Source: Methanoculleus taiwanensis (GTDB lineage Archaea > Halobacteriota > Methanomicrobia > Methanomicrobiales > Methanoculleaceae). Taken from it: DNA of 64,000 nt. This document shows positions 1 through 64,000 of this stretch, piece by piece. The stretch spans positions 248,001 through 312,000 of the forward strand of contig NZ_LHQS01000001.1 of the NCBI RefSeq assembly GCF_004102725.1. Direction: 5' to 3'. The position numbers were made by a program, and so were the translations under genes. The notes beneath the pieces are model-generated. The model was not told where the DNA came from. It saw nothing but the letters and a program-made list of their open reading frames with translations, and ran no database searches. Every line of letters starts with the position of its first letter. Position 1 is the first letter of the stretch.

Positions 1-792
1 GTTCTTGTAGATCCCCGCGTATTTCAGCGGGAGGTCGACCTTCTCGGCGTCGGAGATCGGATCTACATCGACGGTCGCTCGGGGATCATCGAAGAGGAGC
101 ATATCGAGCGCGACCGCGGGAGCGAACACCTCAAGACCAAGATCGGCAGCACCGGAACCGGATGCGGCCCGGCGAACGCCGACCGGGTGATGCGGACCTC
201 CCGGCAGGCGAAGGACGTGCCGGAGCTCGCCCGATATATCACCGACGTTCCCTGCGAGGTCAACGCCGCCATCGAGCAGGGCGAGGCGGTGCTGCTCGAG
301 GGCACCCAGGGTTTCGGGATCTCGCTCTACTATGGAACCTACCCCTATGTCACGAGCAAGGATACGTCGGCCTCGCAGATCGCCGCTGACAACGGTGTCG
401 GCCCGACGAGAGTCGACGACGTGATCGTCGTCTTCAAGGCATTCCCGACCCGGGTCGGAGAAGGGCCTTTCTCGACCGAGATGACGCTTAAGGAGTCGAA
501 CAGTCTCGGTATTGAGGAGTTCGGGACTGTGACGCACCGCCAGCGCCGGATCGGCCTCTGGGACGGTGAGATGGCCAGGTACTCCGCTATGATCAACGGG
601 TGTACCCAGGCTGCGATCACCGGTATCGACCGGATCGACGCTTCCTGCTACGGCGTCACCGAGTATGCAAAACTTACGAAGAAGGCGAAAGACTTCATCG
701 CGCAGGCAGAAGAGGATATCAGAGCGCCCGTGACGCTGATCTCAACGGGGCCCGATATCTCTCAGATCATCGATCTGCGGAAGGATCTATGA
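1..792 (+). CDS. purA: Adenylosuccinate synthetase, C-terminal part (5' end outside window)
   Basis: Catalyses GTP-dependent joining of IMP and aspartate to adenylosuccinate, the first committed step to AMP, in the cytoplasm. The reading frame is open from base 1 with no start codon, so the gene begins upstream; 263 residues are visible, against roughly 340 for archaeal PurA. Family motifs seen are [13 protein letters not shown] near residue 50, [22 protein letters not shown] near residue 105, and the [11 protein letters not shown] and [10 protein letters not shown] blocks after it. The stop overlaps the start of the next gene (ATGA), so the two are probably co-transcribed. Identification is firm; only the N-terminus with the GTP-binding loop is unseen. 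Confidence 0.95.
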
Positions 793-974
793 GACGCGAT
801 CTGCTGGATATCCTCTGCTGCCCTGTCTGCAAGGGTGCACTGATCCTGACGGTCACCGAAGAGAACGCCGACGAGATACTGGAAGGGAGCCTTCGATGCG
901 AGGCTTGCAGCGTCTCCTACCCCATCTGCGAGGGCATCCCAAACCTCCTCCCGAAGTCGCCCGCTGAGGACTGA
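789..974 (+). CDS. Trm112-family small zinc-binding protein
   Basis: A 61-residue protein with two Cys pairs: CCPVC near residues 11-15 and CEAC near residues 38-41, followed by [12 protein letters not shown]. This is the classic Trm112 (UPF0434/COG2835) layout. In eukaryotes and haloarchaea Trm112 is a zinc-ribbon partner that stabilises and activates SAM-dependent methyltransferases acting on tRNA, rRNA and release factor; that role here is inferred. The ATG overlaps the purA stop in an ATGA arrangement. The family call is confident, the methyltransferase partner is not known. Confidence 0.85.
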
Positions 975-982
975 GAGCCGCG

Positions 983-1507
983 ATGCCGGTTGAGATTCAC
1001 TTAAACAGGCGGGGCATCAACTCGATCGAGGTGCACCCGGAGGTGGCGGTCACGGCAGGGAGCGACCTCGCCCTTGAGATGATCAACCACGGCGCTCCCC
1101 TGCACCTGACGCTTTCGAGTCAGAACTCGGGAATGTTCACCGACTTTTTCCACGCGAATCTCTACGTTGCCGACCGCGAAGCCTTCATAATACCGATACG
1201 GCCGGATTCGTACCCGGGTTTCTTCGACGTCGCGATCATTACCGGGTACGGTGCCAAGCGGGCGGCATTCCGGGTGGTCGTCCACCAGGTGCCGCCCGAA
1301 GTCCCGGAGGAGCCGGAAGAACTGCCCCCACACCCCCAGGCTCCGGCACGGCGGATCGGCGTCGCCCTCCCGGCCGGTTTTCTCGTAGCCGCAGGCCTCG
1401 TGCTGTACGGTCTCTGGCTTGCCTTCCGGCTCGATATGTATAATTATACGGCATTCCTCGCGCTGCTCGCCGGAGTTCTCATGCTATGGTTCTCGCGGCG
1501 CTCGTAG
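983..1507 (+). CDS. Membrane-anchored protein of unknown function
   Basis: A 174-residue protein I cannot assign to a function. Residues 1 to about 105 look like a small beta-rich domain with alternating hydrophobic strands. A proline- and glutamate-rich linker follows (about 106-125), then two hydrophobic segments near the C-terminus (about 128-150 and 155-170) ending in an SRRS tail. Related small membrane proteins occur beside purine or cobalamin genes in methanogens, to my recollection, but no role is established. It overlaps the start of cbiB by 22 bases, so translational coupling is likely. The start is the ATG eight bases after the Trm112 stop. Confidence 0.6.
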   Translation: MPVEIHLNRRGINSIEVHPEVAVTAGSDLALEMINHGAPLHLTLSSQNSGMFTDFFHANLYVADREAFIIPIRPDSYPGFFDVAIITGYGAKRAAFRVVVHQVPPEVPEEPEELPPHPQAPARRIGVALPAGFLVAAGLVLYGLWLAFRLDMYNYTAFLALLAGVLMLWFSRRS

Positions 1508-2403
1508 TCGCTCTTGCACTGCTGGTCGATCGGGCCGTCGGCGATCCCCGCTCGCCCCTGCACCCGGTCGCCCTGCTTGGACGGTTCATCGGGTGGTGGG
1601 GCGTCCCGTCCCGGTATCCGGCCTCTCTTCAGCGCGCCGCCGGTGTCGTCTTCACCCTCGCGACCGCGCTGCTCTTTGCCGCACCTTTCCTTATCGTCGA
1701 GGCTGCTGCCCCCTGGTTTCTCTACCTGATCGCCGCTCCCCTGCTCCTGAAGGCCTGTTTCGCCTGGCGGGCTCTCGAGGAGCATACCCGTGCAGTTGTA
1801 GAGGCGGCAGCAGGCGACCTTGACGAGGGGCGTGAGGCTGTCGGAATGATGGTGAGCCGCGAGACCGCCTCCCTCGACCGGGAACACGTCCTTTCCGCAG
1901 CCTACGAGTCGATGACCGAGAACCTGACGGACAGCATCGTCTCGCCGCTCTTCTACTTCGGTCTCTTCGGCCTCTCCGGGGCGGCGTTCTACCGCGCCGT
2001 CAACACCATGGATGCGATGCTCGGCTACCGGGACGAACGGGAGCGACTCGGCTGGTTCCCCGCGAGGCTCGACGACGTTGTCAATTTCATCCCCGCCCGG
2101 ATCGCGGGGGCGGCTCTGCTCCTCTACTTCGCATACCGCGGGCGTTTCCGGGCTTCGTATACGATCCTCCGGCGTGACGCACGAAAACGGCCAGGGTTCA
2201 ACGGAGGCATCCCGATGGCGGCGATCGCGGGCGGGGTTGGGATCAGGCTTGAAAAGCAGGGCATCTACGCCATAGGCGACCCCGAAAAATCGCTTGAAAC
2301 GGCGGGTGACGAGATCGTCAGTGCTGTCAGGGCCGCAACCCTCATCGTCGCCCTGGTTCTGATCGCCGCACTATTTTTATTGGGGACAGCGAGCAATACA
2401 TAA
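1486..2403 (+). CDS. cbiB: Adenosylcobinamide-phosphate synthase CbiB/CobD
   Basis: Integral membrane enzyme that attaches the aminopropanol(-phosphate) side chain to adenosylcobyric acid in cobalamin synthesis. Methanogens need large amounts of corrinoid for methyl transfer. The 305-residue protein has the N-terminal hydrophobic segment, the [18 protein letters not shown] signature, central VSRETASLD and [16 protein letters not shown] motifs, the NTMDAMLGY block and a C-terminal transmembrane helix. All are typical of CbiB and the length is normal. It starts inside the preceding membrane-protein gene and ends five bases before pdxS. Confidence 0.93.
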
Positions 2404-2408
2404 GAATA

Positions 2409-3305
2409 ATGAAACTCGAGGAACTGAGATTCGGCACTGAGCTGATCAAGCGCGGCTTTGCTTCCATGCAGAAGGGCGGCGTGATCATGGACGTCGTGAA
2501 CGCGGAGCAGGCCCGCATAGCCGAAGAGGCCGGTGCCGTTGCTGTCATGGCGCTGGAAAGAGTCCCTGCGGATATCAGGAAGGCCGGGGGCGTCGCCCGC
2601 ATGGCCGATCCCGAGAGGATTCTTGAGATCATTGATGCGGTCTCGATCCCGGTTATGGGAAAGGTCAGGATCGGGCACTTCGTCGAGGCGCAGGTACTCG
2701 AGGTGCTCGGGGTCGATATGATCGACGAGAGCGAGGTGCTGACACCGGCGGACGAACAGTTCCATGTCGACAAGACGGCGTTTACCGTGCCGTTCGTCTG
2801 CGGAGCCCGAAACCTCGGCGAAGCGCTCCGGCGGATCAACGAGGGCGCGGCGATGATCCGCACCAAGGGTGAGGCCGGCACCGGCAACGTCGTCGAGGCC
2901 GTCCGGCACATGCGTGCGATTATGGGCGAGATCCGCTCGCTCGAGGGGATGAACAGCCAGGAACTGATCGCCCGCGCCCGCGAGATCGAGGCGCCCGCCG
3001 ACCTCGTAGCGGAGTGCGCCCGTCTCGGCAGGCTTCCGGTGGTCAACTTCTCCGCAGGCGGTATCGCGACACCGGCGGATGCTGTCCTGATGATGCAGCT
3101 CGGAGCGGACGGCGTCTTCGTCGGCTCGGGCATCTTCAAGTCGAGCGAACCCGCCCGGATGGCAAGGGCGGTCGTCGAGGCCGTCAATAACTTCACCGAC
3201 CCGAAGGTCGTCGCCGAGGTCAGCAAGGGGCTTGGCGAGGCAATGCCGGGTCTTGACGTCAAGACCCTGCGCGAGGACGAGAGGCTGGCGGAACGTGGCT
3301 GGTAA
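2409..3305 (+). CDS. pdxS: Pyridoxal 5'-phosphate synthase lyase subunit PdxS
   Basis: Forms PLP from ribose 5-phosphate, glyceraldehyde 3-phosphate and ammonia delivered by PdxT; the complex is a dodecamer coated with PdxT. The 298-residue length is standard for the family. Visible active-site features are Asp28 in GVIMDVV, Lys85 in [10 protein letters not shown] (ribose-5-phosphate imine) and Lys153 in [10 protein letters not shown] (second imine). The gene lies five bases after cbiB and overlaps pdxT by 11 bases. A TATA-like stretch (ctatttttattgg, from about 2370) lies inside the end of cbiB and could give pdxST its own nearly leaderless transcript. Confidence 0.97.
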
Positions 3306-3876
3306 GATCGGTGTCCTGGCACTCCAGGGGGACGTCAGCGAGCATATTGCTGCGTTCGGGCGGGCGCTTGGAACCGACTATCCGGAGATGGTGGTCGTGC
3401 CCGTCAGGCGAGCGGAGCAGCTCGCCGGGCTCGACGCCATAGCGCTCCCCGGCGGGGAGTCGACGACCATCTCCCGGCTCATTGAGAAGAACGGGATGCA
3501 CCGGCCGCTTGCGGAGTTCGAGGGCGGCATTTTTGCGACCTGCGCCGGGATGGTGCTCGTGGCAAGCGAGGTTGACGATCCCCGGGTGCACCCGCTCGGT
3601 GTGATGGATATCCGGGTGGAGCGGAACGCTTTCGGGCGGCAGGCAGCGTCCCACGAGTCCTACATAGAGATTTTGGGGCTCGGCGAGCCGTTCCATGCCG
3701 TCTTCATCAGAGCCCCGGTCGTCTCCCGTGCAGGTTTGGGCGTCGCGGTGCTCGCCCGGACGCCGCAGGGGATCGTCGCGGTTCGGCAGGGGCGGCATAT
3801 GGCTTTTTCCTTCCACCCCGAACTCTCCGGTGACCTTCGCCTGCACAGGTTGTTTCTTGAGAATCTCTTCCGGTGA
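3295..3876 (+). CDS. pdxT: Pyridoxal 5'-phosphate synthase glutaminase subunit PdxT
   Basis: Class I glutaminase that hydrolyses glutamine and channels ammonia to PdxS. I place the start at the GTG at 3295, which gives the canonical N-terminus [14 protein letters not shown] and a 193-residue protein; the ATG at 3232 would add 21 unrelated residues read inside pdxS. Motifs are LPGGESTT (about 51-58), the nucleophile Cys83 in FATCAGM, and the His/Glu pair in FHPELSGD near the C-terminus. The start overlaps the end of pdxS by 11 bases, so translation is coupled. An oligo-T run follows at 3908-3913. Confidence 0.95.
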
Positions 3877-3907
3877 TCGGCCGGTGCCCGATCGCCTGCG
3901 GGTACTC

Positions 3908-3913
3908 TTTTTT
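3908..3913 (+). terminator. Oligo-T terminator after pdxT
   Basis: Six consecutive T residues about 30 bases after the pdxT stop. Archaeal RNA polymerase terminates at such runs. It abuts the stop codon of the convergent arsR-like gene. Confidence 0.45.
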
Positions 3914-4311
3914 CAGGAATGCGTCCCGCCCGGCCGGTCTCCGAGAACGTTCGCCGTCCACCCGACGCCCTGTTCGGTCAGCCGGTAGATGATCCAGTTT
4001 CCCTGCTGGTCGCCGACGATCAGCCCGGCCTTCTTTAAGACCGAGAGGTGATAAGAGAGTTTTGAGTCGGCGATCCCGAGCAGTGCCTTGATCACGCAGA
4101 CACAGAGCGGCTGTACCTGCAGCATGGCGAGGATCTTGAGCCGGATCGGATCGGCGAGTGCGCGGAGCGTGGCGCTCCGTTCGTTCAGCAGATCCTCGGC
4201 GGGCAGCTGTTCCACCAGCCTTGCGAGTCCCCCGCATCGGCAGAGCGACTCCTCGATCTCTGCGGGAAGCGTCATCGTATCGCCGGGTCTGCCGACCGGA
4301 TTCTGTGCCAT
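3913..4311 (-). CDS. ArsR-family winged-helix transcriptional regulator
   Basis: A 132-residue repressor-like protein. The start is the ATG at 4311 because a GGAGGAG ribosome site (4321-4327) lies about 10 bases upstream; an upstream in-frame ATG at 4350 has none. The winged helix spans about residues 45-118, with the LADPIRLKILAML helix, the recognition helix SKLSYHLSVLKKAGLI (83-98) and the wing GNWIIYRLT. Two close Cys pairs, CRC (24-26) and CVC (70-72, the ArsR metal-site position), suggest thiol ligation of arsenite or another soft metal. It is divergent from an arsC-like gene, with a palindrome between them that may be its operator. Confidence 0.88.
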   Translation of the reverse strand: MAQNPVGRPGDTMTLPAEIEESLCRCGGLARLVEQLPAEDLLNERSATLRALADPIRLKILAMLQVQPLCVCVIKALLGIADSKLSYHLSVLKKAGLIVGDQQGNWIIYRLTEQGVGWTANVLGDRPGGTHS

Positions 4312-4353
4312 GGGTTGATTCTCCTCCGGTATACGGGTACGTATATGCACACC

Positions 4354-4371
4354 GGAACGATTAACCGTTCC
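4354..4371. promoter_or_regulatory. Palindrome, candidate ArsR operator
   Basis: An 18-base near-perfect inverted repeat with arms GGAACG and CGTTCC around a TTAA core. It lies in the space between the divergent arsR-like and arsC-like genes, directly upstream of a TATA-like GCATATAC (4341-4348, minus strand) that could be the arsR box A. ArsR proteins bind such short palindromes as dimers, so autoregulation is a reasonable inference. Confidence 0.5.
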
Positions 4372-4506
4372 TCATCGTGCCGGATCGCGTGTGACTCCCT
4401 TCGGGGATCGGGGGGACGGCCAGTCTAAACGTAGAGCGGCGGAGCAAGTGCAGATCGGTGAAGATGGGTATCCTTAAGGCGCCTGCAGTTGTGTGAGGAA
4501 CCAGGT

Positions 4507-4914
4507 ATGACACAAAAAGTACTCTTTGTCTGCACCCACAACGCCGCCCGCTCGCAGATGGCGGAGGGTTATCTGAACGCCCGGTATGGTGACTGCTATA
4601 CGGCCTTTTCCGCCGGCACCGTGCCCGAAGTTCTGAACCCTTACGCTGTTCGGGCAATGAGCGAGATCGGAGTAGATATCTCCGGCCAGCGCTCGAAGGA
4701 TATCGCCGAGTTCGACGAGCAGGAGATGGACTATCTGGTTGCGGTCTGCGAGGGAGGGCTCTGCCCGCTCTTCCCCTGGGCGAAGGAAGAGATCCACAAG
4801 GAGTTCCCCGACCCCTCGAAACTCACCGGCACCGACGAGGAGATCATGGCGGGCGTCAGGCGGATCCGGGACGAGATCGGTAGCTGGATCGACGAGACGT
4901 TCGGGAAGCGATGA
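4507..4914 (+). CDS. Arsenate reductase / low-molecular-weight phosphatase-fold protein
   Basis: A 135-residue protein of the LMW-PTP fold. The start at 4507 follows a GAGGAACCAGG ribosome site; an earlier in-frame start at 4489 adds six non-family residues. The phosphate-binding loop CX5R is CTHNAARS at residues 9-16, and the FSAGT block and the EFPDPSK segment carrying the general-acid Asp are present. Thioredoxin- or thiol-linked ArsC of this type reduces arsenate to arsenite. The divergent ArsR-type regulator supports arsenic detoxification, although no arsB or acr3 efflux gene is in the window. A protein tyrosine phosphatase is the alternative. Confidence 0.85.
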   Translation: MTQKVLFVCTHNAARSQMAEGYLNARYGDCYTAFSAGTVPEVLNPYAVRAMSEIGVDISGQRSKDIAEFDEQEMDYLVAVCEGGLCPLFPWAKEEIHKEFPDPSKLTGTDEEIMAGVRRIRDEIGSWIDETFGKR

Positions 4915-5041
4915 GCGCAGGTCAAAAATAAGGCTTCTTTGCCTGTTGACTGGTGGGACAGCCCTGCGGGCCGGATAGTTCTGTACCTGCTGCAGCGAAA
5001 AAGAGGGTTGAGCATGAATCGGGAAGGAAGGCAGCACGCCG

Positions 5042-5145
5042 TCAGTCGGTGCCGACGATGACTTCGGTCGCCTTGATGACGATGTAAGGTGGTCTGCCGA
5101 CTTTCGGGTGATGATGGCGGTTATCCTGCCGCCCCCTGGAGGTGC
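5042..5145 (-). pseudogene. Remnant of a TOBE/Mop (molybdate- or tungstate-binding) domain
   Basis: On the minus strand one frame ends GRPPYIVIKATEVIVGTD followed by a stop at 5042. The neighbouring frame just upstream reads GRITAIITRKSAD. Joined, these give the order expected for the C-terminal half of a TOBE domain (TAIITR-x-S-A-D, then VGRPPYIVIKATEVIVGTD), with a frameshift or small deletion between them near 5095. No intact N-terminal part is visible. It lies directly downstream, on the same strand, of the NTPase gene. TOBE domains bind molybdate or tungstate oxyanions. This is my reading of a degraded gene and rests on motif memory, not on an alignment. Confidence 0.5.
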
Positions 5146-5166
5146 TCCCCGATGTCGGTATACCGG

Positions 5167-5856
5167 TCAATCGCCCGCGACGTAGCGTCTTCTGGAGACT
5201 GACGGAAGACCTGCGGAGACTCCGGCTCCCTCCGTCAGCAGCGACATTTCGGCTGCCGTATGGAAATTGGCGAAGGGCGCAGAAGAGACCGGTGATGCCG
5301 GGTGCATCTCCCGCCACTCCCAGACCGCGTCCATAACCTCGCCGGCCGCGCTCAGCACACCGGCCGCTCCCACGTTGACTACGATGGGATCGCGAAGCGA
5401 CCAGCGGTCGATCACCGTATCGAGGAGCCGCCGGCGGACGGTCCAGATCATCGGCGGATGCGGGAGCTCTGAGAGCCGGTCGAGATCTTCCGCCCAGACG
5501 GTGCCCTGGAGCTCGAATCGCCCCACCTCGTCGATGACCAGGAGATCGGTCGTTACGGTCTCCGGGAGGGAGAGTGCTCTCCTGCCGAGGGCAAGGCCTT
5601 CGGGCCTGAAGAAGAACCGGCCGTGGGGTTCACACCCCGGGGACGGGTCTATCGAGCAGAGGAGCTCATGCCTCCCGGTGGCGAGGTCGACGAGCGTGAA
5701 GCCCGATCGCCTGCCGTCACGGACGTGGCCGGGAGTGATCACTCCCCGGAGGTCGAGGTGGAGTCCGGTCAGCAGCCCGAGCATCTGGTAGAGGAATGTC
5801 GTCTTGCACTGCCCCTGCTCGCCGGTGATAATGAAGACCGGCGCTTTTTTGCTCAT
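5167..5856 (-). CDS. THEP1-like nucleoside-triphosphatase with altered P-loop
   Basis: A 229-residue P-loop NTPase resembling the NTPase_1/THEP1 and DUF2478 group. Walker A is GEQGQCKTT at residues 12-20, where the usual Gly before the catalytic Lys is Cys17. Walker B is LLVIDEVGRFEL (about 105-116). A GGAGGGGGC ribosome site precedes the ATG. The C-terminal 40 residues after WEWREMHP are low in family signal and may be frame-shifted tail. A TOBE-domain remnant follows on the same strand, so a former link with molybdenum or tungsten handling is possible. Substrate and partner are unknown. Confidence 0.7.
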   Translation of the reverse strand: MSKKAPVFIITGEQGQCKTTFLYQMLGLLTGLHLDLRGVITPGHVRDGRRSGFTLVDLATGRHELLCSIDPSPGCEPHGRFFFRPEGLALGRRALSLPETVTTDLLVIDEVGRFELQGTVWAEDLDRLSELPHPPMIWTVRRRLLDTVIDRWSLRDPIVVNVGAAGVLSAAGEVMDAVWEWREMHPASPVSSAPFANFHTAAEMSLLTEGAGVSAGLPSVSRRRYVAGD

Positions 5857-5949
5857 CGGCTGCCCCCTCCGGTATCGGGAGAAGCATCTCCGGAAGATGG
5901 GGATCGGCCAGTGGCGATCACCGGTGATGCTGATACTCCGGTAAACATA

Positions 5950-6015
5950 GTACTATCATGAGTTCTTTGTTATAATAATATTTTACATTTTGATTTTGTT
6001 AACGTCATTAAGTTT
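5950..6015. promoter_or_regulatory. AT-rich divergent promoter region
   Basis: An AT-rich stretch in a GC-rich background between the divergent NTPase and cyclophilin genes. It holds several TATA-like elements (ttataataatattttac near 5970, agtttatct near 6010). Exact box A positions cannot be fixed by eye. The rest of the interval up to the cyclophilin start at 6113 shows nothing else. Confidence 0.4.
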
Positions 6016-6112
6016 ATCTCCCTCAGAGGAAGTCGTCTGGAGGCTGGCTACCCGGCTTTGTGCCGTATCAGTTAAGTACGCAAAGAAGACAATTGAATAC
6101 GGAGTCAATTTC

Positions 6113-6607
6113 ATGGCAGATCAGACGGAAGGAAAGAAGGTCGTACTGCACACAACGATGGGCGATATCGTCCTCCGGTTATACGACGACATGCCGGTTA
6201 CGGCAGGGAATTTTGAAAAGCTCGTCAACAAAGGATTTTATGACGGAACGCCCTTCCACCGGGTCATCTCGAAGTTCATGATCCAGGGCGGCGACCCGAC
6301 CGGTACCGGCACCGGCGGCCCGGGATACACCATCAAGGACGAGTTCGTGAAGGGCCGCTCGAACCGCCGCGGCACCATCTCTATGGCCAACACCGGCAGG
6401 CCGAACACCGGCGGGAGCCAGTTCTTCATTAACCTCGTGGACAACACCTTCCTCGACTGGGACAACCCCTCGACCCCGAGCGCTCACCCCGTCTTCGGGG
6501 AAGTCGTCGAAGGGATGGAGGTTGTCGACGCGATCGGCAAGGTGAAGACGAACAACGCCGACCGGCCACAGAAACCGGTCACGATCGAAAAAGCCGAGAT
6601 GCTGTAA
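6113..6607 (+). CDS. Cyclophilin-type peptidyl-prolyl cis-trans isomerase
   Basis: Catalyses cis-trans isomerisation of Xaa-Pro bonds during protein folding, in the cytoplasm (no signal peptide). The ATG at 6113 gives a 164-residue single-domain cyclophilin starting MADQTEGKKVVLHT and is preceded by a GGAG; the longer frame to 5990 adds non-family residues. Family blocks are TAGNFEKLVNKGFYDGTPFHRVI, FMIQGGDPTGTGTGGPGY, the core SMANTGRPNTGGSQFFI and HPVFGEVVEGMEVVDAIG. Substrate-binding Arg in FHRV and Gln in FMIQGG are retained. It is monocistronic and convergent with the OFA transporter gene. Confidence 0.95.
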   Translation: MADQTEGKKVVLHTTMGDIVLRLYDDMPVTAGNFEKLVNKGFYDGTPFHRVISKFMIQGGDPTGTGTGGPGYTIKDEFVKGRSNRRGTISMANTGRPNTGGSQFFINLVDNTFLDWDNPSTPSAHPVFGEVVEGMEVVDAIGKVKTNNADRPQKPVTIEKAEML

Positions 6608-6638
6608 GCATTCCCGGTCGGTCATTCCACAACTGCTC

Positions 6639-6657
6639 TTTTTTCACCAAAAAGGGG
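6639..6657. terminator. Bidirectional terminator between convergent genes
   Basis: T6 on the plus strand, then a short spacer and A5 (T5 on the minus strand). It sits between the cyclophilin stop and the stop of the convergent transporter gene, so one element can serve both transcripts. Confidence 0.5.
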
Positions 6658-6670
6658 AGACGCCCCGGGT

Positions 6671-7993
6671 TCACTCCTCGACCACTTTCTGGAGCTTCGC
6701 CGTCGTTTCCTGCTTGGCTGCAGGCGGCCTCATCAGCAGGAACGCGACAATGAGCCCGACCGCGGCGAGGCCGGCGATATAGGGGAAGACCCCGAGGTAC
6801 GATCCCGTAGACGCCTCGATGAACCCGGCGAGCTGCGGGCCTGCTATCGCGCCGGCGCCGTAGGCCAGGAAGATGACGCCGTAGCAGCGGGGGTAGTCGC
6901 AGGTCCCGAAGTAGCTCGCCGTCGCCGTGGGAGCGATGGCCAGCCACCCGCCGAGGCACCCCCAGAGGACGGCGAAGGCGAGGATGTACGACCACTCCGC
7001 CGGCACGAGCCACATCAGCAGGGATGCCCCCCCGATCAGGACGAACGAGGCCATCGCGGTCTTCCCGGGCGTGAGCCGGTCGGTGAGCGACCCGAAGAGC
7101 GGGCGCCCGCCGCCGTTGAAGACGGCGAAGAACCCGACGAGTATCGTCGCGAGCGCCGGTTCGATCTGCACCACGTCCGTGCCGACGGGCTTTGCGATCG
7201 AGATGGCCATGAGCCCTGCCAGGCACCCGATGAAGTAGCAGATCCAGAGCCCGTAGAACGCTCCGGTCCGCACCATCGCACCCCGGTTGCACTCGCAGGC
7301 GAGAGCAGCTCCCGGAGCGGGCGCAGGCGGCGTCCAGCCGGCCGGCTTCCACCCGGGCCTCGGAAACCGGAGCGGCAGGGCGAGGAGCAGGAGCAGCACG
7401 ATGAACGCGGCGCCGAAGATCCGGAACGTCGTCATGACCCCGTAGGCCTCGATGAGTGCTCCCGCGATATTCGCCGTCAGGAACGCCGAGAACCCGAACC
7501 CGAGCAGGGTCATCCCGACCGCGAGGCCGCGCCGGTCGGGAAACCACCGGGCTGCGACGGCGACCGGCGCCCCGTAGGCGATCCCGACCCCGAGGCCGCC
7601 GACGACCCCGTAGAGGATGTAGAGCATCTGGACGGAGGTGGCGGTCGATGCGAGCAGCCACCCCGCGCCTGTCAGCAGACCGCCGATGATCGTCATCGTC
7701 CGCGGCCCGAGTGTCTCGATGTACCTCCCCGAAAGGGGCATGGCGAGCGCAAAGAACGCCAGGAAGACCGAGAACGGCAGCAGTATCTCGCTCGCCGTCA
7801 CCGTCTGTCCGAGCGTCTCGGTGAAGTATCCGGTTAGGGGGCCGACGAAGACACTCCACGAGTAGATGCTCCCGAGACAGAGGTTGATGATCATCCCGAG
7901 GATGACCAGTACCCAGCGCCCCTGCTCGGGTTTCATCCCGAGCAGCCGCTCCTCCGTCGAGCCGGTTCCGTAATCAGGTGTGCCTCTCGTCAT
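6671..7993 (-). CDS. OFA-family major facilitator transporter (oxalate/formate antiporter type)
   Basis: A 440-residue, 12-helix MFS protein with the N-terminal WVLVILGMIINLCLGSIYSWSVF segment and the first-half loop GRYIETLGPRTMTIIGG typical of the OFA family, plus WFPDRRGLAVGMTLLGFGF after helix 4. Ribosome site GAGGAG precedes the ATG. It lies 21 bases downstream of acs on the same strand, so the two form an operon. OFA members move oxalate, formate or other monocarboxylates. Given the partner gene, acetate uptake is the natural guess here, but the substrate cannot be read from sequence. Confidence 0.88.
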   Translation of the reverse strand: MTRGTPDYGTGSTEERLLGMKPEQGRWVLVILGMIINLCLGSIYSWSVFVGPLTGYFTETLGQTVTASEILLPFSVFLAFFALAMPLSGRYIETLGPRTMTIIGGLLTGAGWLLASTATSVQMLYILYGVVGGLGVGIAYGAPVAVAARWFPDRRGLAVGMTLLGFGFSAFLTANIAGALIEAYGVMTTFRIFGAAFIVLLLLLALPLRFPRPGWKPAGWTPPAPAPGAALACECNRGAMVRTGAFYGLWICYFIGCLAGLMAISIAKPVGTDVVQIEPALATILVGFFAVFNGGGRPLFGSLTDRLTPGKTAMASFVLIGGASLLMWLVPAEWSYILAFAVLWGCLGGWLAIAPTATASYFGTCDYPRCYGVIFLAYGAGAIAGPQLAGFIEASTGSYLGVFPYIAGLAAVGLIVAFLLMRPPAAKQETTAKLQKVVEE

Positions 7994-8014
7994 TTCATTC
8001 TCCTCGCGGGTGGG

Positions 8015-9922
<1,908 letters not shown>

Positions 9923-10204
9923 GATTAATCGTGTCATTTCCGGCGAACTGTCCCGCATCCGGGCAGGGTTGCGATCACAGAAACGATACAATCAACCGGG
10001 GTGCATGTCTCCTGGAATCTGGAATATACCGCCCCGTGTTCTCATACGGTGCCTGACCGGAGCTCCTGGAGGGTACCGGCCGCAGGAGCGTATCTTTTCG
10101 ACCAGTTTTGCCATCCGGGAGCTCACTCCGTATTCTACATGATTAATAATGTATAACTTGTGATAAACTTTGTGGTCGCACCGGATGTCTCGTCGCTTCA
10201 CGGC

Positions 10205-11146
10205 TCAGAGCCAGTCTTTCCGCATCATTATCGCAGCGAGGATGCCGGAGATGACGAGTGAGAGCAGGACGAGAATGAAAAACCCGTTCGGATCGTTCCC
10301 GAGCGGCACCGGGACGTTCATCCCGATGAAACTCGCGATCATCGTCGGGACGGCGAGGATGATCGTGATCGACGTGAGAAACCGCAGGATGCTGTTGAAG
10401 TTGTTCGAGATGAGCGATGCAAAGGCGTCCATGGTCTCGGCGAGGATCGTACTGTAGGTGTTCGCCATATCGATGGCCTGCCGGTTCTCGATGATGACGT
10501 CTTCGAGGAGATCGGTATCGTCCGGGTACATCCGCAGGGGCTGGAACTTGAGGATCTTGTCGAGGACGATGGCGTTGCTCCGGAGCGACGTTGAAAAATA
10601 GACGAGACTCTTTTTGAGGTTTAAGAGCTGGAGCAGATCCCGGTTTTTGAGGGATTCCTGGAGCTCCGCCCCGACACGGTCGCTCGTCCGCTCGATCTGT
10701 CGCAGGTACTGGAGGAAGTACGAGGCGTTCCGGAAGAGGATCTGCAGGACGAACCGGGTCTTCTTGAAGGTGTAAAACCCTCTGACCCGCCCGCTCAGGA
10801 AGTCGTCGATGATGGCGTTCTCGGTCAGGCAGACGGTGATGATCGTACTCGCGGCGACGATGATCCCGAGCGGCATTGTGGTATACGGGATCGCCTGCTG
10901 CGTTCCCGGGATGGGAATATCGATGACGATGAGCGTGCACCCGTCCTCGGTGTCGATACGCGGCCGTTCCTCTTCGTCGAGGGCCGCCCGGATGTAATCG
11001 GACGGTATCGACAGGGTTTCGGTTACCCGTGCAACCTCTTCGGAGGTGGGGGCGACCATGTTGATCCAGATGCCGGAACCGAACTGGTCGATCGTGGTGA
11101 TCCGCGGTTTACCCCCTTCGTCGATGGTTCTGTAGATCTGAAGCAT
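10205..11146 (-). CDS. corA: CorA-family divalent cation transporter
   Basis: A 313-residue protein with a large cytoplasmic N-terminal domain, a long helical stretch (about 130-235) and two C-terminal transmembrane helices. The signature motif is IGMNVPV (GMN near residue 274) at the end of the first helix, as in the CorA pentameric Mg2+ channel. The charged C-terminus MMRKDWL is typical. The motif extends to GMNVP, normal for Mg2+ (Co2+, Ni2+) transporters; Mg2+ is most likely. It is separated from acs by 282 bases holding AT-rich sequence near 10135-10160 (candidate acs promoter on the minus strand) and from the CobN-like gene by 150 bases. Confidence 0.92.
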   Translation of the reverse strand: MLQIYRTIDEGGKPRITTIDQFGSGIWINMVAPTSEEVARVTETLSIPSDYIRAALDEEERPRIDTEDGCTLIVIDIPIPGTQQAIPYTTMPLGIIVAASTIITVCLTENAIIDDFLSGRVRGFYTFKKTRFVLQILFRNASYFLQYLRQIERTSDRVGAELQESLKNRDLLQLLNLKKSLVYFSTSLRSNAIVLDKILKFQPLRMYPDDTDLLEDVIIENRQAIDMANTYSTILAETMDAFASLISNNFNSILRFLTSITIILAVPTMIASFIGMNVPVPLGNDPNGFFILVLLSLVISGILAAIMMRKDWL

Positions 11147-11296
11147 TCAGGCCGCCCCTCTTCGCCTGTGAGCGAAAAATCCGTTATAACGATGTAGGAG
11201 TCCTGCGAGATGAATCCTCTGATCCGGTCCGCCCGGAGGTGGGCGGAGCCCGGCATCACCGCGTCCGCATATTTCCGAACAAAAGGAAGGGGAGGT

Positions 11297-14200
11297 TCAC
11301 CGTCGCCTGAACCAGAAGCCGATACTTATCGCACCGACGACACAGGCCACCAGAACGACGGGGATGAGCGGAGTACTCGTCATCGGTGTGGCAACCGCCT
11401 CCTTCGTTTCTTCCCGCATCACGTGACCGGTGACGTCCTGTGCAGCCTTCATCAGGCTTTCGGCAACTGCATCGACGGTTATTCCGACTCCCGAAGCGTC
11501 CGTGGTATTGGTGGGGGTCTGGGCATCATTCATGCCGGACGGGATGGGTGTGAACGTGGGCACCGCCGAAGATGCGGCACTGTATGACGAGGCAAGTTTG
11601 CCGGTGCTTGCGCCGCCGCCGCTGCCGGCAGGCGTCTGGGTGCCGGAGATCAGGCCCTGGATGTAGGCGTCCAGCTGGAGGTTGCCGCAGGTATGGTGAC
11701 AGCAGGTCACGCCGTGCATCTCGACCGATTGCTGCAGTTCCTGTGCAAGCGATTGCAACACCTCGGTGTCAGGATTCCAGTATCCCTTTCTGGCAGCATC
11801 CAGCATCCGGGCGGTGAGCGACTGGTATGCGTACGGGTTGTGTGTGTTGAAGAATTCTTTCAGGCCGAGGTTGTACTGATCCTCCAGGTATGTCTCGTAG
11901 ACGCTGTTCCACATCTCTTCGGTGATCAGCTCCGGCATGGCAACGTCCCAGAGCCACATGTTTTCTATGAACGCTTCCATATATCGGGCTCCGTCGAATC
12001 CCTGATCCATCATCCCCTGTATCCATTCGGGATTGAGATACCGCGAGCGGAGATCACGGCTGACAAATCGCTGGAGGGTTTCTAATTTCTGATTCTGCGC
12101 GTCCCGCTGGTTATTGATATACATATCGGGCGAGATTCCGGAGACGCTCTTTACCGCCAGGTTCAGGCCGCCGAAGTAGGCGGCAACCATCGGGTGCTCC
12201 AGCGTCCCGTAGACGTTGGACGTTCTGGAGAAGACGGCGGCATCCACGCCGCCCAGGTTTGCACGGAAGACGTCGGCATACTGTTCTCCCCAGATCGTGC
12301 TCCCGTAGATGTATCCCATCCGGCTGATGTAGAGCTCGGCAATGGCGTCGGTATCGGTCCAGGTGTCGCTGGCTCCGATGGCGTGCTCTATGCCGGGAGT
12401 ATACGAGTCCGGCGGTGGGCAGAAGATGCGTGAGGCTGCAAGCTCCCATGCCGTCTCCTCGTCGTAGCCTGCGCCGATGAGGTCTCGGTAGATCGCCTCG
12501 GTATGTTCGCGTACGTAATTCGGCGTATCGCCGTCGTCGGCAGCGGCGGCAAGTCGCACCGCTCTGTCGATCAGGAGTAATTTGCCGGCGTACATGTCCC
12601 TGTATGAGCCCGACGTGACGACGAGCACATCGATACGGGGACGGCCGAGCTCTGCGGACGGGATCAATTCCACATCATCCACCCGGCCGTATTTGTTCCA
12701 GACGGGTTTCACACCGAGGAGATAGAGGATTTCCGCCTCCATGGTTCCCTGGTGGCGTGACGTCTCGATCGACCAGAGCAGGAACGCGACCTTGTCGGGG
12801 TAGGTTCCGTGTGATGCGATATGCGCTGCGAGCAGGTCATCCCCGAGCGTCCGCCCGACCGTCCAGGCAGCCTCTGTGGGAATAATCCGGTCGTCGAAAG
12901 TGCAGAGATTCCTGCCTGTCGGGAGCGCATCCGGGTTGCGCACCGGGTCGCCGTTCGGACCCGGCGGGATGTAGCGTGCCTCAAGAGCGTCAAGAATGCG
13001 GGGGATCTCGATACTGCAGGCGTCGATCCGGCTTTTATAGTCCAGTGCCAGGTTCAGGTCGGTGGTGATCTCCGCAGAAGTGCCGCCCAGAAATACCGTC
13101 TGTGCGTCGACCGGAGATGTACCATTCAGTATCACTGCGGCAAGGAGTGCGAGGTGGGTTTCCTCGCTGCCGCCGGTTGCAGCGACGTGGTCGGCGAACG
13201 AGCTGCCCAGCATACCGTCTATCATGGCGACGAGCTCGTCGCCGGCAGGAACTTCGCTGAGTGTGTGTGAGCCGTAGGGCATGAATGTGGTCTTCAGTTC
13301 TGTTAAATAATCATCCAGATCGTCGACGAAGGCATCAAACGCAGCATCATCGCCTTCCAGCGCCCCGGGATCGACGCCGAGATCGGTATCGAGATCGAGC
13401 TCCCTGACGGTGGCGAGAATCTCGGACCTGTACTCGGCCTTTACGGCCTCGTCACCAACCGTCCGGTAATTGGTGATGGTATCGTCAAGGTCGGCGAGCG
13501 AGCCGTACAGACCGGAGGGAACGATGGTCGGGGTCATGAAGTCGACGATCGCCATGTTTGCGCGGCGCCGATCAAACATCCCTTCCGCGTCCATTGGAAG
13601 CACGTGGACGTGCGGCATATCGCCCATCAGCAGGGCTCCCCAGTCATCGGCGGCAAGCCCCGACTCTTTTCCGGGCATCATCTCGATGCTGCTGAAGATG
13701 GAGAAGATAGCGTCGGCCTGGTATATGCGATCCATGTAATAGTAGAAGGCCAGACACTGGTGTGTCGGCGGGATCGATCCGTCGTGGTACATCACGTCGG
13801 TGTCCTGATTCCAGCCCCACATCGGATCCGGCACGAGCAGGACGTTGCCGAACTGGATCGTCGGGATGACGAGGGAGCGTGCTCCTCCGTTTTCGTAGAC
13901 CATGATCTCGCCGGGGGCCTCCCCCCAGATCTCGTTCATCTCCTGACGCTTTGCAGCGGGCAGCTCGTTGAACCAGGCGAGATACTGGTCTTCAGGGATC
14001 AGAATGACGTCACCGGCCTCAACGCGGCGGTTCAGTTCTTCCTGTGCCCAGGTTCCGATGTTGTAACCCTGTGTCGCCATCAGATCGGCAAGTTCGTCCT
14101 CATCGGGGAGCGGCCCGGTGCCTAGGTCGTATCCCCGTTCCTGCATCGCTTTGAGCAGATTGGCAAGGCTTGCCTGTGCGTTGAGGTAATAATCGATGTC

Positions 14201-15832
14201 GGCGCCCACGGTAGCCCTGCCGCCCTCTGCACTGTAGTAGGGGACGACAATCTTTTTCTCCGCATTGGAGGTGCAATGCAGGTTCATCCAGCCGAGGGTG
14301 CGTTCCGTCAGCCATGTCACCTGGTCGTCGAACGGTTTGTAATAGAGCTCGGCCGTGACGGGATCGGGCTCTTTGCCTGCGATGACGATGGGCTCGATGA
14401 CTCCGTCGAGCTCGGCCATAACCAGCTGGTATGCCTGCTCAGGCCCGACACCGTGCGGGCTGTTTCTCCAGGTCGACTCATTGACGTCGTAGAAGAGCCT
14501 GACGGCGTTGAGTACGGGAACGTTGAGGTGCTGCAGGTTTTCGATCCCCCGGTCGGGGTCGGAGTAGTCAAGCCGGGATCCCTTCGAGATGAGCACGGCG
14601 GTATCGATGAGCACCTCTCCGTTATTCAGGAAATAACCGATTCTTACCGGGTCTTTGTAGTGGTAGGTGGCTACGATGACATTGACGCCTTCGCTCTCGA
14701 ATGAACGGACCAGAGCGTCGGTCATAGGCCCGTCCCTTTCCATATACTTGTAGTCGCCGGTGATGATGCCCACAGTCGGCCGTGCCGGGTTGTAGACACC
14801 AGAAGCGGCATACCAGCTCAGGTACTCCGCCGACGTGGCGAATATATTGGGTGCGTCCGGGTGGTATATGCCGTACACCGGCCGCTCTTCGGGCGGCGCC
14901 GTATCCGCCGTACTATTGCAGTAAGTGACCCCGATGAAGCGTGCAAGGTTGTCGAAGTTCGTGTTTGAGGGGTATTCCAGGTATGCTGCGATCTCTATCG
15001 CGGCCGGGTCGGCCGGGTCGACGGTATGCAGGTTGTAGCTCTGCACGAGCGGCCCGCAGGCGAGAATAACGCTTCCGTTAGCCCTCGCGTCCTGTACGGT
15101 ATCGCTGATGGCCTCGATGACCGGCGCATCCAGGTTTGAAAGGAGGATGACGTCGTTTCCGTCGAGACTGAAGGAGAGATCTTCATTTGATCTGCCGAGA
15201 TGCACCGAGATGTCCATCATGGACCGGATTGTGGAATCTTCGGAGACCGACGTCATGCTCGAGACTTCGGATGTGCGGGAGAAGACACACGCGATCTTCG
15301 GTCTGCCGGACGGCGGAACGGGATCTGCAAGGTCGTGGTCTGCTCCGTAAATGTGGTTGTCCAGAGCAAGGAGGAACTGCTCAAGGTTCGTTTCCCCACC
15401 GTAAAGCCAGTAGTTTGTGAGGACTTCGTCCGCGGGGGTACCGAAGGCGGTGCCTTCGGGAAGGTCGTATGTGATGGCCGTAGCATTCGGGCAGAGCGTA
15501 CCGTTGATGTGGTCGACGGTTGCATTGCCGATGGATGCGACAAAAAGCGCCGTTTCGTCGGTGAAGTTATAGACCCCGGCCGCCGTCTCATCCATGATGG
15601 AGACGTTCAAGGTCGTGTTGATCGGTGCAGCGCACGCGGCAGCCTCGAGGGCATCCCGGTTTCTATTGTCGCCGAGGACGCAGATGAGGCTGTGTGTTTC
15701 GTTCTCTCCGATACCGGCCGCTTCTGCAGGAGAAACGAGCGGCAGGGTTGCCTGGAGCAGGAGAAGAATGAGGATCATGAGGGTGACCGCGATCACTCTC
15801 TTATAGCATTGGCTCTGTACTTCGTACTGCAT
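11297..15832 (-). CDS. Extracytoplasmic, membrane-anchored CobN/BchH-like chelatase subunit
   Basis: A 1,511-residue homologue of the large subunit of cobalto- or magnesium-chelatases (CobN/ChlH). The start at 15832 follows an AAGGTG ribosome site; an in-frame ATG at 15880 lacks one. An N-terminal hydrophobic segment (VIAVTLMILILLLLQATLPL) ending in AEAAG looks like a signal peptide. The CobN domain fills most of the protein. Near the C-terminus are a CCHHTCGN cluster (11681-11704), a Ser/Thr/Pro-rich linker and a final helix ending FRRR. The chelatase body should therefore face outside, unlike cytosolic CobN, and no CobS/CobT ATPases are nearby. It follows the DUF2162, ExbB-like and DUF2149 genes on the same strand, 176 bases after the last. 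The order resembles Bacteroidetes hmuSTUV haem loci. Substrate unknown. Confidence 0.85.
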   Translation of the reverse strand: MQYEVQSQCYKRVIAVTLMILILLLLQATLPLVSPAEAAGIGENETHSLICVLGDNRNRDALEAAACAAPINTTLNVSIMDETAAGVYNFTDETALFVASIGNATVDHINGTLCPNATAITYDLPEGTAFGTPADEVLTNYWLYGGETNLEQFLLALDNHIYGADHDLADPVPPSGRPKIACVFSRTSEVSSMTSVSEDSTIRSMMDISVHLGRSNEDLSFSLDGNDVILLSNLDAPVIEAISDTVQDARANGSVILACGPLVQSYNLHTVDPADPAAIEIAAYLEYPSNTNFDNLARFIGVTYCNSTADTAPPEERPVYGIYHPDAPNIFATSAEYLSWYAASGVYNPARPTVGIITGDYKYMERDGPMTDALVRSFESEGVNVIVATYHYKDPVRIGYFLNNGEVLIDTAVLISKGSRLDYSDPDRGIENLQHLNVPVLNAVRLFYDVNESTWRNSPHGVGPEQAYQLVMAELDGVIEPIVIAGKEPDPVTAELYYKPFDDQVTWLTERTLGWMNLHCTSNAEKKIVVPYYSAEGGRATVGADIDYYLNAQASLANLLKAMQERGYDLGTGPLPDEDELADLMATQGYNIGTWAQEELNRRVEAGDVILIPEDQYLAWFNELPAAKRQEMNEIWGEAPGEIMVYENGGARSLVIPTIQFGNVLLVPDPMWGWNQDTDVMYHDGSIPPTHQCLAFYYYMDRIYQADAIFSIFSSIEMMPGKESGLAADDWGALLMGDMPHVHVLPMDAEGMFDRRRANMAIVDFMTPTIVPSGLYGSLADLDDTITNYRTVGDEAVKAEYRSEILATVRELDLDTDLGVDPGALEGDDAAFDAFVDDLDDYLTELKTTFMPYGSHTLSEVPAGDELVAMIDGMLGSSFADHVAATGGSEETHLALLAAVILNGTSPVDAQTVFLGGTSAEITTDLNLALDYKSRIDACSIEIPRILDALEARYIPPGPNGDPVRNPDALPTGRNLCTFDDRIIPTEAAWTVGRTLGDDLLAAHIASHGTYPDKVAFLLWSIETSRHQGTMEAEILYLLGVKPVWNKYGRVDDVELIPSAELGRPRIDVLVVTSGSYRDMYAGKLLLIDRAVRLAAAADDGDTPNYVREHTEAIYRDLIGAGYDEETAWELAASRIFCPPPDSYTPGIEHAIGASDTWTDTDAIAELYISRMGYIYGSTIWGEQYADVFRANLGGVDAAVFSRTSNVYGTLEHPMVAAYFGGLNLAVKSVSGISPDMYINNQRDAQNQKLETLQRFVSRDLRSRYLNPEWIQGMMDQGFDGARYMEAFIENMWLWDVAMPELITEEMWNSVYETYLEDQYNLGLKEFFNTHNPYAYQSLTARMLDAARKGYWNPDTEVLQSLAQELQQSVEMHGVTCCHHTCGNLQLDAYIQGLISGTQTPAGSGGGASTGKLASSYSAASSAVPTFTPIPSGMNDAQTPTNTTDASGVGITVDAVAESLMKAAQDVTGHVMREETKEAVATPMTSTPLIPVVLVACVVGAISIGFWFRRR

Positions 15833-15900
15833 ATCTGACACCTTCAGGTATGACGTGAGGTCCCCGTCGCCAGCTTCCAACTACGAAGGGGGCCTCTAAC

Positions 15901-15960
15901 GCAAATTTATTTTATCTAAATCTGTTTTGCTTGATTATAAAATAACGTTTCGGAATAGCG
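15901..15960 (-). promoter_or_regulatory. AT-rich interval, possible separate promoter for the CobN-like gene
   Basis: The 176-base gap between the DUF2149 and CobN-like genes contains an AT-rich block (caaatttattttatctaaat and a run of attataaaataa) that stands out from the GC-rich surroundings. On the minus strand this gives TATA-like elements 70-120 bases ahead of the CobN-like start. It could add a second promoter inside the cluster or be a spacer. Confidence 0.35.
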
Positions 15961-16008
15961 TCCGAACCGTATCTGACTGAATTCTGCACTGATACGGGAA
16001 AAGAGGGG

Positions 16009-16344
16009 TTATGGAGAGAGATCATCCGGAACATAAATGACTTCGCCGGTATCCAGGCGGTAAGCCGTTCCCATCTTGCTGCCCTGGCCGCCAGCGAGCT
16101 CTTCGGTCATGTTCAGCACTTTAATGGTCTTTCCTTCCTTGACGATGATCTGCATGTTTGGCTGTCCCGGATTTTTCACGATCGTGAGATCGGCCTCGTC
16201 GTCGAGCATCTCGGGTACGTTGTAGGAGACGACGAGTGCGACCAGCAGGGCGACGGCAAAGACCATGGCGACGTCAAAGAGGTTGGCGACACCGGCAAGG
16301 GGGTCTTCGTCTTCGTCGTCGAGGATGATGCGCCGTCTCTTCAT
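16009..16344 (-). CDS. DUF2149 protein, ExbD-like
   Basis: A 111-residue protein with an acidic N-terminus after an RRR triplet, one transmembrane helix (about 22-43) and a small soluble C-terminal domain. The helix begins LFDVAMVFAVALLVAL with Asp24. This matches the layout of ExbD/TolR, whose single helix carries the essential Asp (Asp25 in E. coli ExbD) in a comparable FIDVMLVLL context. The ATG overlaps the stop of the ExbB-like gene (ATGA), so the two are coupled. I infer that the pair forms a proton- or sodium-driven channel. The family name DUF2149 is from recognition; the ExbD role is inference. Confidence 0.8.
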   Translation of the reverse strand: MKRRRIILDDEDEDPLAGVANLFDVAMVFAVALLVALVVSYNVPEMLDDEADLTIVKNPGQPNMQIIVKEGKTIKVLNMTEELAGGQGSKMGTAYRLDTGEVIYVPDDLSP

Positions 16345-16958
16345 GCAATCATCCTCGCGACGTACTCCATATCGCTCAGGTCCTGTAGATACCACCGGCG
16401 CTTCGTCAGCAGGATTGCATAGGCGATACCTCCGATGAACAACCCGAGCACGGTCGTGCTGAATGCGATGACAAGATTGGATGCCAGTGCTTCGATATTC
16501 CCTGCAGAAAGCCCCATCAGCGCAGGGCCGAGTGGTATCAGGGTTCCCATAAGCCCGAGCATGGGGGCGGTCCGCGTCAGGATCTTCAGCCGTTCGAGTT
16601 CGGCCGAGATGCGGATCTCGTAGTCCTGGAGAAGTTTTTCGGACTCGACCGAGAACCGATCGCTGCCGAAGAGCTTCGTCAGATCGCCGAGGAACGATCC
16701 GAGGAGCGGGTTCGATCCCGATGCCGTCAGCACCCCGGCGGCATCATCATAGGAACGCTGCTCAAGCAGCGAAACGGACTGCTTGCAGCCATTTCTGAGC
16801 TGTTCGAGATTCCTGCTTCTTCCGGCGTACTCGGAGATGAACTGGCCGAAGGCCATCAGTGTCCAGACAACAAGTGCGAGGAGCGCGAGGATTGCAGGAT
16901 AGAGAAGCGCCCCGGATATGATGAACATTGTCTCCATGAGTGATGTTGGTACGTCCAT
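16341..16958 (-). CDS. MotA/TolQ/ExbB-family proton channel protein
   Basis: A 205-residue membrane protein. The start at 16958 has a GGAGG ribosome site seven bases upstream and overlaps the DUF2162 stop by one base (TAATG). Helix 1 spans about residues 14-36. A cytoplasmic helical region follows, then the MotA/TolQ/ExbB signature ILTRTAPMLGLMGTLIPLGP and LVIAFSTTVLGLFIGGIAYAI, forming helices 2 and 3. ExbB pentamers surround an ExbD dimer and convert ion flow to mechanical work. Here the ExbD-like partner is the next gene. There is no TonB homologue in the window, and an archaeon without an outer membrane should not need one, so the driven partner is probably the CobN-like protein. Confidence 0.88.
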   Translation of the reverse strand: MDVPTSLMETMFIISGALLYPAILALLALVVWTLMAFGQFISEYAGRSRNLEQLRNGCKQSVSLLEQRSYDDAAGVLTASGSNPLLGSFLGDLTKLFGSDRFSVESEKLLQDYEIRISAELERLKILTRTAPMLGLMGTLIPLGPALMGLSAGNIEALASNLVIAFSTTVLGLFIGGIAYAILLTKRRWYLQDLSDMEYVARMIA

Positions 16959-17674
16959 TATCTGCCTCCATAGTTTGCTGGATGTCGGATTCTGTCGATG
17001 AGTATCCCGAGCAGTATCAGTGCCGCCATCAGACCGAACGCGAGGAGCATGCCGGGCGAATCGGCTGTGATGCTGAACGCCGGTGCATTCTGCGCCTGCA
17101 GGTAGGCAGGAACGACGAGGGGGCAGAGCAGATAGAAGAGGCCGAGAAACAGCATGACATTCCCCAGTGTGGATGGGTTCTTCACCCCGGTCCTGGCCGC
17201 AATCCAGCTGATGCCTGCCGAGCCTCCTGCAATGCCTGCAAAGAGCATGCCTCCGATGACGGCGCCCGCCGCAATCCCGCTTATGCCGGTGGTATCGGTG
17301 AGAATCAGGCACGAGAGAAATGTTGCCGCAAGACATGCCGGACAGGGGAGTGACAGCAGAAGGAATGTACGGCGTGAGATATCTTTTCGATCGGACAGCC
17401 ACTGTTGCTTCGTTCTGATCCCGAAATAGACGAGCGCCATTCCGATGATGAGGTGCATAACGAGTCCGAGCCCGATGACCTGTTCGGTGAGATCCAGTGG
17501 GATAACGCCGACGACTGCCCCGGTGATGAACGCCGTCAGAGCGTATACGGATGCGAAGCAGAGCATCTCCCGGAACCGCAAATCCGAAAGCCCGCATCCG
17601 ATCCCGGTCTTCACTGCCAGGAGAGCGATGCCGGCAAGGGTACCGGCAGCGAGGAAGTCGGCGAGGTTACTCAT
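16958..17674 (-). CDS. DUF2162 polytopic membrane protein with CPAC motif
   Basis: A 238-residue protein with about six or seven transmembrane helices, which I recognise as the methanogen DUF2162 family of predicted transporters. The loop and helix around residues 101-125 read RRTFLLLSLPCPACLAATFL. The CPAC motif (111-114) at the start of a helix resembles the redox-active Cys pair of CcdA/DsbD thiol-electron transporters. It is the first gene of the CobN-like cluster, with a box A about 30 bases before the ATG giving a nearly leaderless message. Possible roles are electron transfer to surface thiols (for example the Cys-rich end of the CobN-like protein) or metal transport. Neither is proven. 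Confidence 0.75.
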   Translation of the reverse strand: MSNLADFLAAGTLAGIALLAVKTGIGCGLSDLRFREMLCFASVYALTAFITGAVVGVIPLDLTEQVIGLGLVMHLIIGMALVYFGIRTKQQWLSDRKDISRRTFLLLSLPCPACLAATFLSCLILTDTTGISGIAAGAVIGGMLFAGIAGGSAGISWIAARTGVKNPSTLGNVMLFLGLFYLLCPLVVPAYLQAQNAPAFSITADSPGMLLAFGLMAALILLGILIDRIRHPANYGGR

Positions 17675-17700
17675 ATTTTCTTACGTTTACACAATATTAC

Positions 17701-17708
17701 TTTATAAA
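17701..17708 (-). promoter_or_regulatory. Box A promoter element of the CobN/ExbB-like cluster
   Basis: TTTATAAA on the minus strand, centred about 30 bases before the DUF2162 start codon. This spacing predicts a transcript starting at or a few bases before the ATG. Confidence 0.55.
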
Positions 17709-17846
17709 TCTGGTAGATGCGGATCTCTGTACGGAGGCATCACGCACCGGTATTGTGCACTATGGCTCCTGCTATTTGTTTCTGGAGGGTGCGCGGCGGT
17801 ACAAACGGAAATCGCCTGGAGAAGAGCGCTGCGAGCCCGTTTCTCT

Positions 17847-17853
17847 AAAAAAA
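17847..17853 (-). terminator. Oligo-T terminator after hppA
   Basis: A7 on the plus strand gives T7 on the minus strand 10-16 bases after the hppA stop, preceded by a GC-rich CCCACCC. It separates hppA from the downstream CobN/ExbB-like cluster, consistent with the latter having its own promoter. Confidence 0.55.
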
Positions 17854-17862
17854 GGGTGGGTT

Positions 17863-19890
<2,028 letters not shown>

Positions 19891-19942
19891 CTCTCTACAT
19901 TCCTCCGGTTGATTACCATAATTAAAGGAGTAGACCATTTAA

Positions 19943-19954
19943 TTAAATATATGG
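19943..19954 (-). promoter_or_regulatory. Box A promoter element of hppA
   Basis: An AT-rich CCATATATTTAATTAAATG block on the minus strand, about 55-60 bases before the chosen hppA start. It predicts a transcription start near 19925 and a leader of about 35 bases that holds the GGAGG ribosome site. Confidence 0.5.
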
Positions 19955-19982
19955 AAAATAAATAGTCAGAGATTCTCTGAAT

Positions 19983-21386
19983 TTAACTAAAATCCAGCAC
20001 TTCCGGTTGCAGCGTCTGAAGATCGATCACCACCGCCCGCGCCGGGGTCGGGTTGATGTTCATCTGTTTCTGAAACGCCGTCTGTGCCTGCCATGTCCCC
20101 GTATTGACACCGAGGACACCCCGGTATTTTGTTATCCCGCAGATATGGACATGGCCCGTGTGCAGGATCTCCGGTAGCGGATCGATCACCAGCCGATCCA
20201 TCTTTGCCGCTGCTATCGGTGTTCGCATCCCGTAGGTGGAGGCAAGCAGCCTTCGCTTCAGCATCTCCTCCATGATCTCGCCGGGCCGCTCGTACGACGC
20301 ACCCGGGATGAGGCCGATCATATCGTCGATCGATCGGCCGTGGTACATCATCACGCGGACGCCCTGGAGGCTGACCACGCAGGGGTTCTCGACCATCTGG
20401 CAGTTTGCGGGGAAGTTTCCGGTAAACTCAGGTGGAAGCGCTGGCTGTGGCTCGGCCATCCGGACAACGTCGTGGTTGCCGGGTGCGAGGACGATCTTGA
20501 GCCGGGAGGGAAGGTCGCGGAGCATCCCGGCGAAGGCGTCGTACTGCTCGTAGATGTTTTTGATGGTGAGCTCGTGCTCCTGGCCCGGGTAGATCCCGAT
20601 ACCGTCCACGAGGTCGCCGGCGACGAGGAGGTAGGAGGCGTCCGTATCCTGCAGCCAGTCTGCGAAGCGGTTCCACGCGGCCTCGAGGAAGGTGTCGCTC
20701 CCGACATGGACATCGGAGATCAGGACGGCTTTCCCCGGCCGGTCGCTCGTGTAAGGGGCGTGCTTGATCGGGATATCGGGCCGGAAGAGCTGCTCGGCGA
20801 AGAAGAGCCCGCCGTCGCTTGAGAGTTTGCCCTTCACCCCGAGCACCTCGTCGGGGAGGATCCGCTCGGCGTCGGCGAAGGTATCGTCGCGGCTCTTGTT
20901 GAAGAGCACCAGAATGGTGCCGGTCGGATCCTCGATCTCCACCAGCCGGTGCCCCTTCGCCGTCGTCCGCACCTCTACGGCCATCCCGATGACGGTGCAC
21001 TCCTGGTCGCGGTAGCGGTGCGGCGACGTTGTCAGTGCCTCGATCGGCATCGAGGTCGTTCGGCTGCGGATCATGGCGCTGAGCTTATTGTAGCGGTCGC
21101 GAAAATAGTGGATGGCGTCTTCGTAGCCGGCGACGCTGCCGGCCGTCCCGGGGCTGCCCACGATGATCTCAAGTTCCGGGTCGGCGAAGAACCGGGTGCC
21201 GTCCCGCTCTTTCTTCAGGCCCGGGATGTGGTTCACCGAGACGACGAGTGCATCGCCGGGGACACTTTCGAGGATACGGTCTATCAGCGCGGGGTCGTCC
21301 TGTTCCCTGATGTAACTGACCACGTCCGGGTGGACCTGGAGTTTGGTATCGAGGAACCGCTGTACGATCTCCCGCGGAGCGAGCAT
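19983..21386 (-). CDS. polB: DNA polymerase D small subunit (DP1), 3'-5' exonuclease
   Basis: Proofreading subunit of the euryarchaeal replicative polymerase PolD. From the ATG at 21386 (MLAPREIVQRFL) it has 467 residues; the upstream part of the open frame is not family-like. An OB-fold region (about 150-225, TVIGMAVEVRTTAKGHRLVEIED) precedes the Mre11-like phosphoesterase domain. All metal-binding motifs are intact: ISDVHVGSD, AGDLVDGIG, GNHDVV and HTGHVH, so exonuclease activity should be retained. The large subunit DP2 is not in the window. The gene lies head-to-head with the signal peptidase gene and tail-to-head with hppA. Confidence 0.95.
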   Translation of the reverse strand: MLAPREIVQRFLDTKLQVHPDVVSYIREQDDPALIDRILESVPGDALVVSVNHIPGLKKERDGTRFFADPELEIIVGSPGTAGSVAGYEDAIHYFRDRYNKLSAMIRSRTTSMPIEALTTSPHRYRDQECTVIGMAVEVRTTAKGHRLVEIEDPTGTILVLFNKSRDDTFADAERILPDEVLGVKGKLSSDGGLFFAEQLFRPDIPIKHAPYTSDRPGKAVLISDVHVGSDTFLEAAWNRFADWLQDTDASYLLVAGDLVDGIGIYPGQEHELTIKNIYEQYDAFAGMLRDLPSRLKIVLAPGNHDVVRMAEPQPALPPEFTGNFPANCQMVENPCVVSLQGVRVMMYHGRSIDDMIGLIPGASYERPGEIMEEMLKRRLLASTYGMRTPIAAAKMDRLVIDPLPEILHTGHVHICGITKYRGVLGVNTGTWQAQTAFQKQMNINPTPARAVVIDLQTLQPEVLDFS

Positions 21387-21531
21387 GGAGGTACGTATTG
21401 TCGCTCCGGGGAAATATGGCTTTATCTTTCTCCCGGGACGCCCGGGGGAGAGACGCTCACCGTCTTCCCACGACCCTGTTTTTTCGGGAAACGTATGTAT
21501 ACGAGCGGTATGATACTCACTACCAGCAGAT

Positions 21532-22194
21532 ATGTCAGCGTCTACCCGGCTGCAGAGCATCTCGGCAGCCATACGGAGACTCCGGACGAGTACCCATCCG
21601 GCGGCGTCCCTGGCGCGGGATCTCGTCTGGGTCGTGGCGGTCGTCGGCGGTATAGCCCTCCTCCTCTACCTTGTGGCGGGAACGTGGCCTGCCGTGGTTA
21701 CGATCGAGTCGGAGAGCATGGTGCCGCATATGAACGTCGGCGACCTGGTGCTGGTCGTGGACGAGGACCGCTACGGGCAGCTCACTACCTGGACTGAAGG
21801 GAACCGGACGGGATATACGTCGTTTGGCGATTACGGAGACGTTATTATCTACCGCCCGAACGGGGCGGAGGACGTCCACCCGATCATCCACCGCGCGATG
21901 GCCTATGCCGACGAGAAGAGCATCGCGGGTTCACCCCTGGCACAGTACTATGCCGATCCGCACGGCGGCTACATCACCAAAGGCGACAACAACCCGGTGA
22001 TAGACCAGGGAACGTACTTCCAGGGGATCGGTGTGGTCGAACCCGTCAGAAAGGAGTGGATCGTCGGAAAAGCCCTCTTCGCTGTCCCGCTCATCGGTTA
22101 TATCCCCCTGCATATCGTTGAATTTGCCATCCTCGTCATCGTTGTCATCCTCATCCACGACTTCGTGCTTGGGAGGCGAAAGAGCGATGAATAA
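21532..22194 (+). CDS. Archaeal signal peptidase I (Sec11-like)
   Basis: Removes signal peptides from exported proteins at the outer face of the cytoplasmic membrane. The 220-residue protein has an N-terminal helix (about 31-50) followed by the catalytic Ser62 in ESESMVPHM. His120 in HPIIHR replaces the bacterial Lys, as in archaeal and ER enzymes, and Asp152 lies in KGDNNP. A second helix near the C-terminus (about 188-212) may give a two-pass topology. It probably processes secreted proteins such as the beta-helix/dockerin and COG1361 proteins in this window. It ends about 40 bases before the CofH gene on the same strand. Confidence 0.92.
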   Translation: MSASTRLQSISAAIRRLRTSTHPAASLARDLVWVVAVVGGIALLLYLVAGTWPAVVTIESESMVPHMNVGDLVLVVDEDRYGQLTTWTEGNRTGYTSFGDYGDVIIYRPNGAEDVHPIIHRAMAYADEKSIAGSPLAQYYADPHGGYITKGDNNPVIDQGTYFQGIGVVEPVRKEWIVGKALFAVPLIGYIPLHIVEFAILVIVVILIHDFVLGRRKSDE

Positions 22195-22236
22195 ATCCCA
22201 CGCTTACCTTGAACTACTGATACGGTGCTGATCCCG

Positions 22237-23313
22237 ATGCAACAGTTACTCGACGACGTCCTGGCTGGCCACCGCCTCACCGAGAGTGAGGCCGCAGGGT
22301 TGATGAAGGTTAGAGGCCGCGAGGTCTTTTCGATCGCGGCGGCGGCGGACGCGCTCCGCGAGGAGAAGGTCGGCAACCTCGTAACCTATGTCAGAAACCA
22401 GAACATCCACATCACCAATATCTGCAAGAACCTCTGCGGGTTCTGCAGTTTCGGCAAGAGGGTCGGTGACCCGGAGGCATTCTGCAACGACCGCGAGGCG
22501 ACGATTGAAAAAGTCATGCAGGCCGTGGAGCGGAACGTCACCGAGGTCTGCCTCCTCTCCGGGGTACACCCGGACTACACCCTTGAGTCGTACGTCGACC
22601 TGATCGGTTGCGTCCACGAAGTGGCGCCGCAGGTGGATATCCACACCGCGAGCCCCGACGAGATCGCCTGGGCCGCGAAGCAGAGCGGCGTCTCCACCGA
22701 AGAGGCGATCGACCGGCTCCGCGAGGCGGGTCTCGGCACCCTGCAGGGGACCGCCGCCGAGATTCTGGTCGACGAGGTGCGGCAGGTGATCTGTCCGCGA
22801 AAGTGTGATACCGCGACATGGGTCCGGATCGTGAAAGAAGCGCACCGGAAAGGTATCCGGTCGACCGCGACGATCATGTACGGCTCCGCCGAGAGCGTTG
22901 AAGATCGCGTCCGGCACCTTTCCGTTCTCCGTGAGATCCAGGACGAGACCGGCGGCTTCACCGAGCTCGTGCCCCTCTCCTACCTCCACGAGAATACCGC
23001 CCTCTACCGCCGCGGGCTTGCCCCTGCCGGAGCGACAGGGCGGGAGGATATCCTCCTCTTCGCGGTCGCCCGGCTCTTCCTCGACAACTTCGATCACATC
23101 CAGATCTCTTGGGGCAAGGTCGGGCCGAAGATGGCGCAGATAGGCCTGCTTGCCGGCGGGGACGACCTCGGCGGGACGATGTTCTGCGACGATGTCAGTG
23201 TGACCGCCGGCGGCGAAGGCGCCGATTACCTCGACCCCGCGGAGATGGAGCGGATAGCCGTAGATATCGGCCGCCAGCTCGTCCAGCGGACGACGACCTA
23301 CGGGCGGGTCTGA
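22237..23313 (+). CDS. cofH: CofH-type radical SAM enzyme of F420 (FO) synthesis, paralogue 1
   Basis: CofH joins 5-amino-6-ribitylaminouracil with a fragment of tyrosine, the first half of FO synthesis for coenzyme F420. The ATG at 22237 (MQQLLDDVLAGHRL) aligns with the start of the second copy in this window; a GTG at 22225 is also possible. The 358-residue protein has the CX3CX2C cluster motif (Cys63, Cys67, Cys70 in CKNLCGFC) and ends QLVQRTTTYGRV. It differs from canonical CofH after the cluster (GKRVGDPEAFCND instead of a GDEGAY-like segment). No cofG is nearby. A poly-T run follows at 23327-23332. Family firm, exact reaction less so. Confidence 0.85.
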   Translation: MQQLLDDVLAGHRLTESEAAGLMKVRGREVFSIAAAADALREEKVGNLVTYVRNQNIHITNICKNLCGFCSFGKRVGDPEAFCNDREATIEKVMQAVERNVTEVCLLSGVHPDYTLESYVDLIGCVHEVAPQVDIHTASPDEIAWAAKQSGVSTEEAIDRLREAGLGTLQGTAAEILVDEVRQVICPRKCDTATWVRIVKEAHRKGIRSTATIMYGSAESVEDRVRHLSVLREIQDETGGFTELVPLSYLHENTALYRRGLAPAGATGREDILLFAVARLFLDNFDHIQISWGKVGPKMAQIGLLAGGDDLGGTMFCDDVSVTAGGEGADYLDPAEMERIAVDIGRQLVQRTTTYGRV

Positions 23314-23326
23314 CGCCTGCCGCACC

Positions 23327-23332
23327 TTTTTT
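23327..23332 (+). terminator. Oligo-T terminator after CofH paralogue 1
   Basis: T6 about 14 bases after the stop codon on the plus strand. Confidence 0.45.
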
Positions 23333-23420
23333 CCATCTCCTTTCGATCCCCGCACCAAACCTGCGCGTTCTTCTGCCCGCGAAGCGTTTCGGGGCACGCC
23401 ACATACAAACCGGAACCTTT

Positions 23421-23477
23421 AGATGCCTCTCCTGGCATCTCTGTTCATCCAACGGGCGGCTTTAGCGCTTCTAAAGC
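23421..23477 (+). repeat. Two tandem hairpins upstream of the beta-helix/dockerin gene
   Basis: Two perfect 7-base inverted repeats lie in the 183-base gap before the secreted-protein gene: AGATGCC/GGCATCT (23421-23440, six-base loop) and GCTTTAG/CTAAAGC (23459-23477, five-base loop). Both contain or are followed by the same GCCTCTCCT word. They could be RNA hairpins in the leader or repressor sites. Confidence 0.5.
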
Positions 23478-23496
23478 CTCTCCTCGTGGTGAATAT

Positions 23497-25521
23497 ATGC
23501 AGACAACTCTCAGGCACGTCACACTCTGCTGTATCGCGTTCTTTCTCGTTGCGGTCCCGGTCACCGCGGCCGACTGGTACGTGAGCCCGACGGGCGACGA
23601 CGCGAATGACGGTTCGGAACCCGCTCCCTGGATCTCGATCTGCTACGCGGTCGGCAACACCGGCGTCGCTGATGGTGATACCATCCATCTCGCAGCCGGA
23701 ACTTACTATGAATCGAATATCACCGTGAATAAGAGCCTCAGTCTCGCCGGTGCCGAGGGGGGTCTGACGGTTATCGATGGGATGAAAAAGGGCAGAGTGC
23801 TTATTGTCGATACTCCCGCGGGATGCGGGTTCATCGAGGATCTGACTGTTTATAACGGCAGTACGGCGTACGGTCCCGGAGGGGGTATCTGCCTCTTGAA
23901 CGGCACCCTGACGATTGACCGTTGCACGCTCGCGAACAACGGGGTGAACATGCGGGGTGACGGTGGCGGCGTCTACGTGCGTTGCGGCAATATGACCATT
24001 GCACACTCCGGCATCACCGACAATATTGCCATACGGGGGGGTGGCGTCTTCCTGCAGGACGGCGCCATGACCCTCTCGGAGTGCACGCTATCGGGGAATG
24101 ATGCTCTGTACGGTGCAGGGTTCTATCAGCGGTACGGTGCGTCGACCATCACCGGGTGCGCCCTCACCAACAATACGGGACTCCCACTCAAGAACGGCCC
24201 GCCCCCCCTGGGCGGGGGAGTGAATATGTGGAGCGGCAGTCTTGCCCTCTCCCGATGCACGTTCACCGGGAACGCAGCCGATTCGGGTGGAGGTGTCTAC
24301 CAGCACGACGGCATCCTTTCCATAACCGAGTGCACAATCACCGAAAACAGCGCTACCGGGAGTAGTGAGGGCGTCTACGGAAGTGGTGGGGGGGTGTACC
24401 AGTTCGGGGGCATCCTGACCGTCACCGGGTGTACACTCACCGGCAACGTAGCGGAACATATGGGTGGCGGGTTTCACCAGTGGTACGGCGTGATTAATGC
24501 GCCGCACTCTCAAGCAGAGATCACCGACTGCGTCATAGCGGGGAACACCGCCGATCTGGGCGGCGGAATCTTTCACAACGGCGGCGCTCTTGAGATCGAC
24601 GGCTGCAACATCTCAGAGAACGCTGCCTCCCAGGGTGGAGGCGTTTACCAGCACGCCGAGTCCCTTATCCTTTCCGGGTCCGTGATCGCCGGGAACACTG
24701 CGGACCAATGTGATGGCGTTCTCCACTATGGTGGGTTCCTCTCTCTCTTCGACTGCATCCTGTGCAACGACGTCAATTTCGAGTATCAGGGAGGTACCGC
24801 GGTGCTGAACACCACCGTCACCACGTCGACCAATATCCTCGGGGGACTCTATCTCGGCGGTAACTACTGGAGCAATCCTTCAGGGACGGGGTACTCGGAT
24901 CTCTGCACCGATACTGACGGTGACGGGTTCTGCGACACTCCCTATACCGTTTCCGGAATTACCGATCTGCTGCCGCTCACTCCTCTCCCCGCATTCTCCG
25001 TTCCCACACCGGCGATCGCCCCCGTTCTCATTCCGGTCAACACCGACGGCAGCCCGGGGTGGGGCGAGAGTGCCACACTCTCCGTCGTGGAAACCGGTAG
25101 TGACGTATCCTCGGTGACGGTAAACCTCACTCCGCTTGGTGGAATGCCGTCGGTCGTCATGGCGAAGGGGACGGGGCAGAATCGAGCCCTGAGTGTCTCG
25201 AGTGCGGTGCCGTCGCCGTTTCTGAACGGCTCCTATCAGCCGGTGACGCTGTATGTCACTGCCACCGGAACCGATGGGAACCCAAAGATGACTGTTGGAA
25301 TCCCCCTGACGGTGGTCAGAAACGGCGACGTGAACGAGGACGGCCGGACGACGCTGTACGATGCGATCTATATCGCCCGGCATACGCTTCGCATAAACGG
25401 ATCCCTGGAGATGTATGAGAGTGTTGGTGATGTCGACGGGGATGGTACGGTACAGCTGACCGACGCGGCGTACCTTGCGCGGCATGTCCTTGCCATCCCA
25501 GGATACGATCCGTTGCACTGA
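23497..25521 (+). CDS. Secreted right-handed beta-helix protein with C-terminal dockerin
   Basis: A 674-residue exported protein. Residues 1-24 form a signal peptide ending VTAAD. Residues about 28-470 carry many imperfect repeats of the GGGVYQ...G.L.I..C.I..N.A type found in parallel beta-helix (polymorphic outer-membrane-like or pectate-lyase-like) folds, with regular Cys. A linker and an Ig-like beta region follow. The last 65 residues form a type I dockerin with two calcium-binding repeats, GDVNEDGRTTLYDAIYIARH and GDVDGDGTVQLTDAAYLARH. Dockerins bind cohesins to assemble surface complexes; no cohesin is in the window. Carbohydrate binding or lysis is possible but no catalytic motif is clear. 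Confidence 0.85.
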   Translation: MQTTLRHVTLCCIAFFLVAVPVTAADWYVSPTGDDANDGSEPAPWISICYAVGNTGVADGDTIHLAAGTYYESNITVNKSLSLAGAEGGLTVIDGMKKGRVLIVDTPAGCGFIEDLTVYNGSTAYGPGGGICLLNGTLTIDRCTLANNGVNMRGDGGGVYVRCGNMTIAHSGITDNIAIRGGGVFLQDGAMTLSECTLSGNDALYGAGFYQRYGASTITGCALTNNTGLPLKNGPPPLGGGVNMWSGSLALSRCTFTGNAADSGGGVYQHDGILSITECTITENSATGSSEGVYGSGGGVYQFGGILTVTGCTLTGNVAEHMGGGFHQWYGVINAPHSQAEITDCVIAGNTADLGGGIFHNGGALEIDGCNISENAASQGGGVYQHAESLILSGSVIAGNTADQCDGVLHYGGFLSLFDCILCNDVNFEYQGGTAVLNTTVTTSTNILGGLYLGGNYWSNPSGTGYSDLCTDTDGDGFCDTPYTVSGITDLLPLTPLPAFSVPTPAIAPVLIPVNTDGSPGWGESATLSVVETGSDVSSVTVNLTPLGGMPSVVMAKGTGQNRALSVSSAVPSPFLNGSYQPVTLYVTATGTDGNPKMTVGIPLTVVRNGDVNEDGRTTLYDAIYIARHTLRINGSLEMYESVGDVDGDGTVQLTDAAYLARHVLAIPGYDPLH

Positions 25522-25539
25522 TCCTGATCGAGCGGCACC

Positions 25540-25545
25540 TTTTTT
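25540..25545 (+). terminator. Oligo-T terminator after the dockerin gene
   Basis: T6 about 19 bases after the stop, touching the stop of the convergent GH15 gene. Confidence 0.45.
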
Positions 25546-27362
25546 CACCCGCACCGCACGTTCCTGTCGGTCTTCTCCTCCCCTGCGTGATCGAGAGCCC
25601 ATGCCGCGAGCACGTGCGAAAGGTGCGTGAGCGCCTGCGGGAAGTTGCCGAGCATCACCCGGCCGACCCCGTCGATCTCCTCCGAAAAGAGGCCGAGCGG
25701 GCTTGCGGCGCGGTATGCCCGTGCGTACCAGTCCCGGGCGCTCTCGATATCGCCCTGATTTGCTTTCACCGTCGCCATCCAGAAACAGGCGGGGAGGAAC
25801 GCCCCTTCCCTGCCCGGCAGATTGTCGTCGATGATGTAGCGCTGCAGGTAACCCTCTTCATTGAGCTGCTCCTCGATGTAGCGCACCGTGTCGGCGAACC
25901 GCTCATGATTGTAGTCGGTCACCCCGACGATCGGGAAGAGGAGCATCGCCACATCCGCATCGGTGCGCTCCGTCATCTGGGTGTATGCCCGGGCCTCGTC
26001 GCTGTAGCCTTCGGTGTTCACGAAAGCCCAGATCTCGTCCCTGACCTGCTCCCAGCGCTCCAGGGGTGCGGGAAACCCGTTATCAGCGGCGATCTCGATC
26101 CCGCGGCGGACGGCCATGTACGCCATCGCTTTTGAGAATACCTGCTGGTAGTTCTCGCCCCGAATCTCCCAGATCCCGGCGTCGGGCCGCTGCCAGTTCT
26201 CGCAGACCCAGTCGACGAGCCGCCGGAGCGCCTCCCATATTGCCGGGCCTTCCTGGCTCTGCATCAGGTGCGGCGCCCGGTGGAAGCAGAGCATCACCTC
26301 GCCGTAGGTGTCGAGCTGGAACTGGTTGCCCGCACCGTTCCCGACGTGGACGGGCCGCGAGTGCCGGTAGCCCTCCGCATGATCGAGGTCTTGCTCCGCG
26401 ACCTCCCGCCCGTGATCGACGGTGTAGAGAGGCTGGAGTTCCTCGGGAGGATCGCGCCGGAGGAGCGTTGCCAGCCACCACCGGAACGCGTCGGCCTCCT
26501 CGGTATACCCCGTCGACTCGAACGCCATCACGATGAAGACCCCGTCGCGGAGCCAGACGTAGCGGTAATCCCAGTTCCGTTCCCCGCCCGGCTGTTCGGG
26601 GAGCCCGAGCGTAGGGGCGGCGACGAATGTCCCGCCGGGCTGGTACTGGATCAGCTTGAGTGAGAGGAGGCTCCGGAGGACGTCGGCACGGTGCTCGCCG
26701 GTGTAGGTGCACCGGCCCGACCACTCCCGCCAGTACGCCCGGGTCGCCGCGAGCAGGCGCTCGGCATACCTGCGGGGATCGGGGCACTCCACCCCGTCGC
26801 CGTAGGCGAGGACGAATGCGTGGACGTCACCGTCTCTGAACCGGATCGTCGCTTCGGCCCGCCCGTCTCCGAGCTCCATCGCCGCCGTCGCAAAGAGCCG
26901 GAGGGTTTCGCCGTCTCCGTGGGCAACAATACTCTCCCCGTCCCGCTCCAGGGCAGGCCGTACCTCGCCGTACCGGAATGCCGGGGCAAACGTGGCGGCG
27001 ACGTCGATTGGAAGACCGCTCGAGGAGACCAGTCGGATCAGGAGCGGAACCCCATCCCGCGGGTACGGCATGAACGTCGTGACCCGGACGGTGGCGTCGG
27101 CCGTTCCGAGGTCAGAGACGAGAATGTTCGTCCCCTCCTCGTAGTACGAAGATATCTTGTGGTGCACGGGAAGCCCGGTCGCGAAGTAGCCGCCTTTCGG
27201 GGCGTCGATGAGACGGGCAAAGACGGCCGGGGCGTCGAACCGATCGGGGCACCACCACTCCACGACCCCCTCGTCCGTGACGAGCGCCGCGGTGTGCCCG
27301 TCTCCCACGATGCCGATCTGGCTGAGGTCGGGGTACGGGGTGAGGGTGAGCGGCCGGATCAT
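25545..27362 (-). CDS. Glycoside hydrolase family 15 protein (glucoamylase/trehalase-like)
   Basis: A 605-residue protein. The start at 27362 overlaps the SDR stop (ATGA) and gives the usual N-terminus MIRPLTLTPYPDLSQIGIVGDG; the longer frame is shadow. The N-terminal beta-domain includes VEWWCPDRFDAPAVFARLID. The (alpha/alpha)6 barrel carries RNWDYRYVWLRDGVFIVMAF, the family's substrate-binding block, and later LPACFWM and EEIDGVGRVMLGNFPQALTH. Members hydrolyse alpha-glucosides such as trehalose or storage glucan. No signal peptide is seen, so it is cytoplasmic and may act on glycogen or trehalose reserves. It forms an operon with the upstream SDR-like gene. Confidence 0.92.
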   Translation of the reverse strand: MIRPLTLTPYPDLSQIGIVGDGHTAALVTDEGVVEWWCPDRFDAPAVFARLIDAPKGGYFATGLPVHHKISSYYEEGTNILVSDLGTADATVRVTTFMPYPRDGVPLLIRLVSSSGLPIDVAATFAPAFRYGEVRPALERDGESIVAHGDGETLRLFATAAMELGDGRAEATIRFRDGDVHAFVLAYGDGVECPDPRRYAERLLAATRAYWREWSGRCTYTGEHRADVLRSLLSLKLIQYQPGGTFVAAPTLGLPEQPGGERNWDYRYVWLRDGVFIVMAFESTGYTEEADAFRWWLATLLRRDPPEELQPLYTVDHGREVAEQDLDHAEGYRHSRPVHVGNGAGNQFQLDTYGEVMLCFHRAPHLMQSQEGPAIWEALRRLVDWVCENWQRPDAGIWEIRGENYQQVFSKAMAYMAVRRGIEIAADNGFPAPLERWEQVRDEIWAFVNTEGYSDEARAYTQMTERTDADVAMLLFPIVGVTDYNHERFADTVRYIEEQLNEEGYLQRYIIDDNLPGREGAFLPACFWMATVKANQGDIESARDWYARAYRAASPLGLFSEEIDGVGRVMLGNFPQALTHLSHVLAAWALDHAGEEKTDRNVRCG

Positions 27363-28048
27363 GCTCCCTGCCCCATATTCTGGATCAGCCCGCCGTCGAC
27401 GTAGACCGTGGTGCCGTGAATGTAGTCCGCCTCCCTTGAAGCAAGGAAGACCGCCACTCTCGTGATCTCCTCCGGCTCGGCCGCTCGTTTCTGGGGTATC
27501 GAAGCTACCTGTTCCTTGAGGATCTCCGGATCGTCGATTGCAGGCTGGTTGAACGGCGTCAGCACCATCCCCGGCGCGATATTCTTGACGGTGATGTTGC
27601 TCTCGGCGAGTTCGAGTGACAGGCACCGGGTGAGGTTCCGGAGACCGCCTTTGGCCGCACAGTAGCCTGCCGCCCCGGCCCGCGGGACCTCCTGGTGGAC
27701 GCTCGTGACGTTGATGATCGTGCCCTGCCGGTTCTTCCCGGCATGCCTGCCGGTGGAGTCGATCCCGGCGTCGTTGACGAGGATCGTCGTGGTGCCGAGT
27801 TCTTCGGTCACCCGGCGGAAGAGCTCCCCGACACGTGCCGGGTCTCTCTGGTCGAGGGGGGCGAGTGCGGCACGGCGGCCGTGTTCACGCACCTCATTTG
27901 CCGTCCTCTCGGCTCCTTCGACGTCGTTATGAATGGTGACGGCCACATCATCCGCACCTTCGCGTGCGAATGCCACGGCGGTCGCGTGCCTGATCCCGGA
28001 GTCGGAACCGGTGACGACCGCTATCTCTCCTTCCAGTCTTCCCGCCAT
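27359..28048 (-). CDS. Short-chain dehydrogenase (glucose 1-dehydrogenase-like), internally deleted
   Basis: A 229-residue SDR whose ends match the roughly 260-residue glucose-dehydrogenase-like family (start MAGRLEGEIAVVTG, end VDGGLIQNMGQGA). Between ILVNDAGIDSTG and TIINVTSVH only a few residues remain where about 35-40 are expected. The helix with the WDxVxxxN block and the catalytic Asn is missing. The NAD motif reads GSDSGIR instead of GIG. Ser in NVTSVH and Tyr/Lys in YCAAK are kept. The frame stays open, so this could be a recently inactivated gene or an unusual minimal SDR. It overlaps the GH15 start (ATGA), so it still drives coupled translation. Confidence 0.75.
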   Translation of the reverse strand: MAGRLEGEIAVVTGSDSGIRHATAVAFAREGADDVAVTIHNDVEGAERTANEVREHGRRAALAPLDQRDPARVGELFRRVTEELGTTTILVNDAGIDSTGRHAGKNRQGTIINVTSVHQEVPRAGAAGYCAAKGGLRNLTRCLSLELAESNITVKNIAPGMVLTPFNQPAIDDPEILKEQVASIPQKRAAEPEEITRVAVFLASREADYIHGTTVYVDGGLIQNMGQGA

Positions 28049-28095
28049 GCTGTTTACCACTCCCGCCCGGGGGGTTACTAGGACATAAGGGTATG

Positions 28096-28119
28096 TGCCC
28101 TGCCGGAACGGGCAGGGAG
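28096..28119. repeat. GC-rich inverted repeat between SDR and TPR genes
   Basis: CCCTGCC and GGCAGGG arms separated by six bases, in the 187-base space between the divergent SDR and TPR genes. It could be an operator or a hairpin; nothing else notable is seen in this gap. Confidence 0.35.
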
Positions 28120-28235
28120 AACTCAGAAAATAGAAGATTTTTCTGGTTGTGAGATGACCATTACTGCAGGCGAGATCGCCCCTCCTCCCGGTGCGGGGAG
28201 CGAGCGGTGCGATCCGGGGGAGATTCGGGTAAATC

Positions 28236-29393
28236 ATGGGCATTCTGGATGCATTCTTCGGGTCGAGTCCGGAGGCTCTGATCGGCCAGGGACGCGCGTA
28301 TGCCGGAAAGGGGGCGTATGAAGATGCGCTCCGCTGTTTTGACGAGGCGCTCGGCCTCGACCCGAAGGCGACCGCGGCGTGGTATGAGAAAGGCTGCGCC
28401 CTCACGGATCTCGACCGGCACCGCGAGGCGCTCCAGTGCCTCTATACCGTCGTCAGGAACGACCCGAAGCATACGGGAGCCTGGAACAGGATGGGGCTTG
28501 CTCACCGGGAGCTCGGGAGTCGGGAGGACGCCCTGCAGTGCTTCGAGAAGGCCGCCCGGATCGCCCCCGAGGATGCCGACGCCTGGAACAATATGGGCCT
28601 GGTCCTGATGGAGATGGGGAGGAACGACGATGCTCTCCGCTGCTTTAAGAAGGACCTCGCCATCACTCCCGGGAGTGCGGCGTCGTGGTATCGGAAAGCA
28701 GATGCTCTTCGGGCTCTCGGCCGCTACGAAGACGCGATCGAGTGTTATTCATCGTACCTCGATCTCTGCCCGAAGGACGGAAGTGCGTGGGTCCGCCTTG
28801 GGTGTACCCTCCGGACGGTGCACCGTTACGCGGAGGCCGTCTCCTGCTTCGACCGTGCGATCAGGATCGACCGCGGCAATGCCGGTGCCTGGAACGACAG
28901 GGGCGTCACCCTCAAGAAGGCCGGGGATACCCGGCAGGCGCTCCGGTCTTTTGACCGCTCGCTGAAGGCCGATCCAGAGAACGCCGTTGTATGGGCGAAC
29001 AAAGCCCTGGTTCTCCACGATCTTGGCCGGGCGGAGGAGGCTGCCGACTGCTATCTGCACGCCCTTGGGCTCGACCCTGAGAACGTTGATCTCCTCTACC
29101 GGCTTGGAACGACCTATGACGGCCTCGGGCAGTGGAGCGAGGCGCTCGCGTACTATACCCGGTACCTAAAGGTCAGATCCGGGAACGGCTACGCCTGGCT
29201 CCGCACAGGTATTGCCTTCCAGCAGGAGGGCGATCACGCCATGGCGCTCCGCTGTTTCAAGAGGGCGCTTTCTATCGACGGAAACGACGCCGATGCCTGG
29301 CACCATCGGGGTCTTACGCACCAGAGCCTCGGGGAAGAGGCGAAGGCGGAGGCGTGCTTCCGGAAGGCACGCGAAGCGATGCTGAAGTACTGA
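28236..29393 (+). CDS. Tetratricopeptide repeat protein
   Basis: A 385-residue protein that begins MGILDAFFGSSPEALIGQG and then consists almost wholly of about ten 34-residue TPR units of the form A(W/Y)...G..L...GR..DAL.CF..A...DP. There is no signal peptide, transmembrane helix or catalytic domain. TPR arrays are protein-protein scaffolds and the partner is unknown. A second TPR protein of the same style is encoded at 40.1-41.8 kb. The gene is divergent from the SDR/GH15 pair and followed by the convergent DUF1805 gene ten bases after its stop. Confidence 0.9.
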   Translation: MGILDAFFGSSPEALIGQGRAYAGKGAYEDALRCFDEALGLDPKATAAWYEKGCALTDLDRHREALQCLYTVVRNDPKHTGAWNRMGLAHRELGSREDALQCFEKAARIAPEDADAWNNMGLVLMEMGRNDDALRCFKKDLAITPGSAASWYRKADALRALGRYEDAIECYSSYLDLCPKDGSAWVRLGCTLRTVHRYAEAVSCFDRAIRIDRGNAGAWNDRGVTLKKAGDTRQALRSFDRSLKADPENAVVWANKALVLHDLGRAEEAADCYLHALGLDPENVDLLYRLGTTYDGLGQWSEALAYYTRYLKVRSGNGYAWLRTGIAFQQEGDHAMALRCFKRALSIDGNDADAWHHRGLTHQSLGEEAKAEACFRKAREAMLKY

Positions 29394-29403
29394 TCGTCGC
29401 CGC

Positions 29404-29715
29404 TTACATTCTGTTCAGGGCCTCTCTGCCGCTCATGCCAACCTCGACACGGTGCTGGACCGCATGCAGGTTGGCCGCCTTGACCTCACCGTCGAGGAGG
29501 TCGTCGATGCTCTCAATCGCCATCCCTTCTCCGGCGTGCACGACCGCTGCGGGAACCCCGAGATTCTCGATCGCTTCGATATCGAACCCCACCGTCCCGA
29601 TCATCCCGGTCTCGGTGACGACCGCCATCAGTTTTACTGACCCTATCGGGATGACGTAGCTGTACGCGTCTTTATAGGCGAGCCTGATACGCTCGTGCAT
29701 CATCTCCTGCTGCAT
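29404..29715 (-). CDS. DUF1805-family small protein
   Basis: A 103-residue protein with the DUF1805 pattern: an N-terminal GSVKLMAVVTETGMIGTVGFDIEAIENLGVPAAVV core with alternating strands, then IDDLLDGEVKAAN and an ending VGMSGREALNRM. The family is widespread in methanogens and firmicutes but has no established function. An ATG at 29700 (MHERIRLAY) is an alternative start. It is divergent from cofH paralogue 2 with about 130 bases between, which contain TATA-like sequence (acttattacc on the minus strand). Confidence 0.75.
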   Translation of the reverse strand: MQQEMMHERIRLAYKDAYSYVIPIGSVKLMAVVTETGMIGTVGFDIEAIENLGVPAAVVHAGEGMAIESIDDLLDGEVKAANLHAVQHRVEVGMSGREALNRM

Positions 29716-29844
29716 GATCTCCGGGGTGGGTATCCACGGTAATAAGTCTTATGCCCCGCCCGGTCCGAGGTGTCCCGGCAGCATCCTTATGAGATCTCCG
29801 GCCAACTCTGATGCGACCACACCCGTGTGGCAGGCACCACTACC

Positions 29845-30930
29845 ATGAGACCTGTTTCGACGATCCTCGACGACGTCCTCGCCGGCCACCGTCTGACCGA
29901 GGAGGAGGCAGCAGTCCTGATGAAGGTTCGGGGCAGGGACGTCTTTGCGATAGCGGCGGCAGCGGATACGCTCCGGGAACGGATCGCCGGAGATCCGATC
30001 ACGTACGTCCGGAACCAGAACATCAACGTCACGAACCTCTGCGTCAACAGGTGCGGGTTCTGCGGTTTTTCAAAGAAGCCCGGTGACGAAGGGGTGTATA
30101 ATTTCGGAGGAGAGGTCGTTCGGGCAAAGGCGGCGCAGGCGCGTGAACGGGACGTGACCGAAATCTGCACGGTGAGCGGCCTCGCCCCTGACTTCTCCGC
30201 GCAATCCTATATCGATATCATCGGCTGGATCCGGGAAGGTGCTCCCGGCGTTCACATTCACGCAAGCAACCCGATGGAGGTTGCCTACGCTGCGGAGAAG
30301 AGCGGCATCTCCACGGAGGAAGTGCTGCGGGAGCTACAGAAGGCGGGTCTCGGGACGCTCTGCGGGACGGCGGCGGAGATCCTCGTCGACGAGGTGCGGC
30401 AGGTGATCTGCCCGGGAAAGATTGATACAAAGACCTGGATAAGGATCGTGAAGGAGGCGCACGCACTCGGCATCCGTTCGACCGCGACGATCATGTACGG
30501 CCATATCGAGACCGTGGAAGATAGCGTCCGGCATCTCGCGATCCTCCGGGAGATACAGGACGAGACGGGAGGGTTCACCGAATTTGTCCCGCTTTCCTTC
30601 ATCCATATGAACACCCCCATCTACCGGGCGGGGCTCGCCCGCCCCGGCGCTACGGGCAGGGAAGACCTCCTGATGTACGCGGTTTCCCGGCTCTTTCTCG
30701 ATAATATCAGGAACATCCAGGTCTCCTGGGTGAAACTCGGGGTCAAGTTCTCTCAGCTCATGCTCCTTGCCGGCGCAAACGACCTTGGCGGTACGATGTT
30801 CGAGGAGAGCATTTCGAAAGGCGCCGGGGCGCGGGACACCGACTATCTCGACCCCGGGGTGATGCAGCGGATGGCCGAAGACCTTGGACGGCCGCTCCTG
30901 CAGCGGACGACGCTCTACGAGCGGGTCTGA
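29845..30930 (+). CDS. cofH: CofH-type radical SAM enzyme of F420 (FO) synthesis, paralogue 2
   Basis: A 361-residue paralogue of the 22.2 kb gene, clearly similar from LDDVLAGHRLTE to the ending LLQRTTLYERV. The ATG at 29845 is chosen by alignment with paralogue 1; a GTG at 29827 would add six residues. The radical SAM motif is CVNRCGFC (Cys66, Cys70, Cys73), followed by GFSKKPGDEGVYNF. That GDEG-x-Y segment is closer to canonical CofH than the equivalent part of paralogue 1. Of the two it is therefore the better candidate for the FO synthase step. The gene stands alone between the DUF1805 and DUF1328-like genes. Confidence 0.88.
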   Translation: MRPVSTILDDVLAGHRLTEEEAAVLMKVRGRDVFAIAAAADTLRERIAGDPITYVRNQNINVTNLCVNRCGFCGFSKKPGDEGVYNFGGEVVRAKAAQARERDVTEICTVSGLAPDFSAQSYIDIIGWIREGAPGVHIHASNPMEVAYAAEKSGISTEEVLRELQKAGLGTLCGTAAEILVDEVRQVICPGKIDTKTWIRIVKEAHALGIRSTATIMYGHIETVEDSVRHLAILREIQDETGGFTEFVPLSFIHMNTPIYRAGLARPGATGREDLLMYAVSRLFLDNIRNIQVSWVKLGVKFSQLMLLAGANDLGGTMFEESISKGAGARDTDYLDPGVMQRMAEDLGRPLLQRTTLYERV

Positions 30931-31268
30931 CCGCTGCTTCAGGAGAGCCCCCGGGCGGCCTCGTTTGCTGACGACGCCCGCCGGATAGCCGAAGGCCTGC
31001 AGAGATGCAACGTTGAAAGCACCGCACCCGACAGGATTGGTTTCTTCAGGAGGGGTGCTGTATCCGATCCCCCCGGAGCGCTTAAGCGGGACAGTAAATG
31101 TTCTTCACCGCTCCTGGATGGTGACGGGATGAGCCTTCCCGACATGCCCGGATGGAACCGTTCGCCGAGGCATGCGGGATTTTTATAATCTCGAGAAAAT
31201 TTAAATACCCCCTCCCCGATACAGGGAATTCTCATTCGGCAATACGCCGGGTAGGAAGGGGTGAAGAG
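30931..31268. other. Intergenic interval without a recognisable gene
   Basis: A 338-base gap between CofH paralogue 2 and the small membrane protein. I find no protein-like frame on either strand and no tRNA-like fold. The last 90 bases hold the promoter of the downstream gene. Confidence 0.5.
31200..31207 (+). promoter_or_regulatory. Box A promoter element of the DUF1328-like gene
   Basis: TTTAAATA in a purine-rich context (gagaaaatttaaatacc), about 62 bases before the start codon. A transcription start near 31230 and a leader of about 40 bases with an AAGGGGTGA ribosome site are predicted. Confidence 0.6.
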
Positions 31269-31427
31269 ATGGTAAACGGTTTACTTGGGCTTGCGATCCT
31301 GTTCTTTATTCTGGCACTGGTCTTCGCAGTGCTCGGTGCGCGGGGTATCGCGGGCATATCCATGTCGATAGCAAAGTGGCTGGTGATCATCTTCATTGTG
31401 CTTGCCATTATTGCGCTCTTGCTCTAG
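31269..31427 (+). CDS. Small DUF1328-like membrane protein
   Basis: A 52-residue, almost fully hydrophobic protein beginning [20 protein letters not shown], with two transmembrane helices joined by [16 protein letters not shown]. The helix-GxxGIAG-helix plan matches the DUF1328/YtjA family of tiny membrane proteins, whose function is unknown. The ATG at 31269 has an AAGGGGTGA ribosome site; the longer open frame upstream would run through the promoter. A strong promoter suggests abundant expression. Confidence 0.8.
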
Positions 31428-31542
31428 CTGCTGCCCGGTTCCGGGCAGCGAGGGTCAGGAGATCCGATCTTTTCTCTTTTTGGGCGGTATCCTTCGAGCG
31501 GGCGGCACAAAAAGACAGGGATCGATGGTGGGACGTTTATCG

Positions 31543-32094
31543 TCAGTCCGAGGGCTGAAGAAGATTGACAATGGTCCCTGCAACGTCCCGTGCTTTCTGC
31601 ATCGCCCGCTCATCGCGCCTGATGTCGCCCGGAGCAGACCCCTTCCCGCAGACGTAGCCGAGGTATGCGAACTCGTGGGTGTTAAGGAATCCTTCGAGTG
31701 TCCCGAGCGCCCGCTCGCATCCCCGGTCTCCGCAGACGGTGACTGCAACGGCCTTTCTGCCGGCAAGCCGTCTGTCGTGGTAGAGGGAGTATGTCCGGTC
31801 GATGAAGTTCTTCAGCTGCCCGTTCACATCGTAGTAGTAGGTCGGCGACCCGAGCACCAGCACCTCGCACTCGAGGATCCGATCGACGATTGATGCCCAG
31901 TCATCGTCTTCGGTAGCGCACCACTTTGCCGTCCGGCAGACCTCGCACCCGGTACACGGTCGGATCTCCTTATCGGCAAGTGAGATGTACTCGGTCTCGA
32001 TCCCCGCCTCTTTCACGCGATCGAGGATGACGTTGATGAGCTGTGCGGTATTCCCGTTCGCGCGCATGCTGCCTGAAATGCCGAGAACCTTCAT
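31543..32094 (-). CDS. Iron-sulfur flavoprotein (Isf-type NADPH-dependent FMN reductase fold)
   Basis: A 183-residue flavodoxin-fold protein. The FMN phosphate loop is ISGSMRANGNTAQL (about 6-19). A compact cysteine motif, Cys47-X2-Cys50-X2-Cys53-X5-Cys59, is the [4Fe-4S] signature of methanogen Isf proteins. A second FMN loop is GSPTYYYDVNGQLKNFIDR. Isf proteins transfer electrons, often from ferredoxin, and have been linked to oxygen or peroxide protection in Methanosarcina. It is the last gene of a three-gene operon with the MBL-fold and DUF123 genes, 12 bases after DUF123. Confidence 0.88.
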   Translation of the reverse strand: MKVLGISGSMRANGNTAQLINVILDRVKEAGIETEYISLADKEIRPCTGCEVCRTAKWCATEDDDWASIVDRILECEVLVLGSPTYYYDVNGQLKNFIDRTYSLYHDRRLAGRKAVAVTVCGDRGCERALGTLEGFLNTHEFAYLGYVCGKGSAPGDIRRDERAMQKARDVAGTIVNLLQPSD

Positions 32095-32106
32095 ATGTTA
32101 TCCTTG

Positions 32107-32547
32107 TCACTCTCGTTCTTGATAGTTTTGATACCTGCATGCGAGGCCGAGAGCCCGGAACGCTGCGGTAACCTCCTCTGTCGGGTTTTCCGGCCGCCAG
32201 AAAAGGTGCGATCGGCATCGGCAGTCGCTGCAGCCGAATCCGGGGACCGGACACTCGCTGATAAGCCGGGCGAGATCGCACTCGACCCCCCGGCTGGTCG
32301 GGGCGGAGACGATGGCTGAGAGAGTAAAGCGGGGGTCGAGAAGCAGGTAATCGACGTGCCAGCGGGGCGATCGGTCACGCTCCCGGGAGAGGCGGACGTG
32401 CCGCTCCGCCCGGGCAAGGCCGCCGCTTCCGAGGGCCGACCCGACGTAGCAGTGCCAGCCTCCCGCAAACGGAACGGAGCCGAGGCTGCCGACCCGGATC
32501 TCCCCGGGGCGGTTCCTGAAGAGGAGGCAGTAGACCCCTTTATCCAT
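32107..32547 (-). CDS. DUF123 / GIY-YIG-like protein
   Basis: A 146-residue protein matching the archaeal DUF123 family, distantly related to GIY-YIG nucleases. The N-terminal MDKGVYCLLFRNR strand is followed by the GGWHCYVGSALGSGGLARAERHVR block that corresponds to the YVG...GxxxR active-site region, then WHVDYLL and a C-terminal Cys cluster PGFGCSDCRCRSHLFW. Nuclease activity is not proven for the family. It overlaps the end of the MBL-fold gene by eight bases and precedes the iron-sulfur flavoprotein gene. Confidence 0.85.
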   Translation of the reverse strand: MDKGVYCLLFRNRPGEIRVGSLGSVPFAGGWHCYVGSALGSGGLARAERHVRLSRERDRSPRWHVDYLLLDPRFTLSAIVSAPTSRGVECDLARLISECPVPGFGCSDCRCRSHLFWRPENPTEEVTAAFRALGLACRYQNYQERE

Positions 32548-33139
32548 AGGTCTTCATGAGCTCGCGGGCGGCGGCGATATGCCGCTCTCCGCCGCTCGTG
32601 ACCGGTTCACCGTGCCCGGGGTAGAGGGCGTCGACGGGTAGGGCGGCGAGCCGCTCAAGGGATGCTGCAAGCGCGATCCGATCGCCGCCCGGGAAGTCAT
32701 ACCTGCCGAACGAGCCGCCGGTAAAGACGGTATCGCCCGAGAAGAGGATTCGTTTCTCCCGATCGTAGAGCGAAATGCACCCGGGCGTGTGCCCGGGCGT
32801 ATGAATGACTTCGAGACTCCCGACCATCTCGCCGTTCGTGAGGGTGCGGTCCGGGACGATGCCCTTCGTTCGTGCCCCGAAGAGCATGGCGAGGCTCCGC
32901 GCATCCTCGAGGAGTCCCGGTGCGTCGAGTTCGTGGATGCAGAGCGTTGCGTTGCAGAGCCTGGCAATTTCGGCTGCATACGCGGTATGGTCGTAGTGGC
33001 AGTGCGTGAGGATGATCGTCTCGATCCGGTCCTTATACGCTTCGAGCGCCATCGGGGGGACGCCTGCATCGATGAGGATATTTCCGTATACAAATGAATT
33101 GGCAGCCTGTGCGCCGCTCGTTATCCACCGGACTGGCAT
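32540..33139 (-). CDS. Metallo-beta-lactamase-fold hydrolase (glyoxalase II-like)
   Basis: A 199-residue MBL-fold protein starting MPVRWITSGAQAANSF at 33139; the longer frame to 33190 would overlap thiC. The zinc motif HCHYDH (His46, His48, Asp50, His51), HTPGHTPGCISL with the third-site His, the SGDTVFTGGSFGRYDF motif with the bridging Asp, and the C-terminal YPGHGEPV are all present, so it should be active. Thioester or lactone hydrolysis is likely, with substrate unknown. The start codon is only 25 bases from the start of the divergent thiC gene. Confidence 0.92.
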   Translation of the reverse strand: MPVRWITSGAQAANSFVYGNILIDAGVPPMALEAYKDRIETIILTHCHYDHTAYAAEIARLCNATLCIHELDAPGLLEDARSLAMLFGARTKGIVPDRTLTNGEMVGSLEVIHTPGHTPGCISLYDREKRILFSGDTVFTGGSFGRYDFPGGDRIALAASLERLAALPVDALYPGHGEPVTSGGERHIAAARELMKTYG

Positions 33140-33164
33140 GTACACTAATAAGGATTCCAGACAA

Positions 33165-34445
33165 ATGTTTCTTATGCATACCCTGATCACAGCCTGCCTG
33201 AACGGAGTCCCCCCCGAGGTCGAGGCTATCGCGCGAGATGAAGGGCTGAATCCTCATCACGCGGCGAAAGCGGTCGCCCGCGGCCGTATCGTGATTCCGG
33301 CGAACCCCCGGCGGCCGCACCGGCTCTGTGCCATCGGCGAGGGGTGCCGGGTACGGGTCAACGTCAACGTCGGGACGTCCGCCAACCTCTGCGACCCTGA
33401 CCTCGAGGTCGCGAAAGGCAGGGCGGCACTGGCTCAGGGCGCCGACGCCCTCATGGACCTCTCCACCGCTGGCGACCTTGAGGAGATCAGAAAGCAGCTC
33501 CTCACGCTCGACGCCCCGCTTGGAACGGTGCCGATCTACGAGGCCGTCCGCCGCGCCGGCAGTGCCGCCGATATCGATGCAGACACCCTTTTCTCGGTCA
33601 TCCGGGATCACTGCCGGCAGGGTGTCGATTTCCTGACGCTCCACTGCGGGGTGAACCGCGAGGCGTTTGATGCGCTGAAGCTCGATCCCCGGGTTATGGG
33701 CGTTGTCAGCCGCGGCGGCGCGTTTCACGTCGCCATGATGGCGGCGACGGGTGAAGAGAATCCGCTCTACGCGGAGTACGACTACCTGCTCGAGATCCTG
33801 GCGGAGTACGACGTCGTCATCAGCCTCGGGGACGGCATGCGGCCGGGCGCCTTCGTCGATGCGACGAGGCTTGCCAAAGCGACGGAGTATCTCACGCTCG
33901 GCCGCCTCGCTCGCCGGGCGCTCTCTGCCGGCGTCCAGCGGATGATCGAAGGACCCGGCCATATCCCGGTCGATCAGATCGGCTACAACGTCCAGATGCT
34001 CAAAGAATTGACCGAAGGCGCGCCTCTCTACCTCCTCGGCCCACTCGTCACCGATCTCGCCCCCGGTTACGACCACGTGGTCGCGGCGATCGGCGGCGCC
34101 GTCGCCTGCCAGAATGGGGCGGACTTCCTCTGCATGGTCTCACCGAGCGAACACCTTGCGCTCCCACGCCTCGAGGATATCGAAGAGGGCACTCGCGTCG
34201 CCCGGATCGCCGCCCACGTCGGCGACCTGCTCCGGAACAATACGGCCAGCCGGAACCGGGAGTACCGGATGGCGGAAGCACGGCGGAGCCTCGACTGGGA
34301 CGCACAGTTCGAAGCAGCGCTCTTCGGCGACGTCGCCCGGAAGATCCACGAACGCGACGGCGATCTTGACACCTGCTCGATGTGCGGCGATCTCTGCGCC
34401 GTCAAGATGGTGCGGGATATTCTCACCCCGCCGTCGGACGACTAA
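33165..34445 (+). CDS. thiC: Phosphomethylpyrimidine synthase ThiC
   Basis: Radical SAM enzyme that rearranges aminoimidazole ribotide to HMP-phosphate, the thiamine pyrimidine. From the ATG at 33165 the protein has 426 residues; an AAGGA lies 10 bases upstream. The ATG at 33174 is the alternative. Motifs are VNVNVGTS, LHCGVNREA, VSRGGAFHV, SLGDGMRPGA and MIEGPGHIPVDQI. The C-terminal cluster motif is CSMCGDLC (CX2CX3C), one residue shorter than the bacterial CX2CX4C. I believe this is normal for short archaeal ThiC. No TPP riboswitch is present: the space to the divergent gene is only 25 bases. Confidence 0.93.
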   Translation: MFLMHTLITACLNGVPPEVEAIARDEGLNPHHAAKAVARGRIVIPANPRRPHRLCAIGEGCRVRVNVNVGTSANLCDPDLEVAKGRAALAQGADALMDLSTAGDLEEIRKQLLTLDAPLGTVPIYEAVRRAGSAADIDADTLFSVIRDHCRQGVDFLTLHCGVNREAFDALKLDPRVMGVVSRGGAFHVAMMAATGEENPLYAEYDYLLEILAEYDVVISLGDGMRPGAFVDATRLAKATEYLTLGRLARRALSAGVQRMIEGPGHIPVDQIGYNVQMLKELTEGAPLYLLGPLVTDLAPGYDHVVAAIGGAVACQNGADFLCMVSPSEHLALPRLEDIEEGTRVARIAAHVGDLLRNNTASRNREYRMAEARRSLDWDAQFEAALFGDVARKIHERDGDLDTCSMCGDLCAVKMVRDILTPPSDD

Positions 34446-35113
34446 CGGAGACCGGAGAGGAGATCTTCTCCCTTCTCTGCCGCCCGTCTGGCTTTTATCT
34501 TCTTGATCCGCAGAAGCCGTGTCCGCTCCTCCCGCTCCAGTTCGTCCCGCCGGAGTTCTATGGCTCTCCGCTTTTCGATGAGATCGGGGAGTACCTTGTA
34601 TTCGAGTGCGTTCACGCGCCGGCGCATCCGTTCTATCTCGACGACGAGTCTCGTGACGCTGCCCTCCGCCTCGGCAGTCGCGAGGATCTGCTCGATGAGG
34701 TCTTCGAAGGCATCGGCTGCATCGTCGATGACCGAGGCAGTGCCGAGAAGCCCGTACCCCCGCTCGTCAAGGGTCTTGTGGATATTCTCGCCCTCGAGCT
34801 CGGGGAGGATCACGCCGAAGACGTTCTGCCGGGTAAGGCTGATCGTCGGGTACTCCTCAACCGAGAACGCGGCGAGCATCACCCCGGTCACCCCCTCCAT
34901 CATCGTCGCCGCCGCGATCTCATCCCGCGCTTCGCGGTACCGCTCTTCAAGAGCCTCGCGGCGCAGTCTGGCCTCGCCCGCCCGCCGCGAGAGCTCGAGG
35001 ATCAGGCCGTCGAGTTTCCGTTTCAGGACGGTGTGCGCCCGGTCGGCGAGCGCTATCTGCCGGCGGGTGGCAAGCAGTTCGGCGCGTGTCGCCCGGACAT
35101 CCCTTATCGGCAT
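34442..35113 (-). CDS. atpD: A-type ATP synthase subunit D
   Basis: A 223-residue, mostly helical protein (start MPIRDVRATRAELL at 35113) with the subunit D pattern: an N-terminal helix RATRAELLATRRQIALADRAHTVLKRKLDGLI, a central globular segment and a long C-terminal coiled coil (VVEIERMRRRVNALEYKVLP). Subunit D forms the central rotor shaft of A1. It overlaps the thiC stop by four bases on the opposite strand. Only subunit C is adjacent; genes for A, B, E, F, I and K are absent from this window. Confidence 0.9.
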   Translation of the reverse strand: MPIRDVRATRAELLATRRQIALADRAHTVLKRKLDGLILELSRRAGEARLRREALEERYREARDEIAAATMMEGVTGVMLAAFSVEEYPTISLTRQNVFGVILPELEGENIHKTLDERGYGLLGTASVIDDAADAFEDLIEQILATAEAEGSVTRLVVEIERMRRRVNALEYKVLPDLIEKRRAIELRRDELEREERTRLLRIKKIKARRAAEKGEDLLSGLR

Positions 35114-35156
35114 CGCCTCTCTCCTTCCATCCGCATCATCCCCCCTGTGCCGTCGG

Positions 35157-36278
35157 TCACAGCACCAGGTACCTCCGTATCCGCTCGGGAGGGAGATCGA
35201 ACTCTTTGCCGCGGGCGATGGCACGGAGGTTGCCGACCTCGTAGCGCTTGTGCTCGAGGTACGAGAGGATCGGGAGCGCCGAGAAGGCGTGCCGTCGTGC
35301 CATTCTGTCCATGCGGTGGAGCCGTACCCGGGTTATGGCAACCTCGATCTCGTGACCGGCACGCCGCCGTGCATGCCACCGCTCCCAGACCCGCTGCGCC
35401 GCCGCCTCCTGGTCGAGTGATTCGTCCCCGCGGACCTCCCGGAGCGCACGGGTGAGGATGGGGAGGATGTCGGTCTGTTTAAAGGCATTGATGAACTCTT
35501 CGCGCCTCTCCATACCGTACATTCGCTGGAAGACCTCGATCGGGGTCTCGCCACCCGGGATCATGCTCCTCTGGACTGTCCGTATGTCGCAGGCACCCTT
35601 CCCGCAGCGAAGCCGCATGAGGTTCTTCATGTTGGTGATATCGATCTCGAACCGGAGGTAGCGGGTGACGACGTCGCCTCCCCGGACGCCGTGCCTGATA
35701 TCGGCGAGGAGATCGGCGTAGTACTGTTTGTAGAGCTCGTTCTCGAGCCTGGCGAGGGCACCCTTCTCCTCGCAGGATCGGTAGTGCTCGGCGATAACCG
35801 GCGCGAGTACCCAGCTTTCGAGTTCCTCCGCCACCCGGTCGCACGTCGGGAGGGTGAGGAGATGCTCGATATGTGCAGGCGGGATCTCCCCTGCAGGAAC
35901 GATGTACTCCTGTATCTGCTCCCGTGGAATATCATGTTCGATCCCCCGGAAGATCGCCATGACGTTTGAGATATCCCACCGGTTCAGGTACCGCGAGACG
36001 AGCGTGTGAAGGTCACCCTGGCTGATCTGGAGCGCACTCTGAAAAGTGCGTGCCAGATTCCGGTTGAGGGCAGCCTCGATGAGATCGGTGCCGGAGAGGG
36101 TCCGTGCGAGCAGGGTGATCTCCTCGCCGTAATCCCCCTTGCTGAGAAAATGAGCGATCTCGGGAATGCTCCGGTTGAGGAACCGCGTATACTCCTCCCG
36201 GGGGTAGAGCAGGGTTTTGCGCACCCTGAATCTGGTGCAGACATAAATACACCCTGAACTCGGAAAGCCAACCGTCAC
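35157..36278 (-). CDS. atpC: A-type ATP synthase subunit C
   Basis: A 373-residue, helix-rich protein matching subunit C (V-type d), the socket between the rotor shaft and the membrane ring. The N-terminal GCIYVCTRFRVRKTLLYPREEY block and repeated RYLNRWDISNVMAIFRG and RYLRFEIDITNMKNLMRLR segments reflect the family's internal three-fold repeat. It lies 43 bases upstream of subunit D on the same strand. In usual archaeal operons the order is H-I-K-E-C-F-A-B-D, so a C-D pair alone is atypical and the rest of the complex must be elsewhere. Confidence 0.88.
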   Translation of the reverse strand: MTVGFPSSGCIYVCTRFRVRKTLLYPREEYTRFLNRSIPEIAHFLSKGDYGEEITLLARTLSGTDLIEAALNRNLARTFQSALQISQGDLHTLVSRYLNRWDISNVMAIFRGIEHDIPREQIQEYIVPAGEIPPAHIEHLLTLPTCDRVAEELESWVLAPVIAEHYRSCEEKGALARLENELYKQYYADLLADIRHGVRGGDVVTRYLRFEIDITNMKNLMRLRCGKGACDIRTVQRSMIPGGETPIEVFQRMYGMERREEFINAFKQTDILPILTRALREVRGDESLDQEAAAQRVWERWHARRRAGHEIEVAITRVRLHRMDRMARRHAFSALPILSYLEHKRYEVGNLRAIARGKEFDLPPERIRRYLVL

Positions 36279-36348
36279 TATCCCCGTCTCCTCCCTGGCT
36301 GCGTCTGCCGCGGCATCCCGCCGCGTTCAGGCCTTCCATCCGCAGGGG

Positions 36349-36744
36349 TTACTTCTCGTCCGCGAGCGCGAGTATCCGTGCCGCGAGGTGAGCGGCATTC
36401 TCACCATTATCAACGCCGACACACGCAACCGGGACGCCTTTTGGCATCTGGACAATGGAGAGGAGTGCGTCAAACCCCATTAAGGTACCGCTCACCGGGA
36501 CACCGATCACCGGCCGGGGTGTCTTCGACGCGACCACGCCGGGAAGCGCTGCAGAGAGCCCCGCAATAGCGATGAAGACTCTGGCGGGGCTCGACCGGAT
36601 ATACTCGTCGAGGCGGTCGGGGTCGCGGTGGGCGGAGATCACCTGATAGTCGTAGGAGATCTGCTTCTCCTGCAGAACTGCAAAGGCCTTCTCTGCGATA
36701 GCCCGGTCGGATGCAGACCCACAAAGTACTGCTACGTCAGCCAT
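36349..36744 (-). CDS. purE: PurE, N5-carboxyaminoimidazole ribonucleotide mutase family
   Basis: A 131-residue protein of the PurE family of de novo purine synthesis (formation of CAIR). The start at 36744 ([13 protein letters not shown]) is chosen because it fits the family N-terminus; an ATG at 36753 adds three residues. Motifs are [43 protein letters not shown] and [27 protein letters not shown]. Whether it acts as a class I mutase with PurK or directly as an AIR carboxylase cannot be decided; no purK is in the window. It is divergent from the aminotransferase gene. Confidence 0.92.
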
Positions 36745-36902
36745 ATGGTTCATGCATATCCGTTGATGGGTCATTAACACTGCTCTTTGTCACCGCCCGC
36801 CGTACCCCGGGCAAGGGGGTAAGGATGACCTTGATATGAAACAAGATCAAATTAGGTAACCTGAAGAGCTCCGGAAAAATCGTATCTATGGACTGATCTG
36901 CA

Positions 36903-38488
<1,586 letters not shown>

Positions 38489-38548
38489 CGCAGAAACGAG
38501 AAGGATATCAGCAATAAGATGCCAAACGATACCAGAGGAAGATAGAGC

Positions 38549-38956
38549 ATGACCATCAAACTGGGTTTAGTGGTGGCGGAGTTCAACCGGGACATCACCT
38601 ACATGATGGAGATTGAAGCCCGGGAACACGCCGAGTTTTTGGGTGCGAAGGTAACGGAGACGATCTACGTCCCGGGTGCCTACGATATGCCGCTTGCGAT
38701 CAAGAAGATACTCACGAAGGGTGATGTCGACGCTGTGGTCACCATCGGGTGCGTCATCGAGGGCGCCACCCAGCACGATGAGATCGTCGTGCAGCATGCG
38801 GCGCGAAAGATCATCGACCTCTCGCTTGAGTTCGGCAAGCCCGTCGCGCTTGGTATATCCGGGCCGGGGATGACCCGCCTCGAGGCGACCGAGCGGATCG
38901 ACTATGCCAAGCGTGCCGTTGAATCTGCCGTGAAGATGGTTCAGCGATTGCAATGA
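38549..38956 (+). CDS. ribH: 6,7-dimethyl-8-ribityllumazine synthase
   Basis: Condenses 5-amino-6-ribitylaminouracil with dihydroxybutanone phosphate. The 135-residue protein carries [13 protein letters not shown] (N-terminal substrate loop), [29 protein letters not shown] with the catalytic His, and [16 protein letters not shown]. Length is slightly short but normal for archaea. It is flanked by ribC and overlaps the start of the following aminotransferase (ATGA). 5-Amino-6-ribitylaminouracil is shared with CofH, which links this operon to F420 synthesis. Confidence 0.95.
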
Positions 38957-40083
38957 GGAGGCTCTCGGAGAAGGTTGCCGGCATTGCGCCGTCCGCCACG
39001 ATCGAGATCTCGAACGCGGCGAAAAGGATGGTGCAGGAGGGCATCGACGTGATCAGTCTCAGTATCGGCGAGCCCGATTTCGATACCCCGAAGCATATCA
39101 CGGATGCCTGTATCGACGCCCTGCGCCGGGGGGAGACGCACTACGCTCCAAGTCAGGGTATTCCCGAGCTGACGGCGGCGATCGCGGAGAAGATCACGAG
39201 CGAGAACGGCTTTTCCGCTTCGCCCGACCAGGTGATCGTCACCTGCGGGGCGAAGGATGCTATCTACGAGGCGATGGAGGCGGTGGTCAATCCCGGTGAC
39301 GAAGTGCTCATTCTCGATCCTGCGTGGGTCTCCTACGAACCCTGCGTCCAGCTCGCAGGAGGGACGACGCGGCACCACGCCGTCGACCAGGAGACCTTCC
39401 AGCTCGATGACTCTCTCCTCGAGGCGGTGAACGGGAACACCCGCATGATCGTGGTGAACTCCCCCTCGAACCCTTCGGGAGCAGTGCTCGACGAGCGCTC
39501 CCTGCAGCTCGTCGCCGATATCTGCACAGACCACGACATCGTCGCGCTCTCCGACGAGATATATGAAAAACTCGTCTACGATAAAGAGCATATCTCGCTC
39601 GCCGGCCTCGGCGATATGGCGGAGCGGACGATCACGATCAACGGCTTTTCGAAGGCCTACGCCATGACCGGGTGGCGGATAGGGTATGCCGTCGCCCCTG
39701 AGCGGATCATCCGCCAGATGAACAAGGTGCAGCAGCATACCATCTCGCATCCGGCCACGTTTGCGATGTTCGGAGCCGTGGCGGCGCTTACCGGAGATCA
39801 ATGCTGCGTCGAGGAGATGCGGCGCGAGTTTCTGCAGCGGCGCGATTATGTCATCGCGGCCCTGCATGGGATGGGGTATCGGACGGCTCCTGCGGATGGA
39901 GCGTTCTATGCCTACGTGAAGGTGGAGGGCGACGACATGGAGATCGCCCGCCGATGGCTTCGGGAAGCGCATGTTGCGGTCACGCCGGGCTCCGCGTTCG
40001 GGACACCGGGCTGGGAACGGCTTTCCTATGCGACGTCGACGGCAAATCTCAAAGAAGCGATGTACCGGATCAGCACGGTCTGA
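38953..40083 (+). CDS. Class I/II aminotransferase (aspartate/aromatic type)
   Basis: A 376-residue fold-type I PLP aminotransferase of the AspC-like (subgroup I-gamma) type. Motifs include [15 protein letters not shown], the [18 protein letters not shown] block, [12 protein letters not shown] with PLP-contacting Asn, [12 protein letters not shown] with Asp and Tyr, and the Schiff-base Lys in [17 protein letters not shown]; a substrate Arg is in the ERLSYATS region. Aspartate or aromatic amino acid transamination is likely. It begins with an ATGA overlap on ribH and closes the operon. Confidence 0.92.
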
Positions 40084-40102
40084 TCCGGCTCTCTCTGTTT
40101 TA

Positions 40103-41761
40103 TTACTCCTGCAATGAAGGAGCGGAGCTCAGACGTTCAAAGCACCGGTCGGCCTCCCCTATCCTGCCGAGGTGCATGAGCGCGAGGCCCTTCACCCCGA
40201 TCAGGAAGAGATTGTCGGGGTCGCGTGTGAGCGATCGCGTATAACACTCGACGGCAGGCTCGTACCGCCGGAGTGTCATCAGCGTGTTGCCCCGGGCGGC
40301 GAGGGCATCTGCATGCCCTCTGTCCAGAGCCAGTGCACGCCCGAAGCTCGCGATCGCCTCGTCATACCGCCCGAGGATGTGCAGCACGAGTCCTCTCCGG
40401 TACCACGCATCCACATTCTCCGGGTTTCCGTCGAGCTCCCGGTCATAGCATGCGAGCGCCTCGTCGTACCGCTCCGTGATGCAGAGAAGATCGGCTCTGT
40501 TCTTCCGCACGCCGGGGCTCTCCGGGTTCATCTCGAGTGCCTGTTCGTAGCATGCGAGCGCCTCGTCGAAACGTCCGAGGTGGCAGAGGGCGTTTCCGCG
40601 GTTGTTCCATGCCGCGATGCATCCCGGATTGAGAACAAGCCCCTCTGCGTAGGCGGCTGCCGCCTGGTCGTAGCGCCCGGTGCGGAGGAACGCTTCAGCC
40701 ATAGAGAGCAGCGCTCCGGCGTGGTTCCGGTCTATCTTCAAGGCATGGTCGCAGCATGCGAGCGCCTCTTCGTAGCGTTTCAGACGAAGCAGAGCCAGGC
40801 TTTTGTGATGCCAGATCTCGGGGTTCGCCTGATCGAGCTTCAGGGCGTGCTCGTAACTGCCGATTGCCCCGTTATACCGTTGCAGGCGTGCGAACGCGAG
40901 GCCGCGGTGATGCCAGGCGGCTGCGTGACCCGAATCGAGACGCAGAATGTGGTCGAAGCAGGCTATAGCCTCCTCGTCCCGCCCGAGGTGCCGGAGCACG
41001 AGTCCCTTGTGATACCATGCCCTGATGTCTTCCGGGTTGAGAGCGAGCGCCTGCTCGAGAGAGATTATCGCCTCGTCAGAGTACTGGAGGCGCTCTGCGG
41101 CGACTCCTCTGTTATACCAGGCGCCCGGATGGTCGGGCTGTATCCTCACGACCTGGTCGAAGCACCGGATCGCCGCCTCGTCCTGTTGCAGGATGAGGTG
41201 GAGTTTCCCTTTCCGGAACCACGCCTCCGTATGCTCCGGTTCGATCGTCGTCACTGCATCGAGACAGGCGACGGCATGGCTGTACTGTTTCATCAGGATA
41301 AGTGCCGAACCTTTCTCGAACCACGCCTCGACGGAGTCCGGCTGTATTCCGATCGCCCGGTCGAGCGAGAGGAGCGCATCCTCGTGGCGCATGAGACAGG
41401 TGAGCGCTCTCGCTCTGGCACACCAGGCGGGAGCGTCGTCGGGATTGTGCTTGAGCACCTGGTCATAGGCAGTTACCGCATCGGCGTAGTGCCGCTGCCG
41501 ATGGAGGTGTTTGCCCCTGCCCCGCCACGCCTCTGTAAGATCCGGATCGATCTCAATCGCCCGATCGAACGAAACCCATGCGTCGTCACACCGGCCGAGA
41601 CGCCCGAGCGCCGCTCCCCGGGCAGACCATGCCGCTGCATGCTCCGGGTCTATCCTGAGCGCCCTGTCGTAGCACCTGACCGCCTCCTCGTATCGCCCCT
41701 GGCCGGCATGCTCGAGACCTTTGCTCTGCCATGCATCGGCATCCCTCCGGGAGAAGACCAT
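40103..41761 (-). CDS. Large tetratricopeptide repeat protein
   Basis: A 552-residue protein built almost entirely from about 15 TPR units (pattern A.AW..RG..L..LGR.DEA...FD.AL.LDP). It has no signal peptide or transmembrane segment and no other domain. It is a protein-interaction scaffold with unknown partners and is similar in style to the TPR protein at 28.2-29.4 kb. The Met at 41761 (MVFSRRDADAWQSKG) is a good start because a box A lies about 30 bases upstream, giving a nearly leaderless message. The long open frame on the other strand here is a by-product of repeat codon usage. Confidence 0.9.
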   Translation of the reverse strand: MVFSRRDADAWQSKGLEHAGQGRYEEAVRCYDRALRIDPEHAAAWSARGAALGRLGRCDDAWVSFDRAIEIDPDLTEAWRGRGKHLHRQRHYADAVTAYDQVLKHNPDDAPAWCARARALTCLMRHEDALLSLDRAIGIQPDSVEAWFEKGSALILMKQYSHAVACLDAVTTIEPEHTEAWFRKGKLHLILQQDEAAIRCFDQVVRIQPDHPGAWYNRGVAAERLQYSDEAIISLEQALALNPEDIRAWYHKGLVLRHLGRDEEAIACFDHILRLDSGHAAAWHHRGLAFARLQRYNGAIGSYEHALKLDQANPEIWHHKSLALLRLKRYEEALACCDHALKIDRNHAGALLSMAEAFLRTGRYDQAAAAYAEGLVLNPGCIAAWNNRGNALCHLGRFDEALACYEQALEMNPESPGVRKNRADLLCITERYDEALACYDRELDGNPENVDAWYRRGLVLHILGRYDEAIASFGRALALDRGHADALAARGNTLMTLRRYEPAVECYTRSLTRDPDNLFLIGVKGLALMHLGRIGEADRCFERLSSAPSLQE

Positions 41762-41790
41762 GAATAAGTGGAGACATAAGCTCAGGAGTA

Positions 41791-41798
41791 TATATAAG
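41791..41798 (-). promoter_or_regulatory. Box A promoter element of the large TPR gene
   Basis: CTTATATA on the minus strand, about 30-37 bases before the start codon of the TPR gene. Confidence 0.55.
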
Positions 41799-41994
41799 TA
41801 TCAGTATAGGGGCGCCCGCCGTATCTATCCATTTGGGTTCCTCTCCCCGTGGAGGGGGTGTATCTCTCGCCGGATGAATGTAGGCGCCCTTCGGAGCCCG
41901 GAAGTGCCCTTCCCGCTCCCGGTGCATTTGGTAACTTATACTACCCCCTGTGACAAAAACGACACTACGGAGGGGCATTTCTGCCTGGATAACC

Positions 41995-42660
41995 ATGAAA
42001 CGAATCCGCGAACTCCCCGATCTCGACCGCCCCCGCGAGAAGCTGGCAAAGAACGGGCCTGCAGTCCTTTCGGACACAGAGCTGGTGGCGGCGATCATCG
42101 GAAAGGGCACCCGGGGGCGGGATGTCTTTCTCGTCGCTTCCGAGATCGCCCGGCGCCTGCACGCGACGAATGCCGCTCTTTCATACGATGATCTGAAACG
42201 TATCAATGGCGTGGGATCGGCGAAGGCCTGCCAGATCGTGGCCTGTTTTGAGCTTGCCCGGCGGTATCTGGATGCCGATCCCCGGGGGCGGAGGATCGGA
42301 TCCCCTGCAGATGTGCTTCCGCTGGTTGCCGACCTCGCGGAGAAACGCCAGGAGCATTTTATCTGCGTCACCCTCAATGGGGCCGGCGAAGTGATCTCCC
42401 GGCGAACTGTCACCGTCGGGTTGCTCAATCAGAGCCTGGTCCATCCTCGCGAGGTCTTTGCCGATGCCATTACCGACCGGGCAGCTTCGGTGATCCTGGT
42501 GCACAACCATCCTTCAGGCAGCCTCGAGCCGAGCCAGCAGGATATCGGCATCACCCGCCAGCTCGCCGAAGCCGGATCCATACTCGGCATCCGCGTTCTG
42601 GATCATCTCATCGTCTCGAGAAAGGGGTATGCGAGTTTGAAGGAACTCGGGCATCTCTGA
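41995..42660 (+). CDS. radC: RadC/JAB-domain protein
   Basis: A 221-residue RadC-family protein. The N-terminal half includes LSDTELVAAIIGKGTRG and a helix-hairpin-helix (LKRINGVGSAKACQIVACFEL). The C-terminal JAB1/MPN-like metalloprotease-fold domain has VHPREVF and the JAMM motif HNHPSGSLEPSQQD. RadC is no longer thought to be a recombination protein in general; its function is open. A box A (acttatact, 41934-41942) precedes it. The strong GGAGGGG lies 18 bases before the ATG, unusually far, so the true start may be a non-ATG codon a few residues upstream. Confidence 0.9.
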   Translation: MKRIRELPDLDRPREKLAKNGPAVLSDTELVAAIIGKGTRGRDVFLVASEIARRLHATNAALSYDDLKRINGVGSAKACQIVACFELARRYLDADPRGRRIGSPADVLPLVADLAEKRQEHFICVTLNGAGEVISRRTVTVGLLNQSLVHPREVFADAITDRAASVILVHNHPSGSLEPSQQDIGITRQLAEAGSILGIRVLDHLIVSRKGYASLKELGHL

Positions 42661-43026
42661 AGCTTTACCGCCATCGGGCTACGGTATCGTGCAGGAATAT
42701 ATACCTTCGGTCAGGAGCACCGCCTGGGAACCGGGGGTTTCTGCAATAGTACGGGATCCATGCCTTCTGATGGAGAGAATCTCTCTTGTATACTGCCTCT
42801 TTTCTGAGAATCCTGTCTTGAAGAAGACTCTTTTGGTAGAATGGCTAAATTATATTGTCCACTAGATATAATCGATTTTATATCCGGCCGAACGATACGG
42901 TATCGCATCTGATCGGATGGTCGATAGATCTATAGGGAAGAGCCGGGTTTCCGGGGCGGCCACCCCGGTCATTCCGCGGGGGGAGAGAGGTATACGGCAG
43001 ACAGGTATGGATCTGTTGAGAGGGCG
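42661..43026. other. Long regulatory interval upstream of the PAS-domain gene
   Basis: A 366-base gap with no protein-like frame and no tRNA-like fold. It holds TATA-like sequences (gaatatatacc near 42696; aattatattg near 42848; TTTTATAT at 42876-42883). The last is the best box A candidate and would give a leader of about 120 bases before the PAS-protein start, which has a GAGAGGG ribosome site. Confidence 0.45.
42893..42905. promoter_or_regulatory. Perfect palindrome at the predicted PAS-gene transcription start
   Basis: CGATAC-G-GTATCG, two perfect six-base arms, placed 10-30 bases downstream of the TTTTATAT box A. That is where a repressor would block transcription initiation. Confidence 0.4.
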
Positions 43027-46000
43027 ATGAACGCACGGCCGCTCGAAGAGGAGATCGAATCCGTCCGAAGACGGTTGAACATGCTGAGCTGTGGTGCACA
43101 TCCCGACCGGACAGAAGGAGATCTCGCGAAGAAGATCTCCGGCCTCTTTGAGGCACTGCTAGCGGAGCGGGAGGATCTGCTGGAGAAGAATGCCAGGCTC
43201 GCCCGTTCCCGGGATGCTGAGGAGGATATGCTGGCGCACTACCGCGATCTCTTCACTTCGGCTCCCGAAGCCTATATCGAGACGGATCCGTGTGGGACTA
43301 TCACTGCGGCAAATGCTGCGGCAGAGGCGTTGTTTGGCTTTGCCGGAACTACGCCGGTCGGAAAGCCCCTCCTCCTCTATACTTCTCCGGAGAGCCGTAA
43401 AGCCCTCTTCTCTGCGATCGGCCGGCTACACGCAGGCGCTGAGAACCCGCCGTGGGAGGGAACGCTCCGGCCGCCGAACCAAAAGCCGGTGACCGTCGCC
43501 GGAACGGTCGGTGCGGCTTACGCTCCTGACGGGCGACTCTCGAGCCTCCGTTGGATTCTGCGTGAAACCACCGGAGAGCGGACGTCCTGCGAGGACGTCA
43601 GGGAAACCCTTGTTCTCCTTGAAGGGATCTTCGATAATATCGGTGATATCGTCGGGATCCAGACACCCGATCGGAGGGTCATCCGCTACAACAGAGCAGG
43701 CTACGAGAGCCTCGGCGTGAAACCCGAGGAAGCCATCGGCAGGAGGTGCTATGAGGTGATCGGGCGTTCCTCCCCCTGTCCGGTCTGTGCGAGTGCCAGG
43801 GTGCACGAGAGCGGGAAGACCGAGGTCGTCGAGAAGTACGTTCCCGAGCTTGGGCGGCACCTTGAATGCCGGGCAAGTCCTGTGCTGAACGAGGCGGGCG
43901 AGGTGACGATGATCATCGAGCAGCTCATCGATATCACCGACCGTGTCTCGGCGGCCGAGGCGCTCGAGCGGGTGAATGCCTACAACCGGAGCCTTATCGA
44001 GGCGAGTCCCGATCCGATGGCGGTCATCGACCCGGGCGGTATCATCACGGATCTGAATGCAGCGACGGAGCGGATCACCGGGAAGACCCGGGATGAGATT
44101 ATCGGGACCGCGTTCGCCGCGTGTTTCACCGACCCCGAGCGTGCTCTGACCGGATTTGCGGCTGTTTTTGAGGCGGGGACAGTCCGGGATTACCCGCTTG
44201 AGCTTCTGCACCGGGATGGGCATACCACCCCCATCCTCTGCAACTCTTCGGTCTTCCGGAACGCAGGCGGCAGTATTGTCGGTGTCATTGCTGCTGCACG
44301 GGACGTCACCGAGCTTCGCCGGGCTGAAGAGGCCGTCAGGGAGAGCGAGCGGCGGTACCGGCACCTGATCGAGAACCTCAACGAGGGGATCTGGCAGACC
44401 GACCCGGAGGGTATCACGACGTACGTCAACCCGCAGATGGCGGCACTCCTCGGCTACACGTCTGAAGAGATGCACGGTATGCACCTCTTTACGTTCATGG
44501 ACGAGGCCGGGATTGCACTGGCGCGTGCAGGACTTGATAGGAGAAGCCGGGGTATCCGGGACCAGCGCGAGTTCACCTTCCTCCGGAAGGATAAAAGCCG
44601 GGTGCGGACGCTTGTATCGGCGGCCCCGCTCATCGACGATGAGGGAGTCTACCGCGGTTCTATAGCGGCTGTCCTCGATGTTACCGAGCTGCACCGGGCG
44701 GAGAGGGCGCTCCGGGCGAGCGAAGAGCGGTACCGTTCCTTCGTGCAGAACCTCCAGGGAATTGCGTTCCACGGGACTCTCGATCTCCGACCGCTCTTTC
44801 TCCACGGGAGTGTTCTTGAGATCACCGGGTATACCGAGCGAGAGATCATCGGGGGCGTTAAACGCTGGGAGCTGCTGATCCACCCGGATGACCGCGAGCG
44901 GATGGAGGAGAGCACCCGGCAGCTCACTACGGCCCCGGGGCACATTTCGGACCGGGAGTACCGGATCATCAGGAAAGACGGTACGATCCGGTGGCTCCGG
45001 GAGCTCTCCCGGAATGTCCCCGACGAAGCGGGGCATCCAATCCGGATTGAAGGGATGCTCTACGACATCACGGCCCGGAAGGAGGCTGAAGAGGCGCTTC
45101 GGGAGAGCGAGAGGAAGTACCGCGAGATCACCCGGCGGAGCTTCGATATGATCTATACCTGCTACCACCGGGAGGGTATCACCTTCATCACCCCGGCGGT
45201 GGAGCGAGTCCTGGGCTACACACCTGAAGAGCTTGTCGGCACTATCTGCAGAGATTACGTCGCCCCCGAGAGCAGGCCGGTCTGGGAGAAGGCCTACCGG
45301 ACGATCGCTGCCGGCATCCCGGTCGAGGGTATTCAGATCAGATTCCGGCGGAAGGACGGAACCTATGCGCTTGTCGAGCTGAACGAATCCCCTATCTTCC
45401 GGGACGGATTGGTCGTCGGCGTCCAGGCGGCCGGCAGGGATATTACCGAGCGTAAGAAGGCGGAAGAGGCTCTCCGGGCGAGCGAAGAGCGGTTCCGGAG
45501 CATCTTTGAAGAGTCTCCGATCGGCATCCAGGTCTACGACGCGGCGGGCAGGTTGCTCACCATCAACGATGCCTGCGTCGGCATATTCGGATTCTACGAC
45601 TGCAATGGCCTGCAGGAGTTCAACCTCTTTGAAGACCCGAATCTGCCGGAGGCGGAGTTACTGCACCTGAAGGACGGCGAGGTTGTCCGGTGCAGGATAG
45701 CCTACGACTTTGAGGAGGTGAAGCGCCGGAACCTCTACGGTACGACGCGGTCGGGGTGCATCTTCCTCGATCTGCTGATCACGCCGATCAGCCCTGTGGA
45801 GAGGGGCGGAGCGCCGGAGAGCTATATGCTTCAGGTTCAGGACATCACCGAGCAGGTAAGGATGGAAGCCCTCAAACAGGAGGCGTATGAGCGGATCAAT
45901 AAGAACATCGAGCAGTTTGCCATCCTCGGCGATCATGTCCGTCAGCCGCTTCAGGTGATCCTGGGGCTTGCGGAGCTGATCGACGACGATCGGACGGGGA

Positions 46001-46104
46001 AAATTATTGACGAGGTACGGAGAATCAACGGGATCATCAAACAGCTCGATCAGGGATGGGTCGAATCGCGGAAGGTCCGGGAGTTTCTGCAGAGAAATGA
46101 ATAG
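43027..46104 (+). CDS. Multi-PAS sensor protein lacking a kinase ATPase domain
   Basis: A 1,025-residue cytoplasmic protein. After an N-terminal helical region come about seven PAS/PAC modules (roughly 75-190, 198-310, 318-435, 440-560, 562-690, 690-805, 810-945), many ending in the typical D(I/V)T(E/D/A)R junction. The C-terminal 70 residues resemble a dimerisation/phosphoacceptor helix pair with FAILGDHVRQPLQVILGLAEL, where His in GDHVRQPLQ is at the phosphoacceptor position. No HATPase domain with N, G1 or G2 boxes follows. PAS2 has a CPVC pair that might bind a metal or disulfide. It senses small ligands or redox state; output is unknown. Such PAS-only proteins are common in Methanomicrobiales. 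Confidence 0.88.
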   Translation: MNARPLEEEIESVRRRLNMLSCGAHPDRTEGDLAKKISGLFEALLAEREDLLEKNARLARSRDAEEDMLAHYRDLFTSAPEAYIETDPCGTITAANAAAEALFGFAGTTPVGKPLLLYTSPESRKALFSAIGRLHAGAENPPWEGTLRPPNQKPVTVAGTVGAAYAPDGRLSSLRWILRETTGERTSCEDVRETLVLLEGIFDNIGDIVGIQTPDRRVIRYNRAGYESLGVKPEEAIGRRCYEVIGRSSPCPVCASARVHESGKTEVVEKYVPELGRHLECRASPVLNEAGEVTMIIEQLIDITDRVSAAEALERVNAYNRSLIEASPDPMAVIDPGGIITDLNAATERITGKTRDEIIGTAFAACFTDPERALTGFAAVFEAGTVRDYPLELLHRDGHTTPILCNSSVFRNAGGSIVGVIAAARDVTELRRAEEAVRESERRYRHLIENLNEGIWQTDPEGITTYVNPQMAALLGYTSEEMHGMHLFTFMDEAGIALARAGLDRRSRGIRDQREFTFLRKDKSRVRTLVSAAPLIDDEGVYRGSIAAVLDVTELHRAERALRASEERYRSFVQNLQGIAFHGTLDLRPLFLHGSVLEITGYTEREIIGGVKRWELLIHPDDRERMEESTRQLTTAPGHISDREYRIIRKDGTIRWLRELSRNVPDEAGHPIRIEGMLYDITARKEAEEALRESERKYREITRRSFDMIYTCYHREGITFITPAVERVLGYTPEELVGTICRDYVAPESRPVWEKAYRTIAAGIPVEGIQIRFRRKDGTYALVELNESPIFRDGLVVGVQAAGRDITERKKAEEALRASEERFRSIFEESPIGIQVYDAAGRLLTINDACVGIFGFYDCNGLQEFNLFEDPNLPEAELLHLKDGEVVRCRIAYDFEEVKRRNLYGTTRSGCIFLDLLITPISPVERGGAPESYMLQVQDITEQVRMEALKQEAYERINKNIEQFAILGDHVRQPLQVILGLAELIDDDRTGKIIDEVRRINGIIKQLDQGWVESRKVREFLQRNE

Positions 46105-46142
46105 AATTTATCAGACGGCGGAAATGCTGCCGGCGGTGCATA

Positions 46143-46631
46143 ATGCGTGATCCGGAACGTCTCGAAAAAGCGCTGCATCACCCGGACTCCGAAGTCCGGT
46201 GGACGGCGGTCCTGCTGCTTGAAGAGGCGCATACCGACCGGGCGACCGAACTGCTTGCTGAGGCGCTAAAAGATGATTATCTCAGCATCCGCTGGCGTTC
46301 AGCCGTGGCGCTCGGAAATATCGGTGATCCCCGGGTAGTAGGGCCTCTTGTGGAGGCTCTTGAAGACGAGAGCAGGCACGTCCGGGAGGAGGCGGTGGTG
46401 AGCCTCGGGAAGATCGGCGATCCTCGGGCAGTTGACCCGCTCGTCCGGCGCCTGCAGGATCGGGCTCTCGCCGTCAGGATCGCGGCGGCACGGGCGCTGG
46501 TGACTATCGGGGAGCCCGCACGGCCGACGCTCGTCGATCTTTCGATGACGGGCGACGAACCGCTCCGGCTGGTTGCCGCCGAGATCCTGCAGGAGATGGA
46601 GGAGCGGAGGATCCGGCAGGCGGCCCGTTGA
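46143..46631 (+). CDS. HEAT-repeat (PBS-lyase-like) protein
   Basis: A 162-residue protein composed of four to five HEAT-like repeats, for example SIRWRSAVALGNIGDPRVVG and HVREEAVVSLGKIGDPRAV. This is the type often annotated as PBS lyase HEAT-like repeats and acts as a protein-binding scaffold. It starts 39 bases after the PAS-protein stop and is followed closely by a small Cys-rich protein, so the three may be co-transcribed and the HEAT protein could be a partner of the PAS sensor. No signal peptide. Confidence 0.88.
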   Translation: MRDPERLEKALHHPDSEVRWTAVLLLEEAHTDRATELLAEALKDDYLSIRWRSAVALGNIGDPRVVGPLVEALEDESRHVREEAVVSLGKIGDPRAVDPLVRRLQDRALAVRIAAARALVTIGEPARPTLVDLSMTGDEPLRLVAAEILQEMEERRIRQAAR

Positions 46632-46642
46632 GGACGGTCGGT

Positions 46643-46981
46643 ATGGAAGGCGAAGTCGTGATAGAATGGAGGCGGCCGGAACCTCCCCGGTCTCCTGAGA
46701 AGGCCAGGGCGTTCCGGGCGGTCCTCGAGGATCTCCGGAGGCGGCTCGAGGAGCGGGGCGTCGGGGTGGCGGTGACGGAGACACCGCTTTTCGGGGATGC
46801 CGCCGGGCAGGTGTTGATGAACGGCGTTCCCGTAGAAGATCTCGTCCCGGTGCAGGGGCGGGAGGAGGGTTGCAACGGATGTGTGGGCAGTGGTGCCGGA
46901 TGTGGCCTGCCGGCATGCGAGGAACTGTCCGAATCCGTTCTTTGCCTCGCGGCGCTGCGGGCATCCGAGTTGAGGCGGTAA
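46643..46981 (+). CDS. Small Cys-rich protein, DUF2703-like
   Basis: A 112-residue protein. The ATG at 46643 has a GAGGACGG ribosome site; a TTG at 46628 overlapping the HEAT stop is an alternative. It has an N-terminal strand VVIEWRRP, a helix KARAFRAVLEDLRRRLEERG, a strand VAVTETPL and then a VLMNGVPVEDLV segment. It ends with a Cys cluster CNGCVGSGAGCGLPACEEL. This order resembles the DUF2703 family, which is Cys-rich and may bind a metal, but the assignment is tentative. The usual N-terminal Cys pair is absent. Confidence 0.6.
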   Translation: MEGEVVIEWRRPEPPRSPEKARAFRAVLEDLRRRLEERGVGVAVTETPLFGDAAGQVLMNGVPVEDLVPVQGREEGCNGCVGSGAGCGLPACEELSESVLCLAALRASELRR

Positions 46982-47126
46982 ATCTCCGGCTGACGGCGGG
47001 AGCGCTCACCTCTTCAGGTACCCGGATGCCGTATACCTCGCGGTTGGACACAAAGGCGTACTTCCACTGCCGGACGAGATATTCGATCTGTTCTTCAAGC
47101 GTACCGGTGTTGCCCGAAACGGCCAT
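46982..47126 (-). pseudogene. Possible N-terminal gene fragment
   Basis: From an ATG at 47126 (preceded by GGGAAG) the minus strand reads MAVSGNTGTLEEQIEYLV, then RQWKYAFVSNREVYGIRVPEEV, which looks like real protein. After about 50 residues the frame becomes Arg/Pro-rich antisense of the Cys-rich and HEAT genes, with no stop until 46299. I interpret it as a 5' gene fragment left by truncation. A short functional gene with a later stop is not possible because the frame stays open. Confidence 0.35.
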
Positions 47127-47212
47127 CGCATCTTCCCATCTTGCTGGAATCGCTTTACATTCCTACAAAAATCTTCCGTTCCTCCGGTGCTCGGGAGCGC
47201 CTTCGGGCGAGG

Positions 47213-47220
47213 CTAATATA
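47213..47220 (+). promoter_or_regulatory. Box A promoter element of the Yip1/ABC operon
   Basis: CTAATATA followed by GGAGGTGCG, about 40 bases before the Yip1 start codon, giving a short leader. Confidence 0.5.
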
Positions 47221-47257
47221 GGAGGTGCGACATATCTGATACCCACACGTGGTTGTC

Positions 47258-47896
47258 ATGGTTACAACAACAACAAAAGACTTATTCCTGAATCCGCGGG
47301 CATTCTTTGACGCAAAGAAGGCTGAAGGCGAGAGCCTGAAGGTACCGGTTCTGATCGTGCTTGCTATCGGGATTGTCAGCGCAATATCTGCATACGTGCT
47401 CGCCCTTCCTTTCCTGGAGTACCTGCCTCCCGAGGTCGCCGGCCTTGGCCCGGTTTTCGCTGCATTCGGATCGGTAGTTGCACTGATCATGGCCATCGTC
47501 ATGTGGGTCGTGTTTGCGGGAGTCTTTCACGGAATCTCGGCACTCCTTGGTGGCGAAGGCTCGTTCAAACGGACGCTGGCGTTCGTCGGCTATGGGTATG
47601 CCCCGCAGGTCATCGGCACTGCGATCTACGTGGTCTTCGTCTACCTCTTCATGGCGAACCTGCAGCTTCCTCCCGCCTCGGCGATCTCCGCCGATCCGAC
47701 CATCTTCGCCGACCTGATGAAAGATCCGCTCATCCAGATTGGGGGCATTATCAGCCTCCTCTTCGTCCTCTGGAGTGCGAACATCTGGATCTTCGGCGTC
47801 AGGGCTGCACGGAATCTCTCGCTCAAGAACGCTGCGATCACCGTCGGTGTTCCTATGGCACTCTACATCCTCTATGTTCTCTTCACCCTGCTATGA
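47258..47896 (+). CDS. Yip1-family membrane protein
   Basis: A 212-residue protein with five predicted transmembrane helices and the YIP1-domain pattern: an N-terminal amphipathic stretch KDLFLNPRAFFDAKKAEGESLKVPVLIVLAIG, then VFAGVFHGISALLGGEGSFKRTLAFVGYGYAPQVIG and a C-terminal helix. The ATG at 47258 is preferred over the GTG at 47249. The prokaryotic role is unknown. It is the first gene of an operon with a COG1361 surface protein and an ABC transporter, 10 bases before the COG1361 gene. Confidence 0.85.
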   Translation: MVTTTTKDLFLNPRAFFDAKKAEGESLKVPVLIVLAIGIVSAISAYVLALPFLEYLPPEVAGLGPVFAAFGSVVALIMAIVMWVVFAGVFHGISALLGGEGSFKRTLAFVGYGYAPQVIGTAIYVVFVYLFMANLQLPPASAISADPTIFADLMKDPLIQIGGIISLLFVLWSANIWIFGVRAARNLSLKNAAITVGVPMALYILYVLFTLL

Positions 47897-47906
47897 GGTC
47901 AAATCC

Positions 47907-49040
47907 ATGAAACTCTCACATATTTTCATCATTGCCGTTCTCCTCGCCGCCGGGTTTCTGATCCCCGCGGCAAGCGCCGGGACGGCGGACGTAACGGTCA
48001 CCTCCTACCAGACCGACCCCGCTTCGCTGATGCGCTGGGACTCCGGCACGCTCACCGTCACGGTCATGAACAACGGTGCCGAGAGCGTTGCGATTCGGAG
48101 CGCCCGTCTTTACGGGGACGAAATCCAGGTCCTGAGCGACGCCTACTCCTCGGTCGGCGACATCGGGGCGGGCACTACCAAGGAGTTTACCTTCACCGTT
48201 CGGGCGAACGCCCCCGACGCCACCTACTACCCGAAGTTTGTCATCGACTTCCGGGACGGCGGGAGCCTCCGCTACCCGATCCCGGTTCGGGTAGAGAACA
48301 CCGGTCTTGCGGTAGCCGTCGCGGCAAAGCCGAGCGCCTTTGCAGAAGGGCGGGAAGCGGACGTCACCCTCACGATCGGCAACCCCCGCTCCGCCCGGGT
48401 GACCGGGGTTACGGTCGTGCCCGAGGGTGACGGTTTTACTTCCACTCCGTCGAGCGCTTTTGTCGGGACTCTTGAGTCCGATCAGGCTGCGCGGGTGATC
48501 TTCAACGTAACGCCGAGCGAACCGACGGATATTGCGTTTCGTGTTATCTACCGGAACGGCGTGAATACTCACGAGACCATGCTCACGCTCCCGGTCGCCT
48601 TCACGAGCGATAAGAGGAGTGCCGATCCCGTGCTCACGAACATCGAGGTCGAGCCGGTCGCCGGTGGTTACCGGGTGACGGGCGATGTGACCAACGCCGG
48701 CCTTGAGTCGGCGCGGTCGGTGATCATCACGAGCGGCGAGCCCGCGACTCCGATCGATCCCTTCCGGGTCTACGTCGTCGGGACGCTCGACTCCGACGAC
48801 TTCTCGAGTTTCGAGGTGACCTTCAGGACGGAGACGGGCGCAGTGGAGATTCCGCTCGTCATCGAGTACCGTGACGGCGACGGGAACGTCTATACGGAGC
48901 AGGCTATGGTGAATATCGGTACGACGACCGTTCTGCCGCAGCAGCAGAGCGAGGGACTCCCGGGTGCCGCCATTGCCGTCCTTGCTCTCGTGGCTGTCGG
49001 GATAGCGGGCGCCGTCATCTATTCGTGGAGAAGGGCCTAA
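47907..49040 (+). CDS. COG1361-type secreted/anchored protein of an ABC exporter operon
   Basis: A 377-residue protein. The ATG at 47907 (after GAGGTC) gives a signal peptide (MKLSHIFIIAVLLAAGFLIP, cleavage near AASAG). Two to three beta-rich CARDB/COG1361-like repeats follow, with NNGAESV, NPRSARVTGV and NAGLESARSV elements, then a C-terminal helix (GAAIAVLALVAVGIAGAVIY) ending SWRRA. It is therefore anchored with most of its mass outside. COG1361 proteins often accompany MacB-type ABC transporters in archaea and probably act as a substrate-handling or periplasmic-like adaptor. ABC genes follow directly. Confidence 0.85.
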   Translation: MKLSHIFIIAVLLAAGFLIPAASAGTADVTVTSYQTDPASLMRWDSGTLTVTVMNNGAESVAIRSARLYGDEIQVLSDAYSSVGDIGAGTTKEFTFTVRANAPDATYYPKFVIDFRDGGSLRYPIPVRVENTGLAVAVAAKPSAFAEGREADVTLTIGNPRSARVTGVTVVPEGDGFTSTPSSAFVGTLESDQAARVIFNVTPSEPTDIAFRVIYRNGVNTHETMLTLPVAFTSDKRSADPVLTNIEVEPVAGGYRVTGDVTNAGLESARSVIITSGEPATPIDPFRVYVVGTLDSDDFSSFEVTFRTETGAVEIPLVIEYRDGDGNVYTEQAMVNIGTTTVLPQQQSEGLPGAAIAVLALVAVGIAGAVIYSWRRA

Positions 49041-49045
49041 TTTCC

Positions 49046-49711
49046 ATGGCAGTCATTCAGTTTCAGGACGTCACGAAGGTCTACCCGCTCCCGGCAGGGG
49101 ACGTCGTCGCGCTCGACGGTGTCTCCCTCGATATTGAGTCAGGTGAGTTCGTCTCCGTCATGGGGCCTTCCGGCTCCGGTAAGTCCACCCTGCTGAACAT
49201 CATGGGATCTCTCGATGTCCCGACCTCCGGTGACGTATATATCAGCGGCTCAAGGATCGGCGTCATGAACGACGACGAGCTGACCCTGCTCCGGCGTGAT
49301 CACATCGGGTTCATCTTCCAGCACTTCAACTTAATCCCGCTCCTTTCGGCGGTCGAGAACGTCGAGTACCCGATGATACTCCGGGGCAGGAAGGGTGACG
49401 CCCGGAAGCGGGCGCTCGAGGTGCTTGCAGCGGTCGGGCTCGAGGAGCGGCTTTACACCCATAAACCGGGCGAGCTCTCCGGCGGCCAGCAGCAGCGGGT
49501 CGCTATCGCCCGGGCGCTCGTCAACGACCCCGACTTCCTCCTCTGCGACGAACCGACCGGCAACCTCGATACGGTGACCGGAACCGGGATCATGAATCTT
49601 CTCTCCCGGATGAATGAGGAAGGGACGACCGTCGTCGTGGTCACCCACGATCCGAGGATGGCCGATTACTCGAACCGGACGATCCGGATCGTCGACGGGA
49701 GACTGGCATGA
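49046..49711 (+). CDS. ABC transporter ATP-binding protein (MacB/LolD type)
   Basis: A 221-residue ATPase. Walker A is GPSGSGKSTLLN, the Q-loop lies in FIFQHFNLIPLL, the signature is LSGGQQQRVAIARAL, Walker B is FLLCDEPTGNLD and the switch His is in VVTHDPRMADY. The LDTVTG motif after Walker B is typical of the MacB/LolD/FtsE group. The ATG at 49046 is taken after GGAGAAGGG; an earlier in-frame start at 49025 overlaps the COG1361 gene. It pairs with the next gene, whose ATG overlaps its stop. Confidence 0.95.
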   Translation: MAVIQFQDVTKVYPLPAGDVVALDGVSLDIESGEFVSVMGPSGSGKSTLLNIMGSLDVPTSGDVYISGSRIGVMNDDELTLLRRDHIGFIFQHFNLIPLLSAVENVEYPMILRGRKGDARKRALEVLAAVGLEERLYTHKPGELSGGQQQRVAIARALVNDPDFLLCDEPTGNLDTVTGTGIMNLLSRMNEEGTTVVVVTHDPRMADYSNRTIRIVDGRLA

Positions 49712-50880
49712 CCTTCTTCGACCTTGCCCGACGCAATACTGAGCGTCACATGTTCCGCTCGGCGCTCGCCATCATCGGGATCGTCATCGGTGTGGTCGCC
49801 ATCGCCTCGATGGGTGTTCTCGGCAACAGTATCAACCTCATGGTCGGGGACGTGGTCTCGGACGTCGGCGACACCATCATCGTCTCTCCCGCCGTTGGGG
49901 GCGGTGGTATCTTCGGCGGTGGCGGCGGAGCCAGCACCGGTCTTTCGGAGCGGCAGGTCGAGGATATCCGCCGGGCCATCGGGACGAACCGTGCCATACC
50001 GGTGATCAGCGGGGCTGACCGGATGACGGTCGGCGATACGACCGGCGGCGTCATGATCTACGCGATGCACGCCGAGGATATTCCCTACCTCCTCGAGAAG
50101 GAGTCCGGAGCCTACGTCAAGGAGACGGCCGCGGCCTGCATGATCGGCAAGGGGCTTGCCGACGCCTGGAAGGACGAGGGCCTCAAGCTCGGCAGCAGGA
50201 TACAGGTCGGCGGCGAGACGCTCCGGGTGGTGGGGATACTCGAGGAGCGCGGGATGAGCTTTGACGTCAATCCCGACAACGCGATCGTTGTCCCGTACCG
50301 GTGGTACTCGGACCGCTACGACGTCGACGAGTACAGCCAGGTGATTGTCAAGGTGCGGAACGTCAATGACATCGACGCGGTGAAAGATGCGATCGACGAG
50401 CGCATGAACCGGCGTGACGACGTTGTCAACGTCATGGATACCCGGCGGATCCTCGAGAGCATCACGTCGATGTATGAATCGGTGACGCTCTTTCTGATGG
50501 GAATCGGGGCAATATCGCTCCTCGTCGCCGGTGTCTCCATCTTAAACGTCATGATGATGTCGGTGACCGAACGCACCCGCGAGATAGGCGTTCTGCGAAG
50601 TATTGGCACCCGCAGGAATGAACTCATGCGGATCTTCATCTATGAATCGCTGATCTTAGGCAGCATTGGTGCCATCGTCGGCGGTCTTTTGAGTTTCGGG
50701 GGCGGTTACCTGATGACGGGAGTCTTCCTCGGCGACTCCTCATACCTCTTCAACCCGACGAGCCTCCTCTACATTGCCTTCGGGATGAGTTTCGGGGTCG
50801 GGACGAGCGTTCTCTGCGGTCTCTATCCGGCATGGAAAGCGGCGAAGCTCAACCCCATCCAGGCACTGCGGCACGAGTGA
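49708..50880 (+). CDS. ABC transporter permease (MacB/FtsX family)
   Basis: A 390-residue permease with the MacB plan: an N-terminal helix after LARRNTERHMFRSALAIIGIVIGVVAIASMGVLG, a large extracytoplasmic domain (about 60-265) and three C-terminal helices with TERTREIGVLRSIGTRRNELMRIF (FtsX motif) and YPAWKAAKLNPIQALRHE at the end. A Gly-rich stretch (GGGGIFGGGGGAS) sits early in the outer domain. It overlaps the ATPase gene (ATGA). The system probably exports a peptide, lipid or antimicrobial, or works mechanically on the envelope; substrate unknown. An oligo-T run follows at 50900-50905. Confidence 0.93.
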   Translation: MTFFDLARRNTERHMFRSALAIIGIVIGVVAIASMGVLGNSINLMVGDVVSDVGDTIIVSPAVGGGGIFGGGGGASTGLSERQVEDIRRAIGTNRAIPVISGADRMTVGDTTGGVMIYAMHAEDIPYLLEKESGAYVKETAAACMIGKGLADAWKDEGLKLGSRIQVGGETLRVVGILEERGMSFDVNPDNAIVVPYRWYSDRYDVDEYSQVIVKVRNVNDIDAVKDAIDERMNRRDDVVNVMDTRRILESITSMYESVTLFLMGIGAISLLVAGVSILNVMMMSVTERTREIGVLRSIGTRRNELMRIFIYESLILGSIGAIVGGLLSFGGGYLMTGVFLGDSSYLFNPTSLLYIAFGMSFGVGTSVLCGLYPAWKAAKLNPIQALRHE

Positions 50881-50899
50881 GCGATCCCTCGTTCCACTA

Positions 50900-50905
50900 T
50901 TTTTT
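50900..50905 (+). terminator. Oligo-T terminator after the ABC permease gene
   Basis: T6 about 20 bases after the permease stop on the plus strand. Confidence 0.45.
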
Positions 50906-50927
50906 GAGCATATCCGAAGGATAATGC

Positions 50928-51167
50928 AGCGTCCCCGGGCGCTTCCGCATCCGGTATGAGTGGTGCACCTATGCTGTCTTCCGTGGATACGGGTGAAAGC
51001 GTGCAAAAAAGTCCGGGCTGTACATCTTCCGCCTGCTTGCCGAGCACTACAGTGCGAGCATCACAGCATGGAATCGGATTGCGGATCACCCCGGGTTCAG
51101 TGCGGCGATGGTCGTCATGCTCTCGGGAGACTCCGGGACCCGGGAAGAAAAGGGCTCTTTGTTATAG
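50928..51167 (+). pseudogene. Remnant of a histidine-kinase ATPase domain
   Basis: One plus-strand frame (codons in phase with 51000) reads WCTYAVFRGYG, a stop at 50994-50996, then KKSGLYIFRLLAEHYSAS, ITAWNRIADHPGF and a stop at 51165-51167. This closely follows the G2-box and C-terminal end of a histidine-kinase HATPase domain (GYG..TKSGLGLYIVRLLAEHYGA...). The G-L repeat is shortened and a stop lies in the middle. No upstream kinase body is present. It is thus a decayed fragment, overlapping the 3' end of the small GerW-operon gene on the other strand. Based on motif resemblance only. Confidence 0.5.
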
Positions 51168-51455
51168 TGGACCCGATGGATGCGTCCTTGTGTGGGCGGT
51201 CTCCCTGCAGAACGCTTCGATCCCTGCCCGGTTCTCTTCTGAAACGTTATCTGCGGTCAGATACACGATCCGCTCGCAACCGCCCTCGCTAATGATGAGG
51301 GCGACCGGGACTACCGAAACGTAGCCTCCGGCGCATCCGGCGATCGTCGAGAGGCTGATGATCGGGATGATACAGCGGTCGTCGACCGTCTGCATGCCCC
51401 CGGCCACGAGCTCCCGGCAAAACCCTGTTGTTCCGGGACTACGCACCGGATGCAC
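51162..51455 (-). CDS. Small protein of the GerW/DUF2953 operon
   Basis: A 97-residue protein that I do not recognise with certainty. Its core, VDDRCIIPIISLSTIAG followed by a short loop and VSVVPVALIISEG, has the same strand-loop-strand order as the GerW-like gene upstream (GDRVILPVAEFGFGFG ... VSVVALVIINRG). It could be a diverged, shortened GerW relative. The frame overlaps the end of the DUF2953 gene by 17 bases, as expected for a coupled third gene. The end has low-complexity residues (HTRTHPSGPL). Confidence 0.55.
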   Translation of the reverse strand: MHPVRSPGTTGFCRELVAGGMQTVDDRCIIPIISLSTIAGCAGGYVSVVPVALIISEGGCERIVYLTADNVSEENRAGIEAFCRETAHTRTHPSGPL

Positions 51456-52107
51456 CTCTCCCTGATAGCATCTTCAGCCGGTCTCTCACCGTTTTGTGCA
51501 TCAGCGCAGCAATGATTGATAGGAGGATCAGGAGCGGCCGCTTGATATGCACCTTCACATCCGCCTTCCCTTCGAGGATCTCATCGCCGAAAACCGGGTG
51601 CATGATGAGATCGATCCGCTCCATCGGCCAGAGTGCGTAGCGAAGAGCGGTCATATAACCGTAGATCCGTCCGGTTGCCGCGGGGCTTGCAAGGCCGAGC
51701 GTGACCTCCCCGATGCACCGCTCAAGCGAAAGCGACCGGAGAAACGTATCGAGCACACGGCGGATGTACGGCCAGAGATCGCTTCCGGCGCTGACGTACT
51801 CCCCGATACCGGGCCGCGGCCGCGGTTTTGGTGGTTTTTCCGGCTTCTCCTCCCGGGTGATCGCCGCGAGGTCGCGTTTTAGCACCGCCCGACCGGCGAG
51901 CAGCACTTCGACCGTCTGATCTTCACCGAGAATCCGGAGGCGGATGCCGAGGATACCCCAGACGACTGTCCCGAGAAGCAGCACAATCTCGCCGGTCTTC
52001 TCGGCGACAAAGGCTATCGCGATAGGGATGAAGTAGAGCGCGGCGATGAGGCCGAGTACGAGGAGCGTGCCAATCAGCAAAACAGCAAGGAGGAGTGATG
52101 CAGCCAT
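51439..52107 (-). CDS. DUF2953 membrane protein (YtfI-like)
   Basis: A 222-residue protein starting MAASLLLAVLLIGTL at 52107; an in-frame ATG at 52149 would overlap the GerW-like gene. Two N-terminal hydrophobic segments are followed by a Lys/Pro linker (EEKPEKPPKPRPRPG) and a domain containing GEVTLGLASPAATGRIYGYMTALRYALWP, the DUF2953 signature. It ends with a short hydrophobic stretch (PLLILLSIIAALMHKTV). In Bacillus the equivalent gene (ytfI) sits beside ytfJ/gerW, as here. Function in an archaeon that does not sporulate is unknown. Confidence 0.82.
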   Translation of the reverse strand: MAASLLLAVLLIGTLLVLGLIAALYFIPIAIAFVAEKTGEIVLLLGTVVWGILGIRLRILGEDQTVEVLLAGRAVLKRDLAAITREEKPEKPPKPRPRPGIGEYVSAGSDLWPYIRRVLDTFLRSLSLERCIGEVTLGLASPAATGRIYGYMTALRYALWPMERIDLIMHPVFGDEILEGKADVKVHIKRPLLILLSIIAALMHKTVRDRLKMLSGRGASGA

Positions 52108-52130
52108 GCGAGAAGGTGTGGGCGGGGAAC

Positions 52131-52583
52131 CTACAGTTCTCCTTCGCACTTAACCTGAATATCTTTTGGTTCTCCGGCAGATTGCGATTCTTTTTGGCGT
52201 TTCATCATCATCTCGGAACCTTTCTCCATCGCTCTCCCGATGTGCGGGCCGACGGTCTCACCGAGTGAGGTGATCACCTCCGCGAGTTCGCTCTTCTTCT
52301 TGAGCGAGATGACCTGAACTCCCTCAGGGCCGATGACGCCTCTGTTGATGATCACGAGTGCAACAACGGAGACGCTGCCGCCTCCGCCCGTGCCGGCTCC
52401 GCCGCTCTTCTCTGTCTCCGTTCTTCCCCCACTCCCCTCTCCTGCGCCGAACCCGAACCCGAACTCGGCCACCGGAAGTATCACGCGGTCACCGGCTTCA
52501 ATCGGTGCACCGATAACGGTGCTTGCACAGAGCATCTTGCCGAGCTGGTCGACGGTCAGTTGCAGCATAGATTCGCCAGTCAT
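52131..52583 (-). CDS. GerW-family (YtfJ) protein
   Basis: A 150-residue protein of the GerW/YtfJ family, named for Bacillus spore germination but common in methanogens. It shows LCASTVIGAPIEAGDRVILPVAEFGFGFG, a Gly-rich loop (EGSGGRTETEKSGGAGTGGGG) and VSVVALVIINRGVIGPEGVQVISL, then a charged C-terminal tail that is longer than the core. No signal peptide or catalytic motif. It is the first gene of an operon with DUF2953 and a small protein. An archaeal envelope role is a guess. Confidence 0.85.
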   Translation of the reverse strand: MTGESMLQLTVDQLGKMLCASTVIGAPIEAGDRVILPVAEFGFGFGAGEGSGGRTETEKSGGAGTGGGGSVSVVALVIINRGVIGPEGVQVISLKKKSELAEVITSLGETVGPHIGRAMEKGSEMMMKRQKESQSAGEPKDIQVKCEGEL

Positions 52584-52691
52584 ACGTTCACCACATCTAC
52601 CAGTCTCAGGTATCCTATATAACCGTTGGGGTAACCGAATGCGTTCTCTCGCCGGTTTGTGAGATCTGGAGCACCTGTCACTTTGTCCGGG

Positions 52692-53255
52692 TCAGCGCTC
52701 GCAGTGAGGTGCGGTGAAGCGTGCAGCGACGGCACGGATCAGCCTCCGGAGAGGGGCGACGAGCACTCTTGTACAGAACCCCCCGAGCTCGCGGCGGTAG
52801 AAGAGCCCAAGGATGATGCCGGCCGCTATGAAGAGGAGCCACTCGGAGGGCTCCGAGACCTCACGCCAGAATGAGTTCCAGAAGTAGTCGGTATAGTGAT
52901 GCTTCGGGTACGGACCAAGGAACGGCCAGTACCATTCGACAGGGTGGCGCCACATCCCGTCCATGATCTGGTGCGAGAAGATGCCGGCTGCGAGCACGAT
53001 TCCGAGGATGGCTCCGCGGTATCGCCAGAGGGCGAGCCCCAGGATTAGCAGGACAAGGAGGACGACGAGGCCGTGAAAATAGATCCTGCCGTAGTCCACG
53101 CTGCCTTTCAGGAAGATGTGCCCGAGCGGTTTGTCGATAACGTCGGAGAGAACCCCCCCGACGGCGCCGACGGCAACGGCTCTTCGGTCGCCCGAGACCT
53201 TCCAGAAGATCAGTCCGATGAGCAGCCCTGCGACGAGGTGGGCGAGGACGAACAT
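52692..53255 (-). CDS. DUF457/YdjM-like membrane-bound putative metal-dependent hydrolase
   Basis: A 187-residue membrane protein with four predicted helices. Features of the DUF457 (LexA-regulated, membrane-bound hydrolase) family are the N-terminal HLVAGLLIGL, the VGGVLSDVIDKPLGH motif with an Asp/His pair, FHGLVVLLVL and HQIMDGMWRHPVEWYWPFLGPYP. These His/Asp residues could form a metal site like that in related phospholipase-C-type hydrolases. Substrate unknown. It is divergent from the trp operon, 165 bases away. Confidence 0.82.
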   Translation of the reverse strand: MFVLAHLVAGLLIGLIFWKVSGDRRAVAVGAVGGVLSDVIDKPLGHIFLKGSVDYGRIYFHGLVVLLVLLILGLALWRYRGAILGIVLAAGIFSHQIMDGMWRHPVEWYWPFLGPYPKHHYTDYFWNSFWREVSEPSEWLLFIAAGIILGLFYRRELGGFCTRVLVAPLRRLIRAVAARFTAPHCER

Positions 53256-53388
53256 TGCTCCCTGTTATCGGGAGTGCATGTTATACTCTTCGGCACGGTG
53301 CCGGAGCATGAGGCAAGGAATGCCCGCCGGTCCGTCTCAGGCCTTCGTAGCACTTTCAAATACTCCTTGCGACATATTTGCACCACAA

Positions 53389-53404
53389 TGTATATCTATG
53401 TACA
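53389..53404 (+). promoter_or_regulatory. TRP-box-like repeats over the trp operon box A
   Basis: TGTATA (53389-53394) and TGTACA (53399-53404) spaced ten bases apart, one helical turn. The first overlaps the TATA element TATATC, about 28 bases before the trpB2 ATG, so the message should be almost leaderless. TrpY of Methanothermobacter represses its trp operon by binding TGTACA boxes. A TrpY-like regulator is not in the window, so use here is inferred. Confidence 0.5.
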
Positions 53405-53420
53405 TGGCACACGATGATGC

Positions 53421-54779
53421 ATGCAGACGAAGTTCCTCCTGGACGAAGGGGAGATGCCGAAGCGATGGTATAACATCCAGGCTGACCTGCCGACGCCGAT
53501 GGACCCGGTCCTCCACCCGGCCACCGGCAAGCCCGTCACCCCCGACGACCTCCACGCCATCTTCCCGATGGAACTGATCCGGCAGGAGGTCAGCACGGAG
53601 CGGTATATCGATATACCGGAAGAAGTACGCGAGATTCTTACCCTCTGGAGACCTGCCCCCCTCTACCGGGCGCACCGGCTCGAGCGGCACCTCAAGACAC
53701 CGGCGAAGATCTACTACAAGTGGGAAGGCGTCAGCCCGGCCGGCTCCCACAAGCCGAACACCGCCATCCCACAGGCGTACTACAACCGGCAGGAGGGGAT
53801 CGAGCGGCTCGCCACCGAGACCGGTGCGGGACAGTGGGGTTCTTCGCTTGCCTTTGCCACGAGCCTCTTCGATATGGCCTGCACCGTCTACATGGTCAGG
53901 GCAAGCTACGACCAGAAGCCGTATCGCAAGATCATGATGCAGACCTACGGTGCCGAGTGCCTGTCGAGCCCGACGATGCAGACGAACTCCGGGCGTGCGG
54001 TGCTCGAGCACGATCCCGAAACCTCGGGCTCCCTCGGGATCGCCATCTCCGAGGCGGTCGAGGACGCCGTGACCCACGATAACACCAACTACGCGCTTGG
54101 TTCGGTGCTCAATCACGTCTGTCTCCACCAGACGATCATCGGGCAGGAGGCAGAGGCGCAGCTCGCGCTCGCGGACGCCTACCCCGATGTCGTGATCGGG
54201 TGCGTCGGCGGCGGGTCGAACTTCGCCGGGATAGCATTCCCGTTCGCCGGACCGAAAATGACCGGGAAGCATCCGGAGACCGAGATCATCGCCGTCGAAC
54301 CCTCCGCGTGCCCGACACTGACGAAAGGTCTGTATGCCTATGATTTCGGCGATGTGGCGGGCTTAACGCCGATCATGAGGATGTTCACGCTCGGGCACGA
54401 CTTCGTTCCGCCGGCAATCCATGCAGGCGGGCTGCGTTACCATGGGGCGTCGCCGTTGGTCTCGCGGCTCGTGCAGGACGGCGTCGTCCGTGCGACCTCC
54501 TACCACCAGAACGAGGTCTTCGCCGCGGCCGTGCTCTTTGCACGGACGGAAGGGATCATCGTCGCTCCCGAAGCCGCCCATGCGGTCAAGGCGACCGTCG
54601 ACGAGGCGGTCCGCTGCCGGGAGACGGGTGAGGAGAAGGTCATCCTCTTCAACAACTCGGGCCACGGGAACTTCGATTTTTCGTCCTACGAGGCCTACTT
54701 TGCAGGAAAGCTGGTCGATTACGAGTACCCGGCCGAGCTGATCAAGGAAGCGCTCGGACGACTGCCGGTGGTGGGGTGA
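53421..54779 (+). CDS. trpB2: TrpB2-type tryptophan synthase beta subunit-like protein
   Basis: A 452-residue PLP enzyme of the TrpB2 group, longer than the usual 390-400 of TrpB1. It has the N-terminal extension [19 protein letters not shown], the PLP Lys in [16 protein letters not shown], the active-site Glu in [12 protein letters not shown] and the phosphate site [13 protein letters not shown]. TrpB2 acts on free indole with serine and interacts weakly or not at all with TrpA. Here it leads the trp operon, while a separate trpB lies beside trpA downstream. An indole salvage role is likely. Leaderless start next to TRP-box-like elements. Confidence 0.93.
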
Positions 54780-54789
54780 TGCCGGTGGA

Positions 54790-56325
54790 ATGGGCGGCGC
54801 TCGAAGAGAGCCATTAGTAGAACTGAACCTGACCCTTGCAGAGTTCCGGGCTCTGGCAGAGCGGCGGGACGGGCCCCTGCTCATCCCCCTCTTCTGCAGA
54901 GTCCCGCTCCCGGCCTGCCCGCCCTCGGTACTCTATCAGCACCTCCGCGACGGTCGCGGCTGCCTACTCGAATCGCTTGAGGGGAGCGAGAAGGTCGCCC
55001 GTTACTCGCTCATCTGCACCGACCCCGCACTCTTCGTCTCGGTCGGGAGCGACGGATCCGTCGATCTTGCGGGCGATCCGCGGTTTGCGGCGATCGCCGC
55101 ATCGGCGGAAGGGAACGATCCGGTCGATCTGATTCGGTCGATCATGCACCGGTTCGAGGTTGCACCGGCTGATCTGCCCCGCTTCTCCGGCGGTATGGTG
55201 GGCTACTTCGCCTATGATATCGTCTCCTCGATCGCACCGACGGTGTGCCCATGTGCCCGCGACGACCTCGGGATGCCGGTCGTCCGGTTCATGCTCGCGA
55301 CCGACTGCCTGATCATCGATCACTGCGAGCATGAGGCATTCATCGTCAGAACGCCGCTGCTCGCTGAGGAGTCCGATCCGGCGGCGATCTATGACGGGTG
55401 CCGGTCGGCGATCGCCGCGGCGGCAGGGCGGCTCGCGTCCCTGACAGGGGAGGTCGGTATTCCGGCGACAGCGCCTGTCCCGGAGTCCCCTCTCCCCCGG
55501 ATGGTCTCCTCGCTCTCGCGGGAGGGGTACATGGAAGCGGTGCTCCGGATCAAGGAACATATCTTTGCAGGCGATATCTTCCAGGCCGTCATCTCCCGGC
55601 GGATCGAGGCGCCTGCTCCGGCCGATCCCTTCGCCGTCTACCGGGTGCTCAGATCGGACAACCCGAGCCCGTACATGTACTACCTCGACTTCGGCGACAC
55701 CGCGGTCGTCGGGAGCAGTCCGGAGATGCTGGTGCGGGTTGAGGGTGGCCGGGTGACGACCGTCCCGATAGCGGGGACACGCCCCCGGGGCGCGACGCCC
55801 GGGGAAGACGATGCCCTTGCCGCCGAACTCCTCGCAGACGAGAAGGAACGGGCGGAGCATATTATGCTCGTCGACCTCGCGCGAAACGACGTCGGTGCGG
55901 TCACCGCCTACGGTTCCGTCCGGCTCGATGAGTTCATGGGCGTCGAACGGTTCTCGCACGTCCAGCATATCGTATCGACGGTCAGCGGCACTCTCCGACC
56001 GGAATACGACTGCTTTGACGTCCTGAAAGCCTGTTTCCCGGCAGGCACCGTCAGCGGCGCCCCGAAAGTCCGGGCGATGCAGCTCATCGACGCGGTGGAG
56101 GGAACGCGGCGAGGCCCCTACGCTGGCGCCGTCGGGCATATCGGTTTTTCCGGGGCGATGGATATGGCGATCACCATCCGTACGGCCGTCGTCCGGGGGG
56201 GTACGGCGTACATCCAGGTCGGGGCCGGGATCGTCGCCGATTCGGACCCCGGGAGCGAATGGCTCGAGACCGAACGGAAGGCCGGAGCCATGCTCCGGGC
56301 GCTCGGTGCGGAGGGCGGCATATGA
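54790..56325 (+). CDS. trpE: Anthranilate synthase component I
   Basis: Converts chorismate and ammonia (from TrpG) to anthranilate. The 511-residue protein has the feedback site LLESLEGSEKVARYS, which includes the tryptophan-binding LLES motif, so Trp inhibition is expected. The chorismate domain carries IFAGDIFQAVISRRI, VGSSPEMLVRVEGGRV, IAGTRPRGATPGEDDAL, HIMLVDLARNDVG, VQHIVSTVSG and FPAGTVSGAPKVRAM. The ATG at 54790 adds a few residues before the family-like VELNLTLAEFRALAE. It begins 10 bases after trpB2 and overlaps trpG. Confidence 0.95.
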   Translation: MGGARREPLVELNLTLAEFRALAERRDGPLLIPLFCRVPLPACPPSVLYQHLRDGRGCLLESLEGSEKVARYSLICTDPALFVSVGSDGSVDLAGDPRFAAIAASAEGNDPVDLIRSIMHRFEVAPADLPRFSGGMVGYFAYDIVSSIAPTVCPCARDDLGMPVVRFMLATDCLIIDHCEHEAFIVRTPLLAEESDPAAIYDGCRSAIAAAAGRLASLTGEVGIPATAPVPESPLPRMVSSLSREGYMEAVLRIKEHIFAGDIFQAVISRRIEAPAPADPFAVYRVLRSDNPSPYMYYLDFGDTAVVGSSPEMLVRVEGGRVTTVPIAGTRPRGATPGEDDALAAELLADEKERAEHIMLVDLARNDVGAVTAYGSVRLDEFMGVERFSHVQHIVSTVSGTLRPEYDCFDVLKACFPAGTVSGAPKVRAMQLIDAVEGTRRGPYAGAVGHIGFSGAMDMAITIRTAVVRGGTAYIQVGAGIVADSDPGSEWLETERKAGAMLRALGAEGGI

Positions 56326-56903
56326 AGGTTCTCGTCATCGATACCTACGATAGTTTCACCTTCAACCTCTGCCAGCAGATCGGTGCGCTCGGCGCCGATC
56401 CGGTCGTGGTGAAGAGCGATGTTCCCTTCGAGCAGATCCGTGCCATCCCCTGCGATCGGATCGTGCTCTCGCCGGGGCACGGCCACCCCCGCGATTCCCA
56501 CCTCTACCGGCAGGTTCTCGCCACCCTGAGCCGGACGGTCCCGACGCTCGGTGTCTGCCTCGGTCACCAGGCGATCGGGCTAGCCTTCGGTGCAGAGGTC
56601 GTGCGGGCGAACCACGTGATGCACGGCAGGACGTCTCTGATCCGGCATGACGGAAAGCGTCTCTTCGCGGGTCTCGAGAGCCCCCTCACTGCCACCCGCT
56701 ACCACTCGCTCATCCTTGATCCCGGAACCATACCGCCGGAACTCGCCGTCACCGCCCGGAGCGCGGACGACGGCGTGGTCATGGGCGTCCGGCATACCCT
56801 CTACCCGATCGAAGGGGTGCAGTTCCACCCCGAGAGCATCCTCACCCCCGAAGGGTCGCAGATGATGGCAAACTTCCTCGCTTCTCCGGAGGGAGCGGCA
56901 TGA
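56322..56903 (+). CDS. trpG: Anthranilate synthase component II (glutaminase)
   Basis: Class I glutaminase partner of TrpE. The ATG at 56322 overlaps the trpE stop (ATGA) and gives the canonical N-terminus [20 protein letters not shown] and 193 residues. The catalytic Cys is in [15 protein letters not shown], and the His/Glu pair in [14 protein letters not shown]. The [10 protein letters not shown] and VMHGRTSLI segments match TrpG rather than PabA closely enough, and the operon context settles it. Linked by overlap with trpD downstream. Confidence 0.95.
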
Positions 56904-57916
56904 TCCGCGAGGCGATCGCACGGGTTGCGGGCGGCGGCGATCTCCCGGCCGACGAGGCCGAGGCGGTGATGCGCGAGGTTATCGAAGGGACGGCGACGCC
57001 GGCACAGATCGGAAGTCTCCTCACGGCCATGCGGATGAAAGGAGAGACGGCCGCCGAGATTGCGGCTTTCGCCCGCGTGATGCGGAGCGCTGCGGTCGCT
57101 GCCCCGGTTCCCGAGGCCGGCAGGCTCGTTGATACCTGCGGCACGGGCGGTGACGGGCTCGGCACCTTCAACATCAGCACGGCGGCGGCCTTCGTCGCTG
57201 CGGGCACCGGGGTGCCGGTGGTGAAGCACGGCAACCGGAGCGTCTCGAGCCGGTGCGGTTCTGCGGACGTGCTCGAAGCGCTCGGCGTTCGCATCGAAAC
57301 GCCCCCGAGCGAGGTCGGCAGAGTGCTCCGGACGGCGGGGATCGCCTTCCTCTTTGCACCGGTGCACCATCCGGCGATGCGGAACGCTCGCGATGCCCGG
57401 CAGGAGATCGGGATTCGGACGCTCTTCAACCTCCTTGGGCCGCTTGCAAATCCCGCCGGGGCAGATGCACAGCTCCTGGGTGTCTACGCGCCAAAGCTCG
57501 TCGGCACGCTCGCGGAGGTGCTCGCCCTGCTTGGCTCCGAGCGGGCGATGGTGGTGCACGGCTCGGGGCTCGACGAGTTCACGACGACCGGAACGACGCT
57601 CGTCGCGGAACTCGAAGGTGGCAGGATGTATACAAGTGTTATCGACTGTGAGGATTTCGGCATCCCGCGGGTGGATGCTGCGGCGCTCCGCGGGGGCGAT
57701 GCCCGGGAGAATGCCCGGATCATCCGCGGGGTGCTGGCCGGTGTCCGGAGCCCGGCCCGCGATATCGTCCTCCTCAACGCGGGTGCGGCCGTATATCTCG
57801 GCGGCCTGGCGGCCGACCTCGCGGACGGAATCGCCCGGGCGAGGGACGCTATCGACTCCGGGCAGGCGGCCGAACGGCTCGCCCGCCTGATCGAGGCAAC
57901 CGGGGGCGAGGTATGA
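56900..57916 (+). CDS. trpD: Anthranilate phosphoribosyltransferase
   Basis: Transfers phosphoribose from PRPP to anthranilate. The 338-residue length is normal. Motifs are [21 protein letters not shown] (PRPP and Mg site), [61 protein letters not shown] and the later VVHGSGLDE. Residues for PRPP and both anthranilate sites appear intact. Four-base ATGA overlaps link it to trpG before and trpC after. Confidence 0.96.
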
Positions 57917-58671
57917 TCCTCGACGATATCATCAGGTCTACCGGCGAACGAGTCGGCAACCTCAAGACTCTTCCGGCTCTCAATCCCGAGACCCTGCCGC
58001 ACCGGAGCCTCGCTGCGGCGATACGGGCGTGCCGGGGGAAGAATGCGATCATCGCCGAGGTGAAGTATGCCTCCCCCTCACGCGGCAGGATCCACGACGG
58101 CTCGACCCCCGAGGCGATCGCGCTGGAGTTCGTCGCCGCCGGAGCGACCGGACTCTCGGTGCTCACCGAGCCCACCTTCTTTGGGGGGAGCACCGAGAAC
58201 CTCATCCGGGCACGACGTGCGGTATCGGTGCCGATCCTGCGGAAGGACTTCATCATCGATGAGCGCCAGCTCGCGGAGACCAGGCTGCTCGGTGCCGACG
58301 CCGTCCTCCTCATTGCCAGGGTGCTCGGGAACCGGCTCGCCGCGTTCGTCGACGAGGCCCAGGTCATCGGGCTCGAACCGCTCGTCGAGGTTCACGGTCG
58401 GGGCGAGATGGAGCGTGCCCTCGCCACCGAAGCGAGCCTCATCGGGATTAACAACCGCGATCTCCGGACGCTCACCACCGATCTCTCGACCACGATCCGT
58501 CTCGCGGAGGTGGCACGCGACGAGGGGAGGCTCGTCATCTCCGAGAGCGGGATCATCTGGCCGTACGATGTCCGGAACCTGCGTAGGCACTGCGATGCGT
58601 TCCTGATCGGCTCCGCCATCATGTCGGCCCGGGATCGCCGCAGGAAACTGGAGGGGTTCGTATTCGCGTGA
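57913..58671 (+). CDS. trpC: Indole-3-glycerol phosphate synthase
   Basis: Closes the indole ring from carboxyphenylamino-deoxyribulose phosphate. The 252-residue TIM-barrel protein includes [17 protein letters not shown] with the catalytic Lys, [29 protein letters not shown] with the second Lys, [40 protein letters not shown] and VISESGI. It is slightly short at the N-terminus compared with the bacterial enzyme, as in other archaea. Overlaps on both sides place it in the trp operon. Confidence 0.96.
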
Positions 58672-59240
58672 AGATCTGCGGGATCACCACCGTCGGGGAC
58701 GCCCGCGCCGCGATAGCGGCAGGAGCCGACGCTGTCGGGGTGGTGATGAACAGCTCGTCGCCGCGTTCCGTGACGCCGGATCAGGCACGGCGGGTATTTG
58801 CGGCGGTTTCGCCGTTTGTAACCACAGTTGCTGTCACCTCGACCGATCGGGAGGAGGATCTTGCGAGCATCCTCGCCTGCCGGCCGGATGCGGTACAGGT
58901 GGGTGGCGGTCTCGATCTGCCCCATGATGCGGCGGTGCGGGTTCTCCGGGTTCTCAGGCCTGGTGACGCCCTCCGGGACGACTGCGATGCGGTGATCGTC
59001 GACGGCAGTCACGGCACCGGACGGGCATTCGACCATGCGTATGCGAAAAAGTGCGTGGCCACATCATCGGTGCCGGTCATCCTCGCAGGCGGGCTGACCT
59101 GCGGGAATGTGGGTGAGGCGATACGAACAGTGCGGCCGTATGCCGTCGATGTCTCCTCGGGCGTCGAGACGGCGCCGGGGCGGAAGGACGACCGGCTCAT
59201 GCGAGCGTTTGTGAAGATATGCAGGACGACAGATCTATGA
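58668..59240 (+). CDS. trpF: Phosphoribosylanthranilate isomerase
   Basis: Amadori isomerase between TrpD and TrpC. The start is the GTG at 58668, in a GTGA overlap with the trpC stop, and gives the conserved [26 protein letters not shown] with catalytic Cys. The Asp acid appears in the [15 protein letters not shown] block, and the phosphate site in [16 protein letters not shown] and [16 protein letters not shown]. At 190 residues it is a little shorter than average. Followed by trpB through an ATGA overlap. Confidence 0.94.
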
Positions 59241-60409
59241 AAGCAGGACGATATGGAGTATATGGCGGGCAGTACGTGCCCGAAACCCTGATGAGCGCGC
59301 TGATCGAGCTTGAGGAAACCTACGGCCGGGTATCCGCCGATCCCGAGTTTTCCCGCCAGCTCGGCTGGTACCTCCGCGAGTATGCCGGCAGGGAGACGCC
59401 GCTCACCTACTGCACGAACCTCTCCCAAGAGCTCGGTTGCCGTGTTTACCTGAAACGCGAGGATCTGCTTCACGGCGGTGCACACAAGCTGAACAATACT
59501 CTCGGTCAGGCGCTGATGGCAAAGTTCATGGGCAAGCGCCGGCTGATTGCCGAGACCGGCGCCGGTCAGCACGGCGTGGCGACGGCGATCGCGGGTGCGG
59601 CCCTCGGTCTTCCCGTCGATGTCTATATGGGCGAGGTGGACACCCGGCGGCAGGCGCTGAACGTCTTCCGGATGGAGCTCCTCGGAGCACGGGTCATCCC
59701 GGTCGCCTCCGGGACACGGACGCTCAAAGACGCCATCAACGCGGCGATGCGTGACTGGGTGACAAATCTCCGGGAGACCCATTACCTGCTCGGTTCCTGC
59801 GTGGGCCCGCACCCCTTCCCCCGGATCGTCCGGGATTTCCAGTCGGTCATCGGCGAGGAGACGAAACGGCAGATACTCGAGCGTGAAGGGCGGCTCCCGG
59901 ATACCGTCGTCGCCTGCGTCGGTGGCGGTTCGAACGCGATCGGTATCTTCTACCCGTTCGTGAACGACGACGTGGGGCTCGTCGGTGTCGAAGCGGGAGG
60001 CGAGGGGCTCGAGACTCCCCGTCACGGAGCGTCGCTCTCTGCCGGCTCGGTCGGGGTCTTCCAGGGGGCGCTCTCATACCTTCTCCAGGACGACGACGGC
60101 CAGGCGCTTCCGACGCACTCTATCGCCGCCGGCCTCGACCACCCTTCGGTCGGCCCCGAGCACGCGATGCTGAAAGATGCCGGACGCGTCCGCTATGAGG
60201 CGGTCACCGACGCCGAGGCGCTCACTGCCTTCCGCCGTCTCTCCCGGACAGAGGGGATCATTCCGGCGCTCGAGTCTGCCCATGCGGTCGCCTATGCACT
60301 CCGGGCAGCGGATGGCCTCGATAAAGACGGCATCCTCGTCGTCAACCTCTCGGGACGGGGCGACAAGGACGTTGCCGACGTCGCGACGATCCACGGAGGA
60401 GCGGCATGA
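59237..60409 (+). CDS. trpB: Tryptophan synthase beta subunit (TrpB1)
   Basis: Condenses indole with serine. The ATG at 59237 overlaps the trpF stop; an in-frame ATG at 59219 adds six residues. The 390-residue protein has [16 protein letters not shown], the PLP Lys in [13 protein letters not shown], active-site Glu in [29 protein letters not shown] and the C-terminal LSGRGDKD. It is the canonical TrpA-partner form, unlike trpB2 at the head of the operon. It overlaps trpA, consistent with an alpha2beta2 complex. Confidence 0.96.
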
Positions 60410-61242
60410 GCCGGATATCCAGGCTGTTTACCCGGAAATGCCCGGGCTTCATCGGATTTACCGTCGCCGGAGACCCGGATGCCGGAACAGCGCTCCGGGT
60501 GGTGAGGACGATGATCGACGCGGGTCTCGACCTCCTCGAGATCGCCGTCCCCTACGCCGACCCGGTGGCGGACGGCCCCGTGATAGAGCGGGCGCATACC
60601 CGTGCTCTTGAGGCCGGCACCACTCCGGATGACGTCTTCACGCTCGTCCGGCAGGTTCGGGAGTACGCACCGGATCTGCCGGTCGTCCTCTTCACCTACT
60701 ACAACATCATCCACCGCCGGGGGCCTGAGCGGTTCTTCGTTGACGCTGCTGCTGCCGGTGCTGACGGTGTTCTGATCGTCGATCTCCCGATCGAGGAGTC
60801 GGGCGAGGTCGCAGAGGTTGCGAGGCGGCACGGGATCGATCGGATCATGCTCATCGCCCCGACGACCTCGCCGGAACGCCGTCGGGCGATCCTCCGGGAG
60901 GCGTCCGGATTCGTCTACCTGATATCGCTTGAAGGTGTGACCGGCGAGCGCGACCGGCTCGCTCCCGATATTGCCGGCCTGGTCGGGGCGGTGCGGGAGG
61001 ATACCTATCTCCCGCTCGCGGTGGGGTTCGGCATCTCGCGCCCTGAACACGTCCGGGCGGTCGCGGCCGCCGGTGCGGACGGTGTCATCGTGGGGAGTGC
61101 GCTCGTCCGGATCGTTGAAGAGCACCTCGGGGACGAGGCAGGGTTGCATGAGGCGCTCCGCACCGTGATCGGGGCGATGCGGTGTGTTCTCGCCCCCGGG
61201 CGGGAGCCTGATATACCCGGACGAGAGAGTGTAGAGGGATGA
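60406..61242 (+). CDS. trpA: Tryptophan synthase alpha subunit
   Basis: Cleaves indole-3-glycerol phosphate to indole, channelled to TrpB. The 278-residue protein has the catalytic Glu in [19 protein letters not shown] together with its Asp, [44 protein letters not shown] and [13 protein letters not shown] with VIVGSALV phosphate-binding segments. A slightly extended C-terminus continues past [11 protein letters not shown]. It overlaps trpB upstream and the ATP-NAD kinase-like gene downstream. Confidence 0.95.
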
Positions 61243-62342
61243 CGCCGAGGATCGGATTCCTCGTAAACCCCATCGCCGGCATGGGCGGTACCGTCGGGCT
61301 GAAGGGGACGGATGGGCAGCTCGCCGAAGCGGTCAGACGGGGGGCAACCCCGCACGCCTGTGATCGTGCGGTGCAGACCCTCTTTCTTCTCCGGGAAGAC
61401 GGAATCGCATTTATCACCTGTGCCGGGGCGATGGGCGAGGACATCCTTCTTCGTGCGGGGATCACCGGGTATACCGTTCTCTACCGGCCGGGAGAACCCA
61501 CCACCGCCGCCGACACCCGGGCCGCGGTACAGGCGTTCCTCGATGCCGGGGCCGACCTGATCCTCTTCTGCGGGGGTGACGGGACAGCCCGTGATGTCTA
61601 CGACGCCGCCCGCCGCGAGGTGCCGATTCTCGGTGTTCCTGCCGGGGTGAAGATGTACTCGGCGGTCTTTGCAGTCAATCCACTGGCGGCGGCCGAGCTT
61701 GCCAGGCAGGCAGGGCGGATCGGCTGCCGGGACTCTGAGGTCATGGATATCGACGAAGAGGCCTACCGTGCCGGTCGGCTCACCGCCCGGCTCTACGGCT
61801 ACGCCCGCGTCCCCTACATTCCGGAGCGGACGCAGGGGGGAAAACAGGTCTTCGAGCAGCAGGACGAGGAACGGGCGAAAGACGAGATCGCCGCGTTTAT
61901 CGCCGAGATCATGCTGCCGGAGACACTCTACATCATCGGTGCCGGGAGCACGACGGCGCGGATCATGGAACATATGGGCTTCTCCCCGACGCTGCTCGGT
62001 GTCGATGCCGTCAGGGGCGGGAAGGTCGTCGCCCGTGACGCCGACGAAGCGGCGCTGCTCGCACTCCTCGACGAACACCCGCGGGCGAAGATCGTCATAA
62101 GCCCCATCGGGGCTCAGGGTTTCGTTCTCGGCCGTGGAAACCAGCAGATAAGTCCGGCGGTGCTCAAAAAAGCCGGATTAGCGAATCTCATCGTGGTCGC
62201 CACGCCCGCCAAGCTCGCCGCCACGCCCCTCCTGTACGTCGACTCCGGGGATGCGGTGCTGGACCGGCAGCTCGGCGACACGTTCCCGGTCATCTCCGGG
62301 TACCGGATTGCACAGCGGAAACGGGTCGTCCACCCGGAGTGA
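61239..62342 (+). CDS. ATP-NAD kinase-like protein (COG3199)
   Basis: A 367-residue protein of the ATP-NAD kinase-like group (COG3199). The N-terminal RIGFLVNPIAGMGGTVGLKGTD and the GGDGTARDVYD motif correspond to the NAD kinase/diacylglycerol kinase active site, with PILGVPAGVKMYSAVFA and the C-terminal SPIGAQGFVLGRGNQQISP typical for this subgroup. The physiological substrate is not firmly known (NAD or another nucleotide). It is the last gene of the trp operon by overlap. Its 3' end overlaps, on the other strand, the tail of the Na/Pi transporter frame by 165 bases. Confidence 0.88.
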   Translation: MTPRIGFLVNPIAGMGGTVGLKGTDGQLAEAVRRGATPHACDRAVQTLFLLREDGIAFITCAGAMGEDILLRAGITGYTVLYRPGEPTTAADTRAAVQAFLDAGADLILFCGGDGTARDVYDAARREVPILGVPAGVKMYSAVFAVNPLAAAELARQAGRIGCRDSEVMDIDEEAYRAGRLTARLYGYARVPYIPERTQGGKQVFEQQDEERAKDEIAAFIAEIMLPETLYIIGAGSTTARIMEHMGFSPTLLGVDAVRGGKVVARDADEAALLALLDEHPRAKIVISPIGAQGFVLGRGNQQISPAVLKKAGLANLIVVATPAKLAATPLLYVDSGDAVLDRQLGDTFPVISGYRIAQRKRVVHPE

Positions 62343-63956
62343 TGCCGGCTCGCTTCTCTTCTGGACGGAGTACTGTTCGGCGAGCTTGCGGAGATCCCGA
62401 ACCTTCGCGTTGGCCGCCTCGACAATGGAGAGGAGTTCGAGGTAGTGGCTGTCGGAGAGATCCCCGACCGCACGGAGATTGATGAGCTGCTCGCGGTACT
62501 GCTCGTTAATGGCGCGTTGCAGGGCGATATCTCGGGCGCGGAGCTCTGCGACCGTCGTGTCGAGGATCTCGGGGAAGAAGAGCCCGAGCCCGACGATATT
62601 CTCTTCGAGGATCCGGTAGACGCTCTCCGCCCGCGTCACCAGGGTGGCAGGGATGCCTTTTCCATCCTGATATGCTCGATGGAAGAACCCCCCGAGATCC
62701 GCTCCGAGGTATCCGAGCCGTCCGATCTCGTTCGACATCCGAACCAGGTAGACCACTTCCTGTGCTTCCCGGTCGGAGAGCGATCGTCCGGAGATCGCCC
62801 GGAGAGCCCGTCCTGTCCGTCCGTCCAGGTAGTCGTTCAGGCTCTCGAGCCTCTCGACCATCTGATAGTCCGCCTCTTTCCCCGTGGCGAGGTAGGTCAT
62901 CGCCGCCCGGAAGAGGTCGAGCGTGACCTCGTGGGCGTGCTTAAGCTCCTTTCGGATCAGGTCGAACCCGAGGTGCGTATCGGCGGGGACGCCGCCCTCG
63001 AGGTAGCGTGTCCGCACCAGGATTTCAGGCTCGCTCCCCGGTACCGCCCACTCCACAACCCGCTTGAACTGCCCGATGACGAGAAGAAAGACCGCCGCCG
63101 CGATCAGGTTGAAGATGAGGTGAGCATTCGCCACCATCTGCGCCTCGGTGCCGCCGATCGTCGCCACAAGATCGGTGAACGGCACGAGGAAGGGCAGGAT
63201 CAGCAGCACACCTCCGAGATTGAAGATGAAGTGGGCTGCCGCCGCCCGCCGGGAGTAGAGGTTCATCCGGGCGGAGGCGATGAGCGTCGTCGTGGTCGAC
63301 CCGATGTTCGCGCCGAGCAGGATCGGGATCGCCTGCGGGAGGGTGAGCAAACCCTGCTGGGCGAGGACGACGACGAGGCCGGTCGTGACGGAGCTCGACT
63401 GCACCAGGGTGGTGAAGAGGAATCCGGTGAGGATGGCGAGTGGGAGTGCCGAATACTCCGTGATGAGTCCGATGATCTCGGGATCGCTCTGGAACGGCAT
63501 GAGCGCCGTGGAGATGAGATTCAGGCTGAAGAAGACGAGGCCGAAGTAGAAGAGGGGTTTGCCGAGGAACTTATACCGGCCGCCGAAGATCCCGACGAGG
63601 AATCCGACCGGGATCAGCACCTGCCCGAAGGCTGTCATCTTGAAGGCGACGAGCTGGGCGGTGACGGTCGTCCCGATGTTCGATCCTATGATGATCCCGA
63701 GGCTCTGGAGGAACGAGAGCGTCCCGGCGTTGACGAGCCCGATGGTGATGATCGTCGTCGCGGCGCTCGATTGAACGAGGGCGGTAACGCCGGCACCGAG
63801 GAGCGCCCCGACGATTGGCCGCTTCGTCACTCTGCCGAGGATCCTGTTGAAACTTCCCTTTGCAACCGCCAGGATCTCCCGGGAGAAGTTCTCTATGCCG
63901 TAGAAGAAGAGGATCAGGCCGGGAATGATGGCGAATACGAGCTCCCAGGGGACCAT
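62178..63956 (-). CDS. Na/Pi cotransporter family protein with PhoU-like C-terminal domain
   Basis: A 592-residue protein. The N-terminal half (to about 310) has two Na/Pi-cotransporter repeats with ALLGAGVTALVQSSAATTIITIGLVNAG and FTTLVQSSSVTTGLVVVLAQQG (paired QSS motifs). A helical PhoU-like domain follows (about 340-530). The last about 54 residues after QYSVQKRSEP read antisense to the NAD kinase-like gene and have no family character. The natural stop seems to have been lost, or the real 3' end is extended. Function is Na+-coupled phosphate or other anion import; some family members act as Na+/anion sensors. Complete on the 5' side with ATG at 63956. Confidence 0.88.
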   Translation of the reverse strand: MVPWELVFAIIPGLILFFYGIENFSREILAVAKGSFNRILGRVTKRPIVGALLGAGVTALVQSSAATTIITIGLVNAGTLSFLQSLGIIIGSNIGTTVTAQLVAFKMTAFGQVLIPVGFLVGIFGGRYKFLGKPLFYFGLVFFSLNLISTALMPFQSDPEIIGLITEYSALPLAILTGFLFTTLVQSSSVTTGLVVVLAQQGLLTLPQAIPILLGANIGSTTTTLIASARMNLYSRRAAAAHFIFNLGGVLLILPFLVPFTDLVATIGGTEAQMVANAHLIFNLIAAAVFLLVIGQFKRVVEWAVPGSEPEILVRTRYLEGGVPADTHLGFDLIRKELKHAHEVTLDLFRAAMTYLATGKEADYQMVERLESLNDYLDGRTGRALRAISGRSLSDREAQEVVYLVRMSNEIGRLGYLGADLGGFFHRAYQDGKGIPATLVTRAESVYRILEENIVGLGLFFPEILDTTVAELRARDIALQRAINEQYREQLINLRAVGDLSDSHYLELLSIVEAANAKVRDLRKLAEQYSVQKRSEPASLRVDDPFPLCNPVPGDDRERVAELPVQHRIPGVDVQEGRGGELGGRGDHDEIR

Positions 63957-64000
63957 GGCATACTCGAAATGGTACTAGGAGATGTGGACGGAAAAAGGGA

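Follow-up and report, generated by a model that had tools for sequence, protein, structure and literature searches.

HmuS is a haem dechelatase that converts haem to protoporphyrin IX in an NADH-dependent manner. In the hmuYRSTUV operon of Bacteroidota, HmuU belongs to the MotA/TolQ/ExbB family and HmuV to DUF2149 (PMC10434189), family identities that are directly visible in Bacteroides, Prevotella and Aureibacter loci (L113–L115) found, like all bacterial loci examined here, in plasmid records. The published scheme assigns HmuU and HmuV to the outer-membrane receptor. According to the 2025 HmuS paper, archaea have no complete hmu operons and the role of archaeal CobN homologues is unclear (PMC12583661). 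Two further groups of systems bear on the comparison. The CobNST cobaltochelatase and the ChlHDI Mg chelatase have large subunits of related fold but are cytosolic, are driven by ATP via AAA+ partners and keep the catalytic histidine. The ExbB–ExbD, TolQ–TolR and MotA–MotB pairs join an ExbB-family channel to a one-helix protein with an acidic residue in the helix. A plasmid locus of Trichlorobacter lovleyi (pSZ77/pGLOV01) has the same four families as those described below in the same order (DUF2162–ExbB–DUF2149–CobN) and in a cobalamin context. Its 2012 genome paper called the role of CobN unknown (PMC3403914).

The window analysed here, a stretch of 64,000 nucleotides from the archaeon Methanoculleus taiwanensis, contains a four-gene set (Table 1) for which the earlier note had proposed a kinship with Bacteroidota hmuS, hmuU and hmuV. 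This kinship is borne out by the family identities of HmuU and HmuV and by the best PDB match of the CobN-like protein, which is HmuS (9d26, E 3e-143). The two proteins share the CobN/ChlH fold and have a membrane segment at each terminus, and in both systems a CobN-superfamily gene accompanies genes for ExbB-family, DUF2149 and small membrane proteins (B. fragilis: BtuS1/2). Unlike the hmu operon, however, the window has neither HmuY nor HmuR in the region read (7–23 kb of the window), and DUF2162 takes the place of HmuT. The CobN-like protein, in turn, has lost the HFG[TA]HG motif of HmuS that contains H538, and the Met-rich insertion of HmuS domain IV is missing from it (three Met in residues 801–900 and none in 901–1000). 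Judged by sequence, the window protein is not an HmuS by membership, and the module is an HmuSTUV-like variant.

Organization of the four-gene set

Table 1. Features of the gene set in the window.
Feature	Position	Strand	Evidence
DUF2162 membrane protein (238 aa), the module's 'permease slot'	16958..17674	-	Pfam PF09930, 168 bits
ExbB/TolQ/MotA-family channel protein (205 aa)	16341..16958	-	Pfam PF01618, 41 bits, 2e-10
DUF2149 protein (111 aa)	16009..16344	-	Pfam PF09919, 122 bits
DUF2149–CobN gap with conserved AT-rich, promoter-like block	15833..16008	-	Alignment of relatives
CobN/HmuS/ChlH-superfamily protein, CobN-Mg_chel	about 11297..15832	-	PF02514, 1045 bits, single continuous frame
N-terminal signal/anchor hydrophobic segment VIAVTLMILILLLLQATLP	15740..15796	-	Hydropathy
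Remodelled catalytic segment DAIFSIFSSIEMMPGKE replacing H-F-G-T-H-G	13665..13714	-	Alignment with HmuS
F729 at the HmuS H538 position	codon 13694-13696	-	Alignment
H759, invariant in the variant clade	13604..13606	-	Alignment; HmuS Y568, Tyr in nearly all other CobN-like proteins
H1229, invariant in the variant clade	12194..12196	-	Two residues before the HmuS H1209 position
C-C-H-H-T-C-G-N motif before linker and anchor	11681..11704	-	Alignment
C-terminal transmembrane anchor LIPVVLVACVVGAISIGFW, then FRRR	11312..11368	-	Hydropathy

The coordinates and Pfam matches agree with the earlier description of four genes on the same strand at this place, and the junctions read as had been described for the first three genes: DUF2162 and the ExbB-like gene overlap by one base (TAATG), and the ExbB-like gene and DUF2149 by four (ATGA). 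The overlaps are confined to these genes, and a gap of 176 bp separates DUF2149 from the ATG of the CobN-like gene, whose frame reaches back to a TTG at 15880 from which its residues are numbered. In the same gap, Methanoculleus relatives (L034, L098, L102) carry an inverted repeat, ATCAAG-N4-CTTGAT, which is imperfect in the window and is possibly an operator of the CobN-like gene.

Two absences that had been noted also hold: TonB_C has no match in the whole source genome, and no CobS/CobT or other AAA+ partner occurs in the region read (the 7–23 kb given above). The Mg_chelatase matches of the source genome lie away from the four-gene set. CorA, which adjoins the CobN-like gene, is the only cobalt, nickel or iron gene next to the set, and it was rejected as a part of the module because only one relative keeps it.

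Conservation of the module

In an even sample of 247 archaeal genomes across the phylum, DUF2149 is present in 79 and DUF2162 in 73. For 70 of the 74 full-length DUF2162 matches, a same-strand DUF2149 gene follows 651–1206 bp (about 0.7 kb) downstream. The ExbB-like gene stands between the two in every locus read, between one and three CobN-like genes as a rule come after DUF2149, and PF02514 is present in 77 of the 79 genomes with DUF2149. Methanosarcina acetivorans, which served as a control, contains homologues of DUF2149, DUF2162 and CobN. The association of the gene set is far from chance and the four genes are functionally linked, which substantiates the proposal of a neighbourhood conserved in other methanogens. 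Within the window's own family (40 genomes), DUF2149 occurs in eight, each time with an adjoining CobN-like gene. Six of these loci are of the variant type described below, and the other two (G003 and G273) fall outside the variant pattern, G003 being read as canonical. The same slot is thus filled by either CobN type within one family.

Several loci depart from the common layout. Two or three CobN paralogues come after a single DUF2162–ExbB–DUF2149 motor in L051, L053, L057, L064, L071 and L073, and these paralogues differ in their active-site motif (NMGRHG, HLGTHG, HFGTHG, FTIF), an arrangement that we read as one motor with several cargo subunits. At L035:14178–15461, DUF2149 and the CobN gene are separated by an open frame on the opposite strand that looks like an IS110-type transposase. 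DUF2162 is fused to an N-terminal TPR-like extension in two ANME-1-family loci (L090:1570–2775 and L092:8722–9960), and the incomplete genome G230 contains DUF2149 without any CobN match.

Putative motor proteins and the permease place

The profile of the ExbB-like protein matches solved TolQ (2e-4) and ExbB (1e-3), in keeping with its proposed role as an ion-channel energizer, and GLMGTLIPxGPA is invariant in its alignment. DUF2149 consists of a single transmembrane helix (residues 15–41 in a low-confidence model) and a small extracytoplasmic domain. D24 of this helix is invariant in 31 archaeal homologues, and the bacterial homologues have Asp, or Glu in Runella, at its position. DUF2149 is 57% identical to the Bacteroides DUF2149 protein and, HmuV being a DUF2149 protein, its suggested relation to HmuV stands. 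Its relation to ExbD is of a different kind: neither an HMMER profile search nor Foldseek with a poor model (pLDDT 65) returned a significant match. DUF2149 is a family of its own that appears ExbD-like by position and by the acid of its one helix, and the window differs from the ExbB–ExbD, TolQ–TolR and MotA–MotB systems in having no TonB, TolA or flagellum.

Among 33 homologues of DUF2162, K22, P110-C-P and C114 are invariant and C27, H74 and C122 are nearly so; of the cysteines, therefore, C111 and C114 are invariant and C27 and C122 nearly invariant. The AF2 model (pLDDT 85.5) contains eight helices and displays no recognized transporter fold, with no significant Foldseek match in the PDB. 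The CcdA-like character that the earlier note had ascribed to this protein is undetectable in either sequence or fold, as no HMMER profile, Pfam family or fold match to CcdA/DsbD was found. Its presumed similarity to HmuT fared no better: Bacteroides HmuT is about 13% identical to DUF2162 and matches no Pfam family, so that the two have none in common. A weak VP1 match was rejected as a coincidence of membrane segments. The equivalent place is empty in Azospirillum, and in Runella it is taken by a protein whose matches to NicO and DsbD_2 are weak and do not reach the curated cut-offs. Taken together with HmuT and DUF2162, these differences show that the permease place varies while ExbB, DUF2149 and CobN remain constant.

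A CobN-like protein predicted to be anchored outside the cell

The CobN-like protein has hydrophobic segments near both termini, with RRR after the C-terminal segment, and its body should consequently be outside the cell, as the earlier note had it. Such secretion and anchor signals occur in 64 of 68 rows of the alignment, three of the exceptions being truncated, masked or the cytosolic paralogue. Ahead of the linker and anchor, a CCHHxC motif is present in every one of the 65 archaeal module CobN rows long enough to show it. This motif is absent from the cytosolic CobN of the source genome, from CobN and from ChlH, and HmuS has a CxxxxC (SCSGFVC) at its position. As a DNA pattern, CCHHxC occurs in 61 of the 247 genomes, 60 of which have DUF2149, compared with none for the reversed control. 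Metal or thiol might be handed over between CCHHxC and the cysteines of DUF2162.

The NCBIfam and Pfam names of the protein, and its fold (E about 1e-98 to 1e-114 to the large subunits of the CobNST and ChlHDI chelatases), would suit a biosynthetic cobaltochelatase acting in late cobalt insertion. Such an enzyme would hardly be secreted and anchored, and the window protein falls short of every CobN equivalog cut-off (best 1171 bits compared to a cut-off of 1619), has no CobS/CobT nearby and has lost the catalytic histidine. Furthermore, the source genome encodes CbiX, which makes CobN unneeded for cobalt insertion. We consider this function most improbable.

A CobN clade without the catalytic histidine

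The motif H-x-G-x-H-G is common to HmuS, CobN and ChlH, and the H538A replacement in HmuS abolishes haem turnover and dechelation (PMC12583661). The corresponding segment of the window protein, ADA-IFSIFSSIEMMPGKE, is two residues shorter, and its catalytic position is occupied by Phe. Among 86 aligned archaeal CobN-like proteins (24 variants and 62 others), all 24 variants have Phe there and 61 of the others have His. Nearly fifty positions, H759 and H1229 included, are fixed or nearly fixed in the variants and rare elsewhere. Where HmuS has LSLDHxxEFMGG with H1209, the window protein has TLEHPMVAAYFGG; retention of H1209 was considered and rejected, as the His lies two residues earlier and position 1209 is occupied by Met, which is found there in 20 of the 24 variants. 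HmuS E577, which is E766 in the window protein, is kept in all of them.

The variants form one clade, nested near ANME-1 proteins, with a support of 100 when the motif columns are removed. A scan of the genomes of 84,980 species with an exact pattern, which misses diverged members, found the variant in 18 records, all of methanogens or ANME archaea. Compared with Methanoculleus relatives, the variant has a dN/dS of about 0.17–0.19 and is under purifying selection; this ratio, the intact frame and the occurrence of the change in 24 sequences led us to reject decay or sequencing error as the cause of motif loss. The single-contig genome G131 has no PF02514 protein other than the variant, which is located with the module there and must therefore do more than assist a canonical CobN. 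An ANME-1-family CobN that is sister to the variant clade (L075:5019–9644) is also devoid of the catalytic His (VVHLGESPFPA), and this His may have been lost before the Phe form arose.

The replacement of the residue essential in HmuS by Phe, in a shortened motif and throughout the clade, undermines the proposal that the window protein removes or inserts tetrapyrrole metal by known chemistry. Given the missing H538-type site and the appearance of two invariant histidines, the variant most likely differs from HmuS in how it binds or delivers its ligand, and it probably has a novel way of handling a metal-ring compound. The main rival to binding or delivery without H538 chemistry is a rewired dechelatase, in which an external tetrapyrrole would still be demetallated and H759, H1229 and E766 would replace H538 and H1209. 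The invariance of H759 and H1229 in two cavity segments, the retention of the E577 residue and the purifying selection are all consistent with this possibility. The H-x-G-x-H-G motif is, however, deleted and not shifted, the cavity-facing orientation of H759 and H1229 is putative, and H538A abolishes dechelation in HmuS; we regard a rewired dechelatase as possible but rather doubtful. Having lost the catalytic His, the clade offers a natural test of the role of this residue.

Genomic context and the likely cargo

Corrin genes or CbiM/CbiQ adjoin the module in 9 of 14 ANME-1-family loci (f10), where several modules run directly into CbiT-CbiL-CbiF-CbiG. One further locus, L083, has a CbiA-like gene, and corrin or cobalt genes are missing from all the others. 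CbiA- and CobQ-like genes come directly after the variant itself in L066. The T. lovleyi module lies between cobalamin clusters and CbiMNQO, and T. lovleyi has its own CbiX. Nickel contexts are found in Runella, where the module is inside hypABF...hypCDE, and in Azospirillum, where it is beside NikR. Judging from the contexts of L112, L116 and L118, the module seems to be general for metal acquisition and not restricted to haem.

Iron is represented by Feo or DtxR genes near 5 of 60 archaeal loci. With HmuS as the closest solved relative, and with two M. barkeri BtuS proteins that respond to and rise with the iron source (PMC10846266, which makes no link to the module), these genes would be compatible with plain haem-iron acquisition by an archaeal hmu system. 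Such a system would have to work without HmuY and HmuR and without the catalytic His pair. Its haem site 1 may also differ, Met79 and His254 of HmuS being Leu and Lys in a pairwise alignment that is weak in the head domain and in which H254 is placed differently from the multiple alignment. Moreover, the ANME-1 kin of the variant clade are located with corrin genes, and M. marburgensis CobN1, whose membership in the module is putative as the paper does not tie it to the module, reaches high levels only when Ni is limiting (PMC12350162). Haem-iron acquisition is thus unlikely in our view. The contexts of modules elsewhere speak for cobalt or corrinoids and for nickel no less than for haem iron, and a first guess for the cargo in the window would be cobalt or a corrinoid, or a nickel tetrapyrrole, with haem iron less likely.

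The loss of the catalytic motif and the many paralogues per motor in Methanosarcina-family loci could also be accommodated by an ion motor that serves some other envelope process, the CobN-like body being a tetrapyrrole sensor or scaffold. The metal and corrin contexts in unrelated lineages and the conservation of CCHHxC and of the cavity residues are at odds with this role, which we hold to be very unlikely.

Model of the module

With somewhat better than even confidence, we propose that the four proteins would form one membrane complex of the HmuSTUV kind, which is powered by an ion gradient, acts on tetrapyrrole metal outside the cytoplasm and has a rewired catalytic subunit. From gene content, topology and context, we infer complex formation, energy use, substrate and transport direction as follows. 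ExbB and DUF2149 would make up an ion-driven motor. As there is no outer membrane and no TonB, and as the CobN-like protein is the only operon-encoded extracytoplasmic partner, this motor most likely drives the CobN-like protein. The body of the latter would, by its fold and family, capture a metallo-tetrapyrrole outside the cell, and motor strokes would change its conformation. Metal or ligand would then pass via the membrane-near CCHHxC site to the cysteine-containing permease DUF2162 and be imported.

The T. lovleyi locus has a bearing on how far this model extends. Its host, in contrast to the window's, is Gram-negative and has TonB receptors, and its CobN keeps the catalytic H-x-G-x-H-G and has CCDHTC as the cysteine motif. 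Because a separate ExbB–ExbD–TonB system is also present there, the DUF2149 motor need not serve outer-membrane receptors. This agrees with a motor that works on the CobN-like body and suggests that HmuU and HmuV act on HmuS and not on the receptor, against the published scheme. A broader and tentative version of the model, which we think has a modest chance of being correct, would have the catalytic His lost once in a methanogen/ANME ancestor and the chelatase fold turned into an ion-driven, single-membrane importer (or insertase) of a corrinoid- or F430-type methanogen tetrapyrrole with two new His and a CCHHxC relay; the DUF2149 motor would power the CobN body in all such systems, HmuUV–HmuS included.

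The module is common in methanogens and ANME archaea and gives archaeal CobN homologues defined partners and a testable job, a candidate for which is the acquisition of scarce Co, Ni or Fe, needed for methane metabolism. Operating without an outer membrane or TonB, it is also a simpler system in which to learn what HmuU and HmuV power. The other CobN of the source genome (L111:4337–11856, G000:C2; about 1282 aa) has neither signal nor anchor, keeps HVGTHG, and contains DLDHYFEYFGG, which resembles HmuS. Its gene adjoins those of a FecCD permease, an ABC ATPase and a Peripla_BP_2 protein, and we read this group as a parallel, ATP-driven import set.
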